Positions 1-64,000 of a stretch of 64,000 nucleotides of DNA are shown here, one piece after another. Under the pieces are notes generated by a model. It did no database searches, was not told the origin of the DNA, and saw nothing but the letters and a program-made list of their open reading frames with translations. The position numbers and the translations under genes were made by a program. Source of the DNA: Rhodobacter sp. SY28-1 (GTDB taxonomy: Bacteria; Pseudomonadota; Alphaproteobacteria; Rhodobacterales; Rhodobacteraceae); NCBI RefSeq assembly GCF_005222785.1, contig NZ_STGH01000002.1, positions 744,001 through 808,000 of the forward strand, given 5' to 3'. How positions within the stretch are numbered: the first letter of the stretch is position 1; the number at the start of each line of letters is the position of its first letter.

Positions 1-531
1 CCCCATCGAACTGGTGTCAATCACCGCCGCATCTTCGGCGGCCTTCAGCGGGGCATCCGCCCGCCCCATGTCGCGGGCGTCGCGCTCCTTGACCTCGGCC
101 AGCACCTTGGCCTCATCCCCGCCGACCTCCAGCCAGCGCCGGTGCGCGCGGACCTCGGGGCTGGCGGTGACATACAGCTTCACCTCTGCCTCGGGGCAGA
201 TCACCGTGCCGATGTCGCGCCCGTCCAAGACCGCCCCGCCCTCGCCGCGCGCGAAGCGGCGCTGGAAGTCCAGAAGCGCCGCGCGAACGTCGGGAAGGGC
301 GGCGACCCGGCTTGCCGCTTGCCCCGCCTCCAGCGTCCTGAGATCGCCCCGTTCCAGATCCTCGGGCGTCAGTCGGCGGGCGGCTTCGGCAGGATCGCCG
401 CCCAGGACCCCCACCGCGCGATAGAGCAACCCGGTGTCCAGATGCCGAAAGCCGAACCGCTGCGCCACGGCCCGGCTGATCGTGCCCTTTCCGGCCGCTG
501 CGGGCCCATCGATTGCCACCGTGAAGATCAT
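1..531 (-). CDS. cmk: Cytidylate kinase (C-terminus cut by window edge)
   Basis: Phosphorylates CMP and dCMP to the diphosphates with ATP, a cytosolic step of pyrimidine nucleotide supply. Read from the ATG at 529-531, the protein begins [20 protein letters not shown], which contains the P-loop GPAAAGKGT, followed by the [12 protein letters not shown] segment and the family signature [14 protein letters not shown]. It stays open to base 1, giving 177 codons of a family of about 205-220, so only the C-terminal tail is missing. Read from the sequence in the correct frame; the other long frames over this stretch are shadows. Nothing upstream is cotranscribed, because the next gene is divergent. 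Confidence 0.95.
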
Positions 532-864
532 CGCCCCTGCCTGCCGCCCAAACCCGCATCCGGCCATGGATGCCTCTGGCGGGAGTATTTTGAAATGGGG
601 AAGTCGAAAAGCGCAATCGTGCATGCCGGGGATCGCCTTAGGGGTTCACATTTTCAAGCCGTTGAAATCATTGCGCGCCTGCATGGGATCCGTCGGATTC
701 CTGACGATTTCTGCTTGGAATCGGGGCCAATTGCGCCTATCTTCTGCGGTGCGACGTTATCTATTCGACCACTGTCTCCGACCATCGGCCACAGCAATCG
801 ACTACAGCTGACGGGGCCAAGCCGCTGCATCCCGCGGGCGGTACGACAGACAGGAGACTTCACG
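532..864. promoter_or_regulatory. Divergent upstream region of cmk and the cold-shock gene
   Basis: About 330 bases without a convincing gene. The cmk-proximal part holds a short dispersed element (572-590). The remainder is visibly less GC-rich than the flanking genes and should contain the promoters of both divergent genes, as well as any long 5' leader of the cold-shock mRNA, which is common in this family. I could not pick a confident -35/-10 pair. Open frames crossing the region lack a ribosome site and have poor codon character. Confidence 0.4.
572..590 (+). repeat. Dispersed intergenic element GCCTCYGGCGGGAGTATTT, copy 1
   Basis: The 19 bases GCCTCTGGCGGGAGTATTT recur, with one change and in reverse orientation, at 24811-24829. 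Both copies sit just upstream of a minus-strand start codon (cmk here, the DUF1491 gene there). The meaning of the element is unknown. Two copies with 18 of 19 matches in 64 kb are unlikely by chance. Confidence 0.5.
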
Positions 865-1071
865 ATGGCCAAGGGCACCGTGAAATGGTTCAATGAAACC
901 AAAGGCTACGGCTTCATCGCCCCGGAAGGCGGCAAGAAGGACGTGTTCGTGCACATCACCGCGCTGGAGCGTGCTGGTCTGCGCAGCCTGAAAGACGGCC
1001 AGCCGGTCACCTTCGACATCGAAGCCGGCCGTGACGGGCGCGAATCCGCGACCAATCTCGCTCTGGCATAA
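865..1071 (+). CDS. Cold-shock domain protein (CspA family)
   Basis: Single-stranded nucleic-acid-binding RNA chaperone of 68 residues, the typical length of a one-domain Csp. RNP1 is visible as KGYGFI (residues 13-18) and RNP2 as VFVHI (27-31), and the protein opens with the usual MAKGTVKWFN. The ATG at 865 follows AGGAGA with a 6-base spacer. It stands alone and ends in a strong hairpin terminator at 1095. Which cold-shock paralogue it is cannot be told from the sequence. Confidence 0.96.
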   Translation: MAKGTVKWFNETKGYGFIAPEGGKKDVFVHITALERAGLRSLKDGQPVTFDIEAGRDGRESATNLALA

Positions 1072-1094
1072 GGCCGGACGGACAAGATCTGGTC

Positions 1095-1123
1095 GGGGGC
1101 GGTTCACCGCCCCCTTCTCATTT
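1095..1123 (+). terminator. Intrinsic terminator of the cold-shock gene
   Basis: GGGGGCGGT, a two-base loop and ACCGCCCCC form a perfect 9-bp stem (1095-1114), followed by TTCTCATTT. It lies between two convergent genes and abuts the stop codon of the minus-strand neighbour, so it may work in both directions, though the T-rich tail is on the plus strand. Confidence 0.8.
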
Positions 1124-1554
1124 CAGTTCATCGTGACGGCTGCGCGGTCACGCAGCACATGATCGAAGCCGATGCGAAAGCTGGCATCGGACACGTCCTC
1201 GGGCAGGCAGACCGCCGTGCGGCGCCCCAAGGGATAGGCCGGAACGTCGAATTCCCGGCTGACCAGCATCACCCGCATCTTCGCATCGCCAGCGATCAGC
1301 GCCGAAATCGCCTGTTCCGCACCGGCGATTCCGCCGAATGCGTCGCAATCCATGACGAACAGGTCATAGCCCACCCGGTCCCGCAGGATTGTGGCGACGG
1401 CGTCGTGCAGGTCATCCGTGGCGTCGACCAGGCTTCCGTATTCGACCAGGCGTTGGCAGGTGCGGCCGTCGCCCTGGTCGGTCAAGACCATCACCCGCAC
1501 ACCCAGAGTATGCGGGGCGACCTTCTGGCGATCGGTCTGCATGAAAGTCTGCAT
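1123..1554 (-). CDS. Degenerate single-domain receiver-like protein
   Basis: 143 residues starting at the ATG of 1552-1554, chosen because GGAGG lies 7 bases upstream; a GTG at 1560 would sit directly on that site. The fold pattern resembles a response-regulator receiver: strand VRVMVLTD, a helix, strand YDLFVMDCDAFGG with candidate phospho-acceptor Asp69 or Asp71, and strand MRVMLVSRE. The usual acidic pair after the first strand is not clear, and the conserved lysine after the last strand is absent (TAVCLPED instead). It has no output domain. Probably a non-canonical receiver used for protein-protein signalling; function unknown. Confidence 0.7.
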   Translation of the reverse strand: MQTFMQTDRQKVAPHTLGVRVMVLTDQGDGRTCQRLVEYGSLVDATDDLHDAVATILRDRVGYDLFVMDCDAFGGIAGAEQAISALIAGDAKMRVMLVSREFDVPAYPLGRRTAVCLPEDVSDASFRIGFDHVLRDRAAVTMN

Positions 1555-1814
1555 GTGCACTCCTCCACTACCTTATGCCAGTGACACCAACAATGCGGAG
1601 AGCTTTCGCCCGAAAAAAGGTAACTTGCGGGAATGTGACCAATACAATGCCACATTCAAGCCAGAGTTGGCGGCCGCCAGGATTGCCCGGGAAACTTGAC
1701 AGCCAGTCTCATCCGCAAGCCGGCTGGGAAACCGGTTCCGACGCTGTTAACCTATTTCGGACGAAAATGCAGCCCCCCTCTGTGGGTTTGCCCGGATTTG
1801 CAACGAGGGATCAG

Positions 1815-2561
1815 ATGAACCGTCACGTCAACATGACGAACATTGACCAGCGGCAGGACCTTGCCGCGGCCTTCCGCTGGACCGCCCGGCTGAACCTGCA
1901 TGAGTCTGTCGCCAATCACTTTTCCCTGGCGGTTAACCCCGAAGGCACGCGGTTTCTCATCAACCCGAACGGCCGCCATTTCAGCCGGATCACCGCCTCG
2001 TCGCTGGTCGAGATCGATGCGAACGACTCTGACACGATGTCGCGACCCGAAGCGCCCGACCCAACCGCCTGGGGCCTGCACGGGGCGATTCACCGGGCCT
2101 GCGCGCATGCGGTTTGCGTCATGCACGTCCATTCGGTGCATGCGACCGTGCTGGCGAGCCTCGCCGACTCGCGCCTGCATGCAATCGACCAGAACTCTGC
2201 GATGTTCTTCGACCGGCATGTGGTGGACGACCACTACGGCGGCATGGCGTTCGAGGAAGAGGGCGCCCGGTGTGCCGGGCTTCTGGCCAATCCGAAGACC
2301 GTGGCGATGGTCATGGGCAACCATGGTGTGCTGGTCATCGGCCGCACCGTGGCCGAAACCTTCAACCGCCTCTACTATTTCGAGCGCGCGGCCGAGACCT
2401 ACATCCGCGCCCTGCAGACCGGCCGCCCGCTGCGCGTGCTGCCGGACGAGATTGCCGAAAAGACCGCGCGGGAATGGGAAAGCTATCCCGGCTTTGCCGA
2501 GGCGCATCTGCGCGAATTGCGCGCCATCCTCGACGCCGAAGACCCCTCCTACGCGCAGTAG
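1815..2561 (+). CDS. Class II aldolase/adducin family protein
   Basis: 248 residues, cytosolic. It carries the zinc-binding pattern of class II aldolases: His104 and His106 in VMHVHSVHA and His170 in MGNHGVLVIG. The start at 1815 follows GAGGG with a 5-base spacer; the frame is open further upstream, but that part has poor composition and no ribosome site. Families with this fold act on sugar phosphates (fuculose or ribulose phosphate), methylthioribulose phosphate or 3-oxo acid phosphates. This member resembles the broad adducin-like group for which no substrate is established, so I do not assign one. It is monocistronic, 128 bases before the next gene. Confidence 0.88.
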   Translation: MNRHVNMTNIDQRQDLAAAFRWTARLNLHESVANHFSLAVNPEGTRFLINPNGRHFSRITASSLVEIDANDSDTMSRPEAPDPTAWGLHGAIHRACAHAVCVMHVHSVHATVLASLADSRLHAIDQNSAMFFDRHVVDDHYGGMAFEEEGARCAGLLANPKTVAMVMGNHGVLVIGRTVAETFNRLYYFERAAETYIRALQTGRPLRVLPDEIAEKTAREWESYPGFAEAHLRELRAILDAEDPSYAQ

Positions 2562-2688
2562 CCGCAGGTCGCGGCATGGCGGACCCGGACAGAATCGTGC
2601 GGGGTTGAGGCGGCGCAGGGCGCGGGTGGAGAATCGGCTTCGCTTTTCGCGGACCCTGCCCTAGATCAGGCTCAAAGGGAGTGCTTCC

Positions 2689-2895
2689 ATGCTGTCCGAT
2701 CCGCTGTTCATCTTCGCCGCCATCGCCTGTTTCGTTGTGCTGGGCATCCTGCTCTTCGGCATCGGCACCTTCGCCAAGGGGGGTGAGTTCAACAAGCGCA
2801 ACGCCAACAAGATCATGCGCTGGCGGCTTGGCGTGCAGTTCGTGGCGGTGGTGCTGATCGTCGCCTTCGCCTGGTTGCGGTCGGGAGGCAACTGA
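2689..2895 (+). CDS. HIG1-like twin transmembrane protein
   Basis: 68 residues with two membrane helices (roughly 7-26 and 46-64) separated by a short basic loop, FAKGGEFNKRNANKIMRWR. The motif around RNANKIMRWR matches the bacterial HIG1/twin-transmembrane family, relatives of mitochondrial proteins that associate with cytochrome oxidase complexes. Its stop overlaps the ATG of the next gene (TGATG at 2893-2897), so the two are translationally coupled. GGGAG lies 8 bases before the start. The role in this organism is inferred, not shown. Confidence 0.85.
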   Translation: MLSDPLFIFAAIACFVVLGILLFGIGTFAKGGEFNKRNANKIMRWRLGVQFVAVVLIVAFAWLRSGGN

Positions 2896-3467
2896 TGGTC
2901 GTCCTGTCCAAGATCTACACCAAGACCGGCGATGCCGGGGAAACCGCCCTTGGCAACGGCGCGCGGGTGGCCAAGCACAGCTTGCGGGTCTCTGCCTACG
3001 GCACGGTGGATGAGACGAACGCAACCGTGGGCCTTGCCCGGCTGCACGCGACCGGAGAGATTGCCGAGGCCTTGAAGCGGATCTCGAACGATCTGTTCGA
3101 CCTTGGCGCCGACCTTTGCACCCCCGACCGGCATCTGGATGCGACGCTGTCCTACAAGCCCTTGCGGATGATCGAGGGCCAGGTCACCCGGCTGGAACGC
3201 GAGATCGACGCGATGAACGAAAGGCTGACGCCCTTGCGCAGCTTCATCCTGCCCGGCGGCTCACCCCTCGCCGCGCAACTTCACCTCTGCCGCACCGTCT
3301 GCCGCAGGGCGGAACGCCTGGTCGTGGAAACCGCGACGATGGAGGACGTGAATCCCGAGGCGGTCCGCTACCTCAACCGCCTGTCGGACTGGTTCTTTGT
3401 CGCCGGCCGCATCGCCAACAACGACGGCAAGGATGACGTCCTCTGGGTCCCCGGCCTGACGCGCTGA
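2895..3467 (+). CDS. pduO: Cob(I)alamin adenosyltransferase, PduO type
   Basis: Transfers the adenosyl group of ATP to reduced cobalamin or corrinoid, giving the coenzyme form used by mutases. 190 residues with the family signatures: the ATP-binding YTKTGDAGET near the N-terminus, VDETNATVG, LPGGSPLAAQLHLCRTVCRR and YLNRLSDWFFVAGR. This is the trimeric PduO type, not the CobA/BtuR type. It is coupled to the HIG1-like gene upstream and followed by the etf genes after a long hairpin. The ethylmalonyl-CoA pathway suggested by mcd in this window uses adenosylcobalamin-dependent mutases, a plausible sink for the product. Confidence 0.94.
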   Translation: MVVLSKIYTKTGDAGETALGNGARVAKHSLRVSAYGTVDETNATVGLARLHATGEIAEALKRISNDLFDLGADLCTPDRHLDATLSYKPLRMIEGQVTRLEREIDAMNERLTPLRSFILPGGSPLAAQLHLCRTVCRRAERLVVETATMEDVNPEAVRYLNRLSDWFFVAGRIANNDGKDDVLWVPGLTR

Positions 3468-3476
3468 AGTCTGATC

Positions 3477-3513
3477 GGGAGCCAAAATTTTTCGCCGAAG
3501 AATTCTGGCTCCC
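3477..3513. terminator. Long hairpin after the adenosyltransferase gene
   Basis: A 37-base near-perfect inverted repeat: GGGAGCCA and TGGCTCCC form the outer stem, AATTTTTC and GAAGAATT the inner stem (one G-T pair), with a GCC loop. It begins 10 bases after the stop codon. There is no T-run after it, so it may be a Rho-assisted or processing hairpin or a mobile palindromic element instead of a classic terminator. Confidence 0.55.
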
Positions 3514-3672
3514 GACGAACCGCCTTGCCTGATCGCCCCCGACGATCAAAACGCGGCGTCGCGTCGCGCCAACCTGTCGCATTTGGTCTGTTCCCAAAGC
3601 CCCTGTTCCGGTAACAGGCGGGGCGAGAGCTTGTGCGGGCCATGGGTCTGCGACGGATGAGGAGTTTCGGCC

Positions 3673-4434
3673 ATGAAGGTGCTGGTCCCGGTCAAGCGGG
3701 TTATCGACTACAACGTGAAGGTTCGGGTGAAGGCGGACGGGTCGGGGGTTGACCTCGCGAACGTCAAGATGAGCATGAACCCCTTCGACGAAATCGCGGT
3801 GGAAGAAGCCATCCGCCTGAAGGAGAAGGGCGTCGCGACCGAGGTGGTCGTCGTCTCCATCGGCGTCAAGCAGGCGCAGGAAACCCTGCGCAACGCGCTC
3901 GCCATGGGGGCCGACCGGGCGATCCTGATCGAGGCGACCGACAACGTCCACACCGACATCGAACCGCTGGCCGTGGCAAAGCTGCTGGCGGCTGTCGTCA
4001 AGGAAGAGGCCCCGGGCCTTGTCCTTTGTGGCAAGCAGGCGATCGACAATGACATGAACGCCACCGGCCAGATGCTGGCCGCCCTTCTGGGCTGGTCGCA
4101 GGCCACCTTCGCCTCGGAAGTCGCCATCGAGGGCGACCACGCGAAAGTCACCCGCGAAGTGGACGGCGGTCTGCAAACCATCACCGTGAAGATGCCGACG
4201 ATCATCACGGTCGATCTGCGCCTGAACGAGCCGCGCTATGCGTCGCTGCCGAACATCATGAAGGCCAAGGCCAAGCCGCTGGCCGCGAAGACCCCTGCCG
4301 ACTACGGCGTGGACGTCTCGCCGCGCCTCTCGGTCGTCAAGACCGTGGAACCGGCGGGCCGCAAGGCGGGTGTGAAGGTCGGCTCGGTGGCCGAACTGAT
4401 CGCGAAACTCAAAGACGAAGCGGGGGTGCTGTAA
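3673..4434 (+). CDS. etfB: Electron transfer flavoprotein, beta subunit
   Basis: Beta subunit of the ETF heterodimer, which takes electrons from acyl-CoA dehydrogenases and passes them to ETF:ubiquinone oxidoreductase. 253 residues, opening [20 protein letters not shown]. The partner-recognition loop [20 protein letters not shown] is intact; in studied ETFs a leucine here anchors the dehydrogenase. GAGGAG precedes the ATG. etfA follows after one base, so both subunits come from one transcript. Mcd at 16.6 kb is one likely electron donor in this window. Confidence 0.97.
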
Positions 4435-4435
4435 G

Positions 4436-5362
4436 ATGGCCGTTCTTCTTCTTGCTGACGTTGTCGATGGCAAGCTGGCAACCGACCAGGTCGCCAAGAC
4501 CCTGACCGCGGTGAAATCGCTGGGGCCGGTCACGGTCCTGGTCGCGGGCACGGGCGGCGATGCCGCTGCGGCCGAGGCGGCGACGCTGGACGGCGTGGCA
4601 CGCGTCCTCTTCGCCGACGACCACGCCTATTGCCATGGGCTTTCCGAACCCACCGCCGCGCTGGTCGTGTCGCTGGCCGGGGACTATGAGCACATCGTGG
4701 CGGCCTCGGGTGCGCTGTCGAAGTCGGTCCTGCCCCGCGTGGCGGCCCTTCTCGACGTGATGGTGATCTCGGAAGTCCTGGCCGTGCATGACGCCGCGAC
4801 CTTTGATCGCCCGATCTACGCCGGGAACGCGATCCAGACAGTGAAGACCTCGGACGCGAAGAAGGTGATGACCATCCGCACCGCGACTTTCGACGCGGCG
4901 GGCAAGGGCGGTTCGGCCCCGGTCGAGAAGGTCTCGGCCAGCGTTGACGGGTCGATGTCGGCCTGGGTCGAGGACAAGGTTGCGTCCTCCGACCGTCCGG
5001 AGCTGACCTCGGCCGGGATCGTCGTGTCGGGCGGGCGTGGCGTGGGCTCGCAGGCTGACTTCGCGCTGATCGAGAAGCTGGCGGACAAGCTGAACGCCGC
5101 CGTGGGCGCCTCGCGCGCGGCGGTGGACAGTGGCTACGCGCCGAACGACTGGCAGGTCGGGCAGACCGGCAAGGTCGTGGCACCGGATCTGTACGTCGCG
5201 GTCGGCATCTCGGGCGCGATCCAGCACCTGGCGGGGATGAAGGATTCGAAAGTCATCGTCGCGATCAACAAGGACGAAGAGGCGCCGATCTTCCAGGTCG
5301 CCGACTATGGCCTGGTCGCCGACCTGTTCACCGCCGTCCCGGAAATGATCGAGAAACTGTAA
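4436..5362 (+). CDS. etfA: Electron transfer flavoprotein, alpha subunit
   Basis: Alpha subunit of ETF, holding the FAD. 308 residues. The C-terminal FAD domain shows the signature [12 protein letters not shown], then [20 protein letters not shown] and [12 protein letters not shown], which bind the flavin, and ends in [16 protein letters not shown]. The start codon lies one base after the etfB stop, indicating tight coupling. The gene ends at a GGTGGGCG hairpin that also recurs at 50.8 kb. hbdA, 1 kb downstream, is separated by a convergent gene. Confidence 0.97.
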
Positions 5363-5363
5363 G

Positions 5364-5390
5364 GTAAGGTGGGCGGATCGCCCACCCTAC
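5364..5390. repeat. GTAAGGTGGGCG palindromic element, copy 1 (probable terminator)
   Basis: 27 bases, GTAAGGTGGGCG, a 3-base loop and CGCCCACCCTAC, forming an 8-bp perfect stem. It begins two bases after the etfA stop and ends 7 bases before the stop of a convergent gene. 25 of 27 bases recur at 50758-50784 in the same setting. It probably serves as a bidirectional terminator for the two converging transcripts. Confidence 0.7.
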
Positions 5391-5397
5391 GAGGGGG

Positions 5398-6252
5398 TCA
5401 CCGCAAGGTGGCCCCTTTTTCCATTCCCACCAGCAAAGCGACTTCCGGGACAAGCCGGTCCGCCGCCTCGGCATGAACCGCTGCCCCGGGCAGGGCACGG
5501 GCCTGTTGCATCTCGGTCTCGGGAAAGTGCATCCCGGTCGCGCCTTCTGCCAGTGCTGCGGGTGAGGCAACCACTTCGACCAGCCGCGTGAACCGGCCCT
5601 GCAGCGCGGCAAGCATCCGACTGTCGACCAGCCAGGGACCAAACCCTTCGCCCGGCTCATCGGCCCTCGTCGGGGGCGGGGCATCGGACAGCCAGACGAG
5701 CACGCACCGCCCGGGCAGCCGCGCTAGCAGAGCCTGCATCCGCGCGACCCAGGTCTGCTGCAGGACCGTCAGCAGCTTGGCAAATCGCTGCGGATCGGTG
5801 CGGCGCAACACGGTCAGCAGATGCCGGGTGAAGTGGATCTCGGTGAAGTCGACCTGCGGATACAGCGCCCGCAGGTCCGGGGTCGCGGCCAGGAACCGGT
5901 CATTCCGCCGCGCATGGACCGTGTAGAAGGGATTGCTCACCCCCTCCACGCCCGTCACCTGCACCACCGCAACAGCAGCCCCGGCCGCAATCTTCAGGGC
6001 ACCCGGGTCGGACAGGTAAAGATCCGGCCCGGCATTCTGCGCCGCAAGGTTCGCAACCGGCAGGCCCAGCGCCTGTTCCAGCAGCGCCGGATAGGGCCGG
6101 GCCACATACTTGCCAAAACTCGCCGATCCGCCCAGCACCGCGACGTAGGCGCGCGACAGGTCCCGCGCAGGCCCCCGGAACAGCGCCTTCGACGCGCCAT
6201 AGCGGCACGGAAAATAGTCGAGCGCCCCCGCGCCCGCATCGAGATGCATCAT
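5398..6252 (-). CDS. DUF6473-type protein, SGNH-like fold suspected
   Basis: 284 residues, no signal peptide or membrane helix. The N-terminal third resembles the DUF6473 proteins common in Rhodobacteraceae: LGGSASFGKYV, then FPALLEQALG-like and VANLAAQNAGPDLYL blocks. The GGSxSFG and NxGAxNAG patterns recall SGNH hydrolases, but I could not place a full catalytic triad. Function unknown. Divergent from hbdA, with a shared 160-base upstream region; tandem ATG codons at 6252 and 6249 are both possible starts. Confidence 0.75.
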   Translation of the reverse strand: MMHLDAGAGALDYFPCRYGASKALFRGPARDLSRAYVAVLGGSASFGKYVARPYPALLEQALGLPVANLAAQNAGPDLYLSDPGALKIAAGAAVAVVQVTGVEGVSNPFYTVHARRNDRFLAATPDLRALYPQVDFTEIHFTRHLLTVLRRTDPQRFAKLLTVLQQTWVARMQALLARLPGRCVLVWLSDAPPPTRADEPGEGFGPWLVDSRMLAALQGRFTRLVEVVASPAALAEGATGMHFPETEMQQARALPGAAVHAEAADRLVPEVALLVGMEKGATLR

Positions 6253-6413
6253 CCCACCACCCGATTGCAGTCACCCCAGGGCAAACTCTGGCCGGGAGTG
6301 GTTGCCGAATGGCTAAAATCGGGCGGTTGCCTAAAAGGCCCGGCACTTTGCCTGTCCTTGCGCGGGCCGGACGGGCCGGGCATAACCGGGATCGACAGAT
6401 GGAGGTGCAGGCG

Positions 6414-7289
6414 ATGGAGATCAAGCTGGTGGGCGTCGTGGGCGCCGGGCAGATGGGCAACGGCATCGCCCATGTCTTTGCGCTGGCCGGCTACAGCGTC
6501 CTCTTGACCGACGTGTCGGAAGACAGCCTCGCAAAGGCGCTGGCGACCATCGAGAAGAACATCGAACGCCAGGTGTCGCGCGGAAAGGTCCTGCCCGCCG
6601 ACAAACGCGCGGCGATGGAGCGGATCAAGACGACCTTGAGGCTGGCCGATCTGGGCCAGTGCGACCTTATCATCGAGGCTGCGACCGAACGCGAAACGGT
6701 CAAGCAGGCGATCTTCGAGGACCTGTTGCCGCACCTGAAGCCGACGACGATCCTGACCTCGAACACCTCGTCGATTTCCATCACCCGCCTCGCCTCGCGC
6801 ACCGACCGGCCCGAGAAATTCATGGGCTTCCACTTCATGAACCCGGTCCCGGTGATGCAGCTGGTCGAACTGATCCGCGGCATCGCCACCGACCAGGAGA
6901 CCTGGGAAACCCTGCATGAAGTGGTGCGCAAACTGGGCAAGACCGCCTCCAGCTCCGAGGATTTCCCGGCCTTCATCGTCAACCGCATCCTGATGCCGAT
7001 GATCAACGAGGCGGTCTATACGCTGTACGAAGGCGTGGGGTCGGTGAAGTCGATCGACGAGTCGCTGAAGCTGGGCGCCAACCACCCGATGGGGCCCTTG
7101 GAACTGGCGGATTTCATTGGGCTGGATACGTGTCTGTCGATCATGAACGTGCTGCATGAGGGGCTGGCGGACACCAAGTACCGGCCCTGTCCACTCCTGA
7201 CGAAGTATGTCGAGGCGGGGTGGCTGGGGCGGAAAACGCAGCGGGGGTTCTATGACTACCGGGGGGAAGTGCCGGTGCCGACGCGGTGA
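6414..7289 (+). CDS. hbdA: 3-hydroxybutyryl-CoA dehydrogenase
   Basis: NAD(P)-dependent oxidoreductase interconverting acetoacetyl-CoA and 3-hydroxybutyryl-CoA, cytosolic. 291 residues from the ATG at 6414, chosen because GGAGG lies 8 bases upstream. The Rossmann motif is VGVVGAGQMGNGIA at the N-terminus. The catalytic region shows GFHFMNPVPVMQLVE (active-site His and the following Asn-Pro), then the C-terminal domain with NHPMGPLELADFIGLD. It matches the single-function short-chain enzyme, not the fused FadB. Placement near etfBA fits a role in butyryl/crotonyl-CoA or polyhydroxybutyrate metabolism. Confidence 0.95.
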   Translation: MEIKLVGVVGAGQMGNGIAHVFALAGYSVLLTDVSEDSLAKALATIEKNIERQVSRGKVLPADKRAAMERIKTTLRLADLGQCDLIIEAATERETVKQAIFEDLLPHLKPTTILTSNTSSISITRLASRTDRPEKFMGFHFMNPVPVMQLVELIRGIATDQETWETLHEVVRKLGKTASSSEDFPAFIVNRILMPMINEAVYTLYEGVGSVKSIDESLKLGANHPMGPLELADFIGLDTCLSIMNVLHEGLADTKYRPCPLLTKYVEAGWLGRKTQRGFYDYRGEVPVPTR

Positions 7290-7317
7290 ATGCACCCAAC
7301 TGGCAAGAAGCGACATC

Positions 7318-7617
7318 TCATTCGTATATTTTGCCCAACAGCATTATCTCTGCGGCCTGTCTCCACGGGTTACTGTCTGCAAGATAGTTGCCAGGTTGGC
7401 CAAGTTTGTTGTCTCTCGCTCCTGCAATGGCTGCTTCAAGGAAGGAGCCGATGCTTGTGTTTTCCCAACCGTACATGGATGAGTAGCTGCTCGAAGGTGA
7501 AGCTTTCTCAGAAACCGTCGCCGCTTCCCAATCGTTCATGAGCGCTTCCAAAAAATCTAGGAAGCTAGAGAGGTCATGAACTCTCTCAGCGACATATTGA
7601 ATTTCCCTAAAGCTCAC
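7318..7617 (-). CDS. DUF7660-like small protein
   Basis: 99 residues from the GTG at 7615-7617, chosen because GGAGG lies 5 bases upstream. The pattern SFLDFLEALMNDW in the first third, YGWENTSIGSFLEAAIAG in the middle and NPWRQAAEIMLLGKIYE at the end resembles the DUF7660 group of small proteins, which appear near toxin-immunity genes in other bacteria. Base composition is clearly lower in GC than both neighbours, suggesting recent arrival. It lies 91 bases downstream of the acyltransferase on the same strand. Function not known; the family match is from memory of the pattern. Confidence 0.6.
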   Translation of the reverse strand: MSFREIQYVAERVHDLSSFLDFLEALMNDWEAATVSEKASPSSSYSSMYGWENTSIGSFLEAAIAGARDNKLGQPGNYLADSNPWRQAAEIMLLGKIYE

Positions 7618-7708
7618 GAAGGCCTCCGTCGGCAGCAAGCACAACATCATGCTGAAAGTTACAGTTCGTAGCAGAACCAAAAGAGCAGGTCGTGGGTCTG
7701 CACCCACA

Positions 7709-8593
7709 CTACGCCCGGCCCTTCAACCCCAGCGTATGCTCCCGCAGCCAGGCCAGGAACCCCCGCGGGTTCCCCTCCCACTTCTTCAGCTCCTCCGCCG
7801 GGATCGGCTCACCGATCACGGGCCGGGTCGGCTTGAAGAGACACCGCTTGATCTCATACAGCAGCAACCCCTGCCGCACAGTATCTGACAGCTGGTTAGC
7901 GATCTGGAACATGCGAGAGTTCTGGCCGGGGAAGAAGATCGGCAGGATCGTCGCGCCGGTCGACTTGACGATCTTGTGGGTGAAGACGTTCCACTCGCCC
8001 TCGACCGCCGGACCCCACCAGCCTTCGCTCATCGCGACCTTGCCGGCCGGGAACAGGATGATGACCCCACCCGCCTTCAGGTGCGCCAGCGTCTCCTCCC
8101 GCATCTGCAGGCCAAGTTCGCGCGCGTTGTCCTCGTGCGGGAAGGGCACGGGGATCATGAACTCCTCGACCTCGGGGATGCCGGTCAGCAGGGACCGGGT
8201 CAGGATCTTGAAGTCCGATCGCACCCGGTTGACCATCTCGGCCAGGACCATCCCGTCCACCAGGCCCGAGGGGTGGTTCGACACCACGACCAGTGGCCCC
8301 GTCGACGGAATGCGGGCGATCTCCTCCGCCGGGGTCTCGATCCTTATGCCCATGTGGCGGATCGCCTTGGGCCAGAACGGCGCCCCGAACGGCGCACCCG
8401 ACTTTTCAAAGCTGCGGATCAGGCGCAGCAGCTGGACCTTGGCGGTCAGCCATTCGATGGCGCGGATTGTCCCGGCCTTCCAGGGGTTCTTGAAGGTGCC
8501 CGCATAGGACAGCCGACGCATGTCGTACTGACGGTCAACCCGACCGGCCGCAGACACGGGCGTCTCGGTGGCGATCTGGGTCTGTTCGGTCAC
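7709..8593 (-). CDS. Lysophospholipid acyltransferase (PlsC-like)
   Basis: 294 residues, membrane-associated acyltransferase of the 1-acyl-glycerol-3-phosphate type. The catalytic NHX4D motif is SNHPSGLVDG, and the acceptor-binding block ILFPAGKVAMSEGWWGPAVE follows. An N-terminal extension of about 60 residues is charged. The GTG at 8591-8593 is taken as start; no strong ribosome site is visible, and an internal ATG (YDMRRLSYAG) is an alternative. The real acceptor could be a lysophospholipid or an aminolipid; the sequence does not decide. Downstream lies a foreign-looking small gene. Confidence 0.87.
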   Translation of the reverse strand: MTEQTQIATETPVSAAGRVDRQYDMRRLSYAGTFKNPWKAGTIRAIEWLTAKVQLLRLIRSFEKSGAPFGAPFWPKAIRHMGIRIETPAEEIARIPSTGPLVVVSNHPSGLVDGMVLAEMVNRVRSDFKILTRSLLTGIPEVEEFMIPVPFPHEDNARELGLQMREETLAHLKAGGVIILFPAGKVAMSEGWWGPAVEGEWNVFTHKIVKSTGATILPIFFPGQNSRMFQIANQLSDTVRQGLLLYEIKRCLFKPTRPVIGEPIPAEELKKWEGNPRGFLAWLREHTLGLKGRA

Positions 8594-8639
8594 TAAGCGG
8601 CTATCCCCGGTGGTCCCGACAGAGTCGGGGCATCACCGC

Positions 8640-8909
8640 TCAATAATCCTCTCCGAACCGCGCCGCAACAAGCGCCTCCAGCGCATCGGCGAGTTTCTCC
8701 GCCTCATCGCCCGTGCACGTCACGTCAATCGTGGTTCCACGCGACGCGCCAAGCATCAGAAGGCCCATGATCGAATCGCCCGAAACCTCCATCCCGTCCT
8801 TGGCGACGTTGGCTCGGGCCTCGTGCGCCTCGACCACCTCGACGAACTTGGCGCTGGCACGGGCATGCAGGCCCTTTTCGTTCACGATACGCAAAGTGCG
8901 GCTGGTCAT
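8640..8909 (-). CDS. ptsH: HPr phosphocarrier protein
   Basis: 89-residue phosphocarrier of a regulatory PTS. His15 in KGLHARASAKF is the phosphoryl-accepting residue, and Ser46 in SGDSIMGLLML is the site expected for HprK, whose gene lies 1.3 kb upstream in the same cluster. No sugar permease is encoded here, consistent with alphaproteobacterial systems that only regulate. It is last in the chvI-chvG-hprK-rapZ-EIIA-ptsH direction, 9 bases after the EIIA gene. Enzyme I is not in the window. Confidence 0.96.
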   Translation of the reverse strand: MTSRTLRIVNEKGLHARASAKFVEVVEAHEARANVAKDGMEVSGDSIMGLLMLGASRGTTIDVTCTGDEAEKLADALEALVAARFGEDY

Positions 8910-8918
8910 GGTCGTCTC

Positions 8919-9314
8919 TCAGGCCCCGCTGCCAAGGTCCAGGCTGTTGATATACTTGCGTCCCGCGTCCAGAGCGGCCGCCACAGCCTCAGGAACACCC
9001 AGGTCGCGCGACTTGGCAAGCTTGATCAGCATCGGCAGGTTCGCCCCGTACAGGATGCGTCGTCCCGAGGTGGCACAGGCCGGCAGCGAAAGGTTGGACG
9101 GCGAGCCCCCAAACATGTCCGTCACCAGCACCACGCCCTGGCCCTGATCGACCGCATCGGCGGCCGCGCAGATTTCCGCCTGTTTGGCGCTGCGGTCGTG
9201 GTCATCCTCGATGGAAATCGCCCGGACCCCATCTTGCCTGCCCACGACATGCTCCACCGCCGAGAGATATTCCCGCGCCAGACCGCCATGCGCCACGATC
9301 ACGATTCCGATCAA
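8919..9314 (-). CDS. PTS mannose-type EIIA domain protein
   Basis: 131 residues, a free-standing EIIA of the mannose/fructose family. His9 in [10 protein letters not shown] is the phosphorylation site, and [13 protein letters not shown] is the other conserved loop of this fold. With no IIB or IIC partners nearby, it is most likely a regulatory output of the HPr relay. It overlaps the end of rapZ by four bases (ATGA-type junction), so translation is coupled. In relatives this protein is linked to polyhydroxybutyrate control and potassium uptake; that role is not shown here. Confidence 0.93.
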
Positions 9315-10246
9315 GCGTGTGATACCTTCATTGCGTCGGGTTGCACCGTGGCAGCCTTGCGTTCAAGTTCCCGGTGCCGTTTTGACACCGGCCAGCCGGC
9401 TTCCGCAAGCGTGGAACCGACCATTTCCGCCATGGCAACCGACCGATGTTGCCCTCCCGTACAGCCAAAGCCAATGGCGAGGTGCGCCTTGCCCTCATCC
9501 AGATGGGCTGGAAGCAGAAACAGAAGCAGCTCGCTCACCTTCTGGAAGAACTCGGCAAAACGCGGGTCCTGGCGCACAAAGGATTCGACCGCCGGGTCGC
9601 GGCCATCCAGCGGGCGCAGCGCCGCCTGCCAATGGGGATTCGCCAGGAACCGGCAGTCAAAGATCATGTCCATCCCGCGCGGCACGCCACGCTTGTAGCT
9701 GAAGGACTGGACCGACACCGACAGCCGCCCGGTCACCCCGGCATCGAACCGGCGGGTGATCTCGGCCTTCAGGTCGTGCTGGGTCAGGTCCGTCGTATCG
9801 ATCAGATGATCGGCCCGCACCCGGATCGGGGTCAGAAGGTCGATCTCGCGCTCCACCCCCTGGGCAGGGGTCTCGTCCGGGGCCAGCGGATGGCGGCGAC
9901 GGGTTTCGGAAAACCGCTGGATCAGCACCGACGGCGCGCAGTCGAGATACAGGACCTCAAGGTCCACCCTGGGGTCTCGGGTCAGCTTGTCGATCAATTC
10001 GATCAGCGCGGTCGCGTTGAAATCGCGGTTGCGCACATCCAGCCCCAGCGCGATGGGACGACCCAGCGGCGGGCCTTCGACCAGGCGCGGGACCAGTGAC
10101 AGCGGGATGTTGTCGATCCCCTCATAGCCCAGATCCTCCAGCACCCGGATCGCCGTCGTCCGCCCGGCGCCCGAAGGGCCGGTGACGAAGACAAGGTGAT
10201 GATCCATCGACAGGTCTGGCATCAGCTGGGGTTCCGAGGCGGTCAT
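9311..10246 (-). CDS. rapZ: RNase adapter / nucleotide-binding protein RapZ
   Basis: 311 residues. Walker A is GPSGAGRTT (23-31), with an arginine where most P-loops have lysine. The C-terminal domain shows the family pattern [18 protein letters not shown], a phosphate-binding site. In enterobacteria RapZ guides RNase E to small RNAs controlling glucosamine-6-phosphate synthase and senses that sugar phosphate. In alphaproteobacteria it lies, as here, beside hprK and PTS genes, and its targets are less clear. Its ATG overlaps the hprK stop (ATGA at 10243-10246). Confidence 0.94.
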
Positions 10247-10671
10247 GCCTCACGTCCATGGCGAAGATAAAGCATCAGCGCGTCTGGAAAATGGTCATTC
10301 TGCACATGCAGCACAAGGGAGAGCGATATTCCCAGAATCGTGACCTTGCGGCGCGGCGGGAGCCGGTCGGTTTCCATCTGCCCCAGGTCGACCACCAGCC
10401 CGACCTCGGCCCCTGACACGGAAGGCGCGCGCAGGATGCCGACCCCCCGCGCCTCGATCATGCCTTGTAGGTCAGGGTTCGGACAGGAGGCCCACAGCGT
10501 TCCGCCCACCCCCTCCAGCCGCGTCAGGTCATCCGACACCAGCACCGCCCCGCGCGAGATCAGCTGCAACGCCAGCGCCGATTTGCCCGCTCCTGACGGG
10601 CCAAGGATCAACAGCCCCCGCCCGTCGACGGCGACGCAGGTGGCATGCAGCGTCTCGCTGGACTGGGTCAC
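10243..10671 (-). CDS. hprK: HPr kinase/phosphorylase, short form
   Basis: 142 residues comprising only the C-terminal catalytic domain of HprK; the N-terminal domain of the Firmicute enzyme is absent, as usual in alphaproteobacteria. Walker A is GPSGAGKSA (24-32), and the family signature [14 protein letters not shown] is present. Phosphorylates a serine of HPr (Ser46 of the gene at 8640) to adjust the relay. It starts with GTG at 10669-10671, seven bases after the chvG stop, and overlaps rapZ, so it belongs to the chvI-chvG operon or its readthrough. Confidence 0.94.
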
Positions 10672-10678
10672 ACGGGGA

Positions 10679-12373
10679 TCACACCGGCAGGCCGACGACG
10701 AACCGCGCGCCCAGCGGGTCCGAGGTCGGGTCGGCGGCCGTCGGGCGGATGTTCTCGGCCCAGATCACCCCGCCATGCGCCTCGACGATCTGCTTGGAAA
10801 TCGCCAGGCCAAGGCCCGAATGCTTGCCGAATTCCGACTGCGGCCGTTCGGAATAGAATCGTTTGAACACCTTGGTCAGCGCCTGCTCCGGGATGCCCGG
10901 TCCTGTATCTTCCACCACGATCAGCACCCGGTTTTCCCGCCGCCGGGCCCAGACGCGAACCGCGTCACCCTCCTCGCAGAAGGAGATCGCGTTGGTCACC
11001 AGGTTCACGAACACCTGCGCCAGCCGTGCCTCCAGCCCATGGATGGTGATCGGATCGGACGGAAGGTCGATGATGAAATCCACCCCCTTCTCGCCCGCCT
11101 GCTGCGACAGGTACTGGCAGAGATTGGACAGGGTCTTGAGAAGGTTGAACTCCTCCTCCTCCTCCTTCACCAGCTCCGAATCCAGCCGCGAGGCGTTCGA
11201 GATGTCGCTGACCAGCCGGTCCAGACGCCGCACGTCATGTTCGATCACGTCCAGCAGCTTGTCGCGGTGCTCGTCCTTCTTGACGAAGCGCAGCGAGCCC
11301 ACAGCCGACCGCAAGGACGCCAGCGGGTTCTTGATCTCATGCGCCACATCCGCCGCGAACTGTTCATTGGCGTCGATCCGGTCATACAGCGCCGACACCA
11401 TGCCCCGCATGGCCACGGAAAGCCGCCCGATCTCGTCCGGCCGCGCCGCAAGGTCGGGGATGCGCACCCGGGAGGGCGCCACCCGGCGCGAGTCGCGGTC
11501 ACGGCCCACTTCGGCAGCGGCAGCCAGGTCGGACAGGGGGTTCGAAATGGTCGAGGCCAGCATCAGGCTAAGGCTGATCGACAGCACCACCGCCAGCAGG
11601 AACATCTGCAGGACCTGCTCGCGCTCATACCGCACCAGCCGGTCGATCTCCTCGCTGTTCGAGGTGATGGCCACCACCCCCACCAGTTCATCGGCGATCA
11701 GGATGGGCGTGGCCACGGTAAAGTACATGTTGCCTTCGCCGTTCCGGGTGACGCGGGTCACCACCTCACCCGCGCGCGCGCCCTCAAAGGCCGCACGGGC
11801 GTTGTCGGCCGGATCGATCGTCTCGGTCCAGTCGCGGCGGCCCTGCCGGAACAGCACGGTCACCACATCCCAGACGCCTTCCAGGAAATCGGTCAGGATC
11901 GTCGGCTGGTCCGGGTCGGGCACCAGCGTCCCGGTCCCTTGCCCCACGCGCGAGGCCAGAAGCTGGCCGGTCGGATCGAAGACGAAGACTTCCAGCACCG
12001 GGTCCAGCTCGATGTCCTGCAACGGCGTACGGAAGTCGAACCCGGCGTTGCCCGGTCGCAGATGCGCCTCATAGACCGCTGCGATAAGCTCCGCCTGCCG
12101 CACCATGCCCAACTGGCGTTGCAGGGCCAGGCTGTCGCGGAACGGGTTCATGAACAGAACCCCGACCGCCAGCAGCACCAGCGCCATCAGGTTGAAGACG
12201 ATGATCTTCCGCGCCAGGGGCGATCGGTTCAGCCCGACAATGCTGCGTCCGCCCCGGCCTTCCTTCAGGCGCTCGACGGTCGCGTCCGGCGATACCCAGT
12301 CTTCGCCCAAAAGAACGTCGCCCGACCGCTTGGGCCGGACGTCATTGGGGTTAAGCCTGGGGGCCGAGGTCAT
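10679..12373 (-). CDS. chvG: Sensor histidine kinase ChvG (ExoS type)
   Basis: 564-residue inner-membrane kinase of the acid/envelope-stress system ChvG-ChvI. Cytoplasmic N-terminus, membrane helix 1 near 55-75, a periplasmic sensor of about 180 residues, helix 2 near 256-275, HAMP, then the H-box DVAHEIKNPLASLRSA with His345 and the ATPase motifs VEDTGPGIPE and GLGLAISKQIVE. It lies 12 bases after chvI. In rhizobia this pair controls exopolysaccharide, motility and acid response. Conserved coupling with hprK and rapZ suggests cross-talk between envelope stress and carbon status. Confidence 0.95.
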   Translation of the reverse strand: MTSAPRLNPNDVRPKRSGDVLLGEDWVSPDATVERLKEGRGGRSIVGLNRSPLARKIIVFNLMALVLLAVGVLFMNPFRDSLALQRQLGMVRQAELIAAVYEAHLRPGNAGFDFRTPLQDIELDPVLEVFVFDPTGQLLASRVGQGTGTLVPDPDQPTILTDFLEGVWDVVTVLFRQGRRDWTETIDPADNARAAFEGARAGEVVTRVTRNGEGNMYFTVATPILIADELVGVVAITSNSEEIDRLVRYEREQVLQMFLLAVVLSISLSLMLASTISNPLSDLAAAAEVGRDRDSRRVAPSRVRIPDLAARPDEIGRLSVAMRGMVSALYDRIDANEQFAADVAHEIKNPLASLRSAVGSLRFVKKDEHRDKLLDVIEHDVRRLDRLVSDISNASRLDSELVKEEEEEFNLLKTLSNLCQYLSQQAGEKGVDFIIDLPSDPITIHGLEARLAQVFVNLVTNAISFCEEGDAVRVWARRRENRVLIVVEDTGPGIPEQALTKVFKRFYSERPQSEFGKHSGLGLAISKQIVEAHGGVIWAENIRPTAADPTSDPLGARFVVGLPV

Positions 12374-12385
12374 GTCAGGCGGCCG

Positions 12386-13087
12386 TCACTCTTCGTTGTA
12401 GCGGTAGCCGATACCATACAGCGTTTCGATGGCCGAAAATGTGTCATCCACCGACCGCATCTTCTTGCGCAGCCGCTTGATGTGGCTGTCAATGGTCCGG
12501 TCGTCGACATAGACCTGATCGTCGTAGGCCACATCCATCAGCTGGTCGCGGCTCTTCACGAAACCGGGGCGCTGGGCCAAGGCCTGCAACAGCAGGAACT
12601 CGGTCACCGTCAGCGCGACCTCTTTCCCCTTCCAGGTCACCGAATGGCGCAGCGGGTCCATGCGCAGGGCACCCCGTTCCATCATCCGGGTCTCTTCGGT
12701 GGCCGCAGCCTCACCCGTATTGATCGCTTCCTGCCGGCGCAGCAGCGCGCGGATGCGTTCCACCAGCAGGCGCTGGCTGAAGGGCTTCTTGACGTAGTCG
12801 TCCGCCCCCATCCGCAGGCCCAGGACTTCGTCGATCTCGTCGTCCTTCGAGGTCAGGAAGATCACCGGGATCGAGGTCTTCTGCCGCATGCGCTGCAACA
12901 GATCCATCCCGTCCATCCGGGGCATCTTTATATCGAGGACCGCCATGTCGGGCATCCGGCGGCTGAACGCCTCGAATGCGGACTGACCGTCGTTGTAGGT
13001 CTCGACCTCGAACCCTTCGGCTTCCAGGGTCATGGCGACCGAGGTCAGGATATTCCTGTCATCGTCGACCAGCGCGATGCGGGACAT
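12386..13087 (-). CDS. chvI: Response regulator ChvI
   Basis: 233-residue OmpR-type regulator. Receiver: ALVDDDRNI acidic pair, phospho-acceptor Asp in [13 protein letters not shown], and the lysine in DYVKKPFS. The C-terminal winged helix shows [27 protein letters not shown] and ends with GIGYRYNEE. Start set at 13087 because GGGAGG lies 7 bases upstream; the frame is open for another 45 codons with no ribosome site. Divergent from pckA across about 360 bases, an arrangement found widely in this order. Confidence 0.96.
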
Positions 13088-13446
13088 CTTCGTGCCTCCC
13101 TTAAACTGCTGCAGCTGCCTTATCGTTATTTTGCAAGCATTTTCAGGGCTGCCACCGGGATAATCAACAGAAATTCGAATCACCCCTGAAACAATGGCCG
13201 GGGTGGTGGCAATTTCGCCCATACCGACGACAATTCTGCAACCCTGCCGGGTTTGCCGGAAAATGGTGGCGCTAACGGTGGAATGATTGCGCTAACTGTT
13301 TGAAATCACGCTATTCCCGTGCAAAAATCCCATGCTATAGCCCCCGTGTGGTTGGCCCCCACCAGGGCTTGTCACGGCATTCATTGGCCCGGATGCCGAC
13401 CCATCTGAACCGCCGCAAGCGGCTTGCGGCTACGGGAGCTTGCAGG
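13088..13446. promoter_or_regulatory. chvI-pckA divergent control region
   Basis: 359 bases with no gene. The chvI side is AT-rich (TTATCGTTATTTTGCAAGC). On the pckA side two identical GCGCTAAC octamers lie 20 bases apart (separate entry), followed by a possible -10, CTATAG, near 13335-13340. A promoter for each gene must lie here; I could not define the chvI one. Direct repeats and AT-rich blocks fit a regulated promoter for pckA. Confidence 0.5.
13269..13296 (+). promoter_or_regulatory. Two GCGCTAAC operator-like half-sites upstream of pckA
   Basis: GCGCTAAC occurs at 13269-13276 and again at 13289-13296, exactly 20 bases apart (two helical turns). The second reads GATTGCGCTAAC, two mismatches from the perfect LacI-family palindrome GTTAGCGCTAAC. 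LacI/GalR regulators of pckA are known in rhizobia (PckR), so a LacI-type repressor or activator is a reasonable guess; the protein is not in the window. Confidence 0.4.
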
Positions 13447-15045
13447 ATGATCCAAGGACGCGTGAACCCCAACCAGACGCTGGAGACACAAGGCATCACG
13501 GGTGTGGCGGTGGCCCACTACAACTATGCCGAGTCCGCGCTGGTCGAGGCTGCCGTCTTCCGGGGCGAAGGTCGTCTGGGTCGCGGGGGCGCCTTCCTCT
13601 GCTCCACCGGCCAGTTCACCGGCCGCTCGCCCAAGGACAAGTTCGTCGTCCGCACCGCCACTACCGAAGACACGATCTGGTGGGACAACAACGCCGCGAT
13701 GACGCCGGACGCCTACGCGCGTCTCAAATCCGACATGCTGGCCCATGTCCAGGGGCGCGAACTTTTCGTTCAGGACCTCTACGCCGGGGCCGACCCGATC
13801 CACCGCCTCGACGTCCGCGTGGTGACCGAACTCGCCTGGCACGGCCTCTTCATCCGCCACCTCCTCCGCCGCCCCGCGCGGGAAGAACTGGACAGTTTCA
13901 CCCCGGAATGGACGGTCATCAATCTGCCGTCCTTCAAGGCCGACCCGGCGCGGCACGGCACCCGGACGGAAACCGCAATAGTCCTGAACTTTGACGAAAA
14001 GACGGTGCTGATCGCCAACACCGCCTACGCGGGTGAGAACAAGAAGGCCGTCTTCACCGTCCTGAACTACCTTCTGCCCGAAAAGGGCGTCATGGCGATG
14101 CATTGCAGCGCCAACCACGCCATCGGCAACCCGGTCGACGCCGCCGTCTTCTTTGGCCTCTCCGGCACCGGCAAGACCACGCTTTCCGCCTCGCCCGACC
14201 GCACGCTCATTGGCGATGACGAACACGGCTGGTCCGACCGCGGCATCTTCAACTTCGAAGGCGGCTGCTACGCCAAGACCATCGACCTTAGCCCTGAAGC
14301 CGAGCCCGAGATCTACGCGACCACCCACCGCTTTGCGACCGTGGTAGAGAACATGGTCTTCGACCCCGAAACGCTGGAATTGGACTTTACCAACCGCAGC
14401 CTCACGGAAAACACCCGCTGCGCCTACCCGCTTGAGGCGATTTCGAACGCCAGCGCCACCGGCCTTGGCGGCCACCCGCGTCATGTCGTCATGCTGACCT
14501 GCGATGCCTTCGGCGTCCTGCCCCCCATCGCGCGGCTGTCCCCGGCCCAGGCGATGTACCACTTCCTCTCCGGCTTCACCTCCAAGGCCGCCGGGACCGA
14601 ACGCGGCATCACCGAACCGCAGCCCACTTTCTCCACCTGCTTCGGCGCGCCCTTCATGCCGCGCCGGCCCGAGGTCTATGGCAAGCTGCTGCAACAGAAG
14701 ATTGCCAAGCACGGCGCGTCCTGCTGGCTCGTGAACACCGGCTGGACCGGCGGCGCCTATGGCACCGGCAGGCGGATGCCGATCCGCGCGACCCGCGCGC
14801 TGCTGGCGGCGGCGCTGGACGGTTCGCTGTCCAAGGGCGAATTCCGCCGCGATCCGAACTTCGGCTTCGACGTGCCGGTCTCGGTCCCCGGTGTGGCCGA
14901 GGGCCTGCTCAATCCGCGCGAAACCTGGACCAGCGCCAACGACTACGACGCGCAAGCGGCGAAGCTCGTGGCCATGTTCCAGAAGAACTTCGCCCAGTAT
15001 GTGCCCTTCATCGACGCCGACGTGAAGGCAGCGGGTATCGGGTGA
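13447..15045 (+). CDS. pckA: Phosphoenolpyruvate carboxykinase (ATP)
   Basis: Converts oxaloacetate and ATP to phosphoenolpyruvate, CO2 and ADP, the first committed step of gluconeogenesis. 532 residues from the ATG at 13447, with GGGAG 8 bases upstream. The kinase-1a loop is [12 protein letters not shown], the metal/nucleotide loop [11 protein letters not shown] follows, and the substrate region [16 protein letters not shown] is near the N-terminus, all typical of the ATP-dependent enzyme. It ends just before a palindromic repeat in a convergent junction. Acetate and one-carbon growth would need this enzyme. Confidence 0.98.
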
Positions 15046-15052
15046 TCCACCC

Positions 15053-15118
15053 CTCGTCGTGCGCCTTCAGCTTCTCCTCCGTGGCCCCCCCGCGAGGAGA
15101 AGCGAAGCGCACGACGAG
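15053..15118. repeat. CTCGTCG/CTCCTC palindromic repeat, site A
   Basis: Inverted repeat between convergent genes. Left arm 15053-15079 (CTCGTCGTGCGCCTTCAGCT and on to CTCCTC), right arm 15094-15118 (GAGGAGAAGCGAAGCGCACG and on to CGAG). The arms pair almost fully around a C-rich loop. The core GCCTTCRGCTTCTCSTC is shared with sites at 21653, 35119 and 43440. Likely acts as a transcription terminator or stabiliser for pckA. Confidence 0.7.
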
Positions 15119-15120
15119 CT

Positions 15121-15888
15121 TCACATCAGCGCCAGCCGCACCATGTTCAGCCCGGTCAGCACCAGCAACCCTTGCGTCCAGCGCCGGAAGCGCGCCTGGT
15201 CCAGCCGGTCCTGCACCCGGTAGCCGATGAACAGCCCGATCAACGCGGGCCCGCACAGCGCCGCCGAGAACCCCAGCGTCTGCGCATTGGCCAGCCCCGT
15301 CCCCAGATGCGCCGCCAGAAGCATCACTGCGCCCAGCAGGAACACCACGCCCTGCGCCCGGATCATCTGCAGCTTGTCCGCCCCGGTCGACAGCAGGAAC
15401 ACCAGCAAGGGCGGCCCCCAGATCCCCGAAACCCCGCCGTACAGCCCGCCGATGATACCCAGCCCCCATTCCGCCCGGTCGCGATGCTGCAACCGGATCG
15501 CCAGGCTGCGGCCCACCAGTTGCAGGGCGGCAAAGATCGTGATCGGCACCCCCAGCATCAGCAGATACAGCCCGCGCGGGATCGCATCGGCAAAGGGCGC
15601 CGAGATCGCGATGCAGATCACCGTCGCGATCAGGAACCGCCGGTAGGTCCTCGTCGTCTCGACCGCCGGTCCCACCCCTTGCCGGAAGGCCTGCGAAAGG
15701 TTCGTCACCAGCGTCGGCAGGATCAGCCCGGCCAGTGCCACCTCTTGCGGCAGGATTACCGCAAAGGCCGATACCAGGATCAGCGGCATCGCAAATCCGA
15801 CCGCCCCCTTCACGAACCCCGCGAACAGCGTGATCGCCAGCGCCGCCAGAAACGCCTCGGTCGAAAGCCCTGCCGTGAAATGTTCCAA
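15121..15888 (-). CDS. TSUP-family permease (TauE/SafE type)
   Basis: 255-residue inner-membrane protein with about eight hydrophobic segments in two similar halves. The TauE/SafE hallmarks are visible: FVKGAVGFAMPLIL in the first half and GGLYGGVSGIWGPPLLVFLL in the second. Members export sulfite, sulfoacetate or other anions, or import substrates; nothing here fixes which. The start is TTG at 15886-15888, chosen since GGAGG lies 7 bases upstream and no ATG or GTG fits. It stands alone, convergent with pckA and divergent from the DUF3859 gene. Confidence 0.88.
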   Translation of the reverse strand: MEHFTAGLSTEAFLAALAITLFAGFVKGAVGFAMPLILVSAFAVILPQEVALAGLILPTLVTNLSQAFRQGVGPAVETTRTYRRFLIATVICIAISAPFADAIPRGLYLLMLGVPITIFAALQLVGRSLAIRLQHRDRAEWGLGIIGGLYGGVSGIWGPPLLVFLLSTGADKLQMIRAQGVVFLLGAVMLLAAHLGTGLANAQTLGFSAALCGPALIGLFIGYRVQDRLDQARFRRWTQGLLVLTGLNMVRLALM

Positions 15889-16008
15889 GTCCCATCCTCC
15901 GCCCGCCCTTGTCGCAGGGGCGCGGGGTAAGGGAAAGCCCCGTCGCCAGCGATTGACCTCTGCCTCGCACCCGGGCTTTATCGGCGCATCGCATCCGGGC
16001 CGCCGCAG

Positions 16009-16536
16009 ATGAAACCCTACCTTCCGACGCCACTCCTTGCCGTTCTCGCCGCACTGTCGGCCGGACCCGCCCTGGCGGACCCTGCTCCGCCCAGCACCGC
16101 ACCGGGGATCGTGATCGAAGCCTTCGGCGTGCACTGCAACATCGAGTCCGAGGGCACACAGGCCGCGCCCGGCACCGAATCCGGCTTCATCAATCTCCTG
16201 TCCGGCACGCCGGAATTCACCCATCGCCAGCAGGAAGTGCCCGCCCGGATCGGGATCTCCTTCGCCGTCATCGCAGTCCCCGACCGCGACATCTTCGACG
16301 CCCGGCTCGTGACCTGGAAACCCGGCGCGACCCAGCCGGAATACTGGGTCTCCGACATGGCCGCGCATGAGCCATCGATCCAGGGCTTCATGTTCGAAAC
16401 CCCCTCGGAACTGATCACCGGCCTCTGGCGGCTGGAGGCCTACGAGGGAGACACCCAGCTTTACTCGGTCGAATTCGACGTCCTGCCGGGTGACCAGTTG
16501 CCGGGGGTGACTTCGGACTGCAACCTCCTGTCCTGA
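16009..16536 (+). CDS. DUF3859-type exported protein
   Basis: 175 residues with a signal peptide (LLAVLAALSAGPALA, cut near residue 23) and a mature part rich in beta strands. Pattern GIVIEAFGVHCN and EFTHRQQEVPARIGISFAV match the DUF3859 family seen in roseobacters and relatives. Two cysteines, one near each end (VHCNIE and SDCNLL), could form a disulfide in the periplasm. Function unknown. It starts 120 bases from the divergent permease and is followed by the mcd gene with its own leader. Confidence 0.75.
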   Translation: MKPYLPTPLLAVLAALSAGPALADPAPPSTAPGIVIEAFGVHCNIESEGTQAAPGTESGFINLLSGTPEFTHRQQEVPARIGISFAVIAVPDRDIFDARLVTWKPGATQPEYWVSDMAAHEPSIQGFMFETPSELITGLWRLEAYEGDTQLYSVEFDVLPGDQLPGVTSDCNLLS

Positions 16537-16592
16537 AAATCGCCTGCGACATTTTCGGTCCCATTTGGCAATACGATTGAAATCTTGTTGCT

Positions 16593-16629
16593 CTGCACCT
16601 GCAAAGGCGCTAGGTCTTCGCAGGTGCAG
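16593..16629 (+). promoter_or_regulatory. Inverted repeat in the mcd leader
   Basis: CTGCACCTGC at 16593-16602 and GCAGGTGCAG at 16620-16629 are perfect 10-base inverted arms with a 17-base loop. It sits 21 bases before the mcd ATG, so it is either an mRNA hairpin close to the ribosome site or a protein-binding site spanning the transcription start. Confidence 0.5.
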
Positions 16630-16650
16630 AATCTCGCCCTGGAGCCCCCG

Positions 16651-18315
16651 ATGCCGCATGATGGACAAGCCATGGCCGACAGCCCCGTTCTTGCCGACCT
16701 CCCGGCCCTGACCGCCGCCGCCCTGCCCGAGATCGAGGCGCTGTTCACCCAGGCGCGCGACCAGCTGAAGGCCGCGGTGACGCTTGATGGCCGCCTGAAC
16801 GCCGCAGCGCTCGAAGCCCGGCAATTCCAGACCCATGCGCTGTCCTGGCTTGCCACCTATGTCGAGGCGCTGCGCCAGTTGCAGGCCTGGGCCGGACGCC
16901 TGTCCACCGCTGGCCAGTTCGGCGCGATGGAGGAACTGATCCTCCAGATCGGTTTCGGAGAATACCTCGCCCAGATCACCGGCGGCCTGCCGATGAGCCA
17001 GGGCGAAATCGCCCGCCTGGCCGATCTTGACCTGACCTGGACCCCTGGCCCCGCCGCAGCCCGGCTGATCGCCCACGGCAACACCGCCGCAGCCCGCGAC
17101 GTGCTGGTGGCCCTCATGCAGGACAACCACGGCCGCGCGACCTTTGGCGCGACCGGGCTGGACGAAGAACTGGAGATGATCCGCGACCAGTTCCGTCGCT
17201 ACTCGGACGAAAAGGTCATCCCCCGGGCGCAGGACTGGCACCTGAAAGATGAACTCATCCCGATGGAGGTCATCCAGGACCTCGCCGGAATGGGCGTCTT
17301 CGGCCTGACCATCCCCGAGGAATACGGCGGCTTCGGCCTCTCCAAGGCCTCGATGGTGGTCGTCAGCGAGGAACTTTCGCGCGGCTACATCGGCGTGGGT
17401 TCCCTTGGCACCCGCAGCGAGATTGCCGCCGAACTGATCCTCTGCGGCGGCACCGACGAGCAGAAGCAGAAGTGGCTCCCCGGCCTCGCCTCTGGCGAAA
17501 TCCTCCCCACCGCGGTCTTCACCGAACCGAACACCGGCTCCGACCTCGGCTCACTCCGCACCCGCGCCCGCCGCAAGGGTGACGACTGGGAGATCACCGG
17601 CAACAAGACCTGGATCACCCACGCCGCGCGGACCCATGTGATGACCGTCCTCGCGCGGTCTGTCGAAGGCACCACGGACTATCGCGGCCTGTCGATGTTC
17701 CTGGCCGAAAAGACGCCCAGCACTGACGAGACCCCCTTCGTGGACGAAGGCCTTTCGGGCGGCGAGATCGAGGTCCTCGGTTACCGCGGCATGAAGGAAT
17801 ACACCGTCAACTTCGACGGCTTCGCTGTGAAAGGCGAAAACCTTCTGGGTGGGGTCGAAGGCCAGGGCTTCAAGCAGCTGATGCAGACCTTTGAAAGCGC
17901 CCGCATCCAGACCGGGGCCCGCGCCATCGGCGTCGCGCAATCCGCGCTGGAAACCGGGATGCAATACGCGCTGGACCGCCAGCAGTTCGGCAAGCCGCTG
18001 ATCGCCTTCCCGCGCATCTCAGGCAAGCTGGCGATGATGGCCGTGGAAATCATGATCGCCCGCCAGCTCACCTACTTCTCTGCCTGGCAAAAGGACCACG
18101 GCCACCGCTGCGACCTTGAGGCGGGGATGGCCAAACTCCTCGGCGCCCGCGTCGCCTGGGCCGCCGCCGACAACGCCCTGCAAATCCACGGCGGCAACGG
18201 CTTTGCCCTCGAATACCGGATCAGCCGCATCCTCTGCGACGCCCGCATCCTGAACATCTTCGAAGGGGCCGCCGAGATTCAGGCCACGGTGATCGCGCGG
18301 CGGCTCTTGGAGTGA
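16651..18315 (+). CDS. mcd: (2S)-methylsuccinyl-CoA dehydrogenase
   Basis: FAD enzyme oxidising (2S)-methylsuccinyl-CoA to mesaconyl-CoA in the ethylmalonyl-CoA pathway for acetyl-CoA assimilation; electrons go to ETF. 554 residues from ATG 16651 (GGAG six bases upstream). The length is the key: an N-terminal extension of about 160 residues precedes the acyl-CoA dehydrogenase core and contains the block LQIGFGEYLAQITGG and the stretch ALSWLATYVEALRQLQ, which I recognise from Rhodobacter Mcd. The core shows TEPNTGSDLGSLRTRA and GGNGFALEYRISRI. Ccr and Ecm partners are not in the window. Confidence 0.92.
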   Translation: MPHDGQAMADSPVLADLPALTAAALPEIEALFTQARDQLKAAVTLDGRLNAAALEARQFQTHALSWLATYVEALRQLQAWAGRLSTAGQFGAMEELILQIGFGEYLAQITGGLPMSQGEIARLADLDLTWTPGPAAARLIAHGNTAAARDVLVALMQDNHGRATFGATGLDEELEMIRDQFRRYSDEKVIPRAQDWHLKDELIPMEVIQDLAGMGVFGLTIPEEYGGFGLSKASMVVVSEELSRGYIGVGSLGTRSEIAAELILCGGTDEQKQKWLPGLASGEILPTAVFTEPNTGSDLGSLRTRARRKGDDWEITGNKTWITHAARTHVMTVLARSVEGTTDYRGLSMFLAEKTPSTDETPFVDEGLSGGEIEVLGYRGMKEYTVNFDGFAVKGENLLGGVEGQGFKQLMQTFESARIQTGARAIGVAQSALETGMQYALDRQQFGKPLIAFPRISGKLAMMAVEIMIARQLTYFSAWQKDHGHRCDLEAGMAKLLGARVAWAAADNALQIHGGNGFALEYRISRILCDARILNIFEGAAEIQATVIARRLLE

Positions 18316-18380
18316 ACCCACGCGACGATTGAAGTTTCATCCCCTTTCCGGCAGTCTGAGCGTATTCACTGACGTCGGAG

Positions 18381-20531
18381 ATGAAATTGTCCGAACGCTT
18401 TGCCGACCTACCGAGAGATGTGCGCCGAAGGAAGCTGGAAGCGGCCCGGCTGAAGCTGGATTGGGATGCGAAGGATGGACCGCTAGGCGGGGTGATCCTA
18501 CATTTGAGGTACAGAGCACGAGCCGCTCGGCGCAACGGTCAAATTTTTCTTTGGATGCTTGTTGCCACCGTCGTTCTGGGGCTTGGCTTCTACCTTGGCT
18601 TGCCCCTCGTTCAAGGCTGGTTCGATGGACGCCAACAAGCTCTTGAAGACACCTTAAAGGCAATAGAGAATCGAAAACAGGAGCTGGACGCCGACAGGAG
18701 GACACTCATTCTTGGAGGAGAGCCGAAGGAAGGACTAGAATCACGGGGTCTGCAAAATTTACTAAAGGATACGTTTCTTTCCGTGTCGACAGACACATTT
18801 GCACTATTGTCCGAACCAATCGTTTTTGGTGGGCAGCTATTTGTGTTTGGTGAGGGTGCAGTTGCTCTTACCTTGGATAGGGAAAGCAACAGCTTCAAAA
18901 GAACATTAATTGCGGGAACTGGGTACCTCCGGAATCCCATCATCTACAAAGAGATGCTTTATGTTTTTGACGACGGGGGTAACGCACATAGATTGAGAAC
19001 GAATGAGTCTTCGTTTGAGATTATGCCAACGAGCCTACTCGACTCGGTTGTCGCTTCAATTGTGTATTCTGATCAACTTTTCCTATTTGATACCGAGGGG
19101 AACGTGGCCCGGCTAAGTGCTGACAACACCCGCTTCGAGCAATTTGATGCAAACTTAGGACGTGGGCTTCGGCAGCCGATAGTTTTTGAAGGAGACTTGT
19201 ATGTATTTGGTTGGGGCGGTCAGGCCTTTCGGTTGAAGCCTGGCGACAATCGTTTCGAAGTAGTCGCAACAGGTACAGGCGATACCCTCGTTTCCCCAAC
19301 AATTCACGGCGAAAGGCTCTATGTACTCAGCTATGGTGGTTCGGTGTATCGTCTCGCGGGCGACCAGACAGAATTCGAGATGATCGCGACAGTCGCAGGA
19401 TACTCTCTGTCAGAGGCAATCAGCTACGACAAGCATCTCTTTGTTTTTGGCGATCGCGGCTTGGTGCTTAAGCTGAATGCAGACAGCGACGAACTCAAGA
19501 TAATTCCAACTGGAACTGACAGTACCTTGGGAAACGCTTTGATCCATGGCACGGCGCTTTGGGTATTTGGAGAAGGGAATGAGGGCGGAATTGCTTTTCG
19601 AATTTCTTCTAAGAGTTCGCAGTTTGTGGCTGTTCCGATCGAAGTCTCCCTCATTTCCGCAAATAGAGTAGCTCGTGGCGACGACCTCTTTGTCTTTGGA
19701 GGCGACGGACAGGTTGCAAGACTGTCTGCCGACGGTTCCAGGTTTGAGTCTGTCGCAACTGACACGAACTCTTTTCTTACTGCCGCTATCCTAACTAACG
19801 GTGAGATTTTTATTTTTGGTAGTGACGGAGCGGCTCTTACTCCGACAAACAGTCTTTCAATAAATGCTAGTAAGTTACCGGTAGGATCAGACGACGAAAG
19901 TCAGAGTGCTGTAAGACAGTTCTTTGCCAATGGAATTCCAGAAATTGTTCGGGATCGAGGTCCCATTTCAGAGATCTATAGTAGGCTCAGCTTTTTAGAG
20001 TCAGAGCGCGTAGGCCTTAACACAATTGAAAGTCGTACAAGCGATCAACTTCGAGCTGTTGTGTTGAATCCTTTGCAATATCTGCGAGAACGAAAACTGT
20101 TAGAGCTTAGGGGTTTTCTTGACGTCTGTAGAGGATTGCCACCATCCCTCGACCTTACCGCGGCCTGCATAACGGCGTGGCAGTCGGAGCAGGTCCAAGG
20201 ACAGAAATCCTGGTGGGAGACGCTTGCAGCACAGGTTCCCCCCGGCATCCTCTTGCTCTTCCTCCTCGCCACGCTCGGCGGGCTCTACCGTTACAATGTC
20301 CGCCTCGCCAGCTTCCACGACTCCCGGGCGGATGCGCTGCAGCTCCTTTCGCAAAGTCGCACCCCGCAGGAACTCCGCGACATTCTCGCCAAAACTCCGG
20401 GCGAAGCCGTCAACCTCGCCACCCTCTTCCTTGCCGCCGACAAGGTCGAGATGGGCACCATCAAGGCTAAGCTCGGCCAGGCAGAGATCGAGCTGGCCAA
20501 GGCCCTCGGAGCTGACAAGTCGGAGGGATGA
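18381..20531 (+). CDS. Membrane-anchored repeat protein, predicted periplasmic beta-propeller
   Basis: 716 residues, family not recognised. Layout: basic cytoplasmic N-terminus (1-53), membrane helix 55-77, short coiled coil (about 84-108), then nine copies of a 40-residue unit starting near 147, 187, 227, 267, 307, 347, 387, 430 and 470, each with a hydrophobic strand, then LFVFG-like, then a turn and xRL-x-F. This is a propeller-type repeat. A helical linker, a second membrane helix near 633-652 and a cytoplasmic tail follow. The middle (18.65-20.2 kb) is much richer in A and T than both ends. GGAG abuts the ATG; a TTG at 18387, six bases from GGAG, may be the true start. Confidence 0.85.
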   Translation: MKLSERFADLPRDVRRRKLEAARLKLDWDAKDGPLGGVILHLRYRARAARRNGQIFLWMLVATVVLGLGFYLGLPLVQGWFDGRQQALEDTLKAIENRKQELDADRRTLILGGEPKEGLESRGLQNLLKDTFLSVSTDTFALLSEPIVFGGQLFVFGEGAVALTLDRESNSFKRTLIAGTGYLRNPIIYKEMLYVFDDGGNAHRLRTNESSFEIMPTSLLDSVVASIVYSDQLFLFDTEGNVARLSADNTRFEQFDANLGRGLRQPIVFEGDLYVFGWGGQAFRLKPGDNRFEVVATGTGDTLVSPTIHGERLYVLSYGGSVYRLAGDQTEFEMIATVAGYSLSEAISYDKHLFVFGDRGLVLKLNADSDELKIIPTGTDSTLGNALIHGTALWVFGEGNEGGIAFRISSKSSQFVAVPIEVSLISANRVARGDDLFVFGGDGQVARLSADGSRFESVATDTNSFLTAAILTNGEIFIFGSDGAALTPTNSLSINASKLPVGSDDESQSAVRQFFANGIPEIVRDRGPISEIYSRLSFLESERVGLNTIESRTSDQLRAVVLNPLQYLRERKLLELRGFLDVCRGLPPSLDLTAACITAWQSEQVQGQKSWWETLAAQVPPGILLLFLLATLGGLYRYNVRLASFHDSRADALQLLSQSRTPQELRDILAKTPGEAVNLATLFLAADKVEMGTIKAKLGQAEIELAKALGADKSEG

Positions 20532-20632
20532 TCGCCCGGCGCCTTCTGGTTTGACCGCTTGCTTTGGTCTTGTCGCGCGGTCAAACTGGGCCATATAGCC
20601 CAAAGTTGACAGTGTAAAGACCAGAGCTTCCC

Positions 20633-21646
20633 ATGCCCCAAACCGTCCTTCTGACCGGCTCTTCCGGCTTCATTGCCAAGCACGTCGCGCTGAAGCTTCT
20701 GAACGCAGGCTACAACGTCCGCGGCACCGTCCGCCGGCTGGACCGGACGGATGAGGTCCGCGCTGCCCTCGCTCCCTACCTGACCGAACACGCGGGCGAA
20801 CTGACCTTTGTCCAGGCCGACCTCGAATCCGATGCCGGCTGGGCCGAGGCGATGGCCGGCATCTCTGCCCTCGTCCACACCGCCTCGCCCTTTCCCATCG
20901 CCCAGCCGAAGGACCCCGCCGTCCTGATCCGCCCCGCGGTCGAAGGCACGGAACGGGTCCTGAAGGCCGCCGCCGCCGCTGGTGTGACCCGGGTGGTCCT
21001 CACCTCCTCGACCGTCGCCGTCCTGAACGAAGCGAAGCCCGACACCCTGCAGGACGAGGCCGACTGGTGCGACACCCACCTGCCCTCGACCACGCCCTAT
21101 GCCAAGTCGAAGACCCTCGCCGAACGCGCAGCATGGGAGATCGCCAAGGCCCGCGGCCTGCGGCTCACCACGATCAACCCCGGTCTCGTCCTCGGGCCGC
21201 CGCTGGACGACCACTACGGCTCCTCCCTCGGCCTCGTCGAACGCTTCCTCAAGGGCAAGGACCCGATGCTGCCCGCGCTTGGCATGCCGATCGTTGATGT
21301 CCGCGACGTGGCCGAGATGCACCTGCGCGCCCTGCAGCGGCCCGCGACGGAAGGCCGCCGCTACATCGCAGCCTCCGGCTCGATGGCCTTCGTCGACATG
21401 GGCCGAACGCTGAAAGCCGCCTACCCCACCCGCCGCATCGCGACGCGCGAGGCACCGAAGGCGATCGTGCGTTTCCTTGCCCTGTTCGACCCGCAGATCA
21501 AATCCATCCTGCCCAAGCTTGGCCATCTGGAACGGGTGTCCAACGCCCGCGCGGTCAAGGAAATGGCGATGGAATTCATCGCCCCCAAGGCGGCACTCCT
21601 CGCCTCGGCCGACTGGCTGGTCAAACACGGCAAGGTCTGGGCCTGA
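20633..21646 (+). CDS. NAD(P)-dependent SDR-type reductase, dihydroflavonol-reductase-like
   Basis: 337-residue extended short-chain dehydrogenase. The N-terminal Rossmann motif is TGSSGFIAKHVA. The catalytic Ser of TSSTVAV and the YAKSK active-site Tyr-Lys pair are intact, and the layout matches the dihydroflavonol-4-reductase/aldehyde reductase group. Such enzymes reduce varied aldehydes and ketones with NADPH; the substrate is not predictable. It is on the same strand as the propeller gene, 100 bases downstream, and convergent with an MFS transporter across a palindromic repeat. Confidence 0.88.
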   Translation: MPQTVLLTGSSGFIAKHVALKLLNAGYNVRGTVRRLDRTDEVRAALAPYLTEHAGELTFVQADLESDAGWAEAMAGISALVHTASPFPIAQPKDPAVLIRPAVEGTERVLKAAAAAGVTRVVLTSSTVAVLNEAKPDTLQDEADWCDTHLPSTTPYAKSKTLAERAAWEIAKARGLRLTTINPGLVLGPPLDDHYGSSLGLVERFLKGKDPMLPALGMPIVDVRDVAEMHLRALQRPATEGRRYIAASGSMAFVDMGRTLKAAYPTRRIATREAPKAIVRFLALFDPQIKSILPKLGHLERVSNARAVKEMAMEFIAPKAALLASADWLVKHGKVWA

Positions 21647-21652
21647 CGACTG

Positions 21653-21720
21653 CTCCTCGTTCGCCTTCGGCTTCTCGTCGCCCGTGGACCTGCGACGAGT
21701 GGTCGAAGACCATCGAGGAG
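21653..21720. repeat. CTCCTCG/CTCGTCG palindromic repeat, site B
   Basis: Left module CTCCTCG-14 bases-CTCGTCG (21653-21680), right module CGACGAG-14 bases-CGAGGAG (21693-21720), separated by 12 bases. Ends pair perfectly while the middles have drifted. Sits between convergent genes, like site A, where it may terminate both transcripts. Confidence 0.72.
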
Positions 21721-21726
21721 CGGCCC

Positions 21727-22950
21727 CTAGGCCGGAACGCCCCCACGCGACGGACGAGCGACTCCAAGCCGCGGATGCAGCCGCCCCGCCACCGCCCATG
21801 AGGCCAGAAGCCCCGCCCCCGCAGCAATGAAGATCCCCGGCAACGGCGCCACCCACAGGACCAGCCAGGCCATCCCGGGCGTCACGATGGACGACACGTC
21901 GCGGAAACTGGAATAGACCGCCGACATCTCGGTCCGCTCGCTGGGCTTGACCGACATCAGGAACGGCAACCCGCCCACGACATCCAGCATCACCAGAAAG
22001 ACCGAGGCCGCCATGATCAGCGCCACGGTCATCCAGGGAAGAAATGCCAGAAGACCCGCCGACAGGAACAGCGCCCCGCAGGCCCCGAAGGCCGTGCGCA
22101 CCGACCGGCGCACCGACAGGCGGCGGGCCAGCCGGTTCAGCGCGGGTGCCGCGAACAGCGTGGCGTTGGTGATCGACAGCGCGATGCCCCCGACCTTGTC
22201 GCCCAGCCCCGCCTCGATGCAGAAGATTGGCAGGTAGACGACATAGACCCACCAGCCGCAGGACCGCATCACCGCAAACATCCAGCCCGCGATCAGCCGG
22301 GGCTGGCTGAAGAACCGCCCCAGATAGCCCAAGGGGTTCACCGCCGGACGCTTGGCCCGGGTGATCTGCTTGCCGTTGCCCAGCCGCAGCACCCAGAAAC
22401 TGACCATCAGGATCAGCGCAAACGTCCCGGAGGCGATGAACGGCAGCGCATGCCACTGGTGATACAGCCAGACCCCCGCCATCGGACCAATCGCCCAGGG
22501 CGCGGCCGCATAGACCATCTGCGTCGACTGGCTCCGCCCCAGGTTCGCCCGGTCGACATAGTCCAGCACATAGGCGTTCAGGCAGACGAAGATCGTCACC
22601 GTCGCCATCGCATTGCAGATCAGTGCCATCGGCACCGACCAGACCGTCCCCAGCGCGCCCAGCGTATTGCCGATCAGGTACAGGCACACACCCCCGGTGT
22701 AGGTCCAGCGCCGCGGGATCTTCCTGGCCGCCCAGGGCACCATCAGCCCCCAAACCAGCGCCACGATCCCCGAGATGAAGAACGCAACCGACGTCGTCTG
22801 CGCATCCCCCAGCGCGTCATAGACCACCAGCGGCATGGTCGAGATCAGCATCCCGCGGATCGAGGCATCAAGCCCGGACAACAGCGCGAAATGCTCGATC
22901 CGGGGGGTGGGGCTGTGGCGCAGCGCCAGCGGAATGTAACGGTAGGCCAT
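21727..22950 (-). CDS. MFS transporter
   Basis: 407 residues with about 12 hydrophobic segments, inner membrane. The segment between helices 2 and 3, GLMVPWAARKIPRRW, corresponds to the MFS loop with its basic pair, and a long cytoplasmic loop near the middle (LGNGKQITRAKRPAVNP) splits two halves. No drug- or sugar-specific motif is clear, so the substrate is unknown. The ATG at 22950 begins MAYRYIPLALRHSPTPR. It has no operon partner; recO follows on the same strand but lies upstream. Confidence 0.82.
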   Translation of the reverse strand: MAYRYIPLALRHSPTPRIEHFALLSGLDASIRGMLISTMPLVVYDALGDAQTTSVAFFISGIVALVWGLMVPWAARKIPRRWTYTGGVCLYLIGNTLGALGTVWSVPMALICNAMATVTIFVCLNAYVLDYVDRANLGRSQSTQMVYAAAPWAIGPMAGVWLYHQWHALPFIASGTFALILMVSFWVLRLGNGKQITRAKRPAVNPLGYLGRFFSQPRLIAGWMFAVMRSCGWWVYVVYLPIFCIEAGLGDKVGGIALSITNATLFAAPALNRLARRLSVRRSVRTAFGACGALFLSAGLLAFLPWMTVALIMAASVFLVMLDVVGGLPFLMSVKPSERTEMSAVYSSFRDVSSIVTPGMAWLVLWVAPLPGIFIAAGAGLLASWAVAGRLHPRLGVARPSRGGVPA

Positions 22951-23012
22951 GGCGTCACTTGGACGGCGGGACCCCGGTTCCGTCTGTCACGGACACGACA
23001 CTTTCCGTCGTT

Positions 23013-23732
23013 TCAGGCCCGTCGCGACAAGAGGTCGACCAGCCGGGACCGCGCCTCGGGCAGTGGCCGCTCGTGCAGGACGGGCCGCAGTTCCCGGTCC
23101 AGGAAGAACCCGGTCAGCCGCAATCCCGCCAGCACCGCATCCGGTCCCAACAGGCCCAGGCCGCCAAGGCCCGCAGGCATTGGCAGCAGCCGGTCCGCCC
23201 AGTCCCCCGCCCCCGCCGCTGTCACCGCGCGCCCCGATTTCGGGCTGACATAGGCCAGCCCTTCCACCGCCCCCGTCACCGCGCAGACCGACAGGTCAAG
23301 GCCGAAGCCGATCTCCTCCAGAAGGCACAGCTCCCACCGGACGTAATCCGAGGTCCAGCCCTCCTGCCCCAGCACATCCACCAGCCCCAGCGTCCGCCGC
23401 CACAGCTCCGGATGCGGCTCCCGCTCCGGCAGCGCCTCGTGCAGCAGGGCACAGACCGCCATCAGCCCCGCCAGCGCCAGCCGGTCCGCCAAGAGATGCG
23501 CCCGGCTTTTCAAGGGTTCCACCGTGAAACTGCCGATGTGGTCGTCCAGCCGCGCCCGCCAGTCCAGCACCAGCCCCGATCCCGGCTGCAACATCGCCGC
23601 CATCCGGCGCGAGGCCCCGCCCCGCACCACGCCAATGTGACGGCCATGCTCCGCCGTCATCACCTCGATGATCGCCGAGCTTTCCCCATGCGGCCGCATG
23701 GACAGAAGGATGCCTTCGTCGCGCCAATCCAT
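23013..23732 (-). CDS. recO: DNA repair protein RecO
   Basis: 239 residues. Mediates RecA loading and single-strand annealing in the RecFOR pathway. The N-terminal OB-fold reads [20 protein letters not shown], and the RecO signature [16 protein letters not shown] follows; a helical C-terminal domain ends the protein. Zinc-binding cysteines found in some RecO proteins are not evident. The ATG at 23730-23732 is preferred over an upstream in-frame codon by family alignment. It ends the rnc-era-DUF1491-recO direction, with an opposite-strand gene inserted before it. Confidence 0.93.
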
Positions 23733-23859
23733 GCGCGCGACTATCCGATGCGGGCAGAGGCCACGCAAGGCCGGGCAGCTGTGCCTGGCACCATGCCCGT
23801 GGCGACCCGGCCCGGTGAAGCCCCATTGAACCCTCGTCCTCGCCGCCTATCCTTCCCCC

Positions 23860-24468
23860 ATGTCTCAAAGCACTGCACGGTCCCGCACCCTTGCTGCCGC
23901 CGCTGCCCTAACCGCAGGGGCAGCCGTCGCCCTGCAGATTCGCCTCGCTGCCGATGCACCGGGCCGACCACTCGACACGCCCGCCCTGTGGTGGCTTGCC
24001 GGATACTTCACCATCCTGACGAACGGTGGCGTCGCCGTTCTGATGGGTGCCGTCGCCCTCGGGATGCACCTGTCGGCACGACTGCAGGGCGGCCTCCTCC
24101 TGTCGATCCTGATGGTGGGCCTGGTCTATCACGCGCTCCTCGCCCGGCTCTGGGCGCCCGAGGGGCTGGCCTGGTGGACCGATCAGGCGCTTCACACCGC
24201 CACGCCGGTTCTGACGCTTCTCTGGTGGCTTGGGCACGGGGATCGCCGGGTCACCGCAGGCGACCTTCCCGCCTGGCTGATCTGGCCCGCAGTCTACGCC
24301 ATCTATGCGCTGATCCGTGGCGCCCTGACCGGCTTCTGGCCCTATCCGTTCCTCGATGCGGACAGTCTCGGCTGGCCCCAGGTTGCCCTCAACACCGCCG
24401 GAATGGTCGCAGCCTTCGCCGCCCTGGGCCTCGGCCTGATCGCGCTGGCCCGTGCCTCAGTCCGCTAG
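23860..24468 (+). CDS. Pr6Pr-type six-helix membrane protein
   Basis: 202 residues with six predicted membrane helices. The pattern LAGYFTILTNGGVA near the N-terminus, VYHALLARLW in the centre and YAIYALIRGALTGFWPYPFLDA near the end match the Pr6Pr group of bacterial membrane proteins. Function unknown. It lies on the plus strand inside an otherwise minus-strand housekeeping block; its last 12 bases overlap the end of the DUF1491 gene tail-to-tail. Confidence 0.82.
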   Translation: MSQSTARSRTLAAAAALTAGAAVALQIRLAADAPGRPLDTPALWWLAGYFTILTNGGVAVLMGAVALGMHLSARLQGGLLLSILMVGLVYHALLARLWAPEGLAWWTDQALHTATPVLTLLWWLGHGDRRVTAGDLPAWLIWPAVYAIYALIRGALTGFWPYPFLDADSLGWPQVALNTAGMVAAFAALGLGLIALARASVR

Positions 24469-24792
24469 CCCGTCTTCTTCCAGCAGCGTCCGGCCCGCCC
24501 GATCCTCCAACTCGATCACCCAGAGGTCCGGGTCCCGCGCGCTGGTCCGCGATACCAAGGCATCGACGTCGCGCTCCTCCCCCTCGGCCAGCAGGAACCA
24601 GGCCCGCGCTCCGGTCATCAGGTCCGACCGCCGCTCAAAGGCCCGCGCCGTCCCGTCCAGAAGCGCCACCTTCACCACCACCGCGCCCGCTTCGGCATCA
24701 CCCTTCGCCGTCACATAGGCCGGTATATCCGCCAGCCGCAGCCGGGTCAGATAGGCCGAGACCCAGATGCCGCTGGCCAACCTGGCACTCAT
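24457..24792 (-). CDS. DUF1491 family protein
   Basis: 111 residues, soluble. Begins MSARLASGIWVSAYLTRLRL and contains AYVTAKGDAEAGAVVVKVALLDG and RDPDLWVIELEDRAGR, the pattern of DUF1491, a small alphaproteobacterial family normally found between era and recO. Function unknown; the constant neighbours suggest a link with rRNA processing or repair. The start at 24792 gives the standard family N-terminus. Separated from era by two adjacent palindromes and a dispersed element. Confidence 0.85.
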   Translation of the reverse strand: MSARLASGIWVSAYLTRLRLADIPAYVTAKGDAEAGAVVVKVALLDGTARAFERRSDLMTGARAWFLLAEGEERDVDALVSRTSARDPDLWVIELEDRAGRTLLEEDGLAD

Positions 24793-24810
24793 GCGGCTTG
24801 CCCATGTCCC

Positions 24811-24829
24811 AAATACTCCCGCCGGAGGC
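24811..24829 (-). repeat. Dispersed intergenic element GCCTCYGGCGGGAGTATTT, copy 2
   Basis: Reads GCCTCCGGCGGGAGTATTT on the minus strand, 18 of 19 bases identical to 572-590. Lies 18 bases upstream of the DUF1491 start. Confidence 0.5.
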
Positions 24830-24864
24830 TCCACCGCCTCCACGAACGCAACGTTTCAGAACCA

Positions 24865-24916
24865 GGCCAAAATTCCTTTGAAGGAATTTGCAAAAGTCTT
24901 CCAAGACTTTTGGCCC
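24865..24916. repeat. Two adjacent palindromes between era and the DUF1491 gene
   Basis: AAATTCCTT-TG-AAGGAATTT (24870-24889) is followed at once by CAAAAGTCTT-CC-AAGACTTTTG (24891-24912), and the pair is bracketed by GGCCAAAA and TTTTGGCC. The set can fold as two short hairpins or as one long structure. It starts two bases after the era stop on the minus strand, and could end or process the era transcript. Confidence 0.65.
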
Positions 24917-24918
24917 CC

Positions 24919-25830
24919 TCAGGCATCGCCGTCCTTGAAGTCCAGCCCCATCTCCGAATAGCGCTCGGCCTCTTCCAGCCAGTTCGGCCGCACCTTGACC
25001 TGCAGGAAAAGGTGCACCGTCCGCCCCAGGAACTCGGAAATCTCGGCCCGCGCCGCCTGGCCGATGGCCTTGATCGTCTCGCCCCGGTTGCCCAGAACGA
25101 TCCCCTTGTGCCCGTCCCGCGCGACATAGACCACCTGGTCGATCCGCGTCGTCCCGTCGGGCTTGTCTTCCCACTTCTCGGTCTCGACCGTCAGCTGGTA
25201 GGGCAGCTCTTCATGTAGGCGCAGCGTCAGCTTCTCGCGGGTCATCTCGGCCGCGATCATCCGCATCGGCAGGTCGGCGATCTGGTCCTCGGGATAATAC
25301 CACGGACCCTCCGGCAGGTTCGCGCCAAGCCAGTCCTTCAGGTCCTCGACCCCATAGCCCCGCTCGGCGCTGATCATGAAGGTCTTGGCAAAGGGAAACG
25401 CGGTGTTCGCTTCCTCGGCCAGAGCCAGCAGGGTTTCCGCCTTCACCCGGTCGATCTTGTTGATCGCCAGCGCCACCGGCTTGCCCTTCGGCATCTCGTC
25501 GCGCAGCCGCTCGATGATCGCCTTCGCGCCCTCGGTCAGTCCGCGATGCGCCTCGATCAGCAGGACGATCACATCGGCATCCGACGCCCCACCCCAGGCC
25601 GCCTTGACCATCGACCGGTCCAGCCGCCGCCGGGGCCGGAAGATGCCGGGAGTGTCCACAAAGACGATCTGCGCCTCGCCCGCCATCGCGATCCCGCGAA
25701 TCCGCGCCCGCGTCGTCTGCACCTTGTGCGTGACGATGCTGACCTTCGCCCCGACCATCCGGTTCAGAAGCGTGGACTTGCCGGCGTTCGGCTCTCCGAT
25801 CAGGGCAACAAAGCCCGCGCGTGTGGTCAT
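24919..25830 (-). CDS. era: GTPase Era
   Basis: 303-residue essential GTPase that binds the 3' end of 16S rRNA during small-subunit assembly. G1 is GEPNAGKST (12-20), G3 DTPGIF, G4 NKIDR and G5 SAERG. The C-terminal KH domain includes VYVARDGHKGIVLGNRGETI and ends in an RNA-binding helix. All motifs are intact. It follows rnc after about 160 bases that contain a repeat, so the two are less tightly coupled than in most relatives. Confidence 0.97.
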   Translation of the reverse strand: MTTRAGFVALIGEPNAGKSTLLNRMVGAKVSIVTHKVQTTRARIRGIAMAGEAQIVFVDTPGIFRPRRRLDRSMVKAAWGGASDADVIVLLIEAHRGLTEGAKAIIERLRDEMPKGKPVALAINKIDRVKAETLLALAEEANTAFPFAKTFMISAERGYGVEDLKDWLGANLPEGPWYYPEDQIADLPMRMIAAEMTREKLTLRLHEELPYQLTVETEKWEDKPDGTTRIDQVVYVARDGHKGIVLGNRGETIKAIGQAARAEISEFLGRTVHLFLQVKVRPNWLEEAERYSEMGLDFKDGDA

Positions 25831-25914
25831 GTGGTGGCAACCCTTTCGTTAGGCCGATCCCATAGGCGAAACGGGCGCAGAAGACCAGTTCGCAATCGGG
25901 TAGCCTCTGGAAAC

Positions 25915-25985
25915 CTCCTCGAGCACTTCGTGCACTCGTCGGACGACAACGCACAGCAATGTGTGCGACGCAGGCGCTCGACGAG
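25915..25985. repeat. CTCCTCG/CTCGTCG palindromic repeat, site C (partial)
   Basis: CTCCTCG-13 bases-CTCGTCG at 25915-25941, with a small hairpin GAGCACTTCGTGCAC overlapping its centre, then CGACGAG at 25979-25985. The second module is less complete than at sites A and B. Located between rnc and era on the same strand, the one clear case of this repeat inside a housekeeping operon. Confidence 0.55.
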
Positions 25986-25993
25986 CGTCTCCG

Positions 25994-26680
25994 TCAAGCC
26001 TCCCGCTCCACCCGCTCCAACAACGCCCGCGCTGCGGCCTGTTCGGCGACCCGCTTCGACCCCGCCGTTGCCTCCGCCGTCTCGCCGTTGGCCATTGTCA
26101 CCCGCACCGTGAAGACCGGAGCATGATCCGGCCCCGACCGCCCGGCCTCCTCATACCCCGGCGGCGGCATCCCCCGCGCCTGGGCCCATTCCTGCAGGCT
26201 GGTCTTCGCGTCCCGCGCGTCAGGCTCCACCGCCGCGATCCGCCCGCCCCACAGCCGCAAGACCAAAGCGCGCGCGGCCTCGAACCCCGCATCCTGGTAG
26301 ACGGCGGCGATGACCGCCTCCATCGCATCGCCCAGCAGCGCCTCTTTCCGCCGCCCGCCGGTCAGCATCTCGCTGCGCCCCAGCTTCAGCACATCGCCAA
26401 GGCCGACCTCACGCGCGACATCGGCGCAGGTCTCCTTTCGCACCAAGGCGTTGAAGCGTGGAGCCAGCTGCCCCTCGCGCGCACCCTCGTCCGCCCCAAG
26501 CAGCGCTTCGGCCATCACCAGGCCCAGCACCCGGTCGCCCAGGAATTCCAGCCGCTGGTTGTCGGGCCGCGTTGCCGTGCCGATGGACGCATGCGTCACC
26601 GCGCGCACCAGAAGCTCGGGCTTGGCGAACCTGTGCCCCAACCGACCCTGAAAGGCCAACAGGTCTGCCGACAGCCTCAC
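25994..26680 (-). CDS. rnc: Ribonuclease III
   Basis: 228-residue double-strand-specific endonuclease that processes rRNA and structured mRNAs. The catalytic signature [20 protein letters not shown] holds the acidic residues, the second acidic cluster is in [18 protein letters not shown], and a dsRNA-binding domain with the usual [16 protein letters not shown] ends the protein. Starts with GTG at 26678-26680, within a 14-base sequence repeated twice more just upstream. Follows lepB as in related genomes. Confidence 0.96.
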
Positions 26681-26729
26681 TCGCCCCCCGTCACGCGCTT
26701 GGCCTCACTCGCCCCGCCTCACTCGCCCC
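26674..26729 (-). repeat. Tandem duplication of the rnc start region
   Basis: On the minus strand GGGGCGAGTGAGGC occurs three times: 26716-26729, 26702-26715 (directly adjacent) and 26674-26687. The copy at 26674 supplies the ribosome-site-like GGGGCGA and the GTG start of rnc. The other copies also offer GGGGCGA-GTG, but the first runs into a stop after five codons and the second is out of frame. Confidence 0.75.
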
Positions 26730-26732
26730 ACT

Positions 26733-27533
26733 TCACTCGATCGCCTTGAAGAATCGGTCGCTGCGCCAGGTCCAGACATAGAACAGGCTGGTCCCGGCCG
26801 AAGAGAAGATCACCCGGTCCGCCCGGCCGATCAGGAACTTGGCAGGCAGCATGCCGACCCCGCCCACCGACTGCGAGAACCGGCTGTCGGTCGAGTTGTC
26901 ACGGTTGTCGCCCATCACGAAGTAATTCCCTTCGGGCACCGTGAAGACATCCGTCGTGTCCCCCGGCCCGCCGGTATCGATGTTCAGCACATGGTGCTGG
27001 CGCCCCTCGGGCAGCGTCTCGATGAAACGAGACTTCGTGCAGAGCCCCCCTTCGCCCACCGCGCCGTTCTCGCAGCGCGGGCGGTTGCGCATCGGGCCTT
27101 GCGGCTCGTAGATCTCCTCGAACACCCCGTCCGCCACCTGCGGCGCGGCGGTGCCGTTGATGTACAGGACCCCGTCCTTCATCTGGATCTGGTCGCCCGG
27201 CAGGCCGATCAGCCGCTTGATGTAATCCGTCCCCGCCGTCGGATGCCGGAACACCACCACATCGCCCCGCTCCGGCTCTCCGCCCAGGAAACGCTCCTCG
27301 AACGGGCACAGGGAGATCGTCGTGAAGGGGATCTCGCAGGAATAGCGCGAATAGCCGTACGCCATCTTGTTGACGAACAGGAAGTCGCCGATCAACAGCG
27401 TGTCCTTCATCGATTCCGACGGAATCCAGAACGGCTGGAAGAACACCGACCGGAACCCGATGGCAATCACCAATGCCCAGAAGACGGTCTTGAGTGTCTC
27501 GACGATGCCGCCTTCGGTGGTATCCTTGGCCAT
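26733..27533 (-). CDS. lepB: Signal peptidase I
   Basis: 266-residue membrane protease that removes signal peptides on the periplasmic side. One N-terminal membrane helix (about 12-34) is followed by the catalytic Ser41 in WIPSESMKDTLL. The general-base lysine is in DYIKRLIGLPGD, and the conserved YFVMGDNRDNSTDSR box is present. The start at 27533 has AGGA four bases upstream and gives the usual N-terminus; the frame is open further but codes for nothing plausible. Precedes rnc. Confidence 0.96.
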   Translation of the reverse strand: MAKDTTEGGIVETLKTVFWALVIAIGFRSVFFQPFWIPSESMKDTLLIGDFLFVNKMAYGYSRYSCEIPFTTISLCPFEERFLGGEPERGDVVVFRHPTAGTDYIKRLIGLPGDQIQMKDGVLYINGTAAPQVADGVFEEIYEPQGPMRNRPRCENGAVGEGGLCTKSRFIETLPEGRQHHVLNIDTGGPGDTTDVFTVPEGNYFVMGDNRDNSTDSRFSQSVGGVGMLPAKFLIGRADRVIFSSAGTSLFYVWTWRSDRFFKAIE

Positions 27534-27585
27534 ATTGTCCTGCCTTGATTGTTTGCCGCTTCTTGCGCGCAAGCGCATGGCGAAG

Positions 27586-28299
27586 TCAAGGCAAGCGGCT
27601 GTGACCCCGCGGCCGCTCGGTCGGAACCACCACCTCGGCACGAAAGTCCGGTCCGCGCGTCGGGGCGGTTGCAACCAGCGTCCAGAACCGACCAACAGGG
27701 GGGATATTGCCCGCCACCACCTTGCGCATCCCCGGAATGTGAACGGTCGTGCGATAGCGGCTGCCCGCGCCCGGCAGGATGCCGCTCGGCACCGGCTCTG
27801 GCCCGACCGAGGCGGGAAGCCCGAACCGGAAGGCCAGTCCCTGCGTGGCGTCCGTGTCCGGCGGCAGCGACCGTTCGTCGCTCCAGACCGGGAAGTTGGA
27901 GGTCTTGCGCTCCCCGTCATCCTCGAAGGCGTGAACGTCATAACAGGTCAGCACCAGCCGGAACGGCCCGGTCGCCGCGACGGGCTTTTGCACTTTCAGC
28001 CGCCCGCTGAAAGGTCCGCCCGGCCGCAGATAGCCTGGCGGGTCAAGGTCCAGCACTGTATTGCCGAAGGCGCGGTACCGCAGTTCAAGACGCACGGCCT
28101 TGACCGCGAACCAGACCGTCGCCCCCAGAAGCCCCAGGATCATGATCGAGAACGGGTTGACGAAATCGGGATCGCTCGTGTCAAAGCTGCCGGGCCAGCC
28201 GATCATCCAGCCCAGCCAAGCCGCCCCGCCCAGCGCCGCCGCCGCAATCCCACCCGCGACCAAGGCTTCGATCCGCGGCGAAAACTGCGTCTGGGTCAT
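27586..28299 (-). CDS. Two-helix membrane protein of unknown function
   Basis: 237 residues. Two hydrophobic helices (about 12-34 and 48-68) are followed by a beta-rich domain of some 165 residues with LRPGGPFSGRLKV and RLVLTCYDVHAFEDDGE. It resembles the DUF3592-like arrangement, but I cannot assign the family firmly. It sits between acpS (4 bases upstream) and lepB (about 50 bases downstream), so it is cotranscribed with both. No cysteine pairs or catalytic motif seen. Confidence 0.72.
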   Translation of the reverse strand: MTQTQFSPRIEALVAGGIAAAALGGAAWLGWMIGWPGSFDTSDPDFVNPFSIMILGLLGATVWFAVKAVRLELRYRAFGNTVLDLDPPGYLRPGGPFSGRLKVQKPVAATGPFRLVLTCYDVHAFEDDGERKTSNFPVWSDERSLPPDTDATQGLAFRFGLPASVGPEPVPSGILPGAGSRYRTTVHIPGMRKVVAGNIPPVGRFWTLVATAPTRGPDFRAEVVVPTERPRGHSRLP

Positions 28300-28302
28300 G
28301 GC

Positions 28303-28713
28303 TTATCCCTTGGCTATGGGCCTTGCTTCGATCACCACGAAAGCCTGCGCCCAGGGGTGGTCGTCGGTCAAGGTGACATGGATCACCGCCTCATGACCCG
28401 CAGGCGTCATCGCGTGCAGCCGTTCCGCCGCCCAGCCCGTCACATGCATCACCGGCTGGCCCGACCGCAGATTGGTCACCGCCATGTCTTTCCAGCTGAT
28501 CCCCATGCGCAGACCAGTGCCCAGCGCCTTGGAGCAGGCCTCCTTCGCCGCCCAGCGTTTCGCATAGGTCGCCGCAACCGCGCGGGCCCGGCTTTCGGCC
28601 TTCTTCTGCTCGATCTCGGTGAAGACGCGGTCCTTGAAGCGGTCGCCATGGCGCGCCAGAACCGCCTCGATCCGCTCGATATTGGCAAGGTCGGTGCCGA
28701 TGCCCAGGATCAT
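28303..28713 (-). CDS. acpS: Holo-[acyl-carrier-protein] synthase
   Basis: Transfers 4'-phosphopantetheine from CoA to apo-ACP. 136 residues with the two signatures: [13 protein letters not shown] (metal-binding Asp8) and [15 protein letters not shown] (Glu58). Full length for the family. Begins with ATG at 28711-28713. Usually directly downstream of pdxJ in relatives; here a small unknown gene separates them. Confidence 0.96.
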
Positions 28714-28752
28714 CGTTGCAGTCCTAATTGAACGATTGGAAGCGCCGCGTCT

Positions 28753-29136
28753 CTAGATTCCACTGCCGATACCTGCTTCCGCAACTGCCCAAGAATGCTC
28801 ATTTCGACGAAGCCGTGGGCTGTGGGAATCTATGCCACGAGCGAACCGTCTAGATGCGGATTGGCCAACATAGTCACGCAGGGCCGTGTCACGCATGATG
28901 CGTGCAACGAGGACGACCAGGTGCTGTCTGCTCAGCGGCCGGCCCTCACGGGCAAGTCTGTCAATTACCGCGGAAGAGAAGCCCTTCGCCGCAAGCAGTA
29001 GATGGGTTTGTTCAGCGCTTGGTCTGAAGTCCAGTTTCGTGCCAAGTAGCTTTTCTACTGCCGCAACTTGAGCAGGTGTCGCTGATCCGGCGGAGCCGAT
29101 ATCTGGTATTTTGACGCTGACTTCAATCTCGCCCAA
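28753..29136 (-). CDS. Small protein of unknown function between pdxJ and acpS
   Basis: 127 codons from a TTG at 29134-29136, three bases after the pdxJ stop, so translation could be coupled. The N-terminal 90 residues have a plausible soluble protein character (IPDIGSAGSATPAQVAAVEK, then HLLLAAKGFSSAVIDRLAREG and HLVVLVARIMRD), while the last 35 are basic and low-complexity. GC is lower than in both neighbours. No family recognised. The weak start and the lack of a ribosome site leave real doubt that it is translated. Confidence 0.45.
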   Translation of the reverse strand: MGEIEVSVKIPDIGSAGSATPAQVAAVEKLLGTKLDFRPSAEQTHLLLAAKGFSSAVIDRLAREGRPLSRQHLVVLVARIMRDTALRDYVGQSASRRFARGIDSHSPRLRRNEHSWAVAEAGIGSGI

Positions 29137-29139
29137 GAC

Positions 29140-29907
29140 TTAAACCAGCCCACGCGCCAGATCCATCCGGCGGCGCATTTCCTCGATCGCAGGACCAAGG
29201 CCCCGGAAGATCGCCTCGCCCACCAGGAAATGGCCGATGTTCAGCTCGGCCAGTTCCGGGATCGCCGCAATCGGCTCGACATTCTCATAGGTCAGGCCAT
29301 GCCCGGCGTGGACCTCCAGCCCAAGACTCGCGGCGAACTCGGCCCCCGACCGCAGGGCGTCCAGCTCGCGCTCGGCCAGCGCCGTTTCGCCGTCAGCCAG
29401 CAGGTCGGAATACAGCCCGGTGTGCAGTTCGACCACCGCCGCGCCGATCCGGGCGCTGGCCTCGATCTGCCGGGGGTCGTGGCTGATGAACATGCTGACG
29501 CGGCAGCCCGCCTCACGCAGCGGAGTGATATAATCGGTCAGCCGGTTCTGGTCGCTGGCGACGTCGAGGCCTCCCTCGGTCGTCCGCTCCTCGCGCTTTT
29601 CCGGCACCAGGCAGACGGCATGCGGCTTGTGACGCAGGACGATGGCCTGCATTTCCGACGTCGCAGCACATTCAAAGTTCAAGGGCACCGTCAGGGCCGC
29701 CATCAGCGCGTCGATATCCGCGTCGCGGATGTGGCGCCGGTCCTCGCGCAGATGCGCGGTGATCCCGTCCGCCCCGGCCGTTTCCGCCAGCAGCGCCGCG
29801 CGCAAAGGGTCGGGCCAGGCGCTGCCGCGCGCGTTCCGCACGGTCGCGACATGGTCGATATTGACCCCCAGACGCAGCTTGCCGACTTCACGCATTGGCA
29901 TCGTCAT
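29140..29907 (-). CDS. pdxJ: Pyridoxine 5'-phosphate synthase
   Basis: Condenses 1-deoxyxylulose 5-phosphate with 3-amino-2-oxopropyl phosphate in the DXP-dependent vitamin B6 route. 255 residues, TIM barrel. Conserved blocks: LGVNIDHVATVRNAR at the N-terminus, GADGITAHLREDRRHI, CLVPEKREERTTEGGLD and the C-terminal LNIGHFLVGEAIF. Ribosome site AGAGG 5 bases before the ATG at 29907. Preceded by a DUF2062 gene 29 bases upstream. Pyridoxal phosphate is used by the aminotransferase-fold lyase at 41.7 kb, among others. Confidence 0.96.
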   Translation of the reverse strand: MTMPMREVGKLRLGVNIDHVATVRNARGSAWPDPLRAALLAETAGADGITAHLREDRRHIRDADIDALMAALTVPLNFECAATSEMQAIVLRHKPHAVCLVPEKREERTTEGGLDVASDQNRLTDYITPLREAGCRVSMFISHDPRQIEASARIGAAVVELHTGLYSDLLADGETALAERELDALRSGAEFAASLGLEVHAGHGLTYENVEPIAAIPELAELNIGHFLVGEAIFRGLGPAIEEMRRRMDLARGLV

Positions 29908-29936
29908 CCCAGCCTCTTCCTGTTTCCGGGCACAGT

Positions 29937-30644
29937 CTAGGGCGTTCCCGGCGTGTCGTCATCGGCTTCGTCGCCGCCCTTCTCGTTGCGCCGCTTCAGC
30001 CTTGCCGCCGCTTCGGCCAGCTTGGCCCGCATCTTGCCACGCCGCTCGGCCCGCTCATGCGCCGTGGCCGCGCGGGCCTTCTGGTAGGCCTCGACCAACG
30101 GGATCGTCAGGTAATAGGCGATGGCGCTGATGACGATGGCCGGGCCCAGCGCACCAATGAACCATGGCAGGTAGATCTCGTTCCAGAACTGGATCAGCCC
30201 GTCCCACTGCGCCTTTTCCGGCCCGAACAGGGCCATGAAGTTGAACCACAGGTCATGTAGGGCGTTTTCCAGCGCGCCAAGGATGTATTTGGCGTTCAAG
30301 GGCGCCTCGATGCCAAGCATCCAGTGCCCCAGCCAGACCGCAAAGACCGTGAACGGCGGCGTCGTCAGCGGGTTGGTGTTGAACGTGCCCAGCAGCGCCG
30401 CCAGCACATTGCCTCGCATCAGCCGCGCCATCCCCCAGGCCGCCAGGAACTGCAGGCCCGGCAAGGGCAGGAAGCCGATGAAGAACCCGGCAAAGACCCC
30501 GCGCGCTACCCGGTGCGGCTGATCCGGCAAGCGGCGCATCCGGTAGACGACATAGCGGGTCGCCCGCTTGAATCCCGATTTTGGGTAGACCTGCTCGCGC
30601 AGCCACGCGCCCCAACCGACCGGATCCCTGCGCTTGAAAACCAA
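29937..30644 (-). CDS. DUF2062 membrane protein
   Basis: 235 residues. Starts with TTG at 30642-30644, with GGAG close by. Pattern HRVARGVFAGFFIGFLPLPGLQ and NTNPLTTPPFTVFAVWLG are the DUF2062 hallmarks; two or three membrane helices follow, and the C-terminal 45 residues are very charged (a basic, lysine/arginine-rich helix). Function unknown; a constant neighbour of rel and pdxJ in this order. The gap to the rel stop is 38 bases. Confidence 0.87.
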   Translation of the reverse strand: MVFKRRDPVGWGAWLREQVYPKSGFKRATRYVVYRMRRLPDQPHRVARGVFAGFFIGFLPLPGLQFLAAWGMARLMRGNVLAALLGTFNTNPLTTPPFTVFAVWLGHWMLGIEAPLNAKYILGALENALHDLWFNFMALFGPEKAQWDGLIQFWNEIYLPWFIGALGPAIVISAIAYYLTIPLVEAYQKARAATAHERAERRGKMRAKLAEAAARLKRRNEKGGDEADDDTPGTP

Positions 30645-30682
30645 CTTCTCCGCCTTTTCGCCTCTAAGCCCGTTCTGCTGTC

Positions 30683-32800
30683 CTAGGGCCGCCGTGTCAA
30701 ATCCCGATGACGCGAGATTTGCGCAACGTCCGTCTCGGCTTCCAGCGCCGTCATGACCATGTGCAGGTGCTCAACGTCCCGGAGATCCACGTCAACAATG
30801 AGGCGATAGAAGTCCGGTTTCCGGTCGGTAAAGCGCAGGTCGCTGATATTGGCCTTCTGCTCGCCGATCAGGGTGCAGATCCGGCCCAGCACGCCCGCGT
30901 CGTTCGAGATCGTCAGGTCCAGGCTGATGGTGAACACCGGCTTGTGGCGCCCCGAATGCCAGTGCAGGTCCACCCAGCGCGAGGTCTGGTCCTCGAACTC
31001 TTCCAGCGCAGGGCAGTCGATGGCATGGACGACCACGCCCTGCCCTCGGTAGGTGATGCCGACGATCCGTTCGCCCGGGACCGGCTGGCAGCACTGGGCA
31101 CGGCGAAACTCCTGATCCGCCGTCAGACCCGCCACCGGGCGCCCCGAATCGACTTCTTCCGCCGTGGCCTGCGCCAGTTCGGGATAGAGGATCTCCACCA
31201 CCCGCCGCGCCGGCATCTCGGCTGACCCCAGCCGCGCCAGAAGGTCCGCTTCGTCCGCCAGCCCCAGCATCTTGGCCGCCGTCCGCAAGGCCTTGTCCGT
31301 GGCCTTCTTGCCGACGTTCTCGAACGCCGCCCGCGCCAGTTCCTGCCCCAGCTTGACGAACCGCCCGCGGTCCTCCTCGCGCAAGCTCCGCCGGATCGCC
31401 GCCTTCGCCCGCCCCGTCGTCACGATGTCGATCCAGCTGGACTGCGGCCGCTGCCCTTCGGCCGTGATGATCTCGACCGACTGCCCGTTCTTCAGCCGTG
31501 TCCACAAGGGCACCCGAATGCCGTCGATCTTCGCGGAAACACACGAGTTCCCGATCCGGGTGTGGATCGCATAGGCGAAGTCCAGCGGCGTCGCCCCCCG
31601 CGGCATCTGGATCACGTCGCCCTTGGGCGTGAAGCAGAAGACCTGGTCGGAATACATCTCCAGCTTGACGTGTTCCAGAAATTCGTCGTGGTCTTCCTCG
31701 TCCAGCCGTTCGGTCAGCCCCGCGATCCACTTCGCCGGATCAACCGCAAAGGGGTTCTGCGCCCGCACGCCCTCACGATAGGACCAATGCGCCGCCACGC
31801 CCGCCTCGGCCACCTCGTGCATCTCGCGCGTCCGGATCTGCACCTCGACCCGCTTGCCATCGCGGCCACTGACCGTCGTGTGGATCGACCGATAGCCGTT
31901 GTTCTTCGGCTGGCTGATGTAATCCTTGAACCGCCCCGGCACCGCCCGCCAGCGCTGGTGGATCACCCCCAGGATGCGGTAGCAATCCGCCACGCTGCTG
32001 CAGATCACCCGGAAGCCATAGATGTCGGACAACCGGCTGAACGCCAGGTCCTTCTCCTGCATCTTCCGCCAGATGCTGTAGGGCTTCTTCGCCCGCCCGA
32101 AGACATCCGCCTCGATCCGGGCCTTCTCCAGCTCATGCGTGATGTCGTGGCTGATCTGGTGCACCACATCGCCGGTTTCCCGCTGCAGCGTCAGAAACCG
32201 CCGCATGATCGAATTGCGCGCCTCGGGGTTCAGGACCTTGAAGGACAGATCCTCCAACTCCTCGCGCATCCACTGCATACCCATCCGCCCGGCCAATGGA
32301 GCGAAAATCTCCATCGTCTCGCGCGCCTTCTGGGCCTGCTTTTCCGCCGACATCGACTTGATCGTCCGCATGTTGTGCAGACGGTCGGCCAGCTTGACCA
32401 GGATCACCCGCAGGTCGCGGGACATCGCCATGAACAGCTTGCGGAAGTTCTCGGCCTGCTGGCTTTCAGTGCTGGACAGCTGCAGGTTGGTCAGCTTGGT
32501 CACCCCGTCGACCAGTTCCGCCACTTCCTCGCCGAACATCGACGACAGGTCGGCATAGGTCGACCGCGTGTCCTCGATCGTGTCGTGCAGCAGCGCGGTG
32601 ACGATGGTCGCATCATCCAGCCGCTGCTCGGTCAGGATCGCCGCCACCGCGACGGGATGCGTGAAGTAGGGCTCGCCCGACTTCCGCATCTGCCCTTCAT
32701 GCATCTTGAACCCGTAGGCATAGGCCCTGCGGATCAGGTCGGCATTGCAACGCGGGTTGTAATTGCGAACCAGGGCGATGAGGTCTTCGACGTCGATCAT
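30683..32800 (-). CDS. Bifunctional (p)ppGpp synthetase/hydrolase (Rel/SpoT)
   Basis: 705-residue RSH enzyme, cytosolic, making and degrading the stringent-response alarmone. The hydrolase HD domain is intact (FTHPVAVAAIL, LLHDTIEDT). The synthetase domain has KPYSIWRKMQEKDLAFSRLSD and YRSIHTTV; TGS (TPKGDVIQMPRGATPLDFAY) and C-terminal ACT domains follow. Only one RSH is seen, normal for alphaproteobacteria. Start at 32800 with a GGGGCGG site. Follows rpoZ by 28 bases, the classic pairing. Confidence 0.96.
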   Translation of the reverse strand: MIDVEDLIALVRNYNPRCNADLIRRAYAYGFKMHEGQMRKSGEPYFTHPVAVAAILTEQRLDDATIVTALLHDTIEDTRSTYADLSSMFGEEVAELVDGVTKLTNLQLSSTESQQAENFRKLFMAMSRDLRVILVKLADRLHNMRTIKSMSAEKQAQKARETMEIFAPLAGRMGMQWMREELEDLSFKVLNPEARNSIMRRFLTLQRETGDVVHQISHDITHELEKARIEADVFGRAKKPYSIWRKMQEKDLAFSRLSDIYGFRVICSSVADCYRILGVIHQRWRAVPGRFKDYISQPKNNGYRSIHTTVSGRDGKRVEVQIRTREMHEVAEAGVAAHWSYREGVRAQNPFAVDPAKWIAGLTERLDEEDHDEFLEHVKLEMYSDQVFCFTPKGDVIQMPRGATPLDFAYAIHTRIGNSCVSAKIDGIRVPLWTRLKNGQSVEIITAEGQRPQSSWIDIVTTGRAKAAIRRSLREEDRGRFVKLGQELARAAFENVGKKATDKALRTAAKMLGLADEADLLARLGSAEMPARRVVEILYPELAQATAEEVDSGRPVAGLTADQEFRRAQCCQPVPGERIVGITYRGQGVVVHAIDCPALEEFEDQTSRWVDLHWHSGRHKPVFTISLDLTISNDAGVLGRICTLIGEQKANISDLRFTDRKPDFYRLIVDVDLRDVEHLHMVMTALEAETDVAQISRHRDLTRRP

Positions 32801-32828
32801 CACCGCCCCGCTTCCGGGCAAAAGCCCG

Positions 32829-33182
32829 TCAGAATTCGCCCTGGGCTTCCATCAGGGCGCGGAGGAGTTTCTCTTCCGACATGTCATCGACCATCGGACG
32901 ATCCATCTCGCCGCCCATCAGAAGCGCCATCTGGTCTTCTTCCGGCTCGTCGACCTCGATCTGGGTCTGATAGCTTTCGATCATCCGCTCGCGCAGAACC
33001 TCGGCCTGCTGCGCCTCATCGGCGATCTCGCGCAGGGCCACGACAGGGTTCTTGTCGTTGTCGCGGTCCACCGTCACCGGCGAACCCGAGGCGATCTCGC
33101 GCGCACGGTGGGCGGCCAGCATCACCAGCTCGAACCGGTTCGGGACCTTGTCAACGCAATCTTCGACCGTCACGCGGGCCAT
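32829..33182 (-). CDS. rpoZ: RNA polymerase omega subunit
   Basis: 117-residue subunit that aids assembly of the polymerase and contributes to the ppGpp site. N-terminal pattern [20 protein letters not shown] and [20 protein letters not shown] are diagnostic. The C-terminal tail is acidic, longer than in E. coli, as usual here. GGAG six bases before the ATG. First in the rpoZ-rel-DUF2062-pdxJ series, with about 120 bases of leader before it. Confidence 0.96.
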
Positions 33183-33302
33183 GGGATACTCCAATCGGTA
33201 GCTTCGCTGGAAGTGGCCTGTTTATGCCGGTCAGACAGGCTTGACAAGCGGCAAATCGGCCAATTTCAGGGGGTTTGATCCGGCAGATCGATCACAACCG
33301 GG

Positions 33303-33875
33303 TCACAGTGGCCTGACCGCTGCACGATCCGCCTCCGGCAGGGCAGCCAGCATCTCGGCCACGGTCAGGCCGGTGCGCGGATGCACCCAGTCCGGCGCGA
33401 CATCGGCCAGCGGTACCAGGACGAAGGCCCGGTCCTGCAGGCGCGGATGCGGCAGGATCAGCTGGTCGGGGGTGCGCCTGATCTGCATCTCCGGCGGCAG
33501 GTTGCGCCAGTCGTCCAGGGTTGCCGCGTCCGGCAAGACCGAATCGCCCAGTGCCAGCAGGTCCATGTCCAGGGTCCGCATGCCCCAGCGTGTTTCCCGC
33601 TTGCGGCCAAACTGCCCCTCGATCCGGTGCAATGTTGCCATGATTGACGTTGCGTCAGTTTCCGGTCCGACCTCCAGCACCGCGGCGGCGTTGACATAGT
33701 CCGGCCCGGCACCGGCCGGAAAGCAGGGCGTGGCAAAGAACCGGCTAACTGCCAGAACGGAAAGGCCTTCTTCGGAAAGCGCTTTCACTGCCCGTTCCAA
33801 GGTCACCGCTGGGGGGTCACCCTCGAATGGCAGATTTGCGCCGAGCGCAACCAATGCGTGTATGGATTTCACCAT
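33303..33875 (-). CDS. folK: 2-amino-4-hydroxy-6-hydroxymethyldihydropteridine pyrophosphokinase
   Basis: HPPK of folate synthesis: transfers pyrophosphate from ATP to the pterin. About 190 residues. Signatures ALVALGANLP, then GPDYVNAAAVLE and RWGMRTLDMDLLALGD (the catalytic Asp pair) and LILPHPRLQDRAFVLVPLADV. Start uncertain: ATG codons at 33887 and 33875 and a GTG at 33902 are in frame and none has a good ribosome site; 33875 gives the usual family N-terminus. Tetrahydrofolate made downstream would serve the GcvT-type proteins of the methylamine region. Confidence 0.92.
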   Translation of the reverse strand: MVKSIHALVALGANLPFEGDPPAVTLERAVKALSEEGLSVLAVSRFFATPCFPAGAGPDYVNAAAVLEVGPETDATSIMATLHRIEGQFGRKRETRWGMRTLDMDLLALGDSVLPDAATLDDWRNLPPEMQIRRTPDQLILPHPRLQDRAFVLVPLADVAPDWVHPRTGLTVAEMLAALPEADRAAVRPL

Positions 33876-34019
33876 CAGTGGGAACATTTTCCTATACTTC
33901 ACTTGTCGGAAACCATGTCCGACTGATATTCAGCAGTGGTTAGCCGCGGGAACATGCATTTCGCCGTGCCCAAGACACGGACCTTACTTTCCGCGCGGCG
34001 ACATTGAGGGGACCTTTAG

Positions 34020-34595
34020 ATGTTTTACAAGGACGAACGGCTCGCGCTGTTCATTGATGGATCGAACCTTTACGCGGCCGCCAAGGCACTGGGTTTCGAC
34101 ATCGACTACAAGCTTCTGCGGATGGAGTTCATGCGTCGGGGAAAGCTTCTCCGCGCGTTCTACTACACCGCGCTGCTTGAAAACGACGACTACTCGCCGA
34201 TCCGGCCGCTGGTGGACTGGCTCCACTACAACGGCTTCACCATGCGCACCAAACCGGCGAAGGAATACACCGACAGCCAGGGACGGCGGAAGGTGAAGGG
34301 CAACATGGACATCGAACTTTGCGTCGATGCCATGGAACTTGCGCCGCGCGTCGATCATGTGGTGCTGTTCTCGGGCGACGGCGACTTCCGTCCGCTGGTG
34401 GAAAGCCTGCAACGTCAAGGGGTTCGGGTGTCAGTCGTCTCGACGATCCGCAGCCAGCCGCCGATGATCGCGGACGAACTGCGCCGTCAGGCCGACAACT
34501 TCATCGAGCTGGACGAGCTGCGCGAAGTCATCGGCCGCCCGCCGCGTGAACCGCGCCCGATGGTAAACGAAGAGGTCGCGGTCGAGGCGAAGTGA
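34020..34595 (+). CDS. NYN domain ribonuclease-like protein (LabA/DUF88)
   Basis: 191 residues. The PIN-like NYN fold shows its acidic set: Asp13 in ALFIDGSNLYAA, Asp97 in GNMDIELCVDAM, and Asp120 and Asp122 in FSGDGDFRPLVE. These should bind metal and cut RNA. The tail is proline-rich. GAGGGG eight bases before ATG. Divergent from folK; a yqaA-type gene follows after 46 bases. Substrate RNA unknown. Confidence 0.92.
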   Translation: MFYKDERLALFIDGSNLYAAAKALGFDIDYKLLRMEFMRRGKLLRAFYYTALLENDDYSPIRPLVDWLHYNGFTMRTKPAKEYTDSQGRRKVKGNMDIELCVDAMELAPRVDHVVLFSGDGDFRPLVESLQRQGVRVSVVSTIRSQPPMIADELRRQADNFIELDELREVIGRPPREPRPMVNEEVAVEAK

Positions 34596-34641
34596 TTGCT
34601 GCAATTGCCGGAGTGGCTGGGGAGCACTCGGTGATCGCAGC

Positions 34642-35070
34642 ATGATCGCGCTGACCGGCTTGTTCGTTGCGGCCTTCCTGGCCGCGACGCCGGTGCCGTT
34701 CCAGTCGGAACTCGTGTTCCTCGGCCTGCAGGCCGCGGGCTGGGATACCTTTGCGCTGGTCGTGGTCGCCTCGATCGGCAACACGCTTGGCTCCTGCGTG
34801 ACCTATGCGCTTGGCCGTTGGCTGGCCGACCAGCGCGACCACCGCTGGTTTCCGTTGAACCCTGTCCAGATGGCCCGCGCCGAAGGCTGGTGGGGCCGCT
34901 GGGGCCTCTGGCTCCTCCTTCTGTCCTGGGCACCCTTCGGCGACATGATCGTCGCGCTTTCGGGCGTGCTGCGCGTGCCGTTTCCGGTCTTCCTGGTCCT
35001 GGTCGCCCTCGCCAAGACCGGGCGCTACATTGCCCTCGGCTGGCTTGGCGCGGCGGCCTTCGGCATCTGA
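34642..35070 (+). CDS. yqaA: YqaA family membrane protein
   Basis: 142 residues with four to five membrane helices, a short relative of the DedA/SNARE-associated family. Signatures FLAATPVPFQSELVFLGLQ, VVASIGNTLGSCVTYALG and LSWAPFGDMIVALSGVLRVP match YqaA. DedA relatives carry lipids across the membrane; YqaA itself is unassigned. Ends just before palindromic repeat site D. Confidence 0.9.
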   Translation: MIALTGLFVAAFLAATPVPFQSELVFLGLQAAGWDTFALVVVASIGNTLGSCVTYALGRWLADQRDHRWFPLNPVQMARAEGWWGRWGLWLLLLSWAPFGDMIVALSGVLRVPFPVFLVLVALAKTGRYIALGWLGAAAFGI

Positions 35071-35078
35071 AGGCACCG

Positions 35079-35147
35079 CTCGTCGATGCCTTTCGGGCAC
35101 TCCTCGCTGGGGACCCACCGACGAGAAGCCGAAGGCGCACGAGGAGG
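35079..35147. repeat. CTCCTCG/CTCGTCG palindromic repeat, site D
   Basis: Left module CTCGTCG-14 bases-CTCCTCG (35079-35106), right module CGACGAG-14 bases-CGAGGAG (35119-35146). The right half contains AGAAGCCGAAGGCGCACGAG, nearly identical to site E at 43440 and to the reverse of site B. Begins 9 bases after the yqaA stop. Confidence 0.72.
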
Positions 35148-35286
35148 GACACGGTCAAACAATCCTGAACGCCCACAGCCAAGCCCTTGAAATCCCTGAC
35201 GGGTCCAAACCTGTCCTGCGTGGACACTGGACGCCTCGCCCCACAGGCCTTAAGTCTGCCCTGACCGCCCTGCCGAAGGCCACCCG

Positions 35287-36240
35287 ATGCCCGACCTGCC
35301 CCCCCTGACCCTCTACCTCGCCGCCCCTCGCGGCTTCTGTGCCGGGGTGGATCGCGCGATCAAGATCGTCGAGATGGCCCTGCAGAAATGGGGCGCCCCG
35401 GTCTACGTCCGGCACGAGATCGTCCACAACAAGTTCGTCGTCGACGCCCTGAAAGCCCAGGGCGCGATCTTCGTCGAGGAACTGGAAGACTGCCCCACCG
35501 ACCGCCCCGTCGTCTTCTCGGCCCATGGCGTCCCGAAGTCCGTCCCGGCCGAGGCGAGCCGCCGCGAGATGATCGCCGTCGACGCCACCTGCCCCCTCGT
35601 CACCAAGGTTCACAACGAGGCCGCCCGCCACCACGAGGCCGGCACCCAGATGATCTACATCGGCCACGAGGGCCACCCCGAGACCGTCGGCACGATGGGC
35701 CAGCTCCCCCCCGGCGAAGTCCTCCTCGTCGAAACCGTCGAAGACGTCGCCACCCTTCAGGTCCGCGACCCGGCCAAGCTCGCCTTCATAACCCAGACCA
35801 CCCTCTCGGTCGACGACACCGCCGAGATCGCCGCCGCCCTCAAGGCCCGCTTCCCGAAAATCCACGCCCCCGCCCACGACGACATCTGCTACGCCACCAC
35901 CAACCGTCAGGCCGCCGTGAAGGCCGTCGCCCCAAAGATCGACGCCCTCCTCGTGATCGGCGCCCCCAACTCCTCGAACTCCAAGCGCCTGGTCGAGGTC
36001 GGCACAGCCGCCGGCTGCCCCTATTCCATGCTGATCCAGCGCGCCGCCGACATCGACTGGCGTGCCCTCCAAGGTGCGCGCGCCATCGGCCTCACCGCCG
36101 GGGCCAGCGCGCCGGAAGTCCTCGTCACCGAAGTCATCGACGCCTTCCGCGCCCGCTACCAAATCACCGTGGACCTCGTGGAAACCGCCGTCGAGGACAT
36201 CGAGTTCAAGGTCCCCCGCATCCTGCGCGAGCCCGCATGA
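35287..36240 (+). CDS. ispH: 4-hydroxy-3-methylbut-2-enyl diphosphate reductase
   Basis: Iron-sulfur enzyme making IPP and DMAPP in the last step of the MEP isoprenoid route. 317 residues. The three cluster cysteines are Cys18 ([11 protein letters not shown]), Cys102 ([11 protein letters not shown]) and Cys201 ([11 protein letters not shown]). Substrate-binding His47, His80 and His130 and Glu132 (GHPETVGT) are present. Starts a run of five same-strand genes; its stop overlaps the next ATG (ATGA at 36237-36240). Confidence 0.97.
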
Positions 36241-36686
36241 CCGACTGGGTCACGTTCGAAGCGAGCATTGAACCTCTGGCTTGGGGAAAGTCGACCTACA
36301 CCATCCTCCGTCTGCCCAAAGCGGCCCTTGAGGCCCTCGGCCCCTGTCGCCGCGTCGAGGGCGAGATCGCCGAACAGCCGGTCAACCTCGCCCTCTCCCG
36401 CGCGCCGGTTGTAGATGGCACCTTCCTCTGGACCGGGCAAAGCCTTCTTGACCGCATCGGCATCCAGCCCGGTGAGCCGGTCGAAGTCCGCCTTCGCCCC
36501 GCTGCGGATGACCGCGTCGACCTTGACCCCGACGTCGCGGCCGCACTCCGCGCCAGCGGGGTGATGACGGCGTGGGAAAGCCTGACCCCCGGCAAGAGAC
36601 GCGGCCTTCTCTACCAGATCGCCACCGCCAAGACCGAACCGACCCGTCAGAAACGCATCCAACGCCTTGTCGAGGACCTGTCATGA
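36237..36686 (+). CDS. YdeI/OmpD-associated family protein (DUF1905 plus OmdA)
   Basis: 149 residues, cytosolic. The N-terminal DUF1905 barrel contains [19 protein letters not shown], and the C-terminal OmdA segment [20 protein letters not shown] is the family hallmark. Related proteins are called bacteriocin-protection or YdeI-like; no activity is firmly known. Overlaps ispH by four bases and the following gene by four bases. A longer frame on the same strand across ispH is a shadow. Confidence 0.87.
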
Positions 36687-37159
36687 TCCGCCCCGGTCTA
36701 TTCGCCCTCCTTGTCGCCTTCGCCCTGCCTGCCCAGGCCGACGAGCTCGCCCCGGTCCTGGCCGACTACTGGACGAACTCCGGCAGCCTTCCCCCTGAAT
36801 ATGCCTGGGAAACCAGCGTCCTGATCCGCGAGGACGGGCAGTTGGAACTGAAGCATTGCAAGGGCTACGAGACCGAAGGCCCGGCCTGCAAGCAGCGCAC
36901 GGCAAAGGTCTCGGACACCGCGCTTGCGGCGATCCGGGCAGCGGCAACCGAAAGCGGGCTGATCGAACGGCCTGCCAACGAAACCGACACGCCCATGGTG
37001 GGCGGCGGGCTGACCTGGGGTCGGGTCAATCTGGCGGCGGGGACGGTCGAGCTTCCCTCGCAACCCTCCGACGCCGATGTCGAACGGGTGAACAAGGTGC
37101 TTGCCACTATCGCGGACGCGATCCCGCCCCGCTTTGACCGTTTCACTGATCCGGACTGA
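36683..37159 (+). CDS. Exported protein of unknown function
   Basis: 158 residues with a signal peptide (LFALLVAFALPAQA, cut near residue 19). The mature part has two cysteines, KHCKGYETEGPACKQ, close enough for a disulfide. No family recognised with confidence; similar small exported proteins occur in roseobacters. The ATG overlaps the previous stop (ATGA at 36683-36686), so expression is coupled to the ispH operon. Confidence 0.78.
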   Translation: MIRPGLFALLVAFALPAQADELAPVLADYWTNSGSLPPEYAWETSVLIREDGQLELKHCKGYETEGPACKQRTAKVSDTALAAIRAAATESGLIERPANETDTPMVGGGLTWGRVNLAAGTVELPSQPSDADVERVNKVLATIADAIPPRFDRFTDPD

Positions 37160-37195
37160 CTGGCCATGCGCCCAACGGCAGGCTAGATCATCCGC

Positions 37196-37657
37196 ATGAC
37201 TGACGACACCCGCATCCCACGCTCTGCCCTTCTGCTCGGCCTCGCCGGGCTTTTGCCATTCCTCTGGTCCGCGACCACCCATCTTTTCCCCGATCTCGCG
37301 GCGACGGCGGCGCAGGTCGTCTCGCCGATGTTCGTGGGCGCCGTTGTCGGGATCACTTACGGCACCGTGATCCTGTCCTTCATGTCCGGCGTCCTCTGGG
37401 GATTTGCGACCCGCGCCGAGGGGCGCGAGGCCGCTGTCGCCTACACGCTTTCCGTGATCCCGGCGCTCTGGGCTTTCTTCATGGTCAACGATGCCTCGGA
37501 CATTTCGGCGATCTTCCTTGCGGCGGGCTTCGTCGGCCTTCTCCTTCTCGACGCCGTCTTCCAGGCCTGGGGCCTTGCTCCGCGCTGGTGGCTGCGCCTC
37601 AGGGTCATGCTGACCGTCGTCGTCCTCGCCTGCCTTGCCATCCCCTTGCAGGCCTGA
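37196..37657 (+). CDS. DUF3429 membrane protein
   Basis: 153 residues, five predicted membrane helices. Pattern [14 protein letters not shown] and [17 protein letters not shown] match DUF3429, a family common in alpha- and gammaproteobacteria. Function unknown. Four bases separate its stop from rnhA. Confidence 0.87.
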
Positions 37658-37661
37658 CGCG

Positions 37662-38120
37662 ATGCCCGAGCTTTTCGCTTATACCGACGGCGCCTGCTCC
37701 GGGAACCCCGGCCCCGGCGGCTGGGGAGTCCTGATGATCGCGCGGGAAAACGGCACCGTCATCAAGGAGCGCACCCTGCAGGGCGGCGAGCCCCTGACCA
37801 CCAACAACCGGATGGAACTTCTGGCCGCGATCTCGGCGCTGGAGGCCCTGTCCCGACCATCCGAACTGACCATCGTCACCGACAGCGCCTATGTGAAGAA
37901 CGGCATCACCGAATGGATGCCCGCGTGGAAACGCAAGAACTGGCGCACTGCGGGCGGCTCTCCGGTCAAGAATGTCGAGCTTTGGCAGAGGCTTGAGGCC
38001 GCCGCCGCCCGGCACCAGGTCACCTGGCGCTGGATCAAGGGCCATGCCGGCCACGCCGAGAACGAACGCGCCGACGCGCTGGCCCGCGCCGGGATGGCGC
38101 CGTTCAAGGCCCCCGCGTGA
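37662..38120 (+). CDS. rnhA: Ribonuclease HI
   Basis: Cuts RNA in RNA-DNA hybrids. 152 residues, full length. The catalytic set is visible: Asp9 in [14 protein letters not shown], Glu52 in NNRMELLA, Asp74 in VTDSAYV, with the final [14 protein letters not shown] holding the last acidic residue; [10 protein letters not shown] is part of the basic hybrid-binding handle. Start at 37662 by family N-terminus. The stop overlaps the next gene (TGATG). Confidence 0.96.
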
Positions 38121-38764
38121 TGTCTGCCTTCACGCTTCTCGACGGGCTGGACTACGCCTCGGTGCTGGTCTTCGCCCTGACCGGCGCGCTTGCTGCCAGC
38201 CGGTCGCAACTGGACATCGTCGGCTTCATCTTCATTGCCTGCCTGACCGCCGTCGGGGGCGGCACCCTGCGCGATGCGATCCTGAACCGCGAGGTTTTCT
38301 GGGTCGCCGATCCGCTGGTCCTGGGCGTCGCAACCATTGCCGCAATCCTGGTCTTCTTTACCGCCCATCTTCTGGAAAGCCGCTACCGCGCGCTTCTGTG
38401 GTTCGACGCTTTCGCCCTTGCGGTCGCCGTCCCGGCCGGCGTGGCCGTTGCGCTGGCCGAGGGGCAGGGTTGGCCCATCGTCCTGGTCATGGGAATGCTG
38501 ACCGGCTGCATGGGCGGCCTGCTGCGCGACGTGGTCTGCAACGAAGTCCCGCTGGTCCTGAAACAGGGCGAGCTCTATGCGACCTGCGCCATGGCTGGGT
38601 CGCTGGGCGCGGTGCTGGCGGGGATGGCGGGGCTTGGTCAAGGGTTGTCGCTGGCGATCTGCGCGGGCCTCGTCTTCGTGTTGCGCGCAGGCAGCATTGC
38701 GCTGGGATGGCGGCTTCCGGTCTACAAGTCCGAACCACCGAAACCAGGGTCGCCGAAGCGCTAG
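38120..38764 (+). CDS. TRIC-type cation channel family protein (UPF0126)
   Basis: 214 residues from the ATG at 38120 (a GTG at 38117 is also possible). Six to seven membrane helices in two repeated halves, each with a glycine-rich hallmark: CLTAVGGGTLRDAILNR and MLTGCMGGLLRDVVCNE. Prokaryotic members form trimeric potassium-permeable channels; the role here is inferred. Coupled to rnhA by overlap. Confidence 0.9.
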   Translation: MSAFTLLDGLDYASVLVFALTGALAASRSQLDIVGFIFIACLTAVGGGTLRDAILNREVFWVADPLVLGVATIAAILVFFTAHLLESRYRALLWFDAFALAVAVPAGVAVALAEGQGWPIVLVMGMLTGCMGGLLRDVVCNEVPLVLKQGELYATCAMAGSLGAVLAGMAGLGQGLSLAICAGLVFVLRAGSIALGWRLPVYKSEPPKPGSPKR

Positions 38765-38781
38765 ATCCTGCTTGTCACCTG

Positions 38782-38795
38782 AACGAACATTCGTT
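38782..38795. promoter_or_regulatory. Palindromic operator before the TetR gene
   Basis: AACGAA-CA-TTCGTT, perfect 6-base arms, 13 bases before the TetR-family ATG. Its size and position fit autoregulation by the encoded repressor. It overlaps the likely promoter. Confidence 0.6.
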
Positions 38796-38807
38796 TAGGA
38801 TTCGTCC

Positions 38808-39308
38808 ATGCCCCGCACCCGCGTGATCCCGGACGGCCAGGTCTTCTCCATCATCCAGCGCATGCTGGACGAAGGCGGTGAAAAGGCCGTGTCCTTCGGC
38901 ACGGTCAGCACGGCCACCGGCCTGGCCCCGCCCAGCCTTGTCCAGCGCTACGGCTCCCGCGATGCCATGGTGCGCGCTGCACGACTGGCCGCCTGGGACG
39001 CGCTGGACGTTCGCCTGGCCGAGGCGGTCGTCCAGACTGCCGGGAAAGGGCCGCAAGGGCTTCTCAAGGCGCTCGGTCCAGTCAACGCCGCCGCCATTGC
39101 CTCTGACCTGCGCGATCCCGAACTGGCCGGTCGCGCTGCGAACTGGCGCATGGCCGTCGAAGCGGCCCTGACGGACCGGATGGGCAACGGCAACAAGGCC
39201 CGCGAAAGCGCGGCCTTGCTGTTCGCAGCCTGGCAGGGTCAGGCGCTCTGGTCCGCAGCGGGAGAGTCGGCCTTCCGCCTGAAGGACGCGGTCAAGCGCC
39301 TTACTTAG
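38808..39308 (+). CDS. TetR-like transcriptional regulator
   Basis: 166 residues. The N-terminal helix-turn-helix is visible as VSFGTVSTATGLAPPSLVQRYGSRDAMV, matching the TetR pattern of a recognition helix followed by an aromatic residue and an acidic turn. The C-terminal ligand domain is short and helical. A palindrome lies just upstream. Its stop overlaps the end of the opposite-strand GlsB-type gene by 8 bases. Target genes other than itself are not evident. Confidence 0.85.
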   Translation: MPRTRVIPDGQVFSIIQRMLDEGGEKAVSFGTVSTATGLAPPSLVQRYGSRDAMVRAARLAAWDALDVRLAEAVVQTAGKGPQGLLKALGPVNAAAIASDLRDPELAGRAANWRMAVEAALTDRMGNGNKARESAALLFAAWQGQALWSAAGESAFRLKDAVKRLT

Positions 39309-39534
39309 CCCAGGATTTCCACGCCCAGATCAGGATCAGCGCACCCAGCAGTGCGCCGACGAACCCGGCCCCGATCCCGGCGAGCATGACCAGCCCGCGC
39401 AGGACGACCGTGCCGATCAAGGCCCCCAGCACGCCCAGCGCGATGGTCGACGGTGTGTCCATGTTCACCTTCAGGATGCGGCTGGCCAGAAAGCCCACGG
39501 CAACCCCGACGATCAAGAGAGCAACTAGCGGCAT
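39301..39534 (-). CDS. GlsB/YeaQ/YmgE family membrane protein
   Basis: 77 residues with three membrane helices and the glycine-rich pattern MPLVALLIVGVAVGFLASRI and STIALGVLGALIGTVV. This small family was called transglycosylase-associated and is often stress-induced; function unknown. Strong GGGAGGG ribosome site before the ATG at 39532-39534. A longer frame open upstream is a shadow of fmt. Confidence 0.85.
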   Translation of the reverse strand: MPLVALLIVGVAVGFLASRILKVNMDTPSTIALGVLGALIGTVVLRGLVMLAGIGAGFVGALLGALILIWAWKSWAK

Positions 39535-39587
39535 GGCGTCCCTCCCCACTCCTGTCCGTGGAATATGGGAACCCCGATGCCCCTGCG

Positions 39588-40478
39588 CTATAGTGCCGCA
39601 GGCAAAATCAGCCCGCGCAGCACCTCGGCCACAGGCATCGGCCGCTTCCCCTCGCGCTGCGCCTCCAGCACCTCGACCGCACCCTCGCCACAGGCCACGG
39701 TGAAACCGCCGAGCACCTGGCCGGGGGCGCCTGTGCCATCGGCCAGCCGCGACCGCAGCAGCTTCACCCGCTCGCCGTTGACCTCCACCCAGGCCCCCGG
39801 AAACGGCGACAGCCCGCGGATCTGCCGGTCCACCTCCACCGCGGGACGGGTCCAGTCGATGCGTGCCTCGGCCTTGTCGATCTTGGCGGCATAGGTCACG
39901 CCCGCCTCGGGCTGCGGGACCGCAGGGATCGGCGGCCGCTCCAGCGCCTCCACGATCAACCGCGCTCCCAGGGCGCTCAGCCGGTCGTGCAACTCTGCCG
40001 TCGTCTCCTCGGCCCCGATGCCCACCGCCTCGCGCATGAGGACAGGCCCGGTATCCAGCCCCGCCTCCATCTGCATGATGCAGACCCCGGTTTCCCGGTC
40101 GCCCGTCATGATCGCCCGATGGATCGGAGCCGCGCCGCGCCAACGGGGCAGCAGGCTCGCATGGATGTTCAGGCAGCCCAGACGCGGCGCATCCAGCACC
40201 GCTTGCGGCAGGATCAGCCCATAGGCCACGACCACTGCAACGTCGGCCCCCAAGGCCGCGAACTCTGCCACCGCTTCCGGGTTGCGCAGCGACACCGGAT
40301 GCCGCACCGGCAACCCCAACGCCTCTGCCCGCGCCTGCACCGGGCTTGGCCGGTCCGCCTTGCCCCGCCCCGCCGGGCGCGTCGGCTGGCAGTAGACGGC
40401 GACGATCTCATGCCGCTGATGCAGCGCCTCCAACACCGGGACCGAGAACTCTGGCGTTCCCATGAAAACTACTTTCAT
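39588..40478 (-). CDS. fmt: Methionyl-tRNA formyltransferase
   Basis: Formylates initiator Met-tRNA using 10-formyl-tetrahydrofolate. 296 residues. Catalytic Asn104, His106 and Asp142 are in [19 protein letters not shown] and [10 protein letters not shown]. The N-terminal [19 protein letters not shown] is diagnostic. The ATG overlaps the stop of the deformylase-like gene (ATGA), so three genes, def, def-like and fmt, form one translation unit. Confidence 0.97.
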
Positions 40479-40978
40479 CCGCGCCGTCCCAGCTTGCCCG
40501 CCTTGGCGATCAGCATCTTGCGCTTCAGCGGTGAAAGATGGTCGAAGTACAGCTTCCCCGCCAGATGGTCGATCTGGTGCTGCACCGATGTCGCCCAAAG
40601 GCCGACGAAATCCCGCTCTTCTACGGCGCCCTGCTCGTTCACGAACCGCACCGTCACCGCCCGGGGACGCGAAATCACCGCCGAGACGCCGGGCATATTG
40701 GGCGAGGCCTCCTCGTGCTCGCGCATCTGCCCGCTGGCATGCAGCACTTCCGGGTTCGCCATCCGGACCGCCTGCCCCCGCGCTTCGGAACAATCCACCA
40801 CCGCCAGCCGCAGGGGAACGCCGATCTGCACAGCGGCCAGGCCATAGCCCGGCATCGCATCCATCGTGTCGATCATGTCGGCCCAGACCCTACGCACCTC
40901 ATCGGTGATCGCGGCCACATCCGCCGCCGGGGTCCGCAGCACGGGCGAAGGCCAGGGCAGGCAGCGCCGGACTGTCAC
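40475..40978 (-). CDS. Peptide deformylase-like protein, active site altered
   Basis: 167 residues, aligned without gaps to the true deformylase upstream over the active site. Motif 1 is kept (GYGLAAVQ). In motif 2 the metal-ligand cysteine is replaced by Ser92 (EEASPNMPG instead of EEGCLSIPE), and in motif 3 the catalytic glutamate is replaced by Gln135 (QHQIDHL instead of QHEIDHL); both histidines remain. It is therefore unlikely to deformylate by the usual mechanism. Starts with GTG, overlapping the def stop. Could modulate the neighbouring enzymes or bind another ligand. Confidence 0.9.
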
Positions 40979-41487
40979 GCCCGCGCCCGTTCCCGCTTCA
41001 GCTTTTCCATCTTCCGCGTGATCATCTGGCGCTTCAGCGGCCCGAGATAGTCGATGAACAGCTTGCCATCCAGATGGTCGATCTCGTGCTGCACGCAGGT
41101 CGCCCAGAGGCCTGCAAACTGGCGTTCCTGCACCTGCCCCTCAAGGTCCAGCCAGCGCACCTGCACCTCGGCCGGGCGCTTCACCTCGGCATATTGTTCC
41201 GGGATCGACAGGCAGCCTTCCTCGTAGGTCGACACATCCTCGGAGGACCACAGGATTTCCGGGTTCACCAGCGCCATCGGCTCCGGGTCGCCCTCCTTGA
41301 TGCAGTCCATCACGATCACACGCTTGGTCACGCCGACCTGCGGCGCGGCAAGGCCGATGCCCGGCGCGTCATACATGGTTTCCAGCATGTCGGCGGCCAA
41401 CTGCCGGATCTCGGGCGTGATTTCCGCCACGGGATCGCAGACCTTCTTGAGGCGCGGGTCAGGATGGATCAGGATGGGACGGATCAT
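40975..41487 (-). CDS. def: Peptide deformylase
   Basis: Removes the N-formyl group from nascent proteins; iron or zinc enzyme. 170 residues with all three motifs intact: GIGLAAPQ, EEGCLSIP (Cys92) and QHEIDHLDG (His134, Glu135, His138). First gene of a def, def-like, fmt unit, each joined by a four-base overlap. The upstream region is shared with the divergent lyase gene. Confidence 0.97.
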   Translation of the reverse strand: MIRPILIHPDPRLKKVCDPVAEITPEIRQLAADMLETMYDAPGIGLAAPQVGVTKRVIVMDCIKEGDPEPMALVNPEILWSSEDVSTYEEGCLSIPEQYAEVKRPAEVQVRWLDLEGQVQERQFAGLWATCVQHEIDHLDGKLFIDYLGPLKRQMITRKMEKLKRERARA

Positions 41488-41687
41488 GCAAGCGATCTAC
41501 GAAAGCAGGCCCGTGATGGCAAGAGGCAGGCGCGCAGCCGTGTGTTCCTCTCTCGTTGACATTTGGAATGGAGAAAGTTCCACGTTGATCCGCAATTTCA
41601 GAACAAGTATCCAAGTTCAGCATAATATTCGGGATGACTTCCCGCTCATGATGAAATAATCGGATGAAAATCCCAAACGACAGGCCC

Positions 41688-42866
41688 ATGGACATGACCT
41701 TCGACACCCCAATCTCCCGCGCCGGCTCGCACTGCGTCAAGTGGGACATGCTTGAACCGCTTTACGGTCTGAAACCGGACGAAGGCCTTGCCATGTGGGT
41801 CGCGGACATGGAGTTCAAGCCGCCGCAGGTGGTGCAGGACGCGCTGCAGAAGATGCTGGACCACGGGGTCTACGGCTATTTCGGCGACGACACGGCCTAT
41901 CTCGACGCGATCCGTTGGTGGATGTCGAACCGCCATGGTTGGGAGGTACAGCCTGACTGGATCTTCACCACCCACGGCCTCGTCAACGGCACAGCGCTCT
42001 GCGTCCACAGCTACACCCAGCCCGGCGACGCGGTGATCCTGATGACCCCGGTCTACCATGCCTTCGCCCGGATCATCAAAGCGGCGGGCCGCGAGGTGAC
42101 CGAATGCCCGCTGACCCTGCAGGACGGCTTGGCGCAGATCGACACTGCGGACTGGGAAAAGCGCCTGACGGGTCGAGAGAAGATGCTGATCCTCTGCTCG
42201 CCCCATAACCCCGGCGGCCGGGTCTGGACCACTGACGAACTGCGGGCCGTTGCCGACTTCTGCGTGAAGCACGACCTGATCCTCGTCTCGGACGAGATCC
42301 ACCACGACCTGGTCTATCCGGGCCAGAAGCACACCGTCATGGCCCTTGCCGCACCGCAGATCGCCGACCGGCTGGTCATCATGACGGCCACGACCAAGAC
42401 CTTCAACATCGCGGGCGCCCATATCGGCAACGTCATCATCGCCGACCCTGCGCTGCGCAAGACCTTTGCCAACACGATGAACGCAATGGGCATCTCGCCC
42501 AATTCCTTCGGGATGCACATGGCGACCGCCGCCTATTCCCCTGAAGGGGCCGCCTGGGTTGATGCGCTGATGCGTTACCTCGATGGCAACCGACAGGTGT
42601 TCGACGACGGCGTGAATGCGATACCCGGCCTCCGCTCGACCCGGCTTGAGGCGACCTATCTCGCCTGGGTCGATTTCTCGGGCACCGGCATGGCCCAGGG
42701 CGAGTTCATCGACCGCGTGCAGAAGACCGCCAAGATCGCCACCAACCACGGCGCCAGCTTCGGCACCGGGGGCGAGACCTTCTTGCGCTTCAACCTCGCC
42801 TGCCCCCGCGCCCAGGTGGTGGATGCAGTGGCCCGTCTGGAAAGGGCCTTTGCCGACCTGCAATGA
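41688..42866 (+). CDS. PLP-dependent C-S lyase, MalY/PatB type
   Basis: 392 residues, fold-type I aminotransferase family. The Schiff-base lysine is in MTATTKTFNIAGAH, the PLP-phosphate and ring contacts are in CSPHNPGGRVW and LVSDEIHHDLVYPG. The opening SRAGSHCVKWDMLEPLYG is typical of MalY/PatB cystathionine beta-lyases, which release thiols from cysteine conjugates and can also act as regulators. In-frame starts exist at 41664, 41688 and 41694; none has a strong ribosome site, and 41688 fits the family. Coupled by overlap to the next gene. Confidence 0.88.
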   Translation: MDMTFDTPISRAGSHCVKWDMLEPLYGLKPDEGLAMWVADMEFKPPQVVQDALQKMLDHGVYGYFGDDTAYLDAIRWWMSNRHGWEVQPDWIFTTHGLVNGTALCVHSYTQPGDAVILMTPVYHAFARIIKAAGREVTECPLTLQDGLAQIDTADWEKRLTGREKMLILCSPHNPGGRVWTTDELRAVADFCVKHDLILVSDEIHHDLVYPGQKHTVMALAAPQIADRLVIMTATTKTFNIAGAHIGNVIIADPALRKTFANTMNAMGISPNSFGMHMATAAYSPEGAAWVDALMRYLDGNRQVFDDGVNAIPGLRSTRLEATYLAWVDFSGTGMAQGEFIDRVQKTAKIATNHGASFGTGGETFLRFNLACPRAQVVDAVARLERAFADLQ

Positions 42867-43402
42867 TCCGGCTTCTGCGCCTTCTGGTCTACCTGTTCCT
42901 GCTGATCGGTCTCGGCTTCATCGCGGCGTCGATGTACAGCCCGCCGGTCAGGATGGCAGCGCCGCCGCCGCCGCCGTTGACCGGCACGGTAGAGCGGATC
43001 GTGATCGAGAAATCCGCCCGCCGGATGCAACTGATCCAGGACGGCAAGCCGGTGCGCACCTACCAGATCGCGCTCGGCTTCACGCCCGAGGGCGACAAGC
43101 TCCAACAGGGCGACGGGAAGACCCCAGAGGGCGAATTCACCATCGACCGCCGCAACGCTGAAAGTGCTTTTCATTTGTCCGTCGGCCTGAACTACCCCGG
43201 CGCCGAGGACATCCAGCGCGCGGCCGAGGCGGGCTATTCGCCTGGGGGCGACATCTTCATCCACGGCCAGCCGAACGCTCTGCCCGAAGGCTTCAAGCTG
43301 AAGGGCGACTGGACGGCGGGCTGCATCGCCCTGACCAATGCCGAAATGCGCGAGGTCTGGGCGGTGACGCCCATCGGGACCAAGGTCGAAATCCGCCCGT
43401 GA
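42863..43402 (+). CDS. L,D-transpeptidase (YkuD family)
   Basis: 179-residue periplasmic protein with an N-terminal membrane anchor (about 4-24) and a proline-rich linker. The YkuD domain shows His134 in IFIHGQPN and catalytic Cys154 in WTAGCIALTN. Such enzymes cross-link peptidoglycan or attach proteins to it through meso-diaminopimelate. Its ATG overlaps the previous stop (ATGA). Ends before palindromic repeat site E. Confidence 0.92.
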   Translation: MIRLLRLLVYLFLLIGLGFIAASMYSPPVRMAAPPPPPLTGTVERIVIEKSARRMQLIQDGKPVRTYQIALGFTPEGDKLQQGDGKTPEGEFTIDRRNAESAFHLSVGLNYPGAEDIQRAAEAGYSPGGDIFIHGQPNALPEGFKLKGDWTAGCIALTNAEMREVWAVTPIGTKVEIRP

Positions 43403-43439
43403 TGTTTCTCGACGACCTCGTCACGCCTCGCCGCTTCCC

Positions 43440-43467
43440 CGACGGAAGCCGAAGGCGCACGAGGAGG
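43440..43467. repeat. CTCCTCG/CTCGTCG repeat, site E (one good module)
   Basis: GACGGAAGCCGAAGGCGCAC followed by GAGGAGG matches the right module of site D over 27 bases with one deleted base. The left partner (43408-43437) is only loosely complementary. Lies 38 bases after the transpeptidase stop, in a convergent junction. Confidence 0.6.
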
Positions 43468-43468
43468 C

Positions 43469-43822
43469 TTAGGCTTTCGACAGATAGCCCACCGGCGCGT
43501 TCTCATCCCGCCAGAAATCCAGCGGAGCCCGCCCGGTCACCGCCGTCGCGCGCTTGAAGTCGCAGACGAGTTCGCCGTTCTCGATGCTTGACGCCATGAT
43601 CAGGCACTGGAAGACATGTCGCGAGCCGTCGTAGACATCGACCAGCCCGCGCAGCTTGCCGGGCGAGAAATCCGCATCCAGCGCGAACCCGTTATCCCAG
43701 AACCGCAGCACCGGATAGACGGCATCGCCGACCTGCACCCGAAGCCGCGACTTGCGCTTCAGATCACGTTTGCGCGCCGCATCCAGCCCTTCGCGCACTT
43801 CCTTCGGCAGAAACTCAAGCAT
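43469..43822 (-). CDS. Conserved small protein, PilZ-like fold possible
   Basis: 117 residues from the ATG at 43820-43822. Opens MLEFLPKEVREGLDAARKRD with a basic stretch KRKSRLRVQ, followed by VYPVLRFWDNGFALDADFSPGKLRG and DVYDGSRHVFQCLI. The basic RxxxR-like start and the later D-x-S-P-G-x-x-R turn recall PilZ domains that bind cyclic di-GMP, but the match is loose. Similar proteins of this size are common in Rhodobacteraceae. Function unknown. Confidence 0.72.
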   Translation of the reverse strand: MLEFLPKEVREGLDAARKRDLKRKSRLRVQVGDAVYPVLRFWDNGFALDADFSPGKLRGLVDVYDGSRHVFQCLIMASSIENGELVCDFKRATAVTGRAPLDFWRDENAPVGYLSKA

Positions 43823-43980
43823 GGCAGCCTCGTACACACCGTAACCCTGATTGTGGGTCGCACCGGCGAAAAATCAAGTTGCCACAAGGGTATTGCACGA
43901 TTGTAAACGCCACATGGCACCGACACCACGGATTCCCGCAACCATTGGTTGACCACGGCGCGCACGGACATTGCTGCGCA

Positions 43981-44030
43981 GCGAAATCACCGCACGCCCC
44001 CCTCAACGCTTGCGAATCACCGCGCGCCCC
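43981..44030 (+). repeat. Direct repeat before cbiB
   Basis: GCGAAATCACCGCACGCCCC (43981-44000) is repeated at 44012-44030 as GCGAATCACCGCGCGCCCC, starting 31 bases later. The second copy ends 16 bases before the cbiB ATG. Could be a regulator-binding pair or a chance duplication. Confidence 0.45.
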
Positions 44031-44046
44031 GGGATAGCCAAGCGCC

Positions 44047-44946
44047 ATGATCCTGATCGTCGCCCTCCTCCTCGACGCAGCCTTCGGCGAGCCCCGCTGG
44101 CTCTGGGACCGGCTGCCGCACCCCGCCGTCCTGATGGGGCGGCTGGTGGGCTGGTGCGACCGCCGCTTCAACCGCGACGGCGACCTCAAGCTCAAGGGCA
44201 CGCTGGTTGCCGCGGGCCTCGCCCTGACCGGGCTGACCCTCGGCTGGTTGATCCATTTGATCCCCGACCATGGCGTCCTGGAAGCCCTCGCCGTCGCCAT
44301 CCTCGTCGCGCAGAAAAGCCTCGTCGAGCACGTCCGCGCCGTGGCGACGGCCCTCCGCCGCTCGATCCCCGAGGGCCGCCATGCCGTCAGCATGATCGTC
44401 GGCCGTGATACCGCCGAAATGACCGGCCCCGACATCAGCCGCGCCGCCATCGAAAGCGCGGCCGAAAACCTGTCCGACGGCGTCGTCGCCCCCGTCTTCT
44501 GGTATCTCCTCCTCGGCCTGCCCGGCATCCTCGCCTACAAGCTGGTCAACACCGCCGACAGCATGATCGGCCACCTGACGCCCCGCTACAAAGACTTCGG
44601 CTGGGCCTCGGCCCGCCTTGACGACGTCCTGAACCTGATCCCCGCCCGACTGACCGCGCTCCTCATCGCGCTGACCCATGGCTGGATCGACCCCGCCCCC
44701 ATCCTCCGCGACGCGCCAAAGCACCGCAGCCCCAACGCAGGCTGGCCGGAGGCGGCTCTCGCCCCGGTGCTGAACGTCGCCCTCTCCGGCCCGCGCAGCT
44801 ATCACGGCGTCCGTAAGGACTATCCCTGGGTCTGGCCCGAGGGCCGCCGCGACCCGGGCCCTGACGACATCGACGCCGCCGCCGACGCGCTGTGGCGGGT
44901 CTGGGGCGCACTCCTTGCGGTTGCCGTTCTGGTGGCGCTCACCTAA
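44047..44946 (+). CDS. cbiB: Adenosylcobinamide-phosphate synthase
   Basis: 299-residue membrane enzyme that attaches aminopropanol (phosphate) to adenosylcobyric acid in cobalamin synthesis; called CobD in the aerobic nomenclature. Four to five membrane helices. Blocks: LLLDAAFGEPRWLWDRLPHP, GRDTAEMTGPDISRAAIESA (the conserved loop) and YKLVNTADSMIGH. No other cobalamin gene adjoins, but it agrees with the adenosyltransferase at 2.9 kb. No cobalamin riboswitch is seen upstream. Confidence 0.94.
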   Translation: MILIVALLLDAAFGEPRWLWDRLPHPAVLMGRLVGWCDRRFNRDGDLKLKGTLVAAGLALTGLTLGWLIHLIPDHGVLEALAVAILVAQKSLVEHVRAVATALRRSIPEGRHAVSMIVGRDTAEMTGPDISRAAIESAAENLSDGVVAPVFWYLLLGLPGILAYKLVNTADSMIGHLTPRYKDFGWASARLDDVLNLIPARLTALLIALTHGWIDPAPILRDAPKHRSPNAGWPEAALAPVLNVALSGPRSYHGVRKDYPWVWPEGRRDPGPDDIDAAADALWRVWGALLAVAVLVALT

Positions 44947-44971
44947 CTTCTCCGAAACATCCGGAGACCTC

Positions 44972-46129
44972 ATGCGCGCCGCCCTTCTTGCCCTCGCCCT
45001 CGCCACCCCCGCCGCTGCGGCCCCCTGTGGCGGCGACTTCGGGGGATTCCTGACCCAGATGGAGGCCGAAGCCGTCGCCGCGGGCGTCCCTGCCGACGCT
45101 GCCGCCGCCTTCTTCAAGGGCGCACGGCAGGACCCGAAGGTTCTGAAGGCCGACCGCTCCCAGGGCGTCTTCCGCAAGACCTTCCTCGACTTCTCGCAGT
45201 CCCTCATCTCCAAGGGCCGCCTCTCCACCGCCCGCGCAAAGTCCGAATCCCTCAACGACATCTTCACCCGCGCCGAGACCGAATACGGCGTCTCGCGCGG
45301 CATCCTGCTCGCCTTCTGGGCCTTCGAAACTGATTTCGGCCAGGTCCAGGGTGACTTCAACACGCGCAACGCCCTCCTCACTCTCGCCCACGACTGCCGC
45401 CGGCCCGAACTCTTCCAACCGCAGGTCCTCGCCGCCGCCCAGCTGCACGCGATGAACGACTTTCCGCTGGACACCACCGGCGCCTGGGCGGGCGAGATCG
45501 GCATGGTCCAGATGCTGCCGAAGGACATCCTCGAACGCGGCGTCGATGGCGATGGCGACGGTCTGATCCTCCTCAAGACCTCGCAGGCCGATGCCATTCT
45601 CTCTGGCGCGCGGATGCTCCAGCACCACGGCTGGCGCGCGGGCGAACCCTGGCTGGCCGAAATATCCCTGCCCGAAACCTTTGACTGGTCGCTGACCGGC
45701 CTCGACACGGAGAAGTCCACCGAGGACTGGCAGGAGCTTGGCGTCACCCCGCGCAACGGCCCGCTGACCCCGGGCCTGGCCGCCTCGATCCTCTTGCCGC
45801 AGGGCCGCAACGGCCCCGCCTTCCTCGCCTACCCGAACTACCGCGTGCTGTTCGAATGGAACAAGAGCTTCGTCTACGTCACCACCGCCGCCTATTTCGC
45901 CACCCGGATCGAGGGCGCCGAGCCTTACGCCGCGGGCAACCCCGACCCGGCCCTGTCCGGCGATGACATGACCGCGCTGCAGGAAAAGCTGGCCGGGCTT
46001 GGCCATGACGTCGGCAAGATCGACGGCATCCTCGGCGCTGGCACCCGCGCGGCCGTGCAGAGGGAACAGGTCCGCCTCGGCCTGCCCGCCGACGGCTGGC
46101 CCACCCGGGCACTCTTGGACGCCCTTTGA
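44972..46129 (+). CDS. Lytic murein transglycosylase with peptidoglycan-binding domain
   Basis: 385 residues. Signal peptide (LLALALATPAAAA), then an MltB-type domain with catalytic Glu119 in LLAFWAFETDFGQ and the EIGMVQMLPKDILERGVDGDGDG calcium-site-like loop, and a C-terminal peptidoglycan-binding domain (about 330-385, with LGHDVGKIDGILGAGTRAAV). It cleaves glycan strands to 1,6-anhydromuramyl products in the periplasm. Start at 44972 with GGAG five bases upstream. The next gene begins in its stop codon (TGATG). Confidence 0.92.
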   Translation: MRAALLALALATPAAAAPCGGDFGGFLTQMEAEAVAAGVPADAAAAFFKGARQDPKVLKADRSQGVFRKTFLDFSQSLISKGRLSTARAKSESLNDIFTRAETEYGVSRGILLAFWAFETDFGQVQGDFNTRNALLTLAHDCRRPELFQPQVLAAAQLHAMNDFPLDTTGAWAGEIGMVQMLPKDILERGVDGDGDGLILLKTSQADAILSGARMLQHHGWRAGEPWLAEISLPETFDWSLTGLDTEKSTEDWQELGVTPRNGPLTPGLAASILLPQGRNGPAFLAYPNYRVLFEWNKSFVYVTTAAYFATRIEGAEPYAAGNPDPALSGDDMTALQEKLAGLGHDVGKIDGILGAGTRAAVQREQVRLGLPADGWPTRALLDAL

Positions 46130-47034
46130 TGGCCAGTTGGGGCCTGGTCGCGACGATCAAGGCACCCGAGGAGAAGGCCCTTGCCTTCGCCGCCCATCAT
46201 CTGTCCCTCGGCGCGGATCACCTCTGGCTCTTCTTCGACGACCCCGACGCCCCGATCCCCGCGCTGCTGGCCAACCACCCCCGCATCACCGCCACCCTGT
46301 GCGACGAGGCGCACTGGACCCATGTCGGCAAGAAGCGCCCGCCCGCGCACCAAAACCGCCAGACCCAGAACGCGCGCCTCACCTATCGCGAACTCGCCCA
46401 CACCGACTGGATCATCCACATCGACGTCGACGAGTTCCTTCTGCCCCCCCGCCCCGTCGCCGCGATACTGGCCGATGTCCCTGACGACACAATCGCGATC
46501 AAGTTCGAACCGTTCGAGGCGATGCACGACCCGCTCCTCCCCGACGACATCTTCACCGCGCGCGAGTTTCGCGCGGCGCTGCGCCACGAACACTGGCCCC
46601 GCCGCCGCGCCGCACTGGGGCCATACCGCAAGGTCATCCGTGACGGGATGATGTCCCACACCGTGGGCAAGGTCGCTTACCGCACGGGGGTCAAGGGCCT
46701 CCTGCCCCGCCTCCACACCGTCATGGTCGACAAGGAGTTCGTCCGCACCCCCGACTGGCACCCCGAGATCCGGCTTCTGCACTTTCACGCCCAGGACAAG
46801 GCCGCCTGGCTTGCCGCCGTGCCCTTCCGCATCACCAAGGGCGCCTACCAGTTCCGCCCTGAACTGCAGGCCTTCCTGGCCGACTCCCCGCCCGAGGAGA
46901 TCGACCGCTTCTATCGCCGCACCCAGATCCTGTCTGTCGATCTGCGAGATGAGCTGGTGAAGGTCGGCCGCGTCATCATCGCCGATCTCGGCCTGCGCGC
47001 GAAGGTCCAGGCGCTGCTCGACGGGCGTCTCTAA
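46129..47034 (+). CDS. Glycosyltransferase family 2-like protein
   Basis: 301 residues, cytosolic. The metal-binding D-x-D is HIDVDEFLL, in the typical context of the Glyco_tranf_2_4/GT92-like group (NARLTYRELAHTDWIIHIDV). The N-terminal part ATIKAPEEKALAFAAHHLSLGAD fits that family. Sugar donor and acceptor unknown; the adjoining murein hydrolase suggests an envelope role but does not prove it. Ends four bases inside the convergent haemoglobin gene. Confidence 0.82.
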   Translation: MASWGLVATIKAPEEKALAFAAHHLSLGADHLWLFFDDPDAPIPALLANHPRITATLCDEAHWTHVGKKRPPAHQNRQTQNARLTYRELAHTDWIIHIDVDEFLLPPRPVAAILADVPDDTIAIKFEPFEAMHDPLLPDDIFTAREFRAALRHEHWPRRRAALGPYRKVIRDGMMSHTVGKVAYRTGVKGLLPRLHTVMVDKEFVRTPDWHPEIRLLHFHAQDKAAWLAAVPFRITKGAYQFRPELQAFLADSPPEEIDRFYRRTQILSVDLRDELVKVGRVIIADLGLRAKVQALLDGRL

Positions 47035-47414
47035 ACCGTATTCACCAGCATCAGCGCTGCCCGCCGGAAGGTCGCCATGATCTCCCCGCGCTCCGTCTCG
47101 GCCACCCCGGTCTCCACCATCGCCTGGTCCATCACCGCCAGCCAGTCCTCGGCATCCTGCCGCCTGATTTCCACATGGGCGTGGATTTCCCGCAGGTTCA
47201 TGTGGCCGTGGAGTTCATGATAGTACCGCCGCCCACCGAAGAAACCGCAGAGGAAGTTGAACTGCTCGGGCCGCACATGGCTCAACCCATGCCCGCGCTG
47301 GTGCATCGCCATGATGGCCGCGCCCTGCGGCAGGGTCTCGATCAGGTCGTAGAAATGGTTCACCAGCAGCTTGACCTGCGGCTCACCCCCGATCCTGTCG
47401 ATCATCGGTTCCAT
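47031..47414 (-). CDS. Group II truncated haemoglobin
   Basis: 127 residues, cytosolic haem protein. Residues typical of trHbII: Tyr22 region (NHFYDLIE), HELHGHMNLREIHAHVEI with His78 in the proximal position, and Trp91 (AEDWLAVMD) at G8. The block FNFLCGFFGGRRYYHE is characteristic. Starts 4 bases after the tdm stop, so it is almost certainly translated from the tdm mRNA. Such proteins bind O2 and NO; a role in supplying or protecting the oxygen-using amine demethylation steps is an inference. Confidence 0.88.
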   Translation of the reverse strand: MEPMIDRIGGEPQVKLLVNHFYDLIETLPQGAAIMAMHQRGHGLSHVRPEQFNFLCGFFGGRRYYHELHGHMNLREIHAHVEIRRQDAEDWLAVMDQAMVETGVAETERGEIMATFRRAALMLVNTV

Positions 47415-47418
47415 GGCT

Positions 47419-49788
47419 TCAGCTTTGCGGCCGCGTCTTCTTCGGGTCGTAATGCGACAAGGACACGATCACCGCCGGCAGCCGCTTTTGCTGGCTGTCC
47501 AGCTTGCCGACCTCCAGCGCCGTGCCCACCTCTGCATGCGCCACATCCACTCGCGCCAGCGCGATGTTCTTGCCGAGGATTGGCGAGCGGACCGAGGACG
47601 TCACCTCCCCTACCTGCGCCCGGCCCACATGCAGGCAATCGCCGTGGCCCACGTCGACGTTCGCGTCGATCTCCAGCCCCACGAATTTGCGGCTGGGGTG
47701 TTCCTTCCGCCGGATCAGCGCTTCACGGCCCACGAAATCGTCGGTCTTCGACTTCAAGGGCACCGTGAACCCGATCCCCGCCTCGAACGGGTCCGTCTGG
47801 TCGCTGAAGTCGTAGCCTGCGAAGATCAGCCCCGCCTCGATCCGCACCATGTCCAGGGCCTGCAGCCCCATCGGCTTCAGCCCCAGATCGCCGCCATTGG
47901 CCCAGACCGCGTCATAGACCGCCGCGCCGTCCTTCGGGTGGCAGAAGACCTCGAACCCGAGCTCCCCGGTATACCCCGTCCGCGACACCACGACCGGCGC
48001 CCCCGACGGCCCGCCCAACCGGCCCACGGTGAACCGGAACCAGCCCAGCTCCTCGATCGTTGGCTGGTGCGGCGCGGTCCAGATCATCCGCTTGATGATC
48101 TCGCGGCTGTTCGGCCCCTGGACCGCCAGGTTGTGCAGCTGGTCGGTGGACGACCGCACCATCACCTTCAGCCCCAGCTTCTCGGCCTGCTCCCGGATCC
48201 ACACCCCGCCATAGTCGTCCCCGCCGATCCAGCGGAACTGATCGCGGCCCAGGCGGAATAGCGTCCCGTCGTCGATCATCCCGCCATGCTCATAGCACAT
48301 CGCGGAATAGACCACTTGGCCCTGGGACAGCTTCTTCACATCCCGCGTCAGCACCCACTGCATCAGCGCCTCGGCATCCGGCCCCGTGACCTCCCACTTC
48401 CGGAGGGGCGACAGGTCCAGCACCACCGCCGCCTGACGACAGGCCCAGTATTCCTCCAGCGCGCCATTGGCCGAATAGACCTGCGGCAGCCAATACCCTT
48501 TGTATTCTACGTGATGCCGGGTCTTCTCGACGATCCGCGAGTGGAACGCAGTTTCCTTGGTCATCTTCGGCTCCGCATCAGGCGTGGGGCGATAGGCGAT
48601 GGAACGGGAGAACGTCTCCGCCCCCGAATAGGTGCGGACATGGATGTCCGACAGGTACCAGCCATTGGCCGGCGAGGTGTCATCCGGGCAGGCCGAGTTC
48701 ACGCAGACGATGTCGGTCAGCGCCCGGAAAAGGACATAGTCACCCGGTCGGGACCAAGGCTCGTCGCTGATCAGCACCCCATGTGAATCAATGTTCGTAT
48801 TGAAGAACAGGTTCACCGCCATCCAGCCGGGCCTCGGGTCCACCCCGTGCCCGGCCAAGGCCTTGTTGAAGTTGTCCGAGCAATTCACATGCCCCGGATA
48901 GCCGATGTCGTCGTAGTATTTCGACGCGCAGGCCATCGCAAAAGCGTCGTGTCGCCCCACCGTGTCCTGCACCACCTCGACCAGCGGCACCCAGTCCTGA
49001 TCGTAGTATTTGGAATGCAGCCCGGGCATCGAATAGGCGTGCCCCATCAGCGTGCGCGAGGTCGTCACGTCCAGCGCATGCTGGATGCCCTTGTCCAGCT
49101 TCCGCGCGTCAAAGCACTGGAAATCCGTGCACTGCCGCCCGTCCACGTCGAGGATCTGGATGTAATCCCCCGCCTTGACGAAATAGCTTTCCGCCGTCGC
49201 CGACTTTACCCGCAGGTCCAGGATCGGGTCCGCCAGCGGATCCGGCAGGTCGTACTGCCCCACCATCCGCGGCTTGGCCCGCTGCACCAGAACCGTCACC
49301 GGCGTCGCCGTATCCTGCGCGTCCGGAGCCATCGGCAGCCCTGGCGCACAGACCACCAGCCACCCCTCATCCAGCGCCGTCATCTCTGCCCGCGTCCCCG
49401 CCGGAGTCTCGGCCGAGAACAGCCGCACCGCCCCCGCCTTGCCCAGGTCGATCTTCCGCGCCGCCAAGCCCTTGCGCAGCCGCCCCAGGCTCTCCTCACC
49501 CGAGGCCAGCATCGCCTTCAACCCCTCCGCCGTCGCATTCGCCGCGCCCCCCAGCATGGCCGCATCGATCCGCCCGTCCCTTGTCGCAGCCACCAGCTCC
49601 ACCGGCTGCCCGCCCTCGTCGTTGACCAGCGTAATCCGGTCGCCGACCGACACCTGCAACAGCACCGCACCGCCCCCCGCCACCACATGCCGCTCCTGCC
49701 CGTGGTTGCGCGAAAAACCCTGCGGAGTCAAAATCCTCGACGGTCGGGGTGGACCGGGGATCACGGACGGATAAATGGTGTCGAGCAT
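47419..49788 (-). CDS. tdm: Trimethylamine N-oxide demethylase
   Basis: Cleaves TMAO to dimethylamine and formaldehyde. 789 residues with a two-part layout: an N-terminal part with a DUF1989 region (about 180-370: DGRQCTDFQCFDARKLDKG, HDAFAMAC, GHVNCSDNFNKAL) and a C-terminal GcvT-like folate domain (about 400-780: VSRTGYTGELGFEVF, DMVRIEAGLIFAGYDF). This fusion is the known Tdm arrangement, with a zinc-dependent active site in the first part and tetrahydrofolate capture of formaldehyde in the second. GGGGA before the ATG. Followed by a haemoglobin gene. Other DUF1989-GcvT fusions exist, but Tmm nearby supports this call. Confidence 0.9.
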   Translation of the reverse strand: MLDTIYPSVIPGPPRPSRILTPQGFSRNHGQERHVVAGGGAVLLQVSVGDRITLVNDEGGQPVELVAATRDGRIDAAMLGGAANATAEGLKAMLASGEESLGRLRKGLAARKIDLGKAGAVRLFSAETPAGTRAEMTALDEGWLVVCAPGLPMAPDAQDTATPVTVLVQRAKPRMVGQYDLPDPLADPILDLRVKSATAESYFVKAGDYIQILDVDGRQCTDFQCFDARKLDKGIQHALDVTTSRTLMGHAYSMPGLHSKYYDQDWVPLVEVVQDTVGRHDAFAMACASKYYDDIGYPGHVNCSDNFNKALAGHGVDPRPGWMAVNLFFNTNIDSHGVLISDEPWSRPGDYVLFRALTDIVCVNSACPDDTSPANGWYLSDIHVRTYSGAETFSRSIAYRPTPDAEPKMTKETAFHSRIVEKTRHHVEYKGYWLPQVYSANGALEEYWACRQAAVVLDLSPLRKWEVTGPDAEALMQWVLTRDVKKLSQGQVVYSAMCYEHGGMIDDGTLFRLGRDQFRWIGGDDYGGVWIREQAEKLGLKVMVRSSTDQLHNLAVQGPNSREIIKRMIWTAPHQPTIEELGWFRFTVGRLGGPSGAPVVVSRTGYTGELGFEVFCHPKDGAAVYDAVWANGGDLGLKPMGLQALDMVRIEAGLIFAGYDFSDQTDPFEAGIGFTVPLKSKTDDFVGREALIRRKEHPSRKFVGLEIDANVDVGHGDCLHVGRAQVGEVTSSVRSPILGKNIALARVDVAHAEVGTALEVGKLDSQQKRLPAVIVSLSHYDPKKTRPQS

Positions 49789-49903
49789 GGCTTCCCCGCA
49801 ATCGGACCAGACGGTTCGTTTAATGAGGATAAAACTTGTTCATCCAGAAGAATAGCGCCAGGGTAAGCCTGACACAAGCTTCGAACGGCGAAAAGGCGGC
49901 AAA

Positions 49904-50761
49904 ATGCTTGCACTCGGCTACGGCCTGACCGCCGCCCTGATCTGGGCGGTCCATGACCTGCTGGCGCGCAAGCTTTCACAGGGAGCGACGCTTCTGCCGA
50001 TCATCGCCACCGTTCTTGGTGCGGGTTGCCTTGTCCTGATCCCCTTCGCGCTGCTGGCCGACTGGTCCAGCATGAACGCCAAAGCCTGGGGCGCCAGCAT
50101 CGCCGGGGGGCTGGCCTTCGCCGTCGCCATCGGCAGCCTTTACAAGGCCTTCTCCTTGGCCCCCGTGCGCCTGGTCTCACCCGTCATCGGGGCCTATCCG
50201 CTGTTGACCCTCCTCATCGCCATCGCGCAGGGGCGCGACATCTCGCCGGGGGATTGGTGGGCCGTCGTGCTGATCGTCACCGGCATCGCTGTCGTCGCCA
50301 TGTCCTCCCGCGACGATGCCCCCCACCTCTACGCCGCGCCGCCCGCCACCGCCCTCGCCTGGGCGGCGCTCTCGGCGATGGGCTTCGCGGCCACCTTCGC
50401 CCTGGGTCAGGTCGGGACGCGCCTCGGCTCGGAACTTCCGGTCATCCTGATCGGCCGGGTGGTCGCGCTGGCCGCCATTGTCGCGCTTGCCCTCGTCCGC
50501 TCCGCCAGCCTGAGCCCGCCCCGCCGACAGCTTGGCCTTCTCGCCCTGATGGGGGCCTTCGACGCGCTCGCACTTGGCCTCGTCACCGCGTCGGGCACAC
50601 TGCCCAAGGCCGAATATGCCTCGGTCACCTCATCGCTGTTCGGGGTGCTGACGGTCCTTCTTGCCGCCTGGTTCCTGAAAGAGGGTGTCCGCGCCGTGCA
50701 ATGGTTCGGGATCGCCGCCGTCTTCACCGGCATCGCCGTTCTGGGATTGCAGGGAGCGTAA
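49904..50761 (+). CDS. EamA/DMT-type transporter
   Basis: 285 residues with ten membrane helices in two EamA halves (YGLTAALIWAVHDLLARK and ALSAMGFAATFALGQVGTRL). Drug/metabolite exporter or importer; substrate unknown. It is the only plus-strand gene between tdm and the dmm operon and shares its 115-base upstream region with tdm, so common control is possible. It ends in palindromic element copy 2. Confidence 0.85.
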   Translation: MLALGYGLTAALIWAVHDLLARKLSQGATLLPIIATVLGAGCLVLIPFALLADWSSMNAKAWGASIAGGLAFAVAIGSLYKAFSLAPVRLVSPVIGAYPLLTLLIAIAQGRDISPGDWWAVVLIVTGIAVVAMSSRDDAPHLYAAPPATALAWAALSAMGFAATFALGQVGTRLGSELPVILIGRVVALAAIVALALVRSASLSPPRRQLGLLALMGAFDALALGLVTASGTLPKAEYASVTSSLFGVLTVLLAAWFLKEGVRAVQWFGIAAVFTGIAVLGLQGA

Positions 50762-50784
50762 GGTGGGCGAACCGCCCACCCTAC
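50758..50784. repeat. GTAAGGTGGGCG palindromic element, copy 2 (probable terminator)
   Basis: Same 27-base element as 5364-5390 with two loop changes. The left end contains the stop codon of the EamA gene (50759-50761), and the right end contains the stop of the convergent regulator gene (50781-50783). It therefore sits exactly on both 3' ends. Confidence 0.7.
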
Positions 50785-51785
50785 TCCGCCGCTTCAACCC
50801 GGACCGGCGCGCGCCGGACCGACTGGGTCAGACGCCGCTCGTCGCGAGGTGAGACCCCGAAGAATTCCGTATAGTGCCGGATCATCGGGCTGGAGGTCAT
50901 GTAGCCCACCGACGCCGCGATTTCCCGAAGCGAATCATTGGAATACAGCACCCGCTGCCGTGCCTTCATCAGCCGCAGGTGGTGGTAATAGCGCAGCGGG
51001 CTCTGCCCCGTCTCGCGCTTGAACATGCGTTCAAAATGCCGCCCGGACAGGCCCACCGCGGACGCCACATCGGGGATGCGCAGCGGGTCCTCGACATGGG
51101 TCTCGAACAGCCGGATCGCCTCGCGGATCGCCGCCGGAAGGGTGTCGGTCGTGCCCCCTGACCGCGCAACGGGGACCTTCTGGCTGGCATCCGCGTCGCG
51201 CACGAAGGGGTGCTGGAACCAGCAGGCCACCTCGGTCATGCAGTCCCGCCCCAGCCGCTCCTCGATCAAGCGCAGCATCAGGTCAAAGACCGCCCCCGCC
51301 CCGCTGGCCGTGATCCGCCGCCCATCCCGCAGGATCGTGACCTCGCGCGCCTCCACGTCCGGAAAGTCCGCCTTGAACGCCGCCTCATAGCACCAGTGGA
51401 CCGAGCAGGGCCGCCCCTCCATCAGTCCCGCCCGGGCCAGGGGGAAGATCCCGCCGGAAAAGGCCCCCAGCGTGGCGCCGGTCCGGTCCAGCCAGCGCAA
51501 GCGGGCCGGGCTGCGGCGCGGGTCGGAAAACTCGGCTGTCGGCGGCGAGATCAGGTAAAGGTGATCCAGCCCGTCAGCCTCGGACAAGGTGATGTCGGGC
51601 TCAAACCCGATCTCGGCCGAGGACCGCACCGGCGCCGCGGTCTCTGCCACCAGTTGCCAGACGAATTCCCGCCGTCCGGTGATCTCGTTCGCCGCGCGCA
51701 GGGGCTCGATGGCCGAGGTCAGGCAGGCCATCGGAAAGCCGGGGAACATCAGGAACCCCAGCTTCAAGGGCCCCCGCTCAGTCAT
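50781..51785 (-). CDS. GlxA-type AraC family transcriptional regulator
   Basis: 334 residues: an N-terminal DJ-1/PfpI-like ligand domain (LKLGFLMFPGFPMACLTSA to about 190), then a C-terminal double helix-turn-helix of AraC type (RIPDVASAVGLSGRHFERMFKRE and the SPLRYYHHLRLMKARQ block). Such regulators control amine and choline catabolic genes in other bacteria (GbdR, SouR). It overlaps the end of dmmC by 8 bases and is the last gene of the dmm operon, so it is a good candidate regulator of this region. Confidence 0.88.
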   Translation of the reverse strand: MTERGPLKLGFLMFPGFPMACLTSAIEPLRAANEITGRREFVWQLVAETAAPVRSSAEIGFEPDITLSEADGLDHLYLISPPTAEFSDPRRSPARLRWLDRTGATLGAFSGGIFPLARAGLMEGRPCSVHWCYEAAFKADFPDVEAREVTILRDGRRITASGAGAVFDLMLRLIEERLGRDCMTEVACWFQHPFVRDADASQKVPVARSGGTTDTLPAAIREAIRLFETHVEDPLRIPDVASAVGLSGRHFERMFKRETGQSPLRYYHHLRLMKARQRVLYSNDSLREIAASVGYMTSSPMIRHYTEFFGVSPRDERRLTQSVRRAPVRVEAAE

Positions 51786-52848
51786 CGGGGAACCAGCCGG
51801 GCGAGGTCGGCGTGCCGTCATCGTACTTCGACAGCCACTCCACCATCGCATCGCGGTTGCGGATGAAGCCCTTGTAGGTTGCCAGCTCCACCGGCAGGTC
51901 GCGGATCACCCGATGCAGCCGCCGCGCCCATTTCGGGACCTCGGCGATCTGCTCGAAGCTGCACAGATAGCACCGAATGTCGAAGGCAATCGCGTTTGAA
52001 CGTGGCAGGCGATACAGGCTTTGCAGCTCTACCCGAAGGTGCTGCTTCTTCCCCATATTCTCCTGAGTGATCGTGGTCTTGGTCGGGCCCCACTTGGGGT
52101 AGGTCTCGGGCGCGGTGTCCAGAAGCGGGTTCACCGTCATCGTCCAGTTGAACCGTCGCACCGGGGCGCCGTGCTGGAGCTTCAGCAGGAACTTCAGCGC
52201 CCGCTCAAAGACACCCTTCTCGTGCGCCAGCGGCACTGGGGCGTGCCACTCCATGAAGTTCATGCCGACGTCAAAGTCCACCGACCAGTCCGCCTGCGAT
52301 GTGGCGATCCCCGCATCCATCCACAGCGTCCCGTCGCGTTCATCCTGCAGCGTCCAGTCACCCTGGGTCTGCCGCATGATGTACTCGAATGGTGGATAGG
52401 GCAGCGTCGATTCATCCAGGAATGTGAACGACTGTTCGATACCCAGCGGCCGGTTCACCCAATGCCAGCGGTTGCCGTCCTTCGTCAGCGAAAACCACTG
52501 CGGATAATCGCGCGCCTTGGTCTCCATGATCAGTTCCAGCGTGTCCCAGCCGGCCAGCGTCATGTGCGGCAGCGACTGGCAGCGCAGCGGGTCCTCGGCC
52601 AGCACCTTGGCGCGGTCGATCATCTCGGCGACGTAGTGTTCGTCCACGTCGAAGGTGTGCTCGAACGCCGTGCCCTTCCGGCCCGGGACATGCGGCTCCA
52701 TGTTCACGGAATACATATAGTCGTCGCGGTCGAAGGGGAACGGAAACCGGCGCGGGTCACTGTTGCGATATGTGAAGGTGTCGCGGAACGTCTCGTCCCG
52801 GAAGAAGCCGCCGAAGTCGTCGGGAGCGAACTTGAAATCAAGGCTCAT
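51778..52848 (-). CDS. dmmC: Dimethylamine monooxygenase subunit DmmC (DUF3445, haem N-demethylase)
   Basis: 356 residues, matches the DUF3445 haem-dependent oxidative N-demethylase family. Blocks: MEPHVPGRKGTAFEHTF region, RWHWVNRPLGIEQSFTFLDE, VNPLLDTAPETYPKWGP, and the RCYLCSFEQI segment. Works with DmmA and DmmB to turn dimethylamine to methylamine and formaldehyde with O2. The order dmmD-A-B-C matches the marine roseobacter operon. The gene is 9 bases after dmmB and overlaps the regulator gene. Subunit lettering follows gene order and may differ between papers. Confidence 0.88.
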   Translation of the reverse strand: MSLDFKFAPDDFGGFFRDETFRDTFTYRNSDPRRFPFPFDRDDYMYSVNMEPHVPGRKGTAFEHTFDVDEHYVAEMIDRAKVLAEDPLRCQSLPHMTLAGWDTLELIMETKARDYPQWFSLTKDGNRWHWVNRPLGIEQSFTFLDESTLPYPPFEYIMRQTQGDWTLQDERDGTLWMDAGIATSQADWSVDFDVGMNFMEWHAPVPLAHEKGVFERALKFLLKLQHGAPVRRFNWTMTVNPLLDTAPETYPKWGPTKTTITQENMGKKQHLRVELQSLYRLPRSNAIAFDIRCYLCSFEQIAEVPKWARRLHRVIRDLPVELATYKGFIRNRDAMVEWLSKYDDGTPTSPGWFPDD

Positions 52849-52857
52849 GGTTCTCTC

Positions 52858-53820
52858 CTATCGGTCAATGACAAGGGTCTTGCCCTCGAAGCGGCTGACG
52901 CAGGGCATGATCTTCGTGTTGGCAGCCTGCTCTTCCGGCGACAGCCAGTGGTCGCGGTGCAGGATGGTTCCGTCACATTTGTGAACGTTCGTTTCGCACT
53001 GACCACAGGCCCCGCCGCGGCAGAGGTAAGGGGCGTCCACGCCTGCCGCCTCCATCGCCTCCAGCAGCGATTGCGTTGTGCCGACCGTGATGGTCTTGCC
53101 GCTGGCTGCAAGCTCTACCTGGAACGGCAAGCCGGTGCCCGGGGCAAGGAATTCCTCGTGGTGCAGAGCTTGGCTAGGCCAGCCCATGCTTTCGGCGGTG
53201 GACAGCACCCAGCCGATCATTCCCTTCGGCCCACAGACATAAAGGTGCGTGCCAATCGGCTGATTTTCCAGGACCTTTCCAAGGTCGATCATCTGCTTCT
53301 GGTCGTCGAAGTAGCAGTGCACCCGATCCGGATGGGCCGAAGTCAGCCGGTCCATATAGGCTCCCAGCGGCTTGGATCGCGCGGAATAATGCAGTTCGAA
53401 CTTGCCGCCGAAGTGCGTCAGTTGCGCGATCTGCGCCAGGAATGGCGTGATCCCGATCCCGCCCGCGATCATCAGATGCTTCTTCGCCCGATTGTCCAAG
53501 GGGAACAGGTTGACCGGGTAGGACAGCGTCATTTCCATCCCAGGCACGACGTGCCGGTGCATGTAAAGCGACCCGCCACGGCCCACGTCATCGCGCCGAA
53601 CCGAGATTTCATAGCCCGACCGATCTTCAGGGTCGGACATAAGTGAATACGGGTTCAGCCTGCGGGTGCCATGGTCGTCCATCTCGACCACGGTATGCGC
53701 GCCACCCGAAAACGCGGGCAGTGGCGAGCCGTCGCGGGAGACAAAACGGAAGCGCTTGATGAGGTCATTGACCTCGACCACCTCGGCCACGCGGACCTGA
53801 AGTTTTGCGCCCCCGCTCAT
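52858..53820 (-). CDS. dmmB: Dimethylamine monooxygenase reductase subunit DmmB
   Basis: 320-residue electron-transfer subunit of the phthalate dioxygenase reductase type. Flavin domain with RRLNPYSLMS, NAD domain with IAGGIGITPFLAQ and YVCGPKGMIG, and a C-terminal plant-type [2Fe-2S] domain with Cys267, Cys272, Cys275 and Cys307 (CRGGACGQC, then PC). It carries electrons from NAD(P)H to the haem subunit. The start overlaps the dmmA stop (ATGA at 53817-53820). Confidence 0.9.
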   Translation of the reverse strand: MSGGAKLQVRVAEVVEVNDLIKRFRFVSRDGSPLPAFSGGAHTVVEMDDHGTRRLNPYSLMSDPEDRSGYEISVRRDDVGRGGSLYMHRHVVPGMEMTLSYPVNLFPLDNRAKKHLMIAGGIGITPFLAQIAQLTHFGGKFELHYSARSKPLGAYMDRLTSAHPDRVHCYFDDQKQMIDLGKVLENQPIGTHLYVCGPKGMIGWVLSTAESMGWPSQALHHEEFLAPGTGLPFQVELAASGKTITVGTTQSLLEAMEAAGVDAPYLCRGGACGQCETNVHKCDGTILHRDHWLSPEEQAANTKIMPCVSRFEGKTLVIDR

Positions 53821-54443
53821 TTGAACCTCACCACGCTTTCCGGCACCTGGCCGGGGTCTTCGGCGTCGATGTTCACGCCCTGGAAGGCGGCCATGCGCCG
53901 GGAATAATGGTCGCGGACAAAGAGGTTAAGCCCGCAATGGCTGCACTTGAACGGGTCGGTCGCCACGTTTTCGGTGATCCCCTTGCAGTGCACACACTGC
54001 ACGCGGCGCAGGGTGGAGCCCCGGTGTTCCTTCTGGATCGAAGCGAAGGGGAAGCCCGTGCCCATGATCTCACGCTCGGCCTGGCCGATCAGGCTTTCGG
54101 TGCCCGCCAGATAGAACTGCGTCCCCATATGCGCATCCGACAGCACCCGCACCAGACGCGGCAGCAGCGCCGGAATGGTCGGCGCGCGGAAGAACTGCGC
54201 CGCGCCGAGGCCCTCCAGCTTCGCCGAAAGATCAGTCCCCGTCGGGCCAGGGCAATACATCACATGCGCGCTGCCCAGGATTTCCGAACGGTTGTTCGCC
54301 TTTGCCAGCATGTCGGTCACCGCATCGGCCCCCGCGCAGTCGGCGACGATCACATGCAGCTTGCCCGGACGGGCCTCAAGCGGCGCATAGACCGGGCGCG
54401 ACTTGATCGAAGGGGCGTCGATGGGGGTCAGGTCGACTTTCAC
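53817..54443 (-). CDS. dmmA: Dimethylamine monooxygenase subunit DmmA
   Basis: 208 residues. A Rossmann-like N-terminal part with YLAGTESLIGQAEREIMG, then a C-terminal zinc-ribbon-like module with CVHC (150-153) and CSHC (167-170) followed by GLNLFVRDHYSRRMAAFQGV. This arrangement matches the DmmA family, found only beside the reductase and DUF3445 genes. Its exact job in the enzyme is not known to me. It lies 53 bases after dmmD and overlaps dmmB. Confidence 0.88.
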   Translation of the reverse strand: MKVDLTPIDAPSIKSRPVYAPLEARPGKLHVIVADCAGADAVTDMLAKANNRSEILGSAHVMYCPGPTGTDLSAKLEGLGAAQFFRAPTIPALLPRLVRVLSDAHMGTQFYLAGTESLIGQAEREIMGTGFPFASIQKEHRGSTLRRVQCVHCKGITENVATDPFKCSHCGLNLFVRDHYSRRMAAFQGVNIDAEDPGQVPESVVRFK

Positions 54444-54496
54444 GGGGCAGTTCCCTTGGGAAGAAAGGGGCCCACCCGCAGGCAGGCCCCAAAAGA

Positions 54497-55633
54497 TCAG
54501 TCCTTGGCAGTCCGACGCTTCTTTTCCACGTCATAGAACGGCAGCGGGGCCGACACCGCCTTCAGCGGGCCATGCGTTCCGCAGCGCACTTCAACCTCGG
54601 TGCCATTGTTCGCGCAATCGACGTCCAAGCGGGCAATCGCGACGACCCAGTCGTTCAGCGGGGAATACATCGGTTGGGTGACCACGCCGATCTTCTTGCC
54701 GTCCTTGTAGATCGGCGCATTGCCCGGGACCTTCTTGCCCTCGAACTTCAGGCCCGAGATCTTGAAGCGTTCCTTGCCCTGCAGCCGGTAATGCTCCTCC
54801 GCCCCGCGGAAGCCGGTCTTGCCCTTGGTCACGGTCCAGTCGAGGCCAAGCTCCCACAGGGTATCCCCCGGGCCTTCATTCTCGAACGGGTACATTTCCG
54901 AGTTGTCGAACGGGAAGAACAGCAAGTAGCTCTCGGCCCGCAGCATATCCAAGGTGGTGAAGCGGCAGGGGATGATCCCCATGCTGGCGCCTTCCTCAAG
55001 GATGCGGTCCCAGATTTCGCCCGCGTCCTGGCCGCGGCAGAAGATCTCGTACCCCCGCTCGCCGGTATAGCCGGTGCGCGACAGGGTGATGGGCTTGCCG
55101 AACAGCATCGCCGGCATATGGCCCATGTAGGGCAACGCGCGCACGCCGGGGATGTGTTTTTCCAGGTAGTCCACCGCCAAGGGCCCCTGCAACGACAGGT
55201 CATGCAGGTTATCATCGAAGCGGATCGACACATCGCGGCCCGTCGCGGCCATTGTCAGCTGCTCATGCCCCTGGCCCGAGCCATGCACGACGGTGTAAGA
55301 GTTCGGCCCCATCCGGTAGATGATGCAGTCGTCGATGAACTTGCCCGCATCGTTCAGCATGCAGGCGTAAAGCGACTTGCCGGGGGCGATCTTCTCCGGG
55401 TCGCGGGTCGTGGCGCGATCAATGACATGCGACGCCGCGTGCCCGGTGATGTGCACCTTCTTCAGGCCCGACACGTCCATCAGCCCCGCCTTGGTGCGGA
55501 TCGCCATGTATTCGGCGTTCGGGTCGCCCTTGGAATAGGACCAGGCCGTACCCATCCCGCTCCAATCTTCCAGGTTCGACCCCAAGGCGCGGTGGCGGTC
55601 CATGAGTGCCGAGAAACGCCAGGAATTCGTCAT
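54497..55633 (-). CDS. dmmD: Folate-dependent aminomethyltransferase-like protein DmmD
   Basis: 378 residues, GcvT family alone without the DUF1989 part. Blocks: NDAGKFIDDCIIYRMG, LSRTGYTGERGYEIFCRG and WELGLDWTVTKGKTGFRG. Expected to bind tetrahydrofolate and take up formaldehyde released by dimethylamine demethylation, giving methylene-THF. First gene of the dmmDABC-regulator operon. Its leader (55634-55740) holds TTGCTTTCTGGCGGG on the coding strand, a weak match to the motif at tmm and amtB. Confidence 0.9.
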   Translation of the reverse strand: MTNSWRFSALMDRHRALGSNLEDWSGMGTAWSYSKGDPNAEYMAIRTKAGLMDVSGLKKVHITGHAASHVIDRATTRDPEKIAPGKSLYACMLNDAGKFIDDCIIYRMGPNSYTVVHGSGQGHEQLTMAATGRDVSIRFDDNLHDLSLQGPLAVDYLEKHIPGVRALPYMGHMPAMLFGKPITLSRTGYTGERGYEIFCRGQDAGEIWDRILEEGASMGIIPCRFTTLDMLRAESYLLFFPFDNSEMYPFENEGPGDTLWELGLDWTVTKGKTGFRGAEEHYRLQGKERFKISGLKFEGKKVPGNAPIYKDGKKIGVVTQPMYSPLNDWVVAIARLDVDCANNGTEVEVRCGTHGPLKAVSAPLPFYDVEKKRRTAKD

Positions 55634-55740
55634 GCGCAGTCCCTCCCAGTGGGCTTTGATTTTCGCCGAGTGTCAGGCGATTCCCGCCAGAAAGCAATAA
55701 TGAAGTGCAACAATCTTTCTTGTCAGAAAACATTCGCCCA

Positions 55741-55772
55741 AAGAAAAGGCCGCCCCGAAGGACGGCCTTTTC
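55741..55772. terminator. Terminator after the APC permease gene
   Basis: AAAGAAAAGGCCG, an imperfect inner stem with a CGAA loop, and CGGCCTTTT. The A-run on the plus strand gives the T-run of the minus-strand permease transcript. Nearly symmetric, so it may work both ways. It separates the permease from dmmD. Confidence 0.8.
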
Positions 55773-55790
55773 CAGTCGGTCAATCAGGCA

Positions 55791-57554
55791 TCAGCCCGGC
55801 AGGACGAAGAACCAGTTCGACCAAAGCACCACGCACGCGCCAAGGATCAGGGCAAGGTAGGGCAGGAAGCCCGCCTTCTTCTCACCCATTTCGCCATAGG
55901 CCAGGCCCATGTCTTCGTAGGCCTCTTTCGGGAACTTGCCGCCATCCACGATGTAATGGCGATACCAGAACACCGGGAAGATGAAGGCCGCGAAGATCAG
56001 CCCCGACCACAGCGCGTTCTCATAGCCCCAGACCTTGGCACCAGCGCCCAGGAACAGGGCGTTGACGAAGGCCAACAGCGTGTTCACCCCGATCAGCCAG
56101 GTCGGCGCCTTCCACGGACGCTCCATGTGGGCGCTGTCGATGCGGTGGATCCAGCCGGCATTAAGGTTCAGGAAGTTGAACAGGATGTAACCGACGTTCG
56201 AGATCGCAAGCACATAGAAATAGCCACCGACGTCCGAGGCCAGCGCCAAGAGGATCACGTTGAAGGCAAAGTCCGTCCACATCGCATTGCGCGGTGCGCC
56301 GTGGCTGTTGACCTCGCCCAGGTACTTCGGCAGCCAACCATCGCGGCTGCCCTGATACAGCGTCCGCGACGACCCGGCCATCGCGGTCATGATCGACAGG
56401 AACAGCGCCATGATCATCAGGATGACGAAGACATGGGTCACCAGCGGGTTGTCGCTGATCATGTTGCCCAGCGCCTCGCCGATGCCGGTGCCGTCGACGA
56501 TGCCAGCAGCCAGCATCCCCTCTTGCCCCAGAACCCCCTGGAACGAGAACGGGATCAGGAAGAAGAACACGACGCACAGAAGGCCCGAATAGAAGATCGC
56601 CCGGAACGTGTCGGTCTTGGGGTCCTTCAGTTCCCGGGTATAGCAGACCGCGGTTTCAAAGCCGTAGGTCGACCAGGCCGCGATATAAAGACCGCCCAGG
56701 AACAACGTCCAGCCGCCGATGTTCCATTCACCGTCCACACCCGAATAGGCAGCGGTCGGCGGCACCAGATTGGTGACGTTCATCCAGTTGATCGCCCCGG
56801 TCAGGATCGGCACCAGACCGACCAGCAGCAGGGGCACCAGCACGATGATCGCCAGCCATTTCTGCGCGCTGGCGGTCGAGGCGATGCCCCGTTCCTGGAT
56901 CATCAGGATGATCAGCATCAGGATCACGCCGATCACGAAGGTCGAGTTGAAGTGCAGCGTGCCAAGGCCCGGAATGGTAATGGCGAAGGCTTCCCAGCCC
57001 CGGAACGCGGGCGTCAGCGCCGCAACGCCGTCAGCCGCCGCAACCGCATTGATCGCGTCCTGCACCGCGGTTCCGGCATTCGCGGCCATGTAGTCGATGA
57101 CACTTTGCGTCTCGGCCGTGTAGCTGGCGATGTTTGCCGTGACCCAGTCCAGCACCGGCTGGCTGTCGGCCAAGGGGATCGGGAACAGGGCGTTCAGGAT
57201 ATATCCCGCCGCAATCGCGCAGCCGAGCGACAGAACGGGAGACCAGGCGAACCAGTTGCACCAGACCGACAGGGGCGCGATCAGCTTGCCATAGCGCAGC
57301 CAGGCCGTCGCGCCATAGACCGAGGTTCCGCCCGACTTGTTGCCGAACATCCCCGCCATTTCGGCATAGGTGAAGCTTTGCAGGAACCCCATCACCATCG
57401 AGATCATCCAGACCAGGAAGGCAAGCTTTCCAGTCGTTCCGGCAATACCGCCGATCGAGAACAGCACCAGCGGCGGCACACCTGCCGCAACCCAGAAGGC
57501 GCCTTTCCACGTCAGCGCCCGGACCATCTGGCCCGATCCAGTTTCAGTCGTCAT
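55791..57554 (-). CDS. APC-superfamily permease
   Basis: 587 residues, twelve or more membrane helices, with two longer extracytoplasmic loops (about 130-190). Motifs: PPLVLFSIGGIAGTTGKLAF at helix 1 and YIAAWSTYGFETAVCYTRELKDP in the central transport core, typical of amino-acid/polyamine/organocation carriers. In the methylamine gene clusters of related bacteria a permease of this sort is present, so import of a methylated amine or of glutamate-type product is likely, but the substrate is not proven. It has its own leader of 370 bases and a terminator. Confidence 0.87.
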   Translation of the reverse strand: MTTETGSGQMVRALTWKGAFWVAAGVPPLVLFSIGGIAGTTGKLAFLVWMISMVMGFLQSFTYAEMAGMFGNKSGGTSVYGATAWLRYGKLIAPLSVWCNWFAWSPVLSLGCAIAAGYILNALFPIPLADSQPVLDWVTANIASYTAETQSVIDYMAANAGTAVQDAINAVAAADGVAALTPAFRGWEAFAITIPGLGTLHFNSTFVIGVILMLIILMIQERGIASTASAQKWLAIIVLVPLLLVGLVPILTGAINWMNVTNLVPPTAAYSGVDGEWNIGGWTLFLGGLYIAAWSTYGFETAVCYTRELKDPKTDTFRAIFYSGLLCVVFFFLIPFSFQGVLGQEGMLAAGIVDGTGIGEALGNMISDNPLVTHVFVILMIMALFLSIMTAMAGSSRTLYQGSRDGWLPKYLGEVNSHGAPRNAMWTDFAFNVILLALASDVGGYFYVLAISNVGYILFNFLNLNAGWIHRIDSAHMERPWKAPTWLIGVNTLLAFVNALFLGAGAKVWGYENALWSGLIFAAFIFPVFWYRHYIVDGGKFPKEAYEDMGLAYGEMGEKKAGFLPYLALILGACVVLWSNWFFVLPG

Positions 57555-57781
57555 TCCCTCTCTCCTGTTGGACGGGCAGACCGACCTTGGGCTTATCGTT
57601 GCCCGTCTTGCCGGATGCCCTGTTGGGTGTTTTGCGCCAGATCGTCGTGAGCTCTCGTCCGCTCCTCAGCCTTCGCCATCCGGCGCAGAATCGTGTCAGG
57701 CCAGCCTTTCCTGCAACCCGATGTCGCGAAGAAAGCACGGACTCTCGCACAAGGCGAGAAAAATTTTATCTAGGCGAATAT

Positions 57782-57800
57782 TTGTTTCCCGGCGAAACAA
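57782..57800. promoter_or_regulatory. Inverted repeat TTGTTTC-CCGGC-GAAACAA
   Basis: Perfect 7-base arms with a 5-base centre. It holds the complete form of a motif, TTTGTTTCnnnGCGA, that also appears 95 bases before the tmm and amtB start codons. Candidate operator of the amine regulator; 228 bases from the permease start. Confidence 0.5.
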
Positions 57801-57828
57801 GGCGCAGGCGCGCAAAGCGCACCATGCC

Positions 57829-57871
57829 CAAAAACTGCGCGGACCCGGAGGGGGCTTCCCTCCGGGTCCGC
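57829..57871 (-). terminator. Terminator of the amtB transcript
   Basis: On the minus strand: GCGGACCCGGAGGG, a short loop, CTCCGGGTCCGC, then GCAGTTTTT. One of the longest stems in the window, 55 bases after the stop of the small protein. Confidence 0.88.
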
Positions 57872-57925
57872 AGTTCACCCGATGCGGGCCGCTCGGTCAA
57901 GTCGGCCCGCGCTGTCGGCCCCAGA

Positions 57926-58090
57926 TTACCCCGCCTTGCGGTAGGCCGCCTTTTCATGCCGGGCGCCCGCCACAAGCGCGACGATGCACAGAAGCATCGA
58001 CAGGCCCAGCCAGATGCCTTCGGTCCCCTGTCCGGCGTAATAGGCGCCCTCGACAGCGGCCCAGTCGGTGATTGTCGTTCCGATCAGCAT
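57926..58090 (-). CDS. Small single-helix membrane protein with amtB
   Basis: 54 residues from the ATG at 58088-58090: MLIGTTITDWAAVEGAYYAG, then QGTEGIWLGLSMLLCIVALV, then a basic tail AGARHEKAAYRKAG. AAGGAGA sits 6 bases upstream, an excellent ribosome site, and the start lies only 13 bases after the amtB stop. One membrane helix (about 26-42), C-terminus cytoplasmic by charge. A small partner or regulator of the transporter is likely but unproven. Too short for many gene finders. Confidence 0.82.
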   Translation of the reverse strand: MLIGTTITDWAAVEGAYYAGQGTEGIWLGLSMLLCIVALVAGARHEKAAYRKAG

Positions 58091-58103
58091 TGCAGGTCTC
58101 CTT

Positions 58104-59492
58104 TCACTCGGCAGGGGTTGCAGGCGCGGGTCTTGCGCCCAGGAACTCGGGGTAGGCCTCGACCGGGACCTTGACCTTGTCCAGGCCCAGGATTTCAGCC
58201 GAGTTCGGCACGCGCAGCATCCCCAGCTTCTTCAGCGCCAGCGATACCAGGTAGCCCGGGATGAAGCCCAAGGCCGCCATCACCAGCGCGCCCACGACCT
58301 GACCATACAGCGTGATGGTCGGCGCGCCTTCGGCGGTCAGCGACGGATAGCCACTGGCGAAGATGCCAACGGCGATCACACCCCACAGCCCCACCACGCC
58401 ATGCAGCGCCACCGCGCCCACCGCGTCGTCGATCCGCAGTTTTTCGACATATCCGGCGACCAGCGGCATGATGACCCCGCCAATCATCGCGATGACGAAG
58501 GCCATCGGCGGCCAGTACAGGTCCAGCCCACCGGCGACCGAGATGATGCCACCCAGCGCGCCGGACATCATCCAGAACGGGTCATGCGTCATCACCCAGG
58601 CCGCAATCGCGCCCCCGGCAAAACCCATCAGGATGTTGAAGGTCATCGCCGACAGGGTCACGGGCGTGCCGTAGATCGTGTGGAAGATGCCTTGTCCCCA
58701 GCTCCACGGCTCACCCGGGAAGATCACGCAGCCCATCAGGAACCCCCAGAAGCCCGCGATGATCAGCATCAGCCCGACCAGCGCCGCCGGCATCGAATGG
58801 CCCGCGATCGCGTTGGCTGACCCGTCCGCATTGAACTTGCCGATCCGCGCGCCAAGGTTGATGAGGACCCCCAGCGTAAAGAATCCCGCGATGGCGTGCA
58901 CGACACCCGAGGCGCCGAAGTCGTGATAGCCGAGCGCAGTCACCAGCCAGCCATCCGCATGCCAGCCCCAGGCCGCGCCCAGGATCCAGACAAAGCTGCC
59001 CAGCACGATGGCCAGGATGGTGAAGCCCACGATCTGGATGCGCTCGATCAGGCTGCCGGACATGATGCTGGCCGTCGTCGCCGCAAACATCGCAAAGGCA
59101 CCGAAGAACACCCCCGTCGCGCTGTCGGCCACGTTCGGGCCCATCACGGACCCCGCGGGGTTCGCCGCGCCAATCGCATACTCAAGTCCCGAAGTCCCCA
59201 GCGGGCCCGGTGCCATGCTGAATCCGGTCGGGAAGGCCCAGTAGATGAACCATCCGGCATAGTAGAAAGTCGGGATGATGAAGGCGAAGGCGAGGATGTT
59301 CTTGATCCCCGAGGCCAGTGCGTTCTTCGCGCGCGAGGCTCCCATCTCGTAGGACAGGAACCCCGCGTGGATCAGGACCATCAGCGGGATGGTCAGCCAG
59401 TAGAAGGTCTCGGCCGTGGTCCGGTTCAGCCCGGCCATGCCCTCCTTCATGCTGGCAAGCTCCGCCGTGAGGGCGGCAATCTGTTCTTCCAT
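58104..59492 (-). CDS. amtB: Ammonium transporter AmtB
   Basis: 462-residue trimeric channel protein with 11 membrane helices. An N-terminal hydrophilic part of about 30 residues (EEQIAALTAELASMKEGMAG) is unusual. Family signatures: YHDFGASGVVHAIAGFFTLG (pore His), GGLDLYWPP and DDAVGAVALHGVVGLWGV (second His). Without a glnK gene next to it, and set beside tmm, it may carry methylammonium or recover ammonium freed by amine breakdown. Its leader holds a TTTGTTTC motif and an inverted repeat. Confidence 0.95.
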   Translation of the reverse strand: MEEQIAALTAELASMKEGMAGLNRTTAETFYWLTIPLMVLIHAGFLSYEMGASRAKNALASGIKNILAFAFIIPTFYYAGWFIYWAFPTGFSMAPGPLGTSGLEYAIGAANPAGSVMGPNVADSATGVFFGAFAMFAATTASIMSGSLIERIQIVGFTILAIVLGSFVWILGAAWGWHADGWLVTALGYHDFGASGVVHAIAGFFTLGVLINLGARIGKFNADGSANAIAGHSMPAALVGLMLIIAGFWGFLMGCVIFPGEPWSWGQGIFHTIYGTPVTLSAMTFNILMGFAGGAIAAWVMTHDPFWMMSGALGGIISVAGGLDLYWPPMAFVIAMIGGVIMPLVAGYVEKLRIDDAVGAVALHGVVGLWGVIAVGIFASGYPSLTAEGAPTITLYGQVVGALVMAALGFIPGYLVSLALKKLGMLRVPNSAEILGLDKVKVPVEAYPEFLGARPAPATPAE

Positions 59493-59586
59493 GCAAACAC
59501 TCCCCAGCTGGTACGCCCCCGTTTCATCCCGGGGCTGATGGAAAGCTTAGGCGGGTGCGGGCCTGCATACAGGGAAGGGAAGCAAC

Positions 59587-59601
59587 TTTGTTTCGTGGCG
59601 A
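59587..59601 (+). promoter_or_regulatory. TTTGTTTC motif before amtB
   Basis: TTTGTTTCGTGGCGA, 12 of 15 bases as at the permease (57781-57795: TTTGTTTCCCGGCGA). It starts 95 bases before the amtB ATG, reading opposite to the gene. Confidence 0.42.
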
Positions 59602-59617
59602 GTCGATCTTTCGACAT

Positions 59618-59642
59618 ATTGTGACCAAAGTTTCGTCACAAT
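59618..59642. promoter_or_regulatory. Inverted repeat ATTGTGAC-9 bases-GTCACAAT
   Basis: Perfect 8-base arms, about 125 bases upstream of the amtB start and 90 bases after the tmm stop. It contains TGTGA and TCACA but with 11 bases between, not the six of a CRP site. Candidate control element for amtB. Confidence 0.5.
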
Positions 59643-59682
59643 CGAATACACCTGCCCGAAGATTCAGCACTCTCGAGTCCGG

Positions 59683-59712
59683 AAAGAAAAAGGCCCCGGA
59701 ATAATCCGGGGC
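59683..59712 (-). terminator. Terminator of tmm
   Basis: On the minus strand GCCCCGGA-TTAT-TCCGGGGC followed by CTTTTTCTTT. Perfect 8-bp stem, 22 bases after the tmm stop. Confidence 0.88.
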
Positions 59713-59733
59713 TTTTGAAACCTGCAAGAGCTC

Positions 59734-61077
59734 TCAGTTCTTCAGATAGCTCTCCATCGAATCCTCCAGCGCGTCCTTCCAAGGCGTGTGGTGGATCGGG
59801 GCCATCGTGCCGGTAATCACCGACTTGTAGGCGTTGTTGCGGAAGGCCATGATGTCCTGCTTCTTGTGCTCTTTCCACTCGAAGAAGGCCTCGCAGGCGC
59901 CGTCCACGTCGAAGGACGGATAGTCCGTCTCGGCGATCAGTTCCTTCACATAGTCGCCCTGATAGTGGATCGCATCGTGGGCATCCTTGCCCGCATCCTC
60001 ATGCGCCACCCGGTCCTCGACGTCCTTCAGAAGCACCGCCTTGTCGGTCGGGATCTTGATCTTGCCCATGATCGCATCGCGCACCCACCAGGCCTGCGCG
60101 TCGAACATGTTGAAGGTGAACCACTGGTCCTGCATCCCGATGTAGAACAGCTTCGGATTGTGGACCCAGGCAACGCCCTTATACAGATCCGCCGTCGCCA
60201 GCCGGTTCGCCGTCTTCAGCCGCAGATCGTCGGGCAGGAACGGGAAATGGTGCTTGTAGCCGGTGCACAGGATGATCGCGTCCACCTTCTTCGACGTGCC
60301 GTCCGCGAAATAGGCGGTGTTTTCGTCCACCCGCTCCAGCTTCGGCACTTCTTTCCAGTTCGACGGCCAGTCAAAGCCCATCGGCGCATTGCGATAGGCC
60401 ACCGTGATCGACTTCGCGCCGTACTTCCAGCACTGCGACCCGATATCCTCAGCCGAATAGGACGACCCCAGGAGGAGCAGGTCCTTGCCCGCAAACTCGC
60501 GCGCGTCGCGGAAGTCATGGGCGTGCAACACGCGGCCGTTGAACTTGTCGAAACCCGGGTATTCCGGCACGTTCGGCACGCTGAAGTGGCCAGAGGCCAC
60601 CACGACATTGTCGAACTCCTCGGAATACATCCGGTCGTTCTTCAGATCATGCACCGTGACGGTGAAGTTGCCCGTGTCCGCGTTGTAATTGACCATGCGG
60701 ACCGTGGTCGAGAAACGGATCCAGTCGCGGACGCCGGCCTTCTTCACCCGGCCCTCGATATAGTCGAACAGCACGGCCCGCGGCGGATAGCTGGCGATCT
60801 GCTTGCCGAAATGCTCCTCGAAGGAATAGTCGGCGAATTCCAACCCCTCCTTCGGGCCGTTCGACCACAGATAGCGGTACATGCTGCAATGGACCGGCTC
60901 GCCGTGTTCATCAAGGCCCGTGCGCCAGGTATAGTTCCACAACCCGCCCCAGTTCGACTGCTTTTCAAAGCAGACCACTTCGGGAATGTCCTCGCCCTTG
61001 GCCTTTGCCGACTGGAACGCGCGCAGTTGCGCAAGCCCCGACGGGCCCGCCCCGATGACCGCGACTCGTTTCTTCAT
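59734..61077 (-). CDS. tmm: Trimethylamine monooxygenase
   Basis: Flavin-containing monooxygenase that uses NADPH and O2 to oxidise trimethylamine to TMAO. 447 residues from the ATG at 61075-61077 with GGAGGA four bases upstream. FAD motif [11 protein letters not shown] (9-19), the FMO identifying motif [11 protein letters not shown], the NADPH motif [12 protein letters not shown], and the later [11 protein letters not shown]. Length and the motif set match bacterial Tmm, not the Baeyer-Villiger type. Tdm (47.4 kb) would use the product. It has its own promoter region and terminator. Confidence 0.94.
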
Positions 61078-61171
61078 GTCTTCCTCCGGATGTTGGCTTT
61101 TCGTTACGCCCAAGGCGCTATCTTTTTCCGCCAGCCTAGGGGCAGAGTTGCGCCTGTGTCAAATCTTCTTC

Positions 61172-61186
61172 CTGCTGTGAAACAAA
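61172..61186 (-). promoter_or_regulatory. TTTGTTTC motif before tmm
   Basis: On the minus (coding) strand TTTGTTTCACAGCAG. Starts 95 bases before the tmm ATG, the same distance as the copy before amtB though in the opposite sense. Confidence 0.42.
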
Positions 61187-61257
61187 TTCGGCCCGCAGCG
61201 GCACTGGCCGCCGGGGCCGATTCACAACCGTTGCTTGAATTCTAGGCGCAAGCGCGG

Positions 61258-61671
61258 TCAACGGGCAATGGTCACCGTGCAATGCGCCCGCGTTGCCACT
61301 TCGCTGGCGACCGAGCCCAGCACAAGCCGCTGCAGCCCCCGCTTGTCGCCCGTGCCCATGACGATATGTGTGTATCCGTTCTGCTCGGCATAGGCGATGA
61401 TTGCCGGCGCCGCCTCGCGGGCCACGACCTCGATGGTGCCGACATCTGCGGCACCCTCCTTGCGGGCCAGCGCCTCGGCATCGGCCAGCAGCTTCTGCAC
61501 CTGATCGGGCTGCCAGTGGCTGATCGTCGGCCCCCGCACCCCGCCATGGGCGATGTTCACGGCGCAGATGGTCAGATGGCCCCCCGTCGCCTTCGAGACC
61601 TCGGCCGCAAGGATGACCCCTACAGTTCCGTGGTCGCTTCCATCGGTGGGGCAAAGTATCTTGCTTGTCAT
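61258..61671 (-). CDS. Universal stress protein UspA family
   Basis: 137 residues. Opens MTSKILCPTDGSDHGTVGVI. The ATP-binding pattern GTGDKRGLQRLVLGSVASEV near the end is of the G-x2-G-x9-G-(S/T) kind, so it probably binds ATP. Start at 61671; another in-frame ATG upstream lacks a ribosome site. An FNR-type box lies 60 bases before the start, which suggests induction at low oxygen. Located between tmm and gmaS but with no obvious chemical role. Confidence 0.9.
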   Translation of the reverse strand: MTSKILCPTDGSDHGTVGVILAAEVSKATGGHLTICAVNIAHGGVRGPTISHWQPDQVQKLLADAEALARKEGAADVGTIEVVAREAAPAIIAYAEQNGYTHIVMGTGDKRGLQRLVLGSVASEVATRAHCTVTIAR

Positions 61672-61730
61672 GATGTCCGATCCCTTCACAATTTCTGGAC
61701 ACCACCAACCATGAAACACCGCCCTTTGCC

Positions 61731-61744
61731 TTGACCTGCGTCAA
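61731..61744. promoter_or_regulatory. FNR/FnrL-type box TTGACCTGCGTCAA
   Basis: TTGA-6 bases-TCAA, the core of the FNR consensus, extended to CTTGAC-4 bases-GTCAAG. It sits between the divergent usp and cupin genes, 60 bases from the usp start and 37 from the cupin start. Confidence 0.6.
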
Positions 61745-61749
61745 GAAAG

Positions 61750-61765
61750 TTTACCTGCAGGTAAA
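61750..61765. promoter_or_regulatory. Perfect palindrome TTTACCTGCAGGTAAA
   Basis: 16 bases, fully symmetric, 15 bases before the cupin ATG and 6 bases from the FNR-type box. A strong candidate repressor site. The regulator is not identified. Confidence 0.6.
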
Positions 61766-61780
61766 ATCCCGGAGCCCGCC

Positions 61781-62143
61781 ATGAAACCCATTGCCCCGCA
61801 AGACCGCCGGATCGCCAATATCCATACGGCCTCTTTCAAGCCTTTCGTCTACCCCGACGGTGTTGCCCTGGGGGATGCGGTCCTGCAACTTGACGACAAC
61901 CGCGAACTTGGCACGGGCTTCCATGTCTACCGAATGCCCCCCGGCATGACGACGCGCGGGCATCGCCACAACGGGGACGAGCAGTTCCTGATCCTGGAAG
62001 GCGAGTTGCACGAAAGCGACGGCACCATCCTGCGCACCGGGGACATGGTCTTCTACCGCGACGGGACCGAGCACAATTCCTACACGCCGAACGGCTGCCT
62101 GCTGGCGGTCCACATCGCCGCGCCCGAGACGCCGGTAGAGTGA
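61781..62143 (+). CDS. Cupin domain protein
   Basis: 120 residues, single cupin barrel. Motif 1 is MTTRGHRHNGDEQFLILEGEL with the two histidines and the glutamate, and motif 2 is LRTGDMVFYRDGTEHNSYTPNG with the final His, so metal binding is likely. Function unknown; it may be a dioxygenase-like enzyme or a sensor. GGAG before the ATG. It reads opposite to its neighbours, usp and gmaS, and a palindrome sits just upstream. Confidence 0.87.
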   Translation: MKPIAPQDRRIANIHTASFKPFVYPDGVALGDAVLQLDDNRELGTGFHVYRMPPGMTTRGHRHNGDEQFLILEGELHESDGTILRTGDMVFYRDGTEHNSYTPNGCLLAVHIAAPETPVE

Positions 62144-62144
62144 A

Positions 62145-62171
62145 CAAAAGCCCCGGATTGCTCCGGGGCCA
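62145..62171 (-). terminator. Terminator of gmaS
   Basis: On the minus strand GCCCCGGA-GCAA-TCCGGGGC followed by TTTTGTTC. Perfect 8-bp stem, 138 bases after the gmaS stop and against the cupin 3' end. Confidence 0.78.
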
Positions 62172-62289
62172 GTCGGGGGTTCAGGTCAGGCAAGGCGGGC
62201 CTTGCGGCGGGAAATCCACCCGCTGCAAGGTGTTAAGATTTGGTGTACGTCCGCGACCAAGCCATTGATACTGCTGGCATAGCCGCGTT

Positions 62290-62304
62290 TGTCCACCGTG
62301 GACA
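62290..62304. other. Short palindrome after gmaS
   Basis: TGTCCA-CCG-TGGACA, 5 bases beyond the gmaS stop. No T-run follows. May be a processing hairpin or chance. Confidence 0.35.
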
Positions 62305-62308
62305 CATC

Positions 62309-63616
62309 TCAGATGTCCAGCGTCGTCTGGGTCTCCCAGGCCGAGAAATGCGAACAGTAGTCGTTCCATTCCTTGTGTTTCAGCTTGAGGTAGGCGGACG
62401 AGAACTCGTCCCCCATCATCGACTTCAGGGTCTTGTCGCGGTCATACTCCCGCAGCGCATCCAAAAGGTTCAACGGCAGCTTCGGCGCCCCCTTCACCTT
62501 GTGCCCGTCCTGATACATGTCGATATCATAGCGCCGTCCCGGGTCCGCCTTCGTCCGCACCCCGTCGATGCCTGCCGCCAGGATGACCGCCTGCATCAGA
62601 TAGGGGTTCGCCGCGCCGTCGGGCAGCCGCAGCTCGAACCGCCCGGGCCCCGGCACACGGACCATGTGGGTCCGGTTGTTGCCGGTCCAGGTCACCGTAT
62701 TCGGCGCCCAGGTGGCCCCCGAAGACGTGCGGGGCGCATTGATCCGCTTGTAGCTGTTCACCGTCGGGTTGCAGATCGCCGCCAAGGCCGAGGCGTGCTT
62801 CATGATCCCGCCCAGGAAATGCCGTCCCTGATCGGACAGACCCAGCTCTTTCTTCGGGTCGGCAAAGGCGTTCTTCTTCCCGTCCAGCGTCCAGACCGAG
62901 ATATGGGCATGGCAGCCCGACCCCGTCAGCCCCTTGAATGGCTTCGGCATGAAGGTCGCGCGGAAGCCGTGCTTTTCGGCAATCGACTTGACCATGAACT
63001 TGAAGAAGCTGTGCTTGTCGGCGGTCTGCAGGACGTCGTCGTATTTCCAGTTCATCTCGAACTGGCCAATCGCGTCCTCGTGGTCGTTCTGGTAGGCCTC
63101 CCAGCCCAGCTCCAGCATGTAGTCGCAGATTTCACTGATGACGTCATAGCGCCGCATCACCGCCTGCTGGTCGTAGCAGGGCTTCTCGGCGGTGTCGTAG
63201 ACATCCGAAGGGCCAGAGCCATCGGCGTTCAGGATGAAGAACTCGGGCTCGACCCCGGTCTTGACCCGCAGGCCTTCCTTTGCGGCCTCGCCGATCAACT
63301 TCTCCAGCACGTTGCGCGGGGCCTGATCGACAAGCTTTTCTTCCATCGTCGCGCGGGCCGCGACCCAGGCGACTTCCTTCTTCCAGGGCAGCTGGATCAC
63401 GCTGTCAGGGTCAGGCACCGCCATCAGGTCGGGGTGCGCGGGCGTCAGGTCCAGCCAGGTCGCAAAGCCTGCAAAGCCCGCTCCGTCCACCGCCATGTCG
63501 TTGATCGCCTGCGTCGGCACCAGTTTCGCGCGCTGCCCACCGAACAGGTCGGTGTAGGAGATCATGAAATACTTGACGCCCTTATCCTTCGCCCACTTGG
63601 CAAGGTCCTTCGCCAT
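62309..63616 (-). CDS. gmaS: Gamma-glutamylmethylamide synthetase
   Basis: Glutamine-synthetase fold enzyme joining methylamine and glutamate with ATP, the entry to the N-methylglutamate pathway. 435 residues. Blocks: ISYTDLFGGQRAKLVP, the metal/glutamate site GVEPEFFIL, NDHEDAIGQFEMNWKYDD, KPFKGLTGSGCHAHISVW and the ATP/phosphate loop NSYKRINAPRTSSGATWAPN. The length and the NDHEDAIGQFE block fit the GlnT/GmaS group instead of GlnA. GGGAG 8 bases before the ATG. Starts 49 bases after mgsC, the usual partner. Confidence 0.9.
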   Translation of the reverse strand: MAKDLAKWAKDKGVKYFMISYTDLFGGQRAKLVPTQAINDMAVDGAGFAGFATWLDLTPAHPDLMAVPDPDSVIQLPWKKEVAWVAARATMEEKLVDQAPRNVLEKLIGEAAKEGLRVKTGVEPEFFILNADGSGPSDVYDTAEKPCYDQQAVMRRYDVISEICDYMLELGWEAYQNDHEDAIGQFEMNWKYDDVLQTADKHSFFKFMVKSIAEKHGFRATFMPKPFKGLTGSGCHAHISVWTLDGKKNAFADPKKELGLSDQGRHFLGGIMKHASALAAICNPTVNSYKRINAPRTSSGATWAPNTVTWTGNNRTHMVRVPGPGRFELRLPDGAANPYLMQAVILAAGIDGVRTKADPGRRYDIDMYQDGHKVKGAPKLPLNLLDALREYDRDKTLKSMMGDEFSSAYLKLKHKEWNDYCSHFSAWETQTTLDI

Positions 63617-63665
63617 TACTGTAGCTCCCTAAGTCTTTTGTATCGTTGATGAGGAAACGGCGGCC

Positions 63666-64000
63666 TTACCAGCCGCCGTTCCGTCCCGGTATCCAGTTGG
63701 TGCCCGCCAGCGGAACCCCCGCCATCGCCGCCGCCTCGATGGTCAGCGAGCAGAGGTCCTCCGGCTCCAGGTTGTGCAGGTGGTTCTTGCCGCAGGCCCG
63801 CGCGATGGTCTGCGCCTCCAGCGTCATCACCTTGAGGTAGTTCTTCAGGCGACGACCGCCCAGCACCGGGTCGAAGCGCTTGAACAGTTCCGGGTCCTGC
63901 GTGGTGATCCCGGCCGGGTCGCGGCCTTCGTGCCAGTCGTCATAGGCATCCGCCGTGGTGCCGAGCTTCTGGTATTCCTCTTCCCAGCGCGGGTCATTGT
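63666..64000 (-). CDS. mgsC: N-methylglutamate synthase subunit C, C-terminal part
   Basis: The last 110 residues, open to the window edge. Reads NDPRWEEEYQKLGTTADAYD, then DWHEGRDPAGITTQDPELF, FKRFDPVLGGRRLKNYLKVM and ACGKNHLHNLEPEDLCSLTI, ending GTNWIPGRNGGW. This is the end of an FMN-binding glutamate-synthase-like large subunit, as in MgsC, which forms N-methylglutamate from gamma-glutamylmethylamide. The missing N-terminal part and the mgsA/mgsB subunits should lie to the right. The order mgsC-gmaS fits known methylamine clusters. Confidence 0.85.
   Translation of the reverse strand, partial: NDPRWEEEYQKLGTTADAYDDWHEGRDPAGITTQDPELFKRFDPVLGGRRLKNYLKVMTLEAQTIARACGKNHLHNLEPEDLCSLTIEAAAMAGVPLAGTNWIPGRNGGW

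Follow-up and report, generated by a model that had tools for sequence, protein, structure and literature searches.

The locus at positions 18381–20531 of the window (the whole stretch of 64,000 nucleotides analysed here) encodes a 716-residue protein with a repeat domain between two membrane helices, and raises the question of whether such a protein is a receptor, a scaffold, a membrane effector, or a short-lived product of repeat amplification. A sequence-only reading had proposed a nine-bladed propeller of an unrecognised family, perhaps a sensor or scaffold joining an outer ligand to a cytoplasmic tail. Our analysis partly supports that interpretation: the propeller, its blade count, and its topology stand as predictions, and the lack of a named family is supported as well. 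The features of the locus, in order, are:

18289–18315, + strand: 3′ end of the upstream acyl-CoA dehydrogenase gene, left copy of a duplicated tail (gene named by Pfam)
18381–20531, + strand: gene for a predicted membrane-anchored nine-bladed propeller, 716 aa (open reading frame with ATG start, repeats, AlphaFold model)
18381–18533, + strand: basic cytoplasmic N-terminus, about residues 1–51 (charge bias, alignment)
18534–18713, + strand: membrane helix 1 continuing as a periplasmic stalk helix, residues 52–111 (hydropathy, model)
18771–19847, + strand: predicted nine-bladed propeller, residues 131–489 (AlphaFold model, structure comparison)
19851–20225, + strand: returning helical stalk, residues 491–615, with Cys pair 583/596 (model)
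20142–20144, + strand: codon 588, the sharpest break in third-codon GC (third-codon GC)
20220–20288, + strand: membrane helix 2, residues about 614–636, the best-conserved part (hydropathy, identity, invariant columns)
20289–20528, + strand: cytoplasmic tail, residues about 637–716, with an LAADKVEFGK-like motif (alignments; low model confidence)
20528–20554, + strand: acyl-CoA dehydrogenase 3′ end, right copy, followed by native spacer (27-mer comparison)

In the start region (18377–18389), GGAG lies immediately before the ATG at 18381; a TTG at 18387 is better spaced and may be the true start.

The repeats behave as the sequence-only reading had described them, namely as nine 40-residue units between two helices. 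Self-comparison of the window protein over lags 25–109 gives its strongest signals at lag 40 (z 5.2) and lag 80 (z 4.7), with no other lag above z 1.7, and a repeat model finds nine stretches over residues 130–480, seven of 36–38 residues and two partial (28 and 19). The register proposed earlier, with starts at 147, 187, and onward to 470, aligns the copies well. AlphaFold, given 15 family rows, returns a model with mean pLDDT 79 and pTM 0.64, in which blocks of ten propeller residues score pLDDT 80–93. This model predicts nine four-stranded blades, with strand 131–134 completing the last blade (closure read from strand order). Radial four-stranded blades and a closed ring, the marks of a beta-propeller, are both present in the model. 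The model also predicts a single helix, residues 36–111, that passes through membrane helix 1, and then the returning helical stalk and helix 2; the tail is poorly predicted. Comparison with the PDB returned 1,440 matches at E ≤0.001, with propellers topmost. Of the 50 rows listed, the designed proteins Cake9 and Cake10 (PDB 6tjh, 6tji) have the highest target-normalised TM-score (0.80); they also match the window protein in sequence (E about 1e-6). BamB is among the best structural folds. The blade count is a prediction and provisional because Scone, a nine-repeat design, folded with eight blades (PMC8458387). The overall picture is of a predicted nine-bladed propeller, closed into a ring and carried outside the cytoplasm on a helical stalk.

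Hydropathy and charge point to the same topology. Kyte-Doolittle windows above 1.6 cover residues 52–79 and 614–635, with one extra window at residues 147–165, within the first blade. Charge bias places both the N-terminal and the C-terminal end of the window protein inside. Among relatives, the both-ends-inside topology is indicated at helix 1 in nine of ten sequences (L017 being even) and at helix 2 in 14 of 14, so that the earlier placement of the repeats outside and both ends inside is upheld as a prediction. The cysteine pair of the stalk, just before helix 2, is kept in 13/14 sequences, and L028 is without both cysteines; presence in 13 and joint loss in the remaining one fit a periplasmic disulphide.

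No curated family claims the protein, which the earlier reading did not recognise either. Specifically, no Pfam, NCBIfam, PHROGs, or PADLOC model scores above its cut-off for the window protein. The BamB models stay far below theirs (TIGR03300, 24.2 bits against 285.2, E 1.2e-5; PRK11138, 19.3 bits against 423), and PQQ_2 (PF13360) reaches 18 bits with the whole protein (E 0.0024) and 22 bits with the propeller alone (E 0.00015), against a cut-off of 27.6. PSII_BNR (PF14870, YCF48-type) gives no hit on the window protein at E ≤1; the same model passes the Pfam cut-off in the propeller part of L017, L027, L028, and L067, and matches to phrog_8700 are confined to the repeat-bearing stretches of L017 and L027. 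Pfam finds no SLATT or DUF4231 match as far as E 5 with either the N-terminal or the C-terminal alignment (six sequences apiece), no NTPase in either half of the protein, and no recognisable signalling domain in the tail. The anti-phage models of PADLOC-DB 2.0.0 give no match to the window protein and weak ones (E 0.003 or worse) in three of eight other proteins. The full-length window protein has no matches in the genome contigs, viral contigs, plasmids, or phages searched, and matches only itself in the source genome (1 match). Plasmids searched with the C-terminus of a relative, and phages searched with the window protein and with L023, yielded nothing.

Relatives emerge when the search is made with the C-terminal part. 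A full-length search of 148 related genomes found, besides the source genome, only L002/L004 (one genome, two ends only) and L003; the C-terminal part is needed because unrelated propellers hide the full-length relationship. The last of these hits, L003 in genome G131, was rejected as a family member, since by eye it resembles a common type of secreted BNR protein and lacks the frame. The C-terminal quarter of the protein found its module in 7/394 sampled genomes of the taxonomic family, and alignments of this part found it in 7/292 of the order, 5/337 of the class, and 2/349 of the phylum. These frequencies (0.6–2.4%) come from overlapping samples, include the source genome in every case, and take in a few distant relatives. 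The alignments also yielded 13 named loci from 56 stretches matching a pattern. Both frame ends surround a propeller or propeller pieces in 12 of the 13, and L029 (Aliamphritea, a gammaproteobacterium) has the second-helix motif only. Our counts of 14 genomes comprise the 12 named loci, the window, and L067; L072 (genome G748), which by eye has both frame ends around another propeller and is likely a further full member, is excluded from them. Named carriers are Zongyanglinia, a MAG, Roseobacter SK209-2-6, Roseovarius albus, Leisingera, Candidatus Rhodobacter lobularis, Nitratireductor, Rhodophyticola, Boseongicola, Shimia, Roseibium, and Mangrovicoccus. By these sequence matches, the gene belongs to a rare alphaproteobacterial family carried by at least thirteen further alphaproteobacterial genomes.

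Judged by eye, a wider circle surrounds this family: L015, L035, and L076 are distant relatives with the second-helix motif and no recognisable propeller, and L069 and L073–L075 have a diverged frame with a propeller-like middle. L015 and L035 carry additional hydrophobic helices, again by eye. In L027, a second, different propeller gene (L027:14907–17039), related to that of L015, is encoded on the opposite strand some 5 kb away from the first; its surroundings by eye hold small phage-like genes.

Comparison of the members separates a conserved frame from a variable outer part. Averaged over the 28 pairs of eight full-length proteins, identity reaches 0.62 in helix 2, 0.41 in helix 1, 0.38 in the tail, and 0.30 in the N-terminus; for the outer parts it is 0.26 (propeller), 0.24 (returning stalk), and 0.22 (first stalk helix), so across genera both stalk parts are no better conserved than the propeller. 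The helix 2 region has 18 invariant columns in 13 aligned C-termini. By the alignments, the family frame is old and constrained. The repeat period differs between members: 40 in the window protein and L028, 45 in L017, 41 in L020, 43 in L023, and 42/47 in L027, with no clear period in L024 and L026.

The blades themselves are more closely related within proteins than between them. The nearest blade lies within the same protein for 58/58 blades by global alignment and for 57/58 by a register-free local comparison. These tests used stretches of at least 32 residues (7/9 in the window protein) from nine proteins or pieces with clear repeats, namely the window protein, L017, L020, L023, L027, a second Roseibium gene, and pieces of L019, L021, and L022. 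Left out were four members with weak repeats (L024, L025, L026, and L028), L018 for its shortness, L067, and two other pieces. Since blades are nearest within their own protein, the propellers were amplified separately in each lineage, a general pattern described by Pereira and Lupas 2022 (PMC9218822). At the DNA level, blades are 0.81 identical in L020 (four blades), 0.80 in L023 (six), and 0.44 in the window gene (five), which argues that amplification in the window gene is older than in L020 and L023. Mean blade identity in protein is 0.61 in L020, 0.68 in L023, 0.70 in L021 (three blades), and 0.31 in the window protein (seven blades), the last being below the >60% blade identity criterion of Pereira and Lupas (a mean, not a median, is compared here). 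The window propeller is only moderately repetitive.

The base composition of the window gene bears on a further earlier claim, that an AT-rich middle marks a blade domain brought in from elsewhere. Third-codon GC is 0.57–0.65 in the first 80 codons, 0.30–0.62 over about codons 80–590, and about 0.8 beyond, against 0.85–0.89 in five neighbouring genes. The window gene is a compositional mosaic. The AT-rich middle is therefore real by third-codon GC, but its edges are not those of the propeller: the stretch takes in the returning stalk, and the sharpest break, a step of 0.33, falls at codon 588, just before helix 2. The largest such step in 24 other open reading frames of the window (at least 300 codons, third-codon GC >0.75; some possibly not genes) is 0.24. 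The position of the break just before membrane helix 2 indicates that the returning stalk goes with the propeller. Among seven other full-length genes compared, helix 2 and tail are GC-richer than the propeller in L020 and L027 (third-codon GC 0.72 versus 0.54 and 0.48), and are not more than 0.1 richer in the other five.

One member shows exchange between frames. The frame tree places L018 beside L020 with support 0.99, whereas the propeller piece of L018 finds its match in L022 (z 18 and 15) and none in L020 (z −0.8); with frame and propeller assigned to conflicting relatives, L018 offers one clear case of exchange. The idea of a blade domain from elsewhere is upheld insofar as propellers differ between relatives and L018 shows this conflict; it needs amending insofar as the returning stalk of the window gene goes with the propeller.

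The closest pair, L024 and L025 (93% identical), gives a view of recent change. The ratio of sense-changing to silent codons is 40:81 for the propeller, 2:21 for the returning stalk, and 1:14 for helix 2 with the tail; pooled, the last two give 3:35, from which the propeller differs at p 0.002 in this one pair. Set against silent change, the propeller evolves at five to seven times the rate of these two parts. Fast change in this pair is not confined to the propeller, since the N-terminus with helix 1 (6:5) and the first stalk helix (5:10) keep pace with it. In an AlphaFold model of L024 (mean pLDDT 67, weak at residues 276–416), changes in the confident blades are in excess in loops (18/141 against 7/142 positions, p 0.02); we set this loop excess aside as a sign of recognition, since any propeller would show the same. 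Copies are intact in 10/14 cases and broken in 4/14, all within the propeller. L018 and L019 are broken by frameshifts, for which sequencing error is possible, L021 by an IS110-family transposase, and L022 by a DDE_3-type transposase.

The window gene occupies exactly the junction between an acyl-CoA dehydrogenase gene and an epimerase gene. A search of 31 other members of the genus gave 24 congeneric loci, and in 21 of these the two genes have their aligned ends 65–108 bases apart; two of the other three have a damaged epimerase reading, and one shows no dehydrogenase in a short locus. No propeller match occurs in any of the 24. In the window, a second copy of the final 27 bases of the dehydrogenase gene begins at 20528, where it overlaps the stop codon of the propeller gene and is followed by the native spacer of the congeners. 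The two tail copies are 20/27 identical, a level reached in 0/20,000 shuffles, and the 27-mer is matched at ≥20 positions at only two places in the 64 kb window. A generic direct-repeat scan, as set, missed the duplication, which scored 22 where shuffles reached 28, and neither a 45-base scan nor a 14-residue peptide scan listed the right copy. Taken together, the junction comparisons make the window gene a horizontal single-gene insertion that is missing from the congeners.

The same dehydrogenase recurs at 5/15 family loci (window, L018, L020, L022, and L026). In L018, L022, and L026 the family gene lies beside it (reversed in L026), and in L020 the dehydrogenase is about 8 kb away. Extra copies of the dehydrogenase tail number one in the window, two in L018 (upstream of its gene), and one in L100; L022 and L026 have no same-strand copy at 27/45, except for one match about 8 kb away in L026. 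L100 is the one with a tail copy among 29 other genera examined, whose dehydrogenase flanks (at most 1.5 kb) contain no propeller or frame match. The gene content downstream of the dehydrogenase falls into few groups. A recurrent recombination site and transfer with the dehydrogenase gene as a homology arm both fit these observations, and homologous recombination with an illegitimate right end fits the insertion as well as an integrase-type mechanism would. No conserved operon partner was found among the 15 loci. Other gene groups at three or more loci are antisense reading frames of the dehydrogenase and two groups from L024, L025, and one further locus; the remaining neighbour groups are pairs, mostly from a collinear stretch common to the window and L026.

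Several details of these neighbourhoods deserve record. In L100 (genome G056), the extra dehydrogenase 3′ end lies, by eye, about 49 bases after the dehydrogenase match and before a CMD-like gene, the same setting as in L018, with no propeller or frame match in the 1.5 kb flanks; the neighbour gene in L018 is CMD by Pfam (PF02627). Between three dehydrogenase 3′-end copies in L018 (8964–9094), two short, similar palindromes are visible by eye, perhaps duplicated terminators. In Shimia (L026:7647–8297), a Hint-domain gene (PF13403) also sits in the dehydrogenase-epimerase interval, beside the reversed propeller gene. In Roseobacter SK209-2-6 (L019), a 225-base direct repeat (7760–7984 and 10599–10823) flanks the broken propeller gene, its right copy falling in a NusG-like gene. 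The direct-repeat scan of L017 scored 27, just above its shuffles (26).

The combination of one frame with different propellers suggests the pattern of a fast-changing recognition receptor. Our tentative reading, a real possibility that stops short of an even chance, is that the family is an envelope receptor that spreads horizontally, keeps its membrane part conserved, rebuilds the head that binds the ligand, and serves conflict or self-recognition. SLATT and DUF4231 proteins have a basic start, two helices, and a short helical tail, and the resemblance of this plan to the basic start, helix, helix, and short helical tail seen here raises another possibility, a two-helix membrane effector whose helices form a pore once the propeller binds its target. 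The distant relatives L015, L035, and L076, in which no propeller is seen by eye beside the second-helix motif, would suit such an effector, but neither half of the protein gives a SLATT or DUF4231 Pfam match at E up to 5 and no partner gene recurs nearby, and we consider this explanation very improbable.

The strongest competing explanation is a BamB-like scaffold in the envelope, in which the propeller, as in BamB or YCF48, would dock clients for envelope assembly or maturation and the helices would only anchor it. It draws on the sub-cut-off matches to TIGR03300 and PQQ_2, on BamB being among the best folds, and on PSII_BNR passing the Pfam cut-off in L017, L027, L028, and L067. Set against these are the scores themselves (24 of 285 bits for TIGR03300, 18–22 of 27.6 for PQQ_2), a C-terminal module found in only 0.6–2.4% of sampled genomes, the 24 congeneric loci without the gene, propellers that are non-orthologous between relatives, and broken copies; we judge it rather unlikely. 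Breakage is what a young, short-lived gene would show, one whose blades amplify, find no lasting use, and decay: 4/14 copies are broken, two by frameshift and two by transposon, and many disrupted repetitive propellers are reported elsewhere (PMC9218822). Such a gene would not be expected to keep 18 invariant columns in 13 C-termini, a Cys pair in 13/14 sequences, a 3:35 ratio of sense-changing to silent codons in the returning stalk, helix 2, and tail of L024/L025, and 10/14 intact copies, and we consider this explanation improbable. The evolution of the family, as read from its sequences, favours a recognition receptor over a housekeeping scaffold.

As a recognition receptor, the protein would work as follows. 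It would sit in the inner membrane with both ends in the cytoplasm, two long helices holding the propeller in the periplasm. The propellers are repeatedly rebuilt, each by amplification of a single blade, and sometimes exchanged between frames, and single family genes move horizontally and often break. The propeller face might bind a fast-changing envelope partner, such as a part of a phage or competitor, a surface molecule, or a kin marker; binding could be relayed through the stalk and helix 2 to the cytoplasmic tail, which may dock on a common host partner; and the outcome would presumably serve conflict or self-recognition. Because a constrained frame recurs in many genera with unrelated propellers, a selected function can be sought in one place: the conserved helix 2 and tail may meet a common partner, and the head something that changes.

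Among known systems, BamB and other PQQ-type propellers share with the window protein a common fold type, a periplasmic location (predicted here), and blades of about 40 residues. BamB is an eight-bladed lipoprotein without membrane helices, and the window protein is unlike it in its nine predicted blades, its two membrane helices (by hydropathy and model), and its cytoplasmic tail. The likeness to Cake9 and Cake10 lies in the fold and the repeat of about 40 residues; the Cake designs are artificial and soluble. Fungal HET-type NLRs are cytoplasmic NTPases. Those with WD40 repeats of high internal conservation resemble the window family in repeat instability and high internal identity of a recognition propeller that is tied to a conserved remainder; the window family differs in its membrane frame and in having no NTPase Pfam match. 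That the family is a bacterial envelope counterpart of these hypervariable propeller receptors, with a conserved two-helix frame that alphaproteobacteria load with continually re-amplified propellers, swapped between frames and spread one gene at a time, for use against phages, competitors, or non-kin, is a further possibility that we regard as doubtful. Against the receptor reading in general stand the lack of a defence-model match to the window protein and of a conserved neighbour, the moderate repetitiveness of the window propeller, the dependence of the rate comparison on one pair with a fast N-terminal part, the stalk parts being conserved no better than the propeller across genera, and the tail having no recognisable signalling domain. 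Blade homogeneity also arises in propellers without a known immune role (PMC9218822).

The nearest precedent is the set of repetitive propellers of Pereira and Lupas (PMC9218822), which in the sections available are constantly amplified afresh, with immunity or self-recognition raised as a possible reason. The likeness to that set, within the same sections, lies in blade similarity within proteins, independent amplification, and frequent disrupted copies. Those sections name one membrane protein, a moth DPPY, describe no shared membrane frame, and do not contain the word 'transmembrane'. The propeller fold and blade amplification are already known; the new element is that one conserved transmembrane frame serves again and again under propellers that differ and were amplified independently, an arrangement of which we found no description in the open-licence literature searched. 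The window family is unlike the Pereira and Lupas set in that its two-helix frame persists across genera under a rebuilt propeller.
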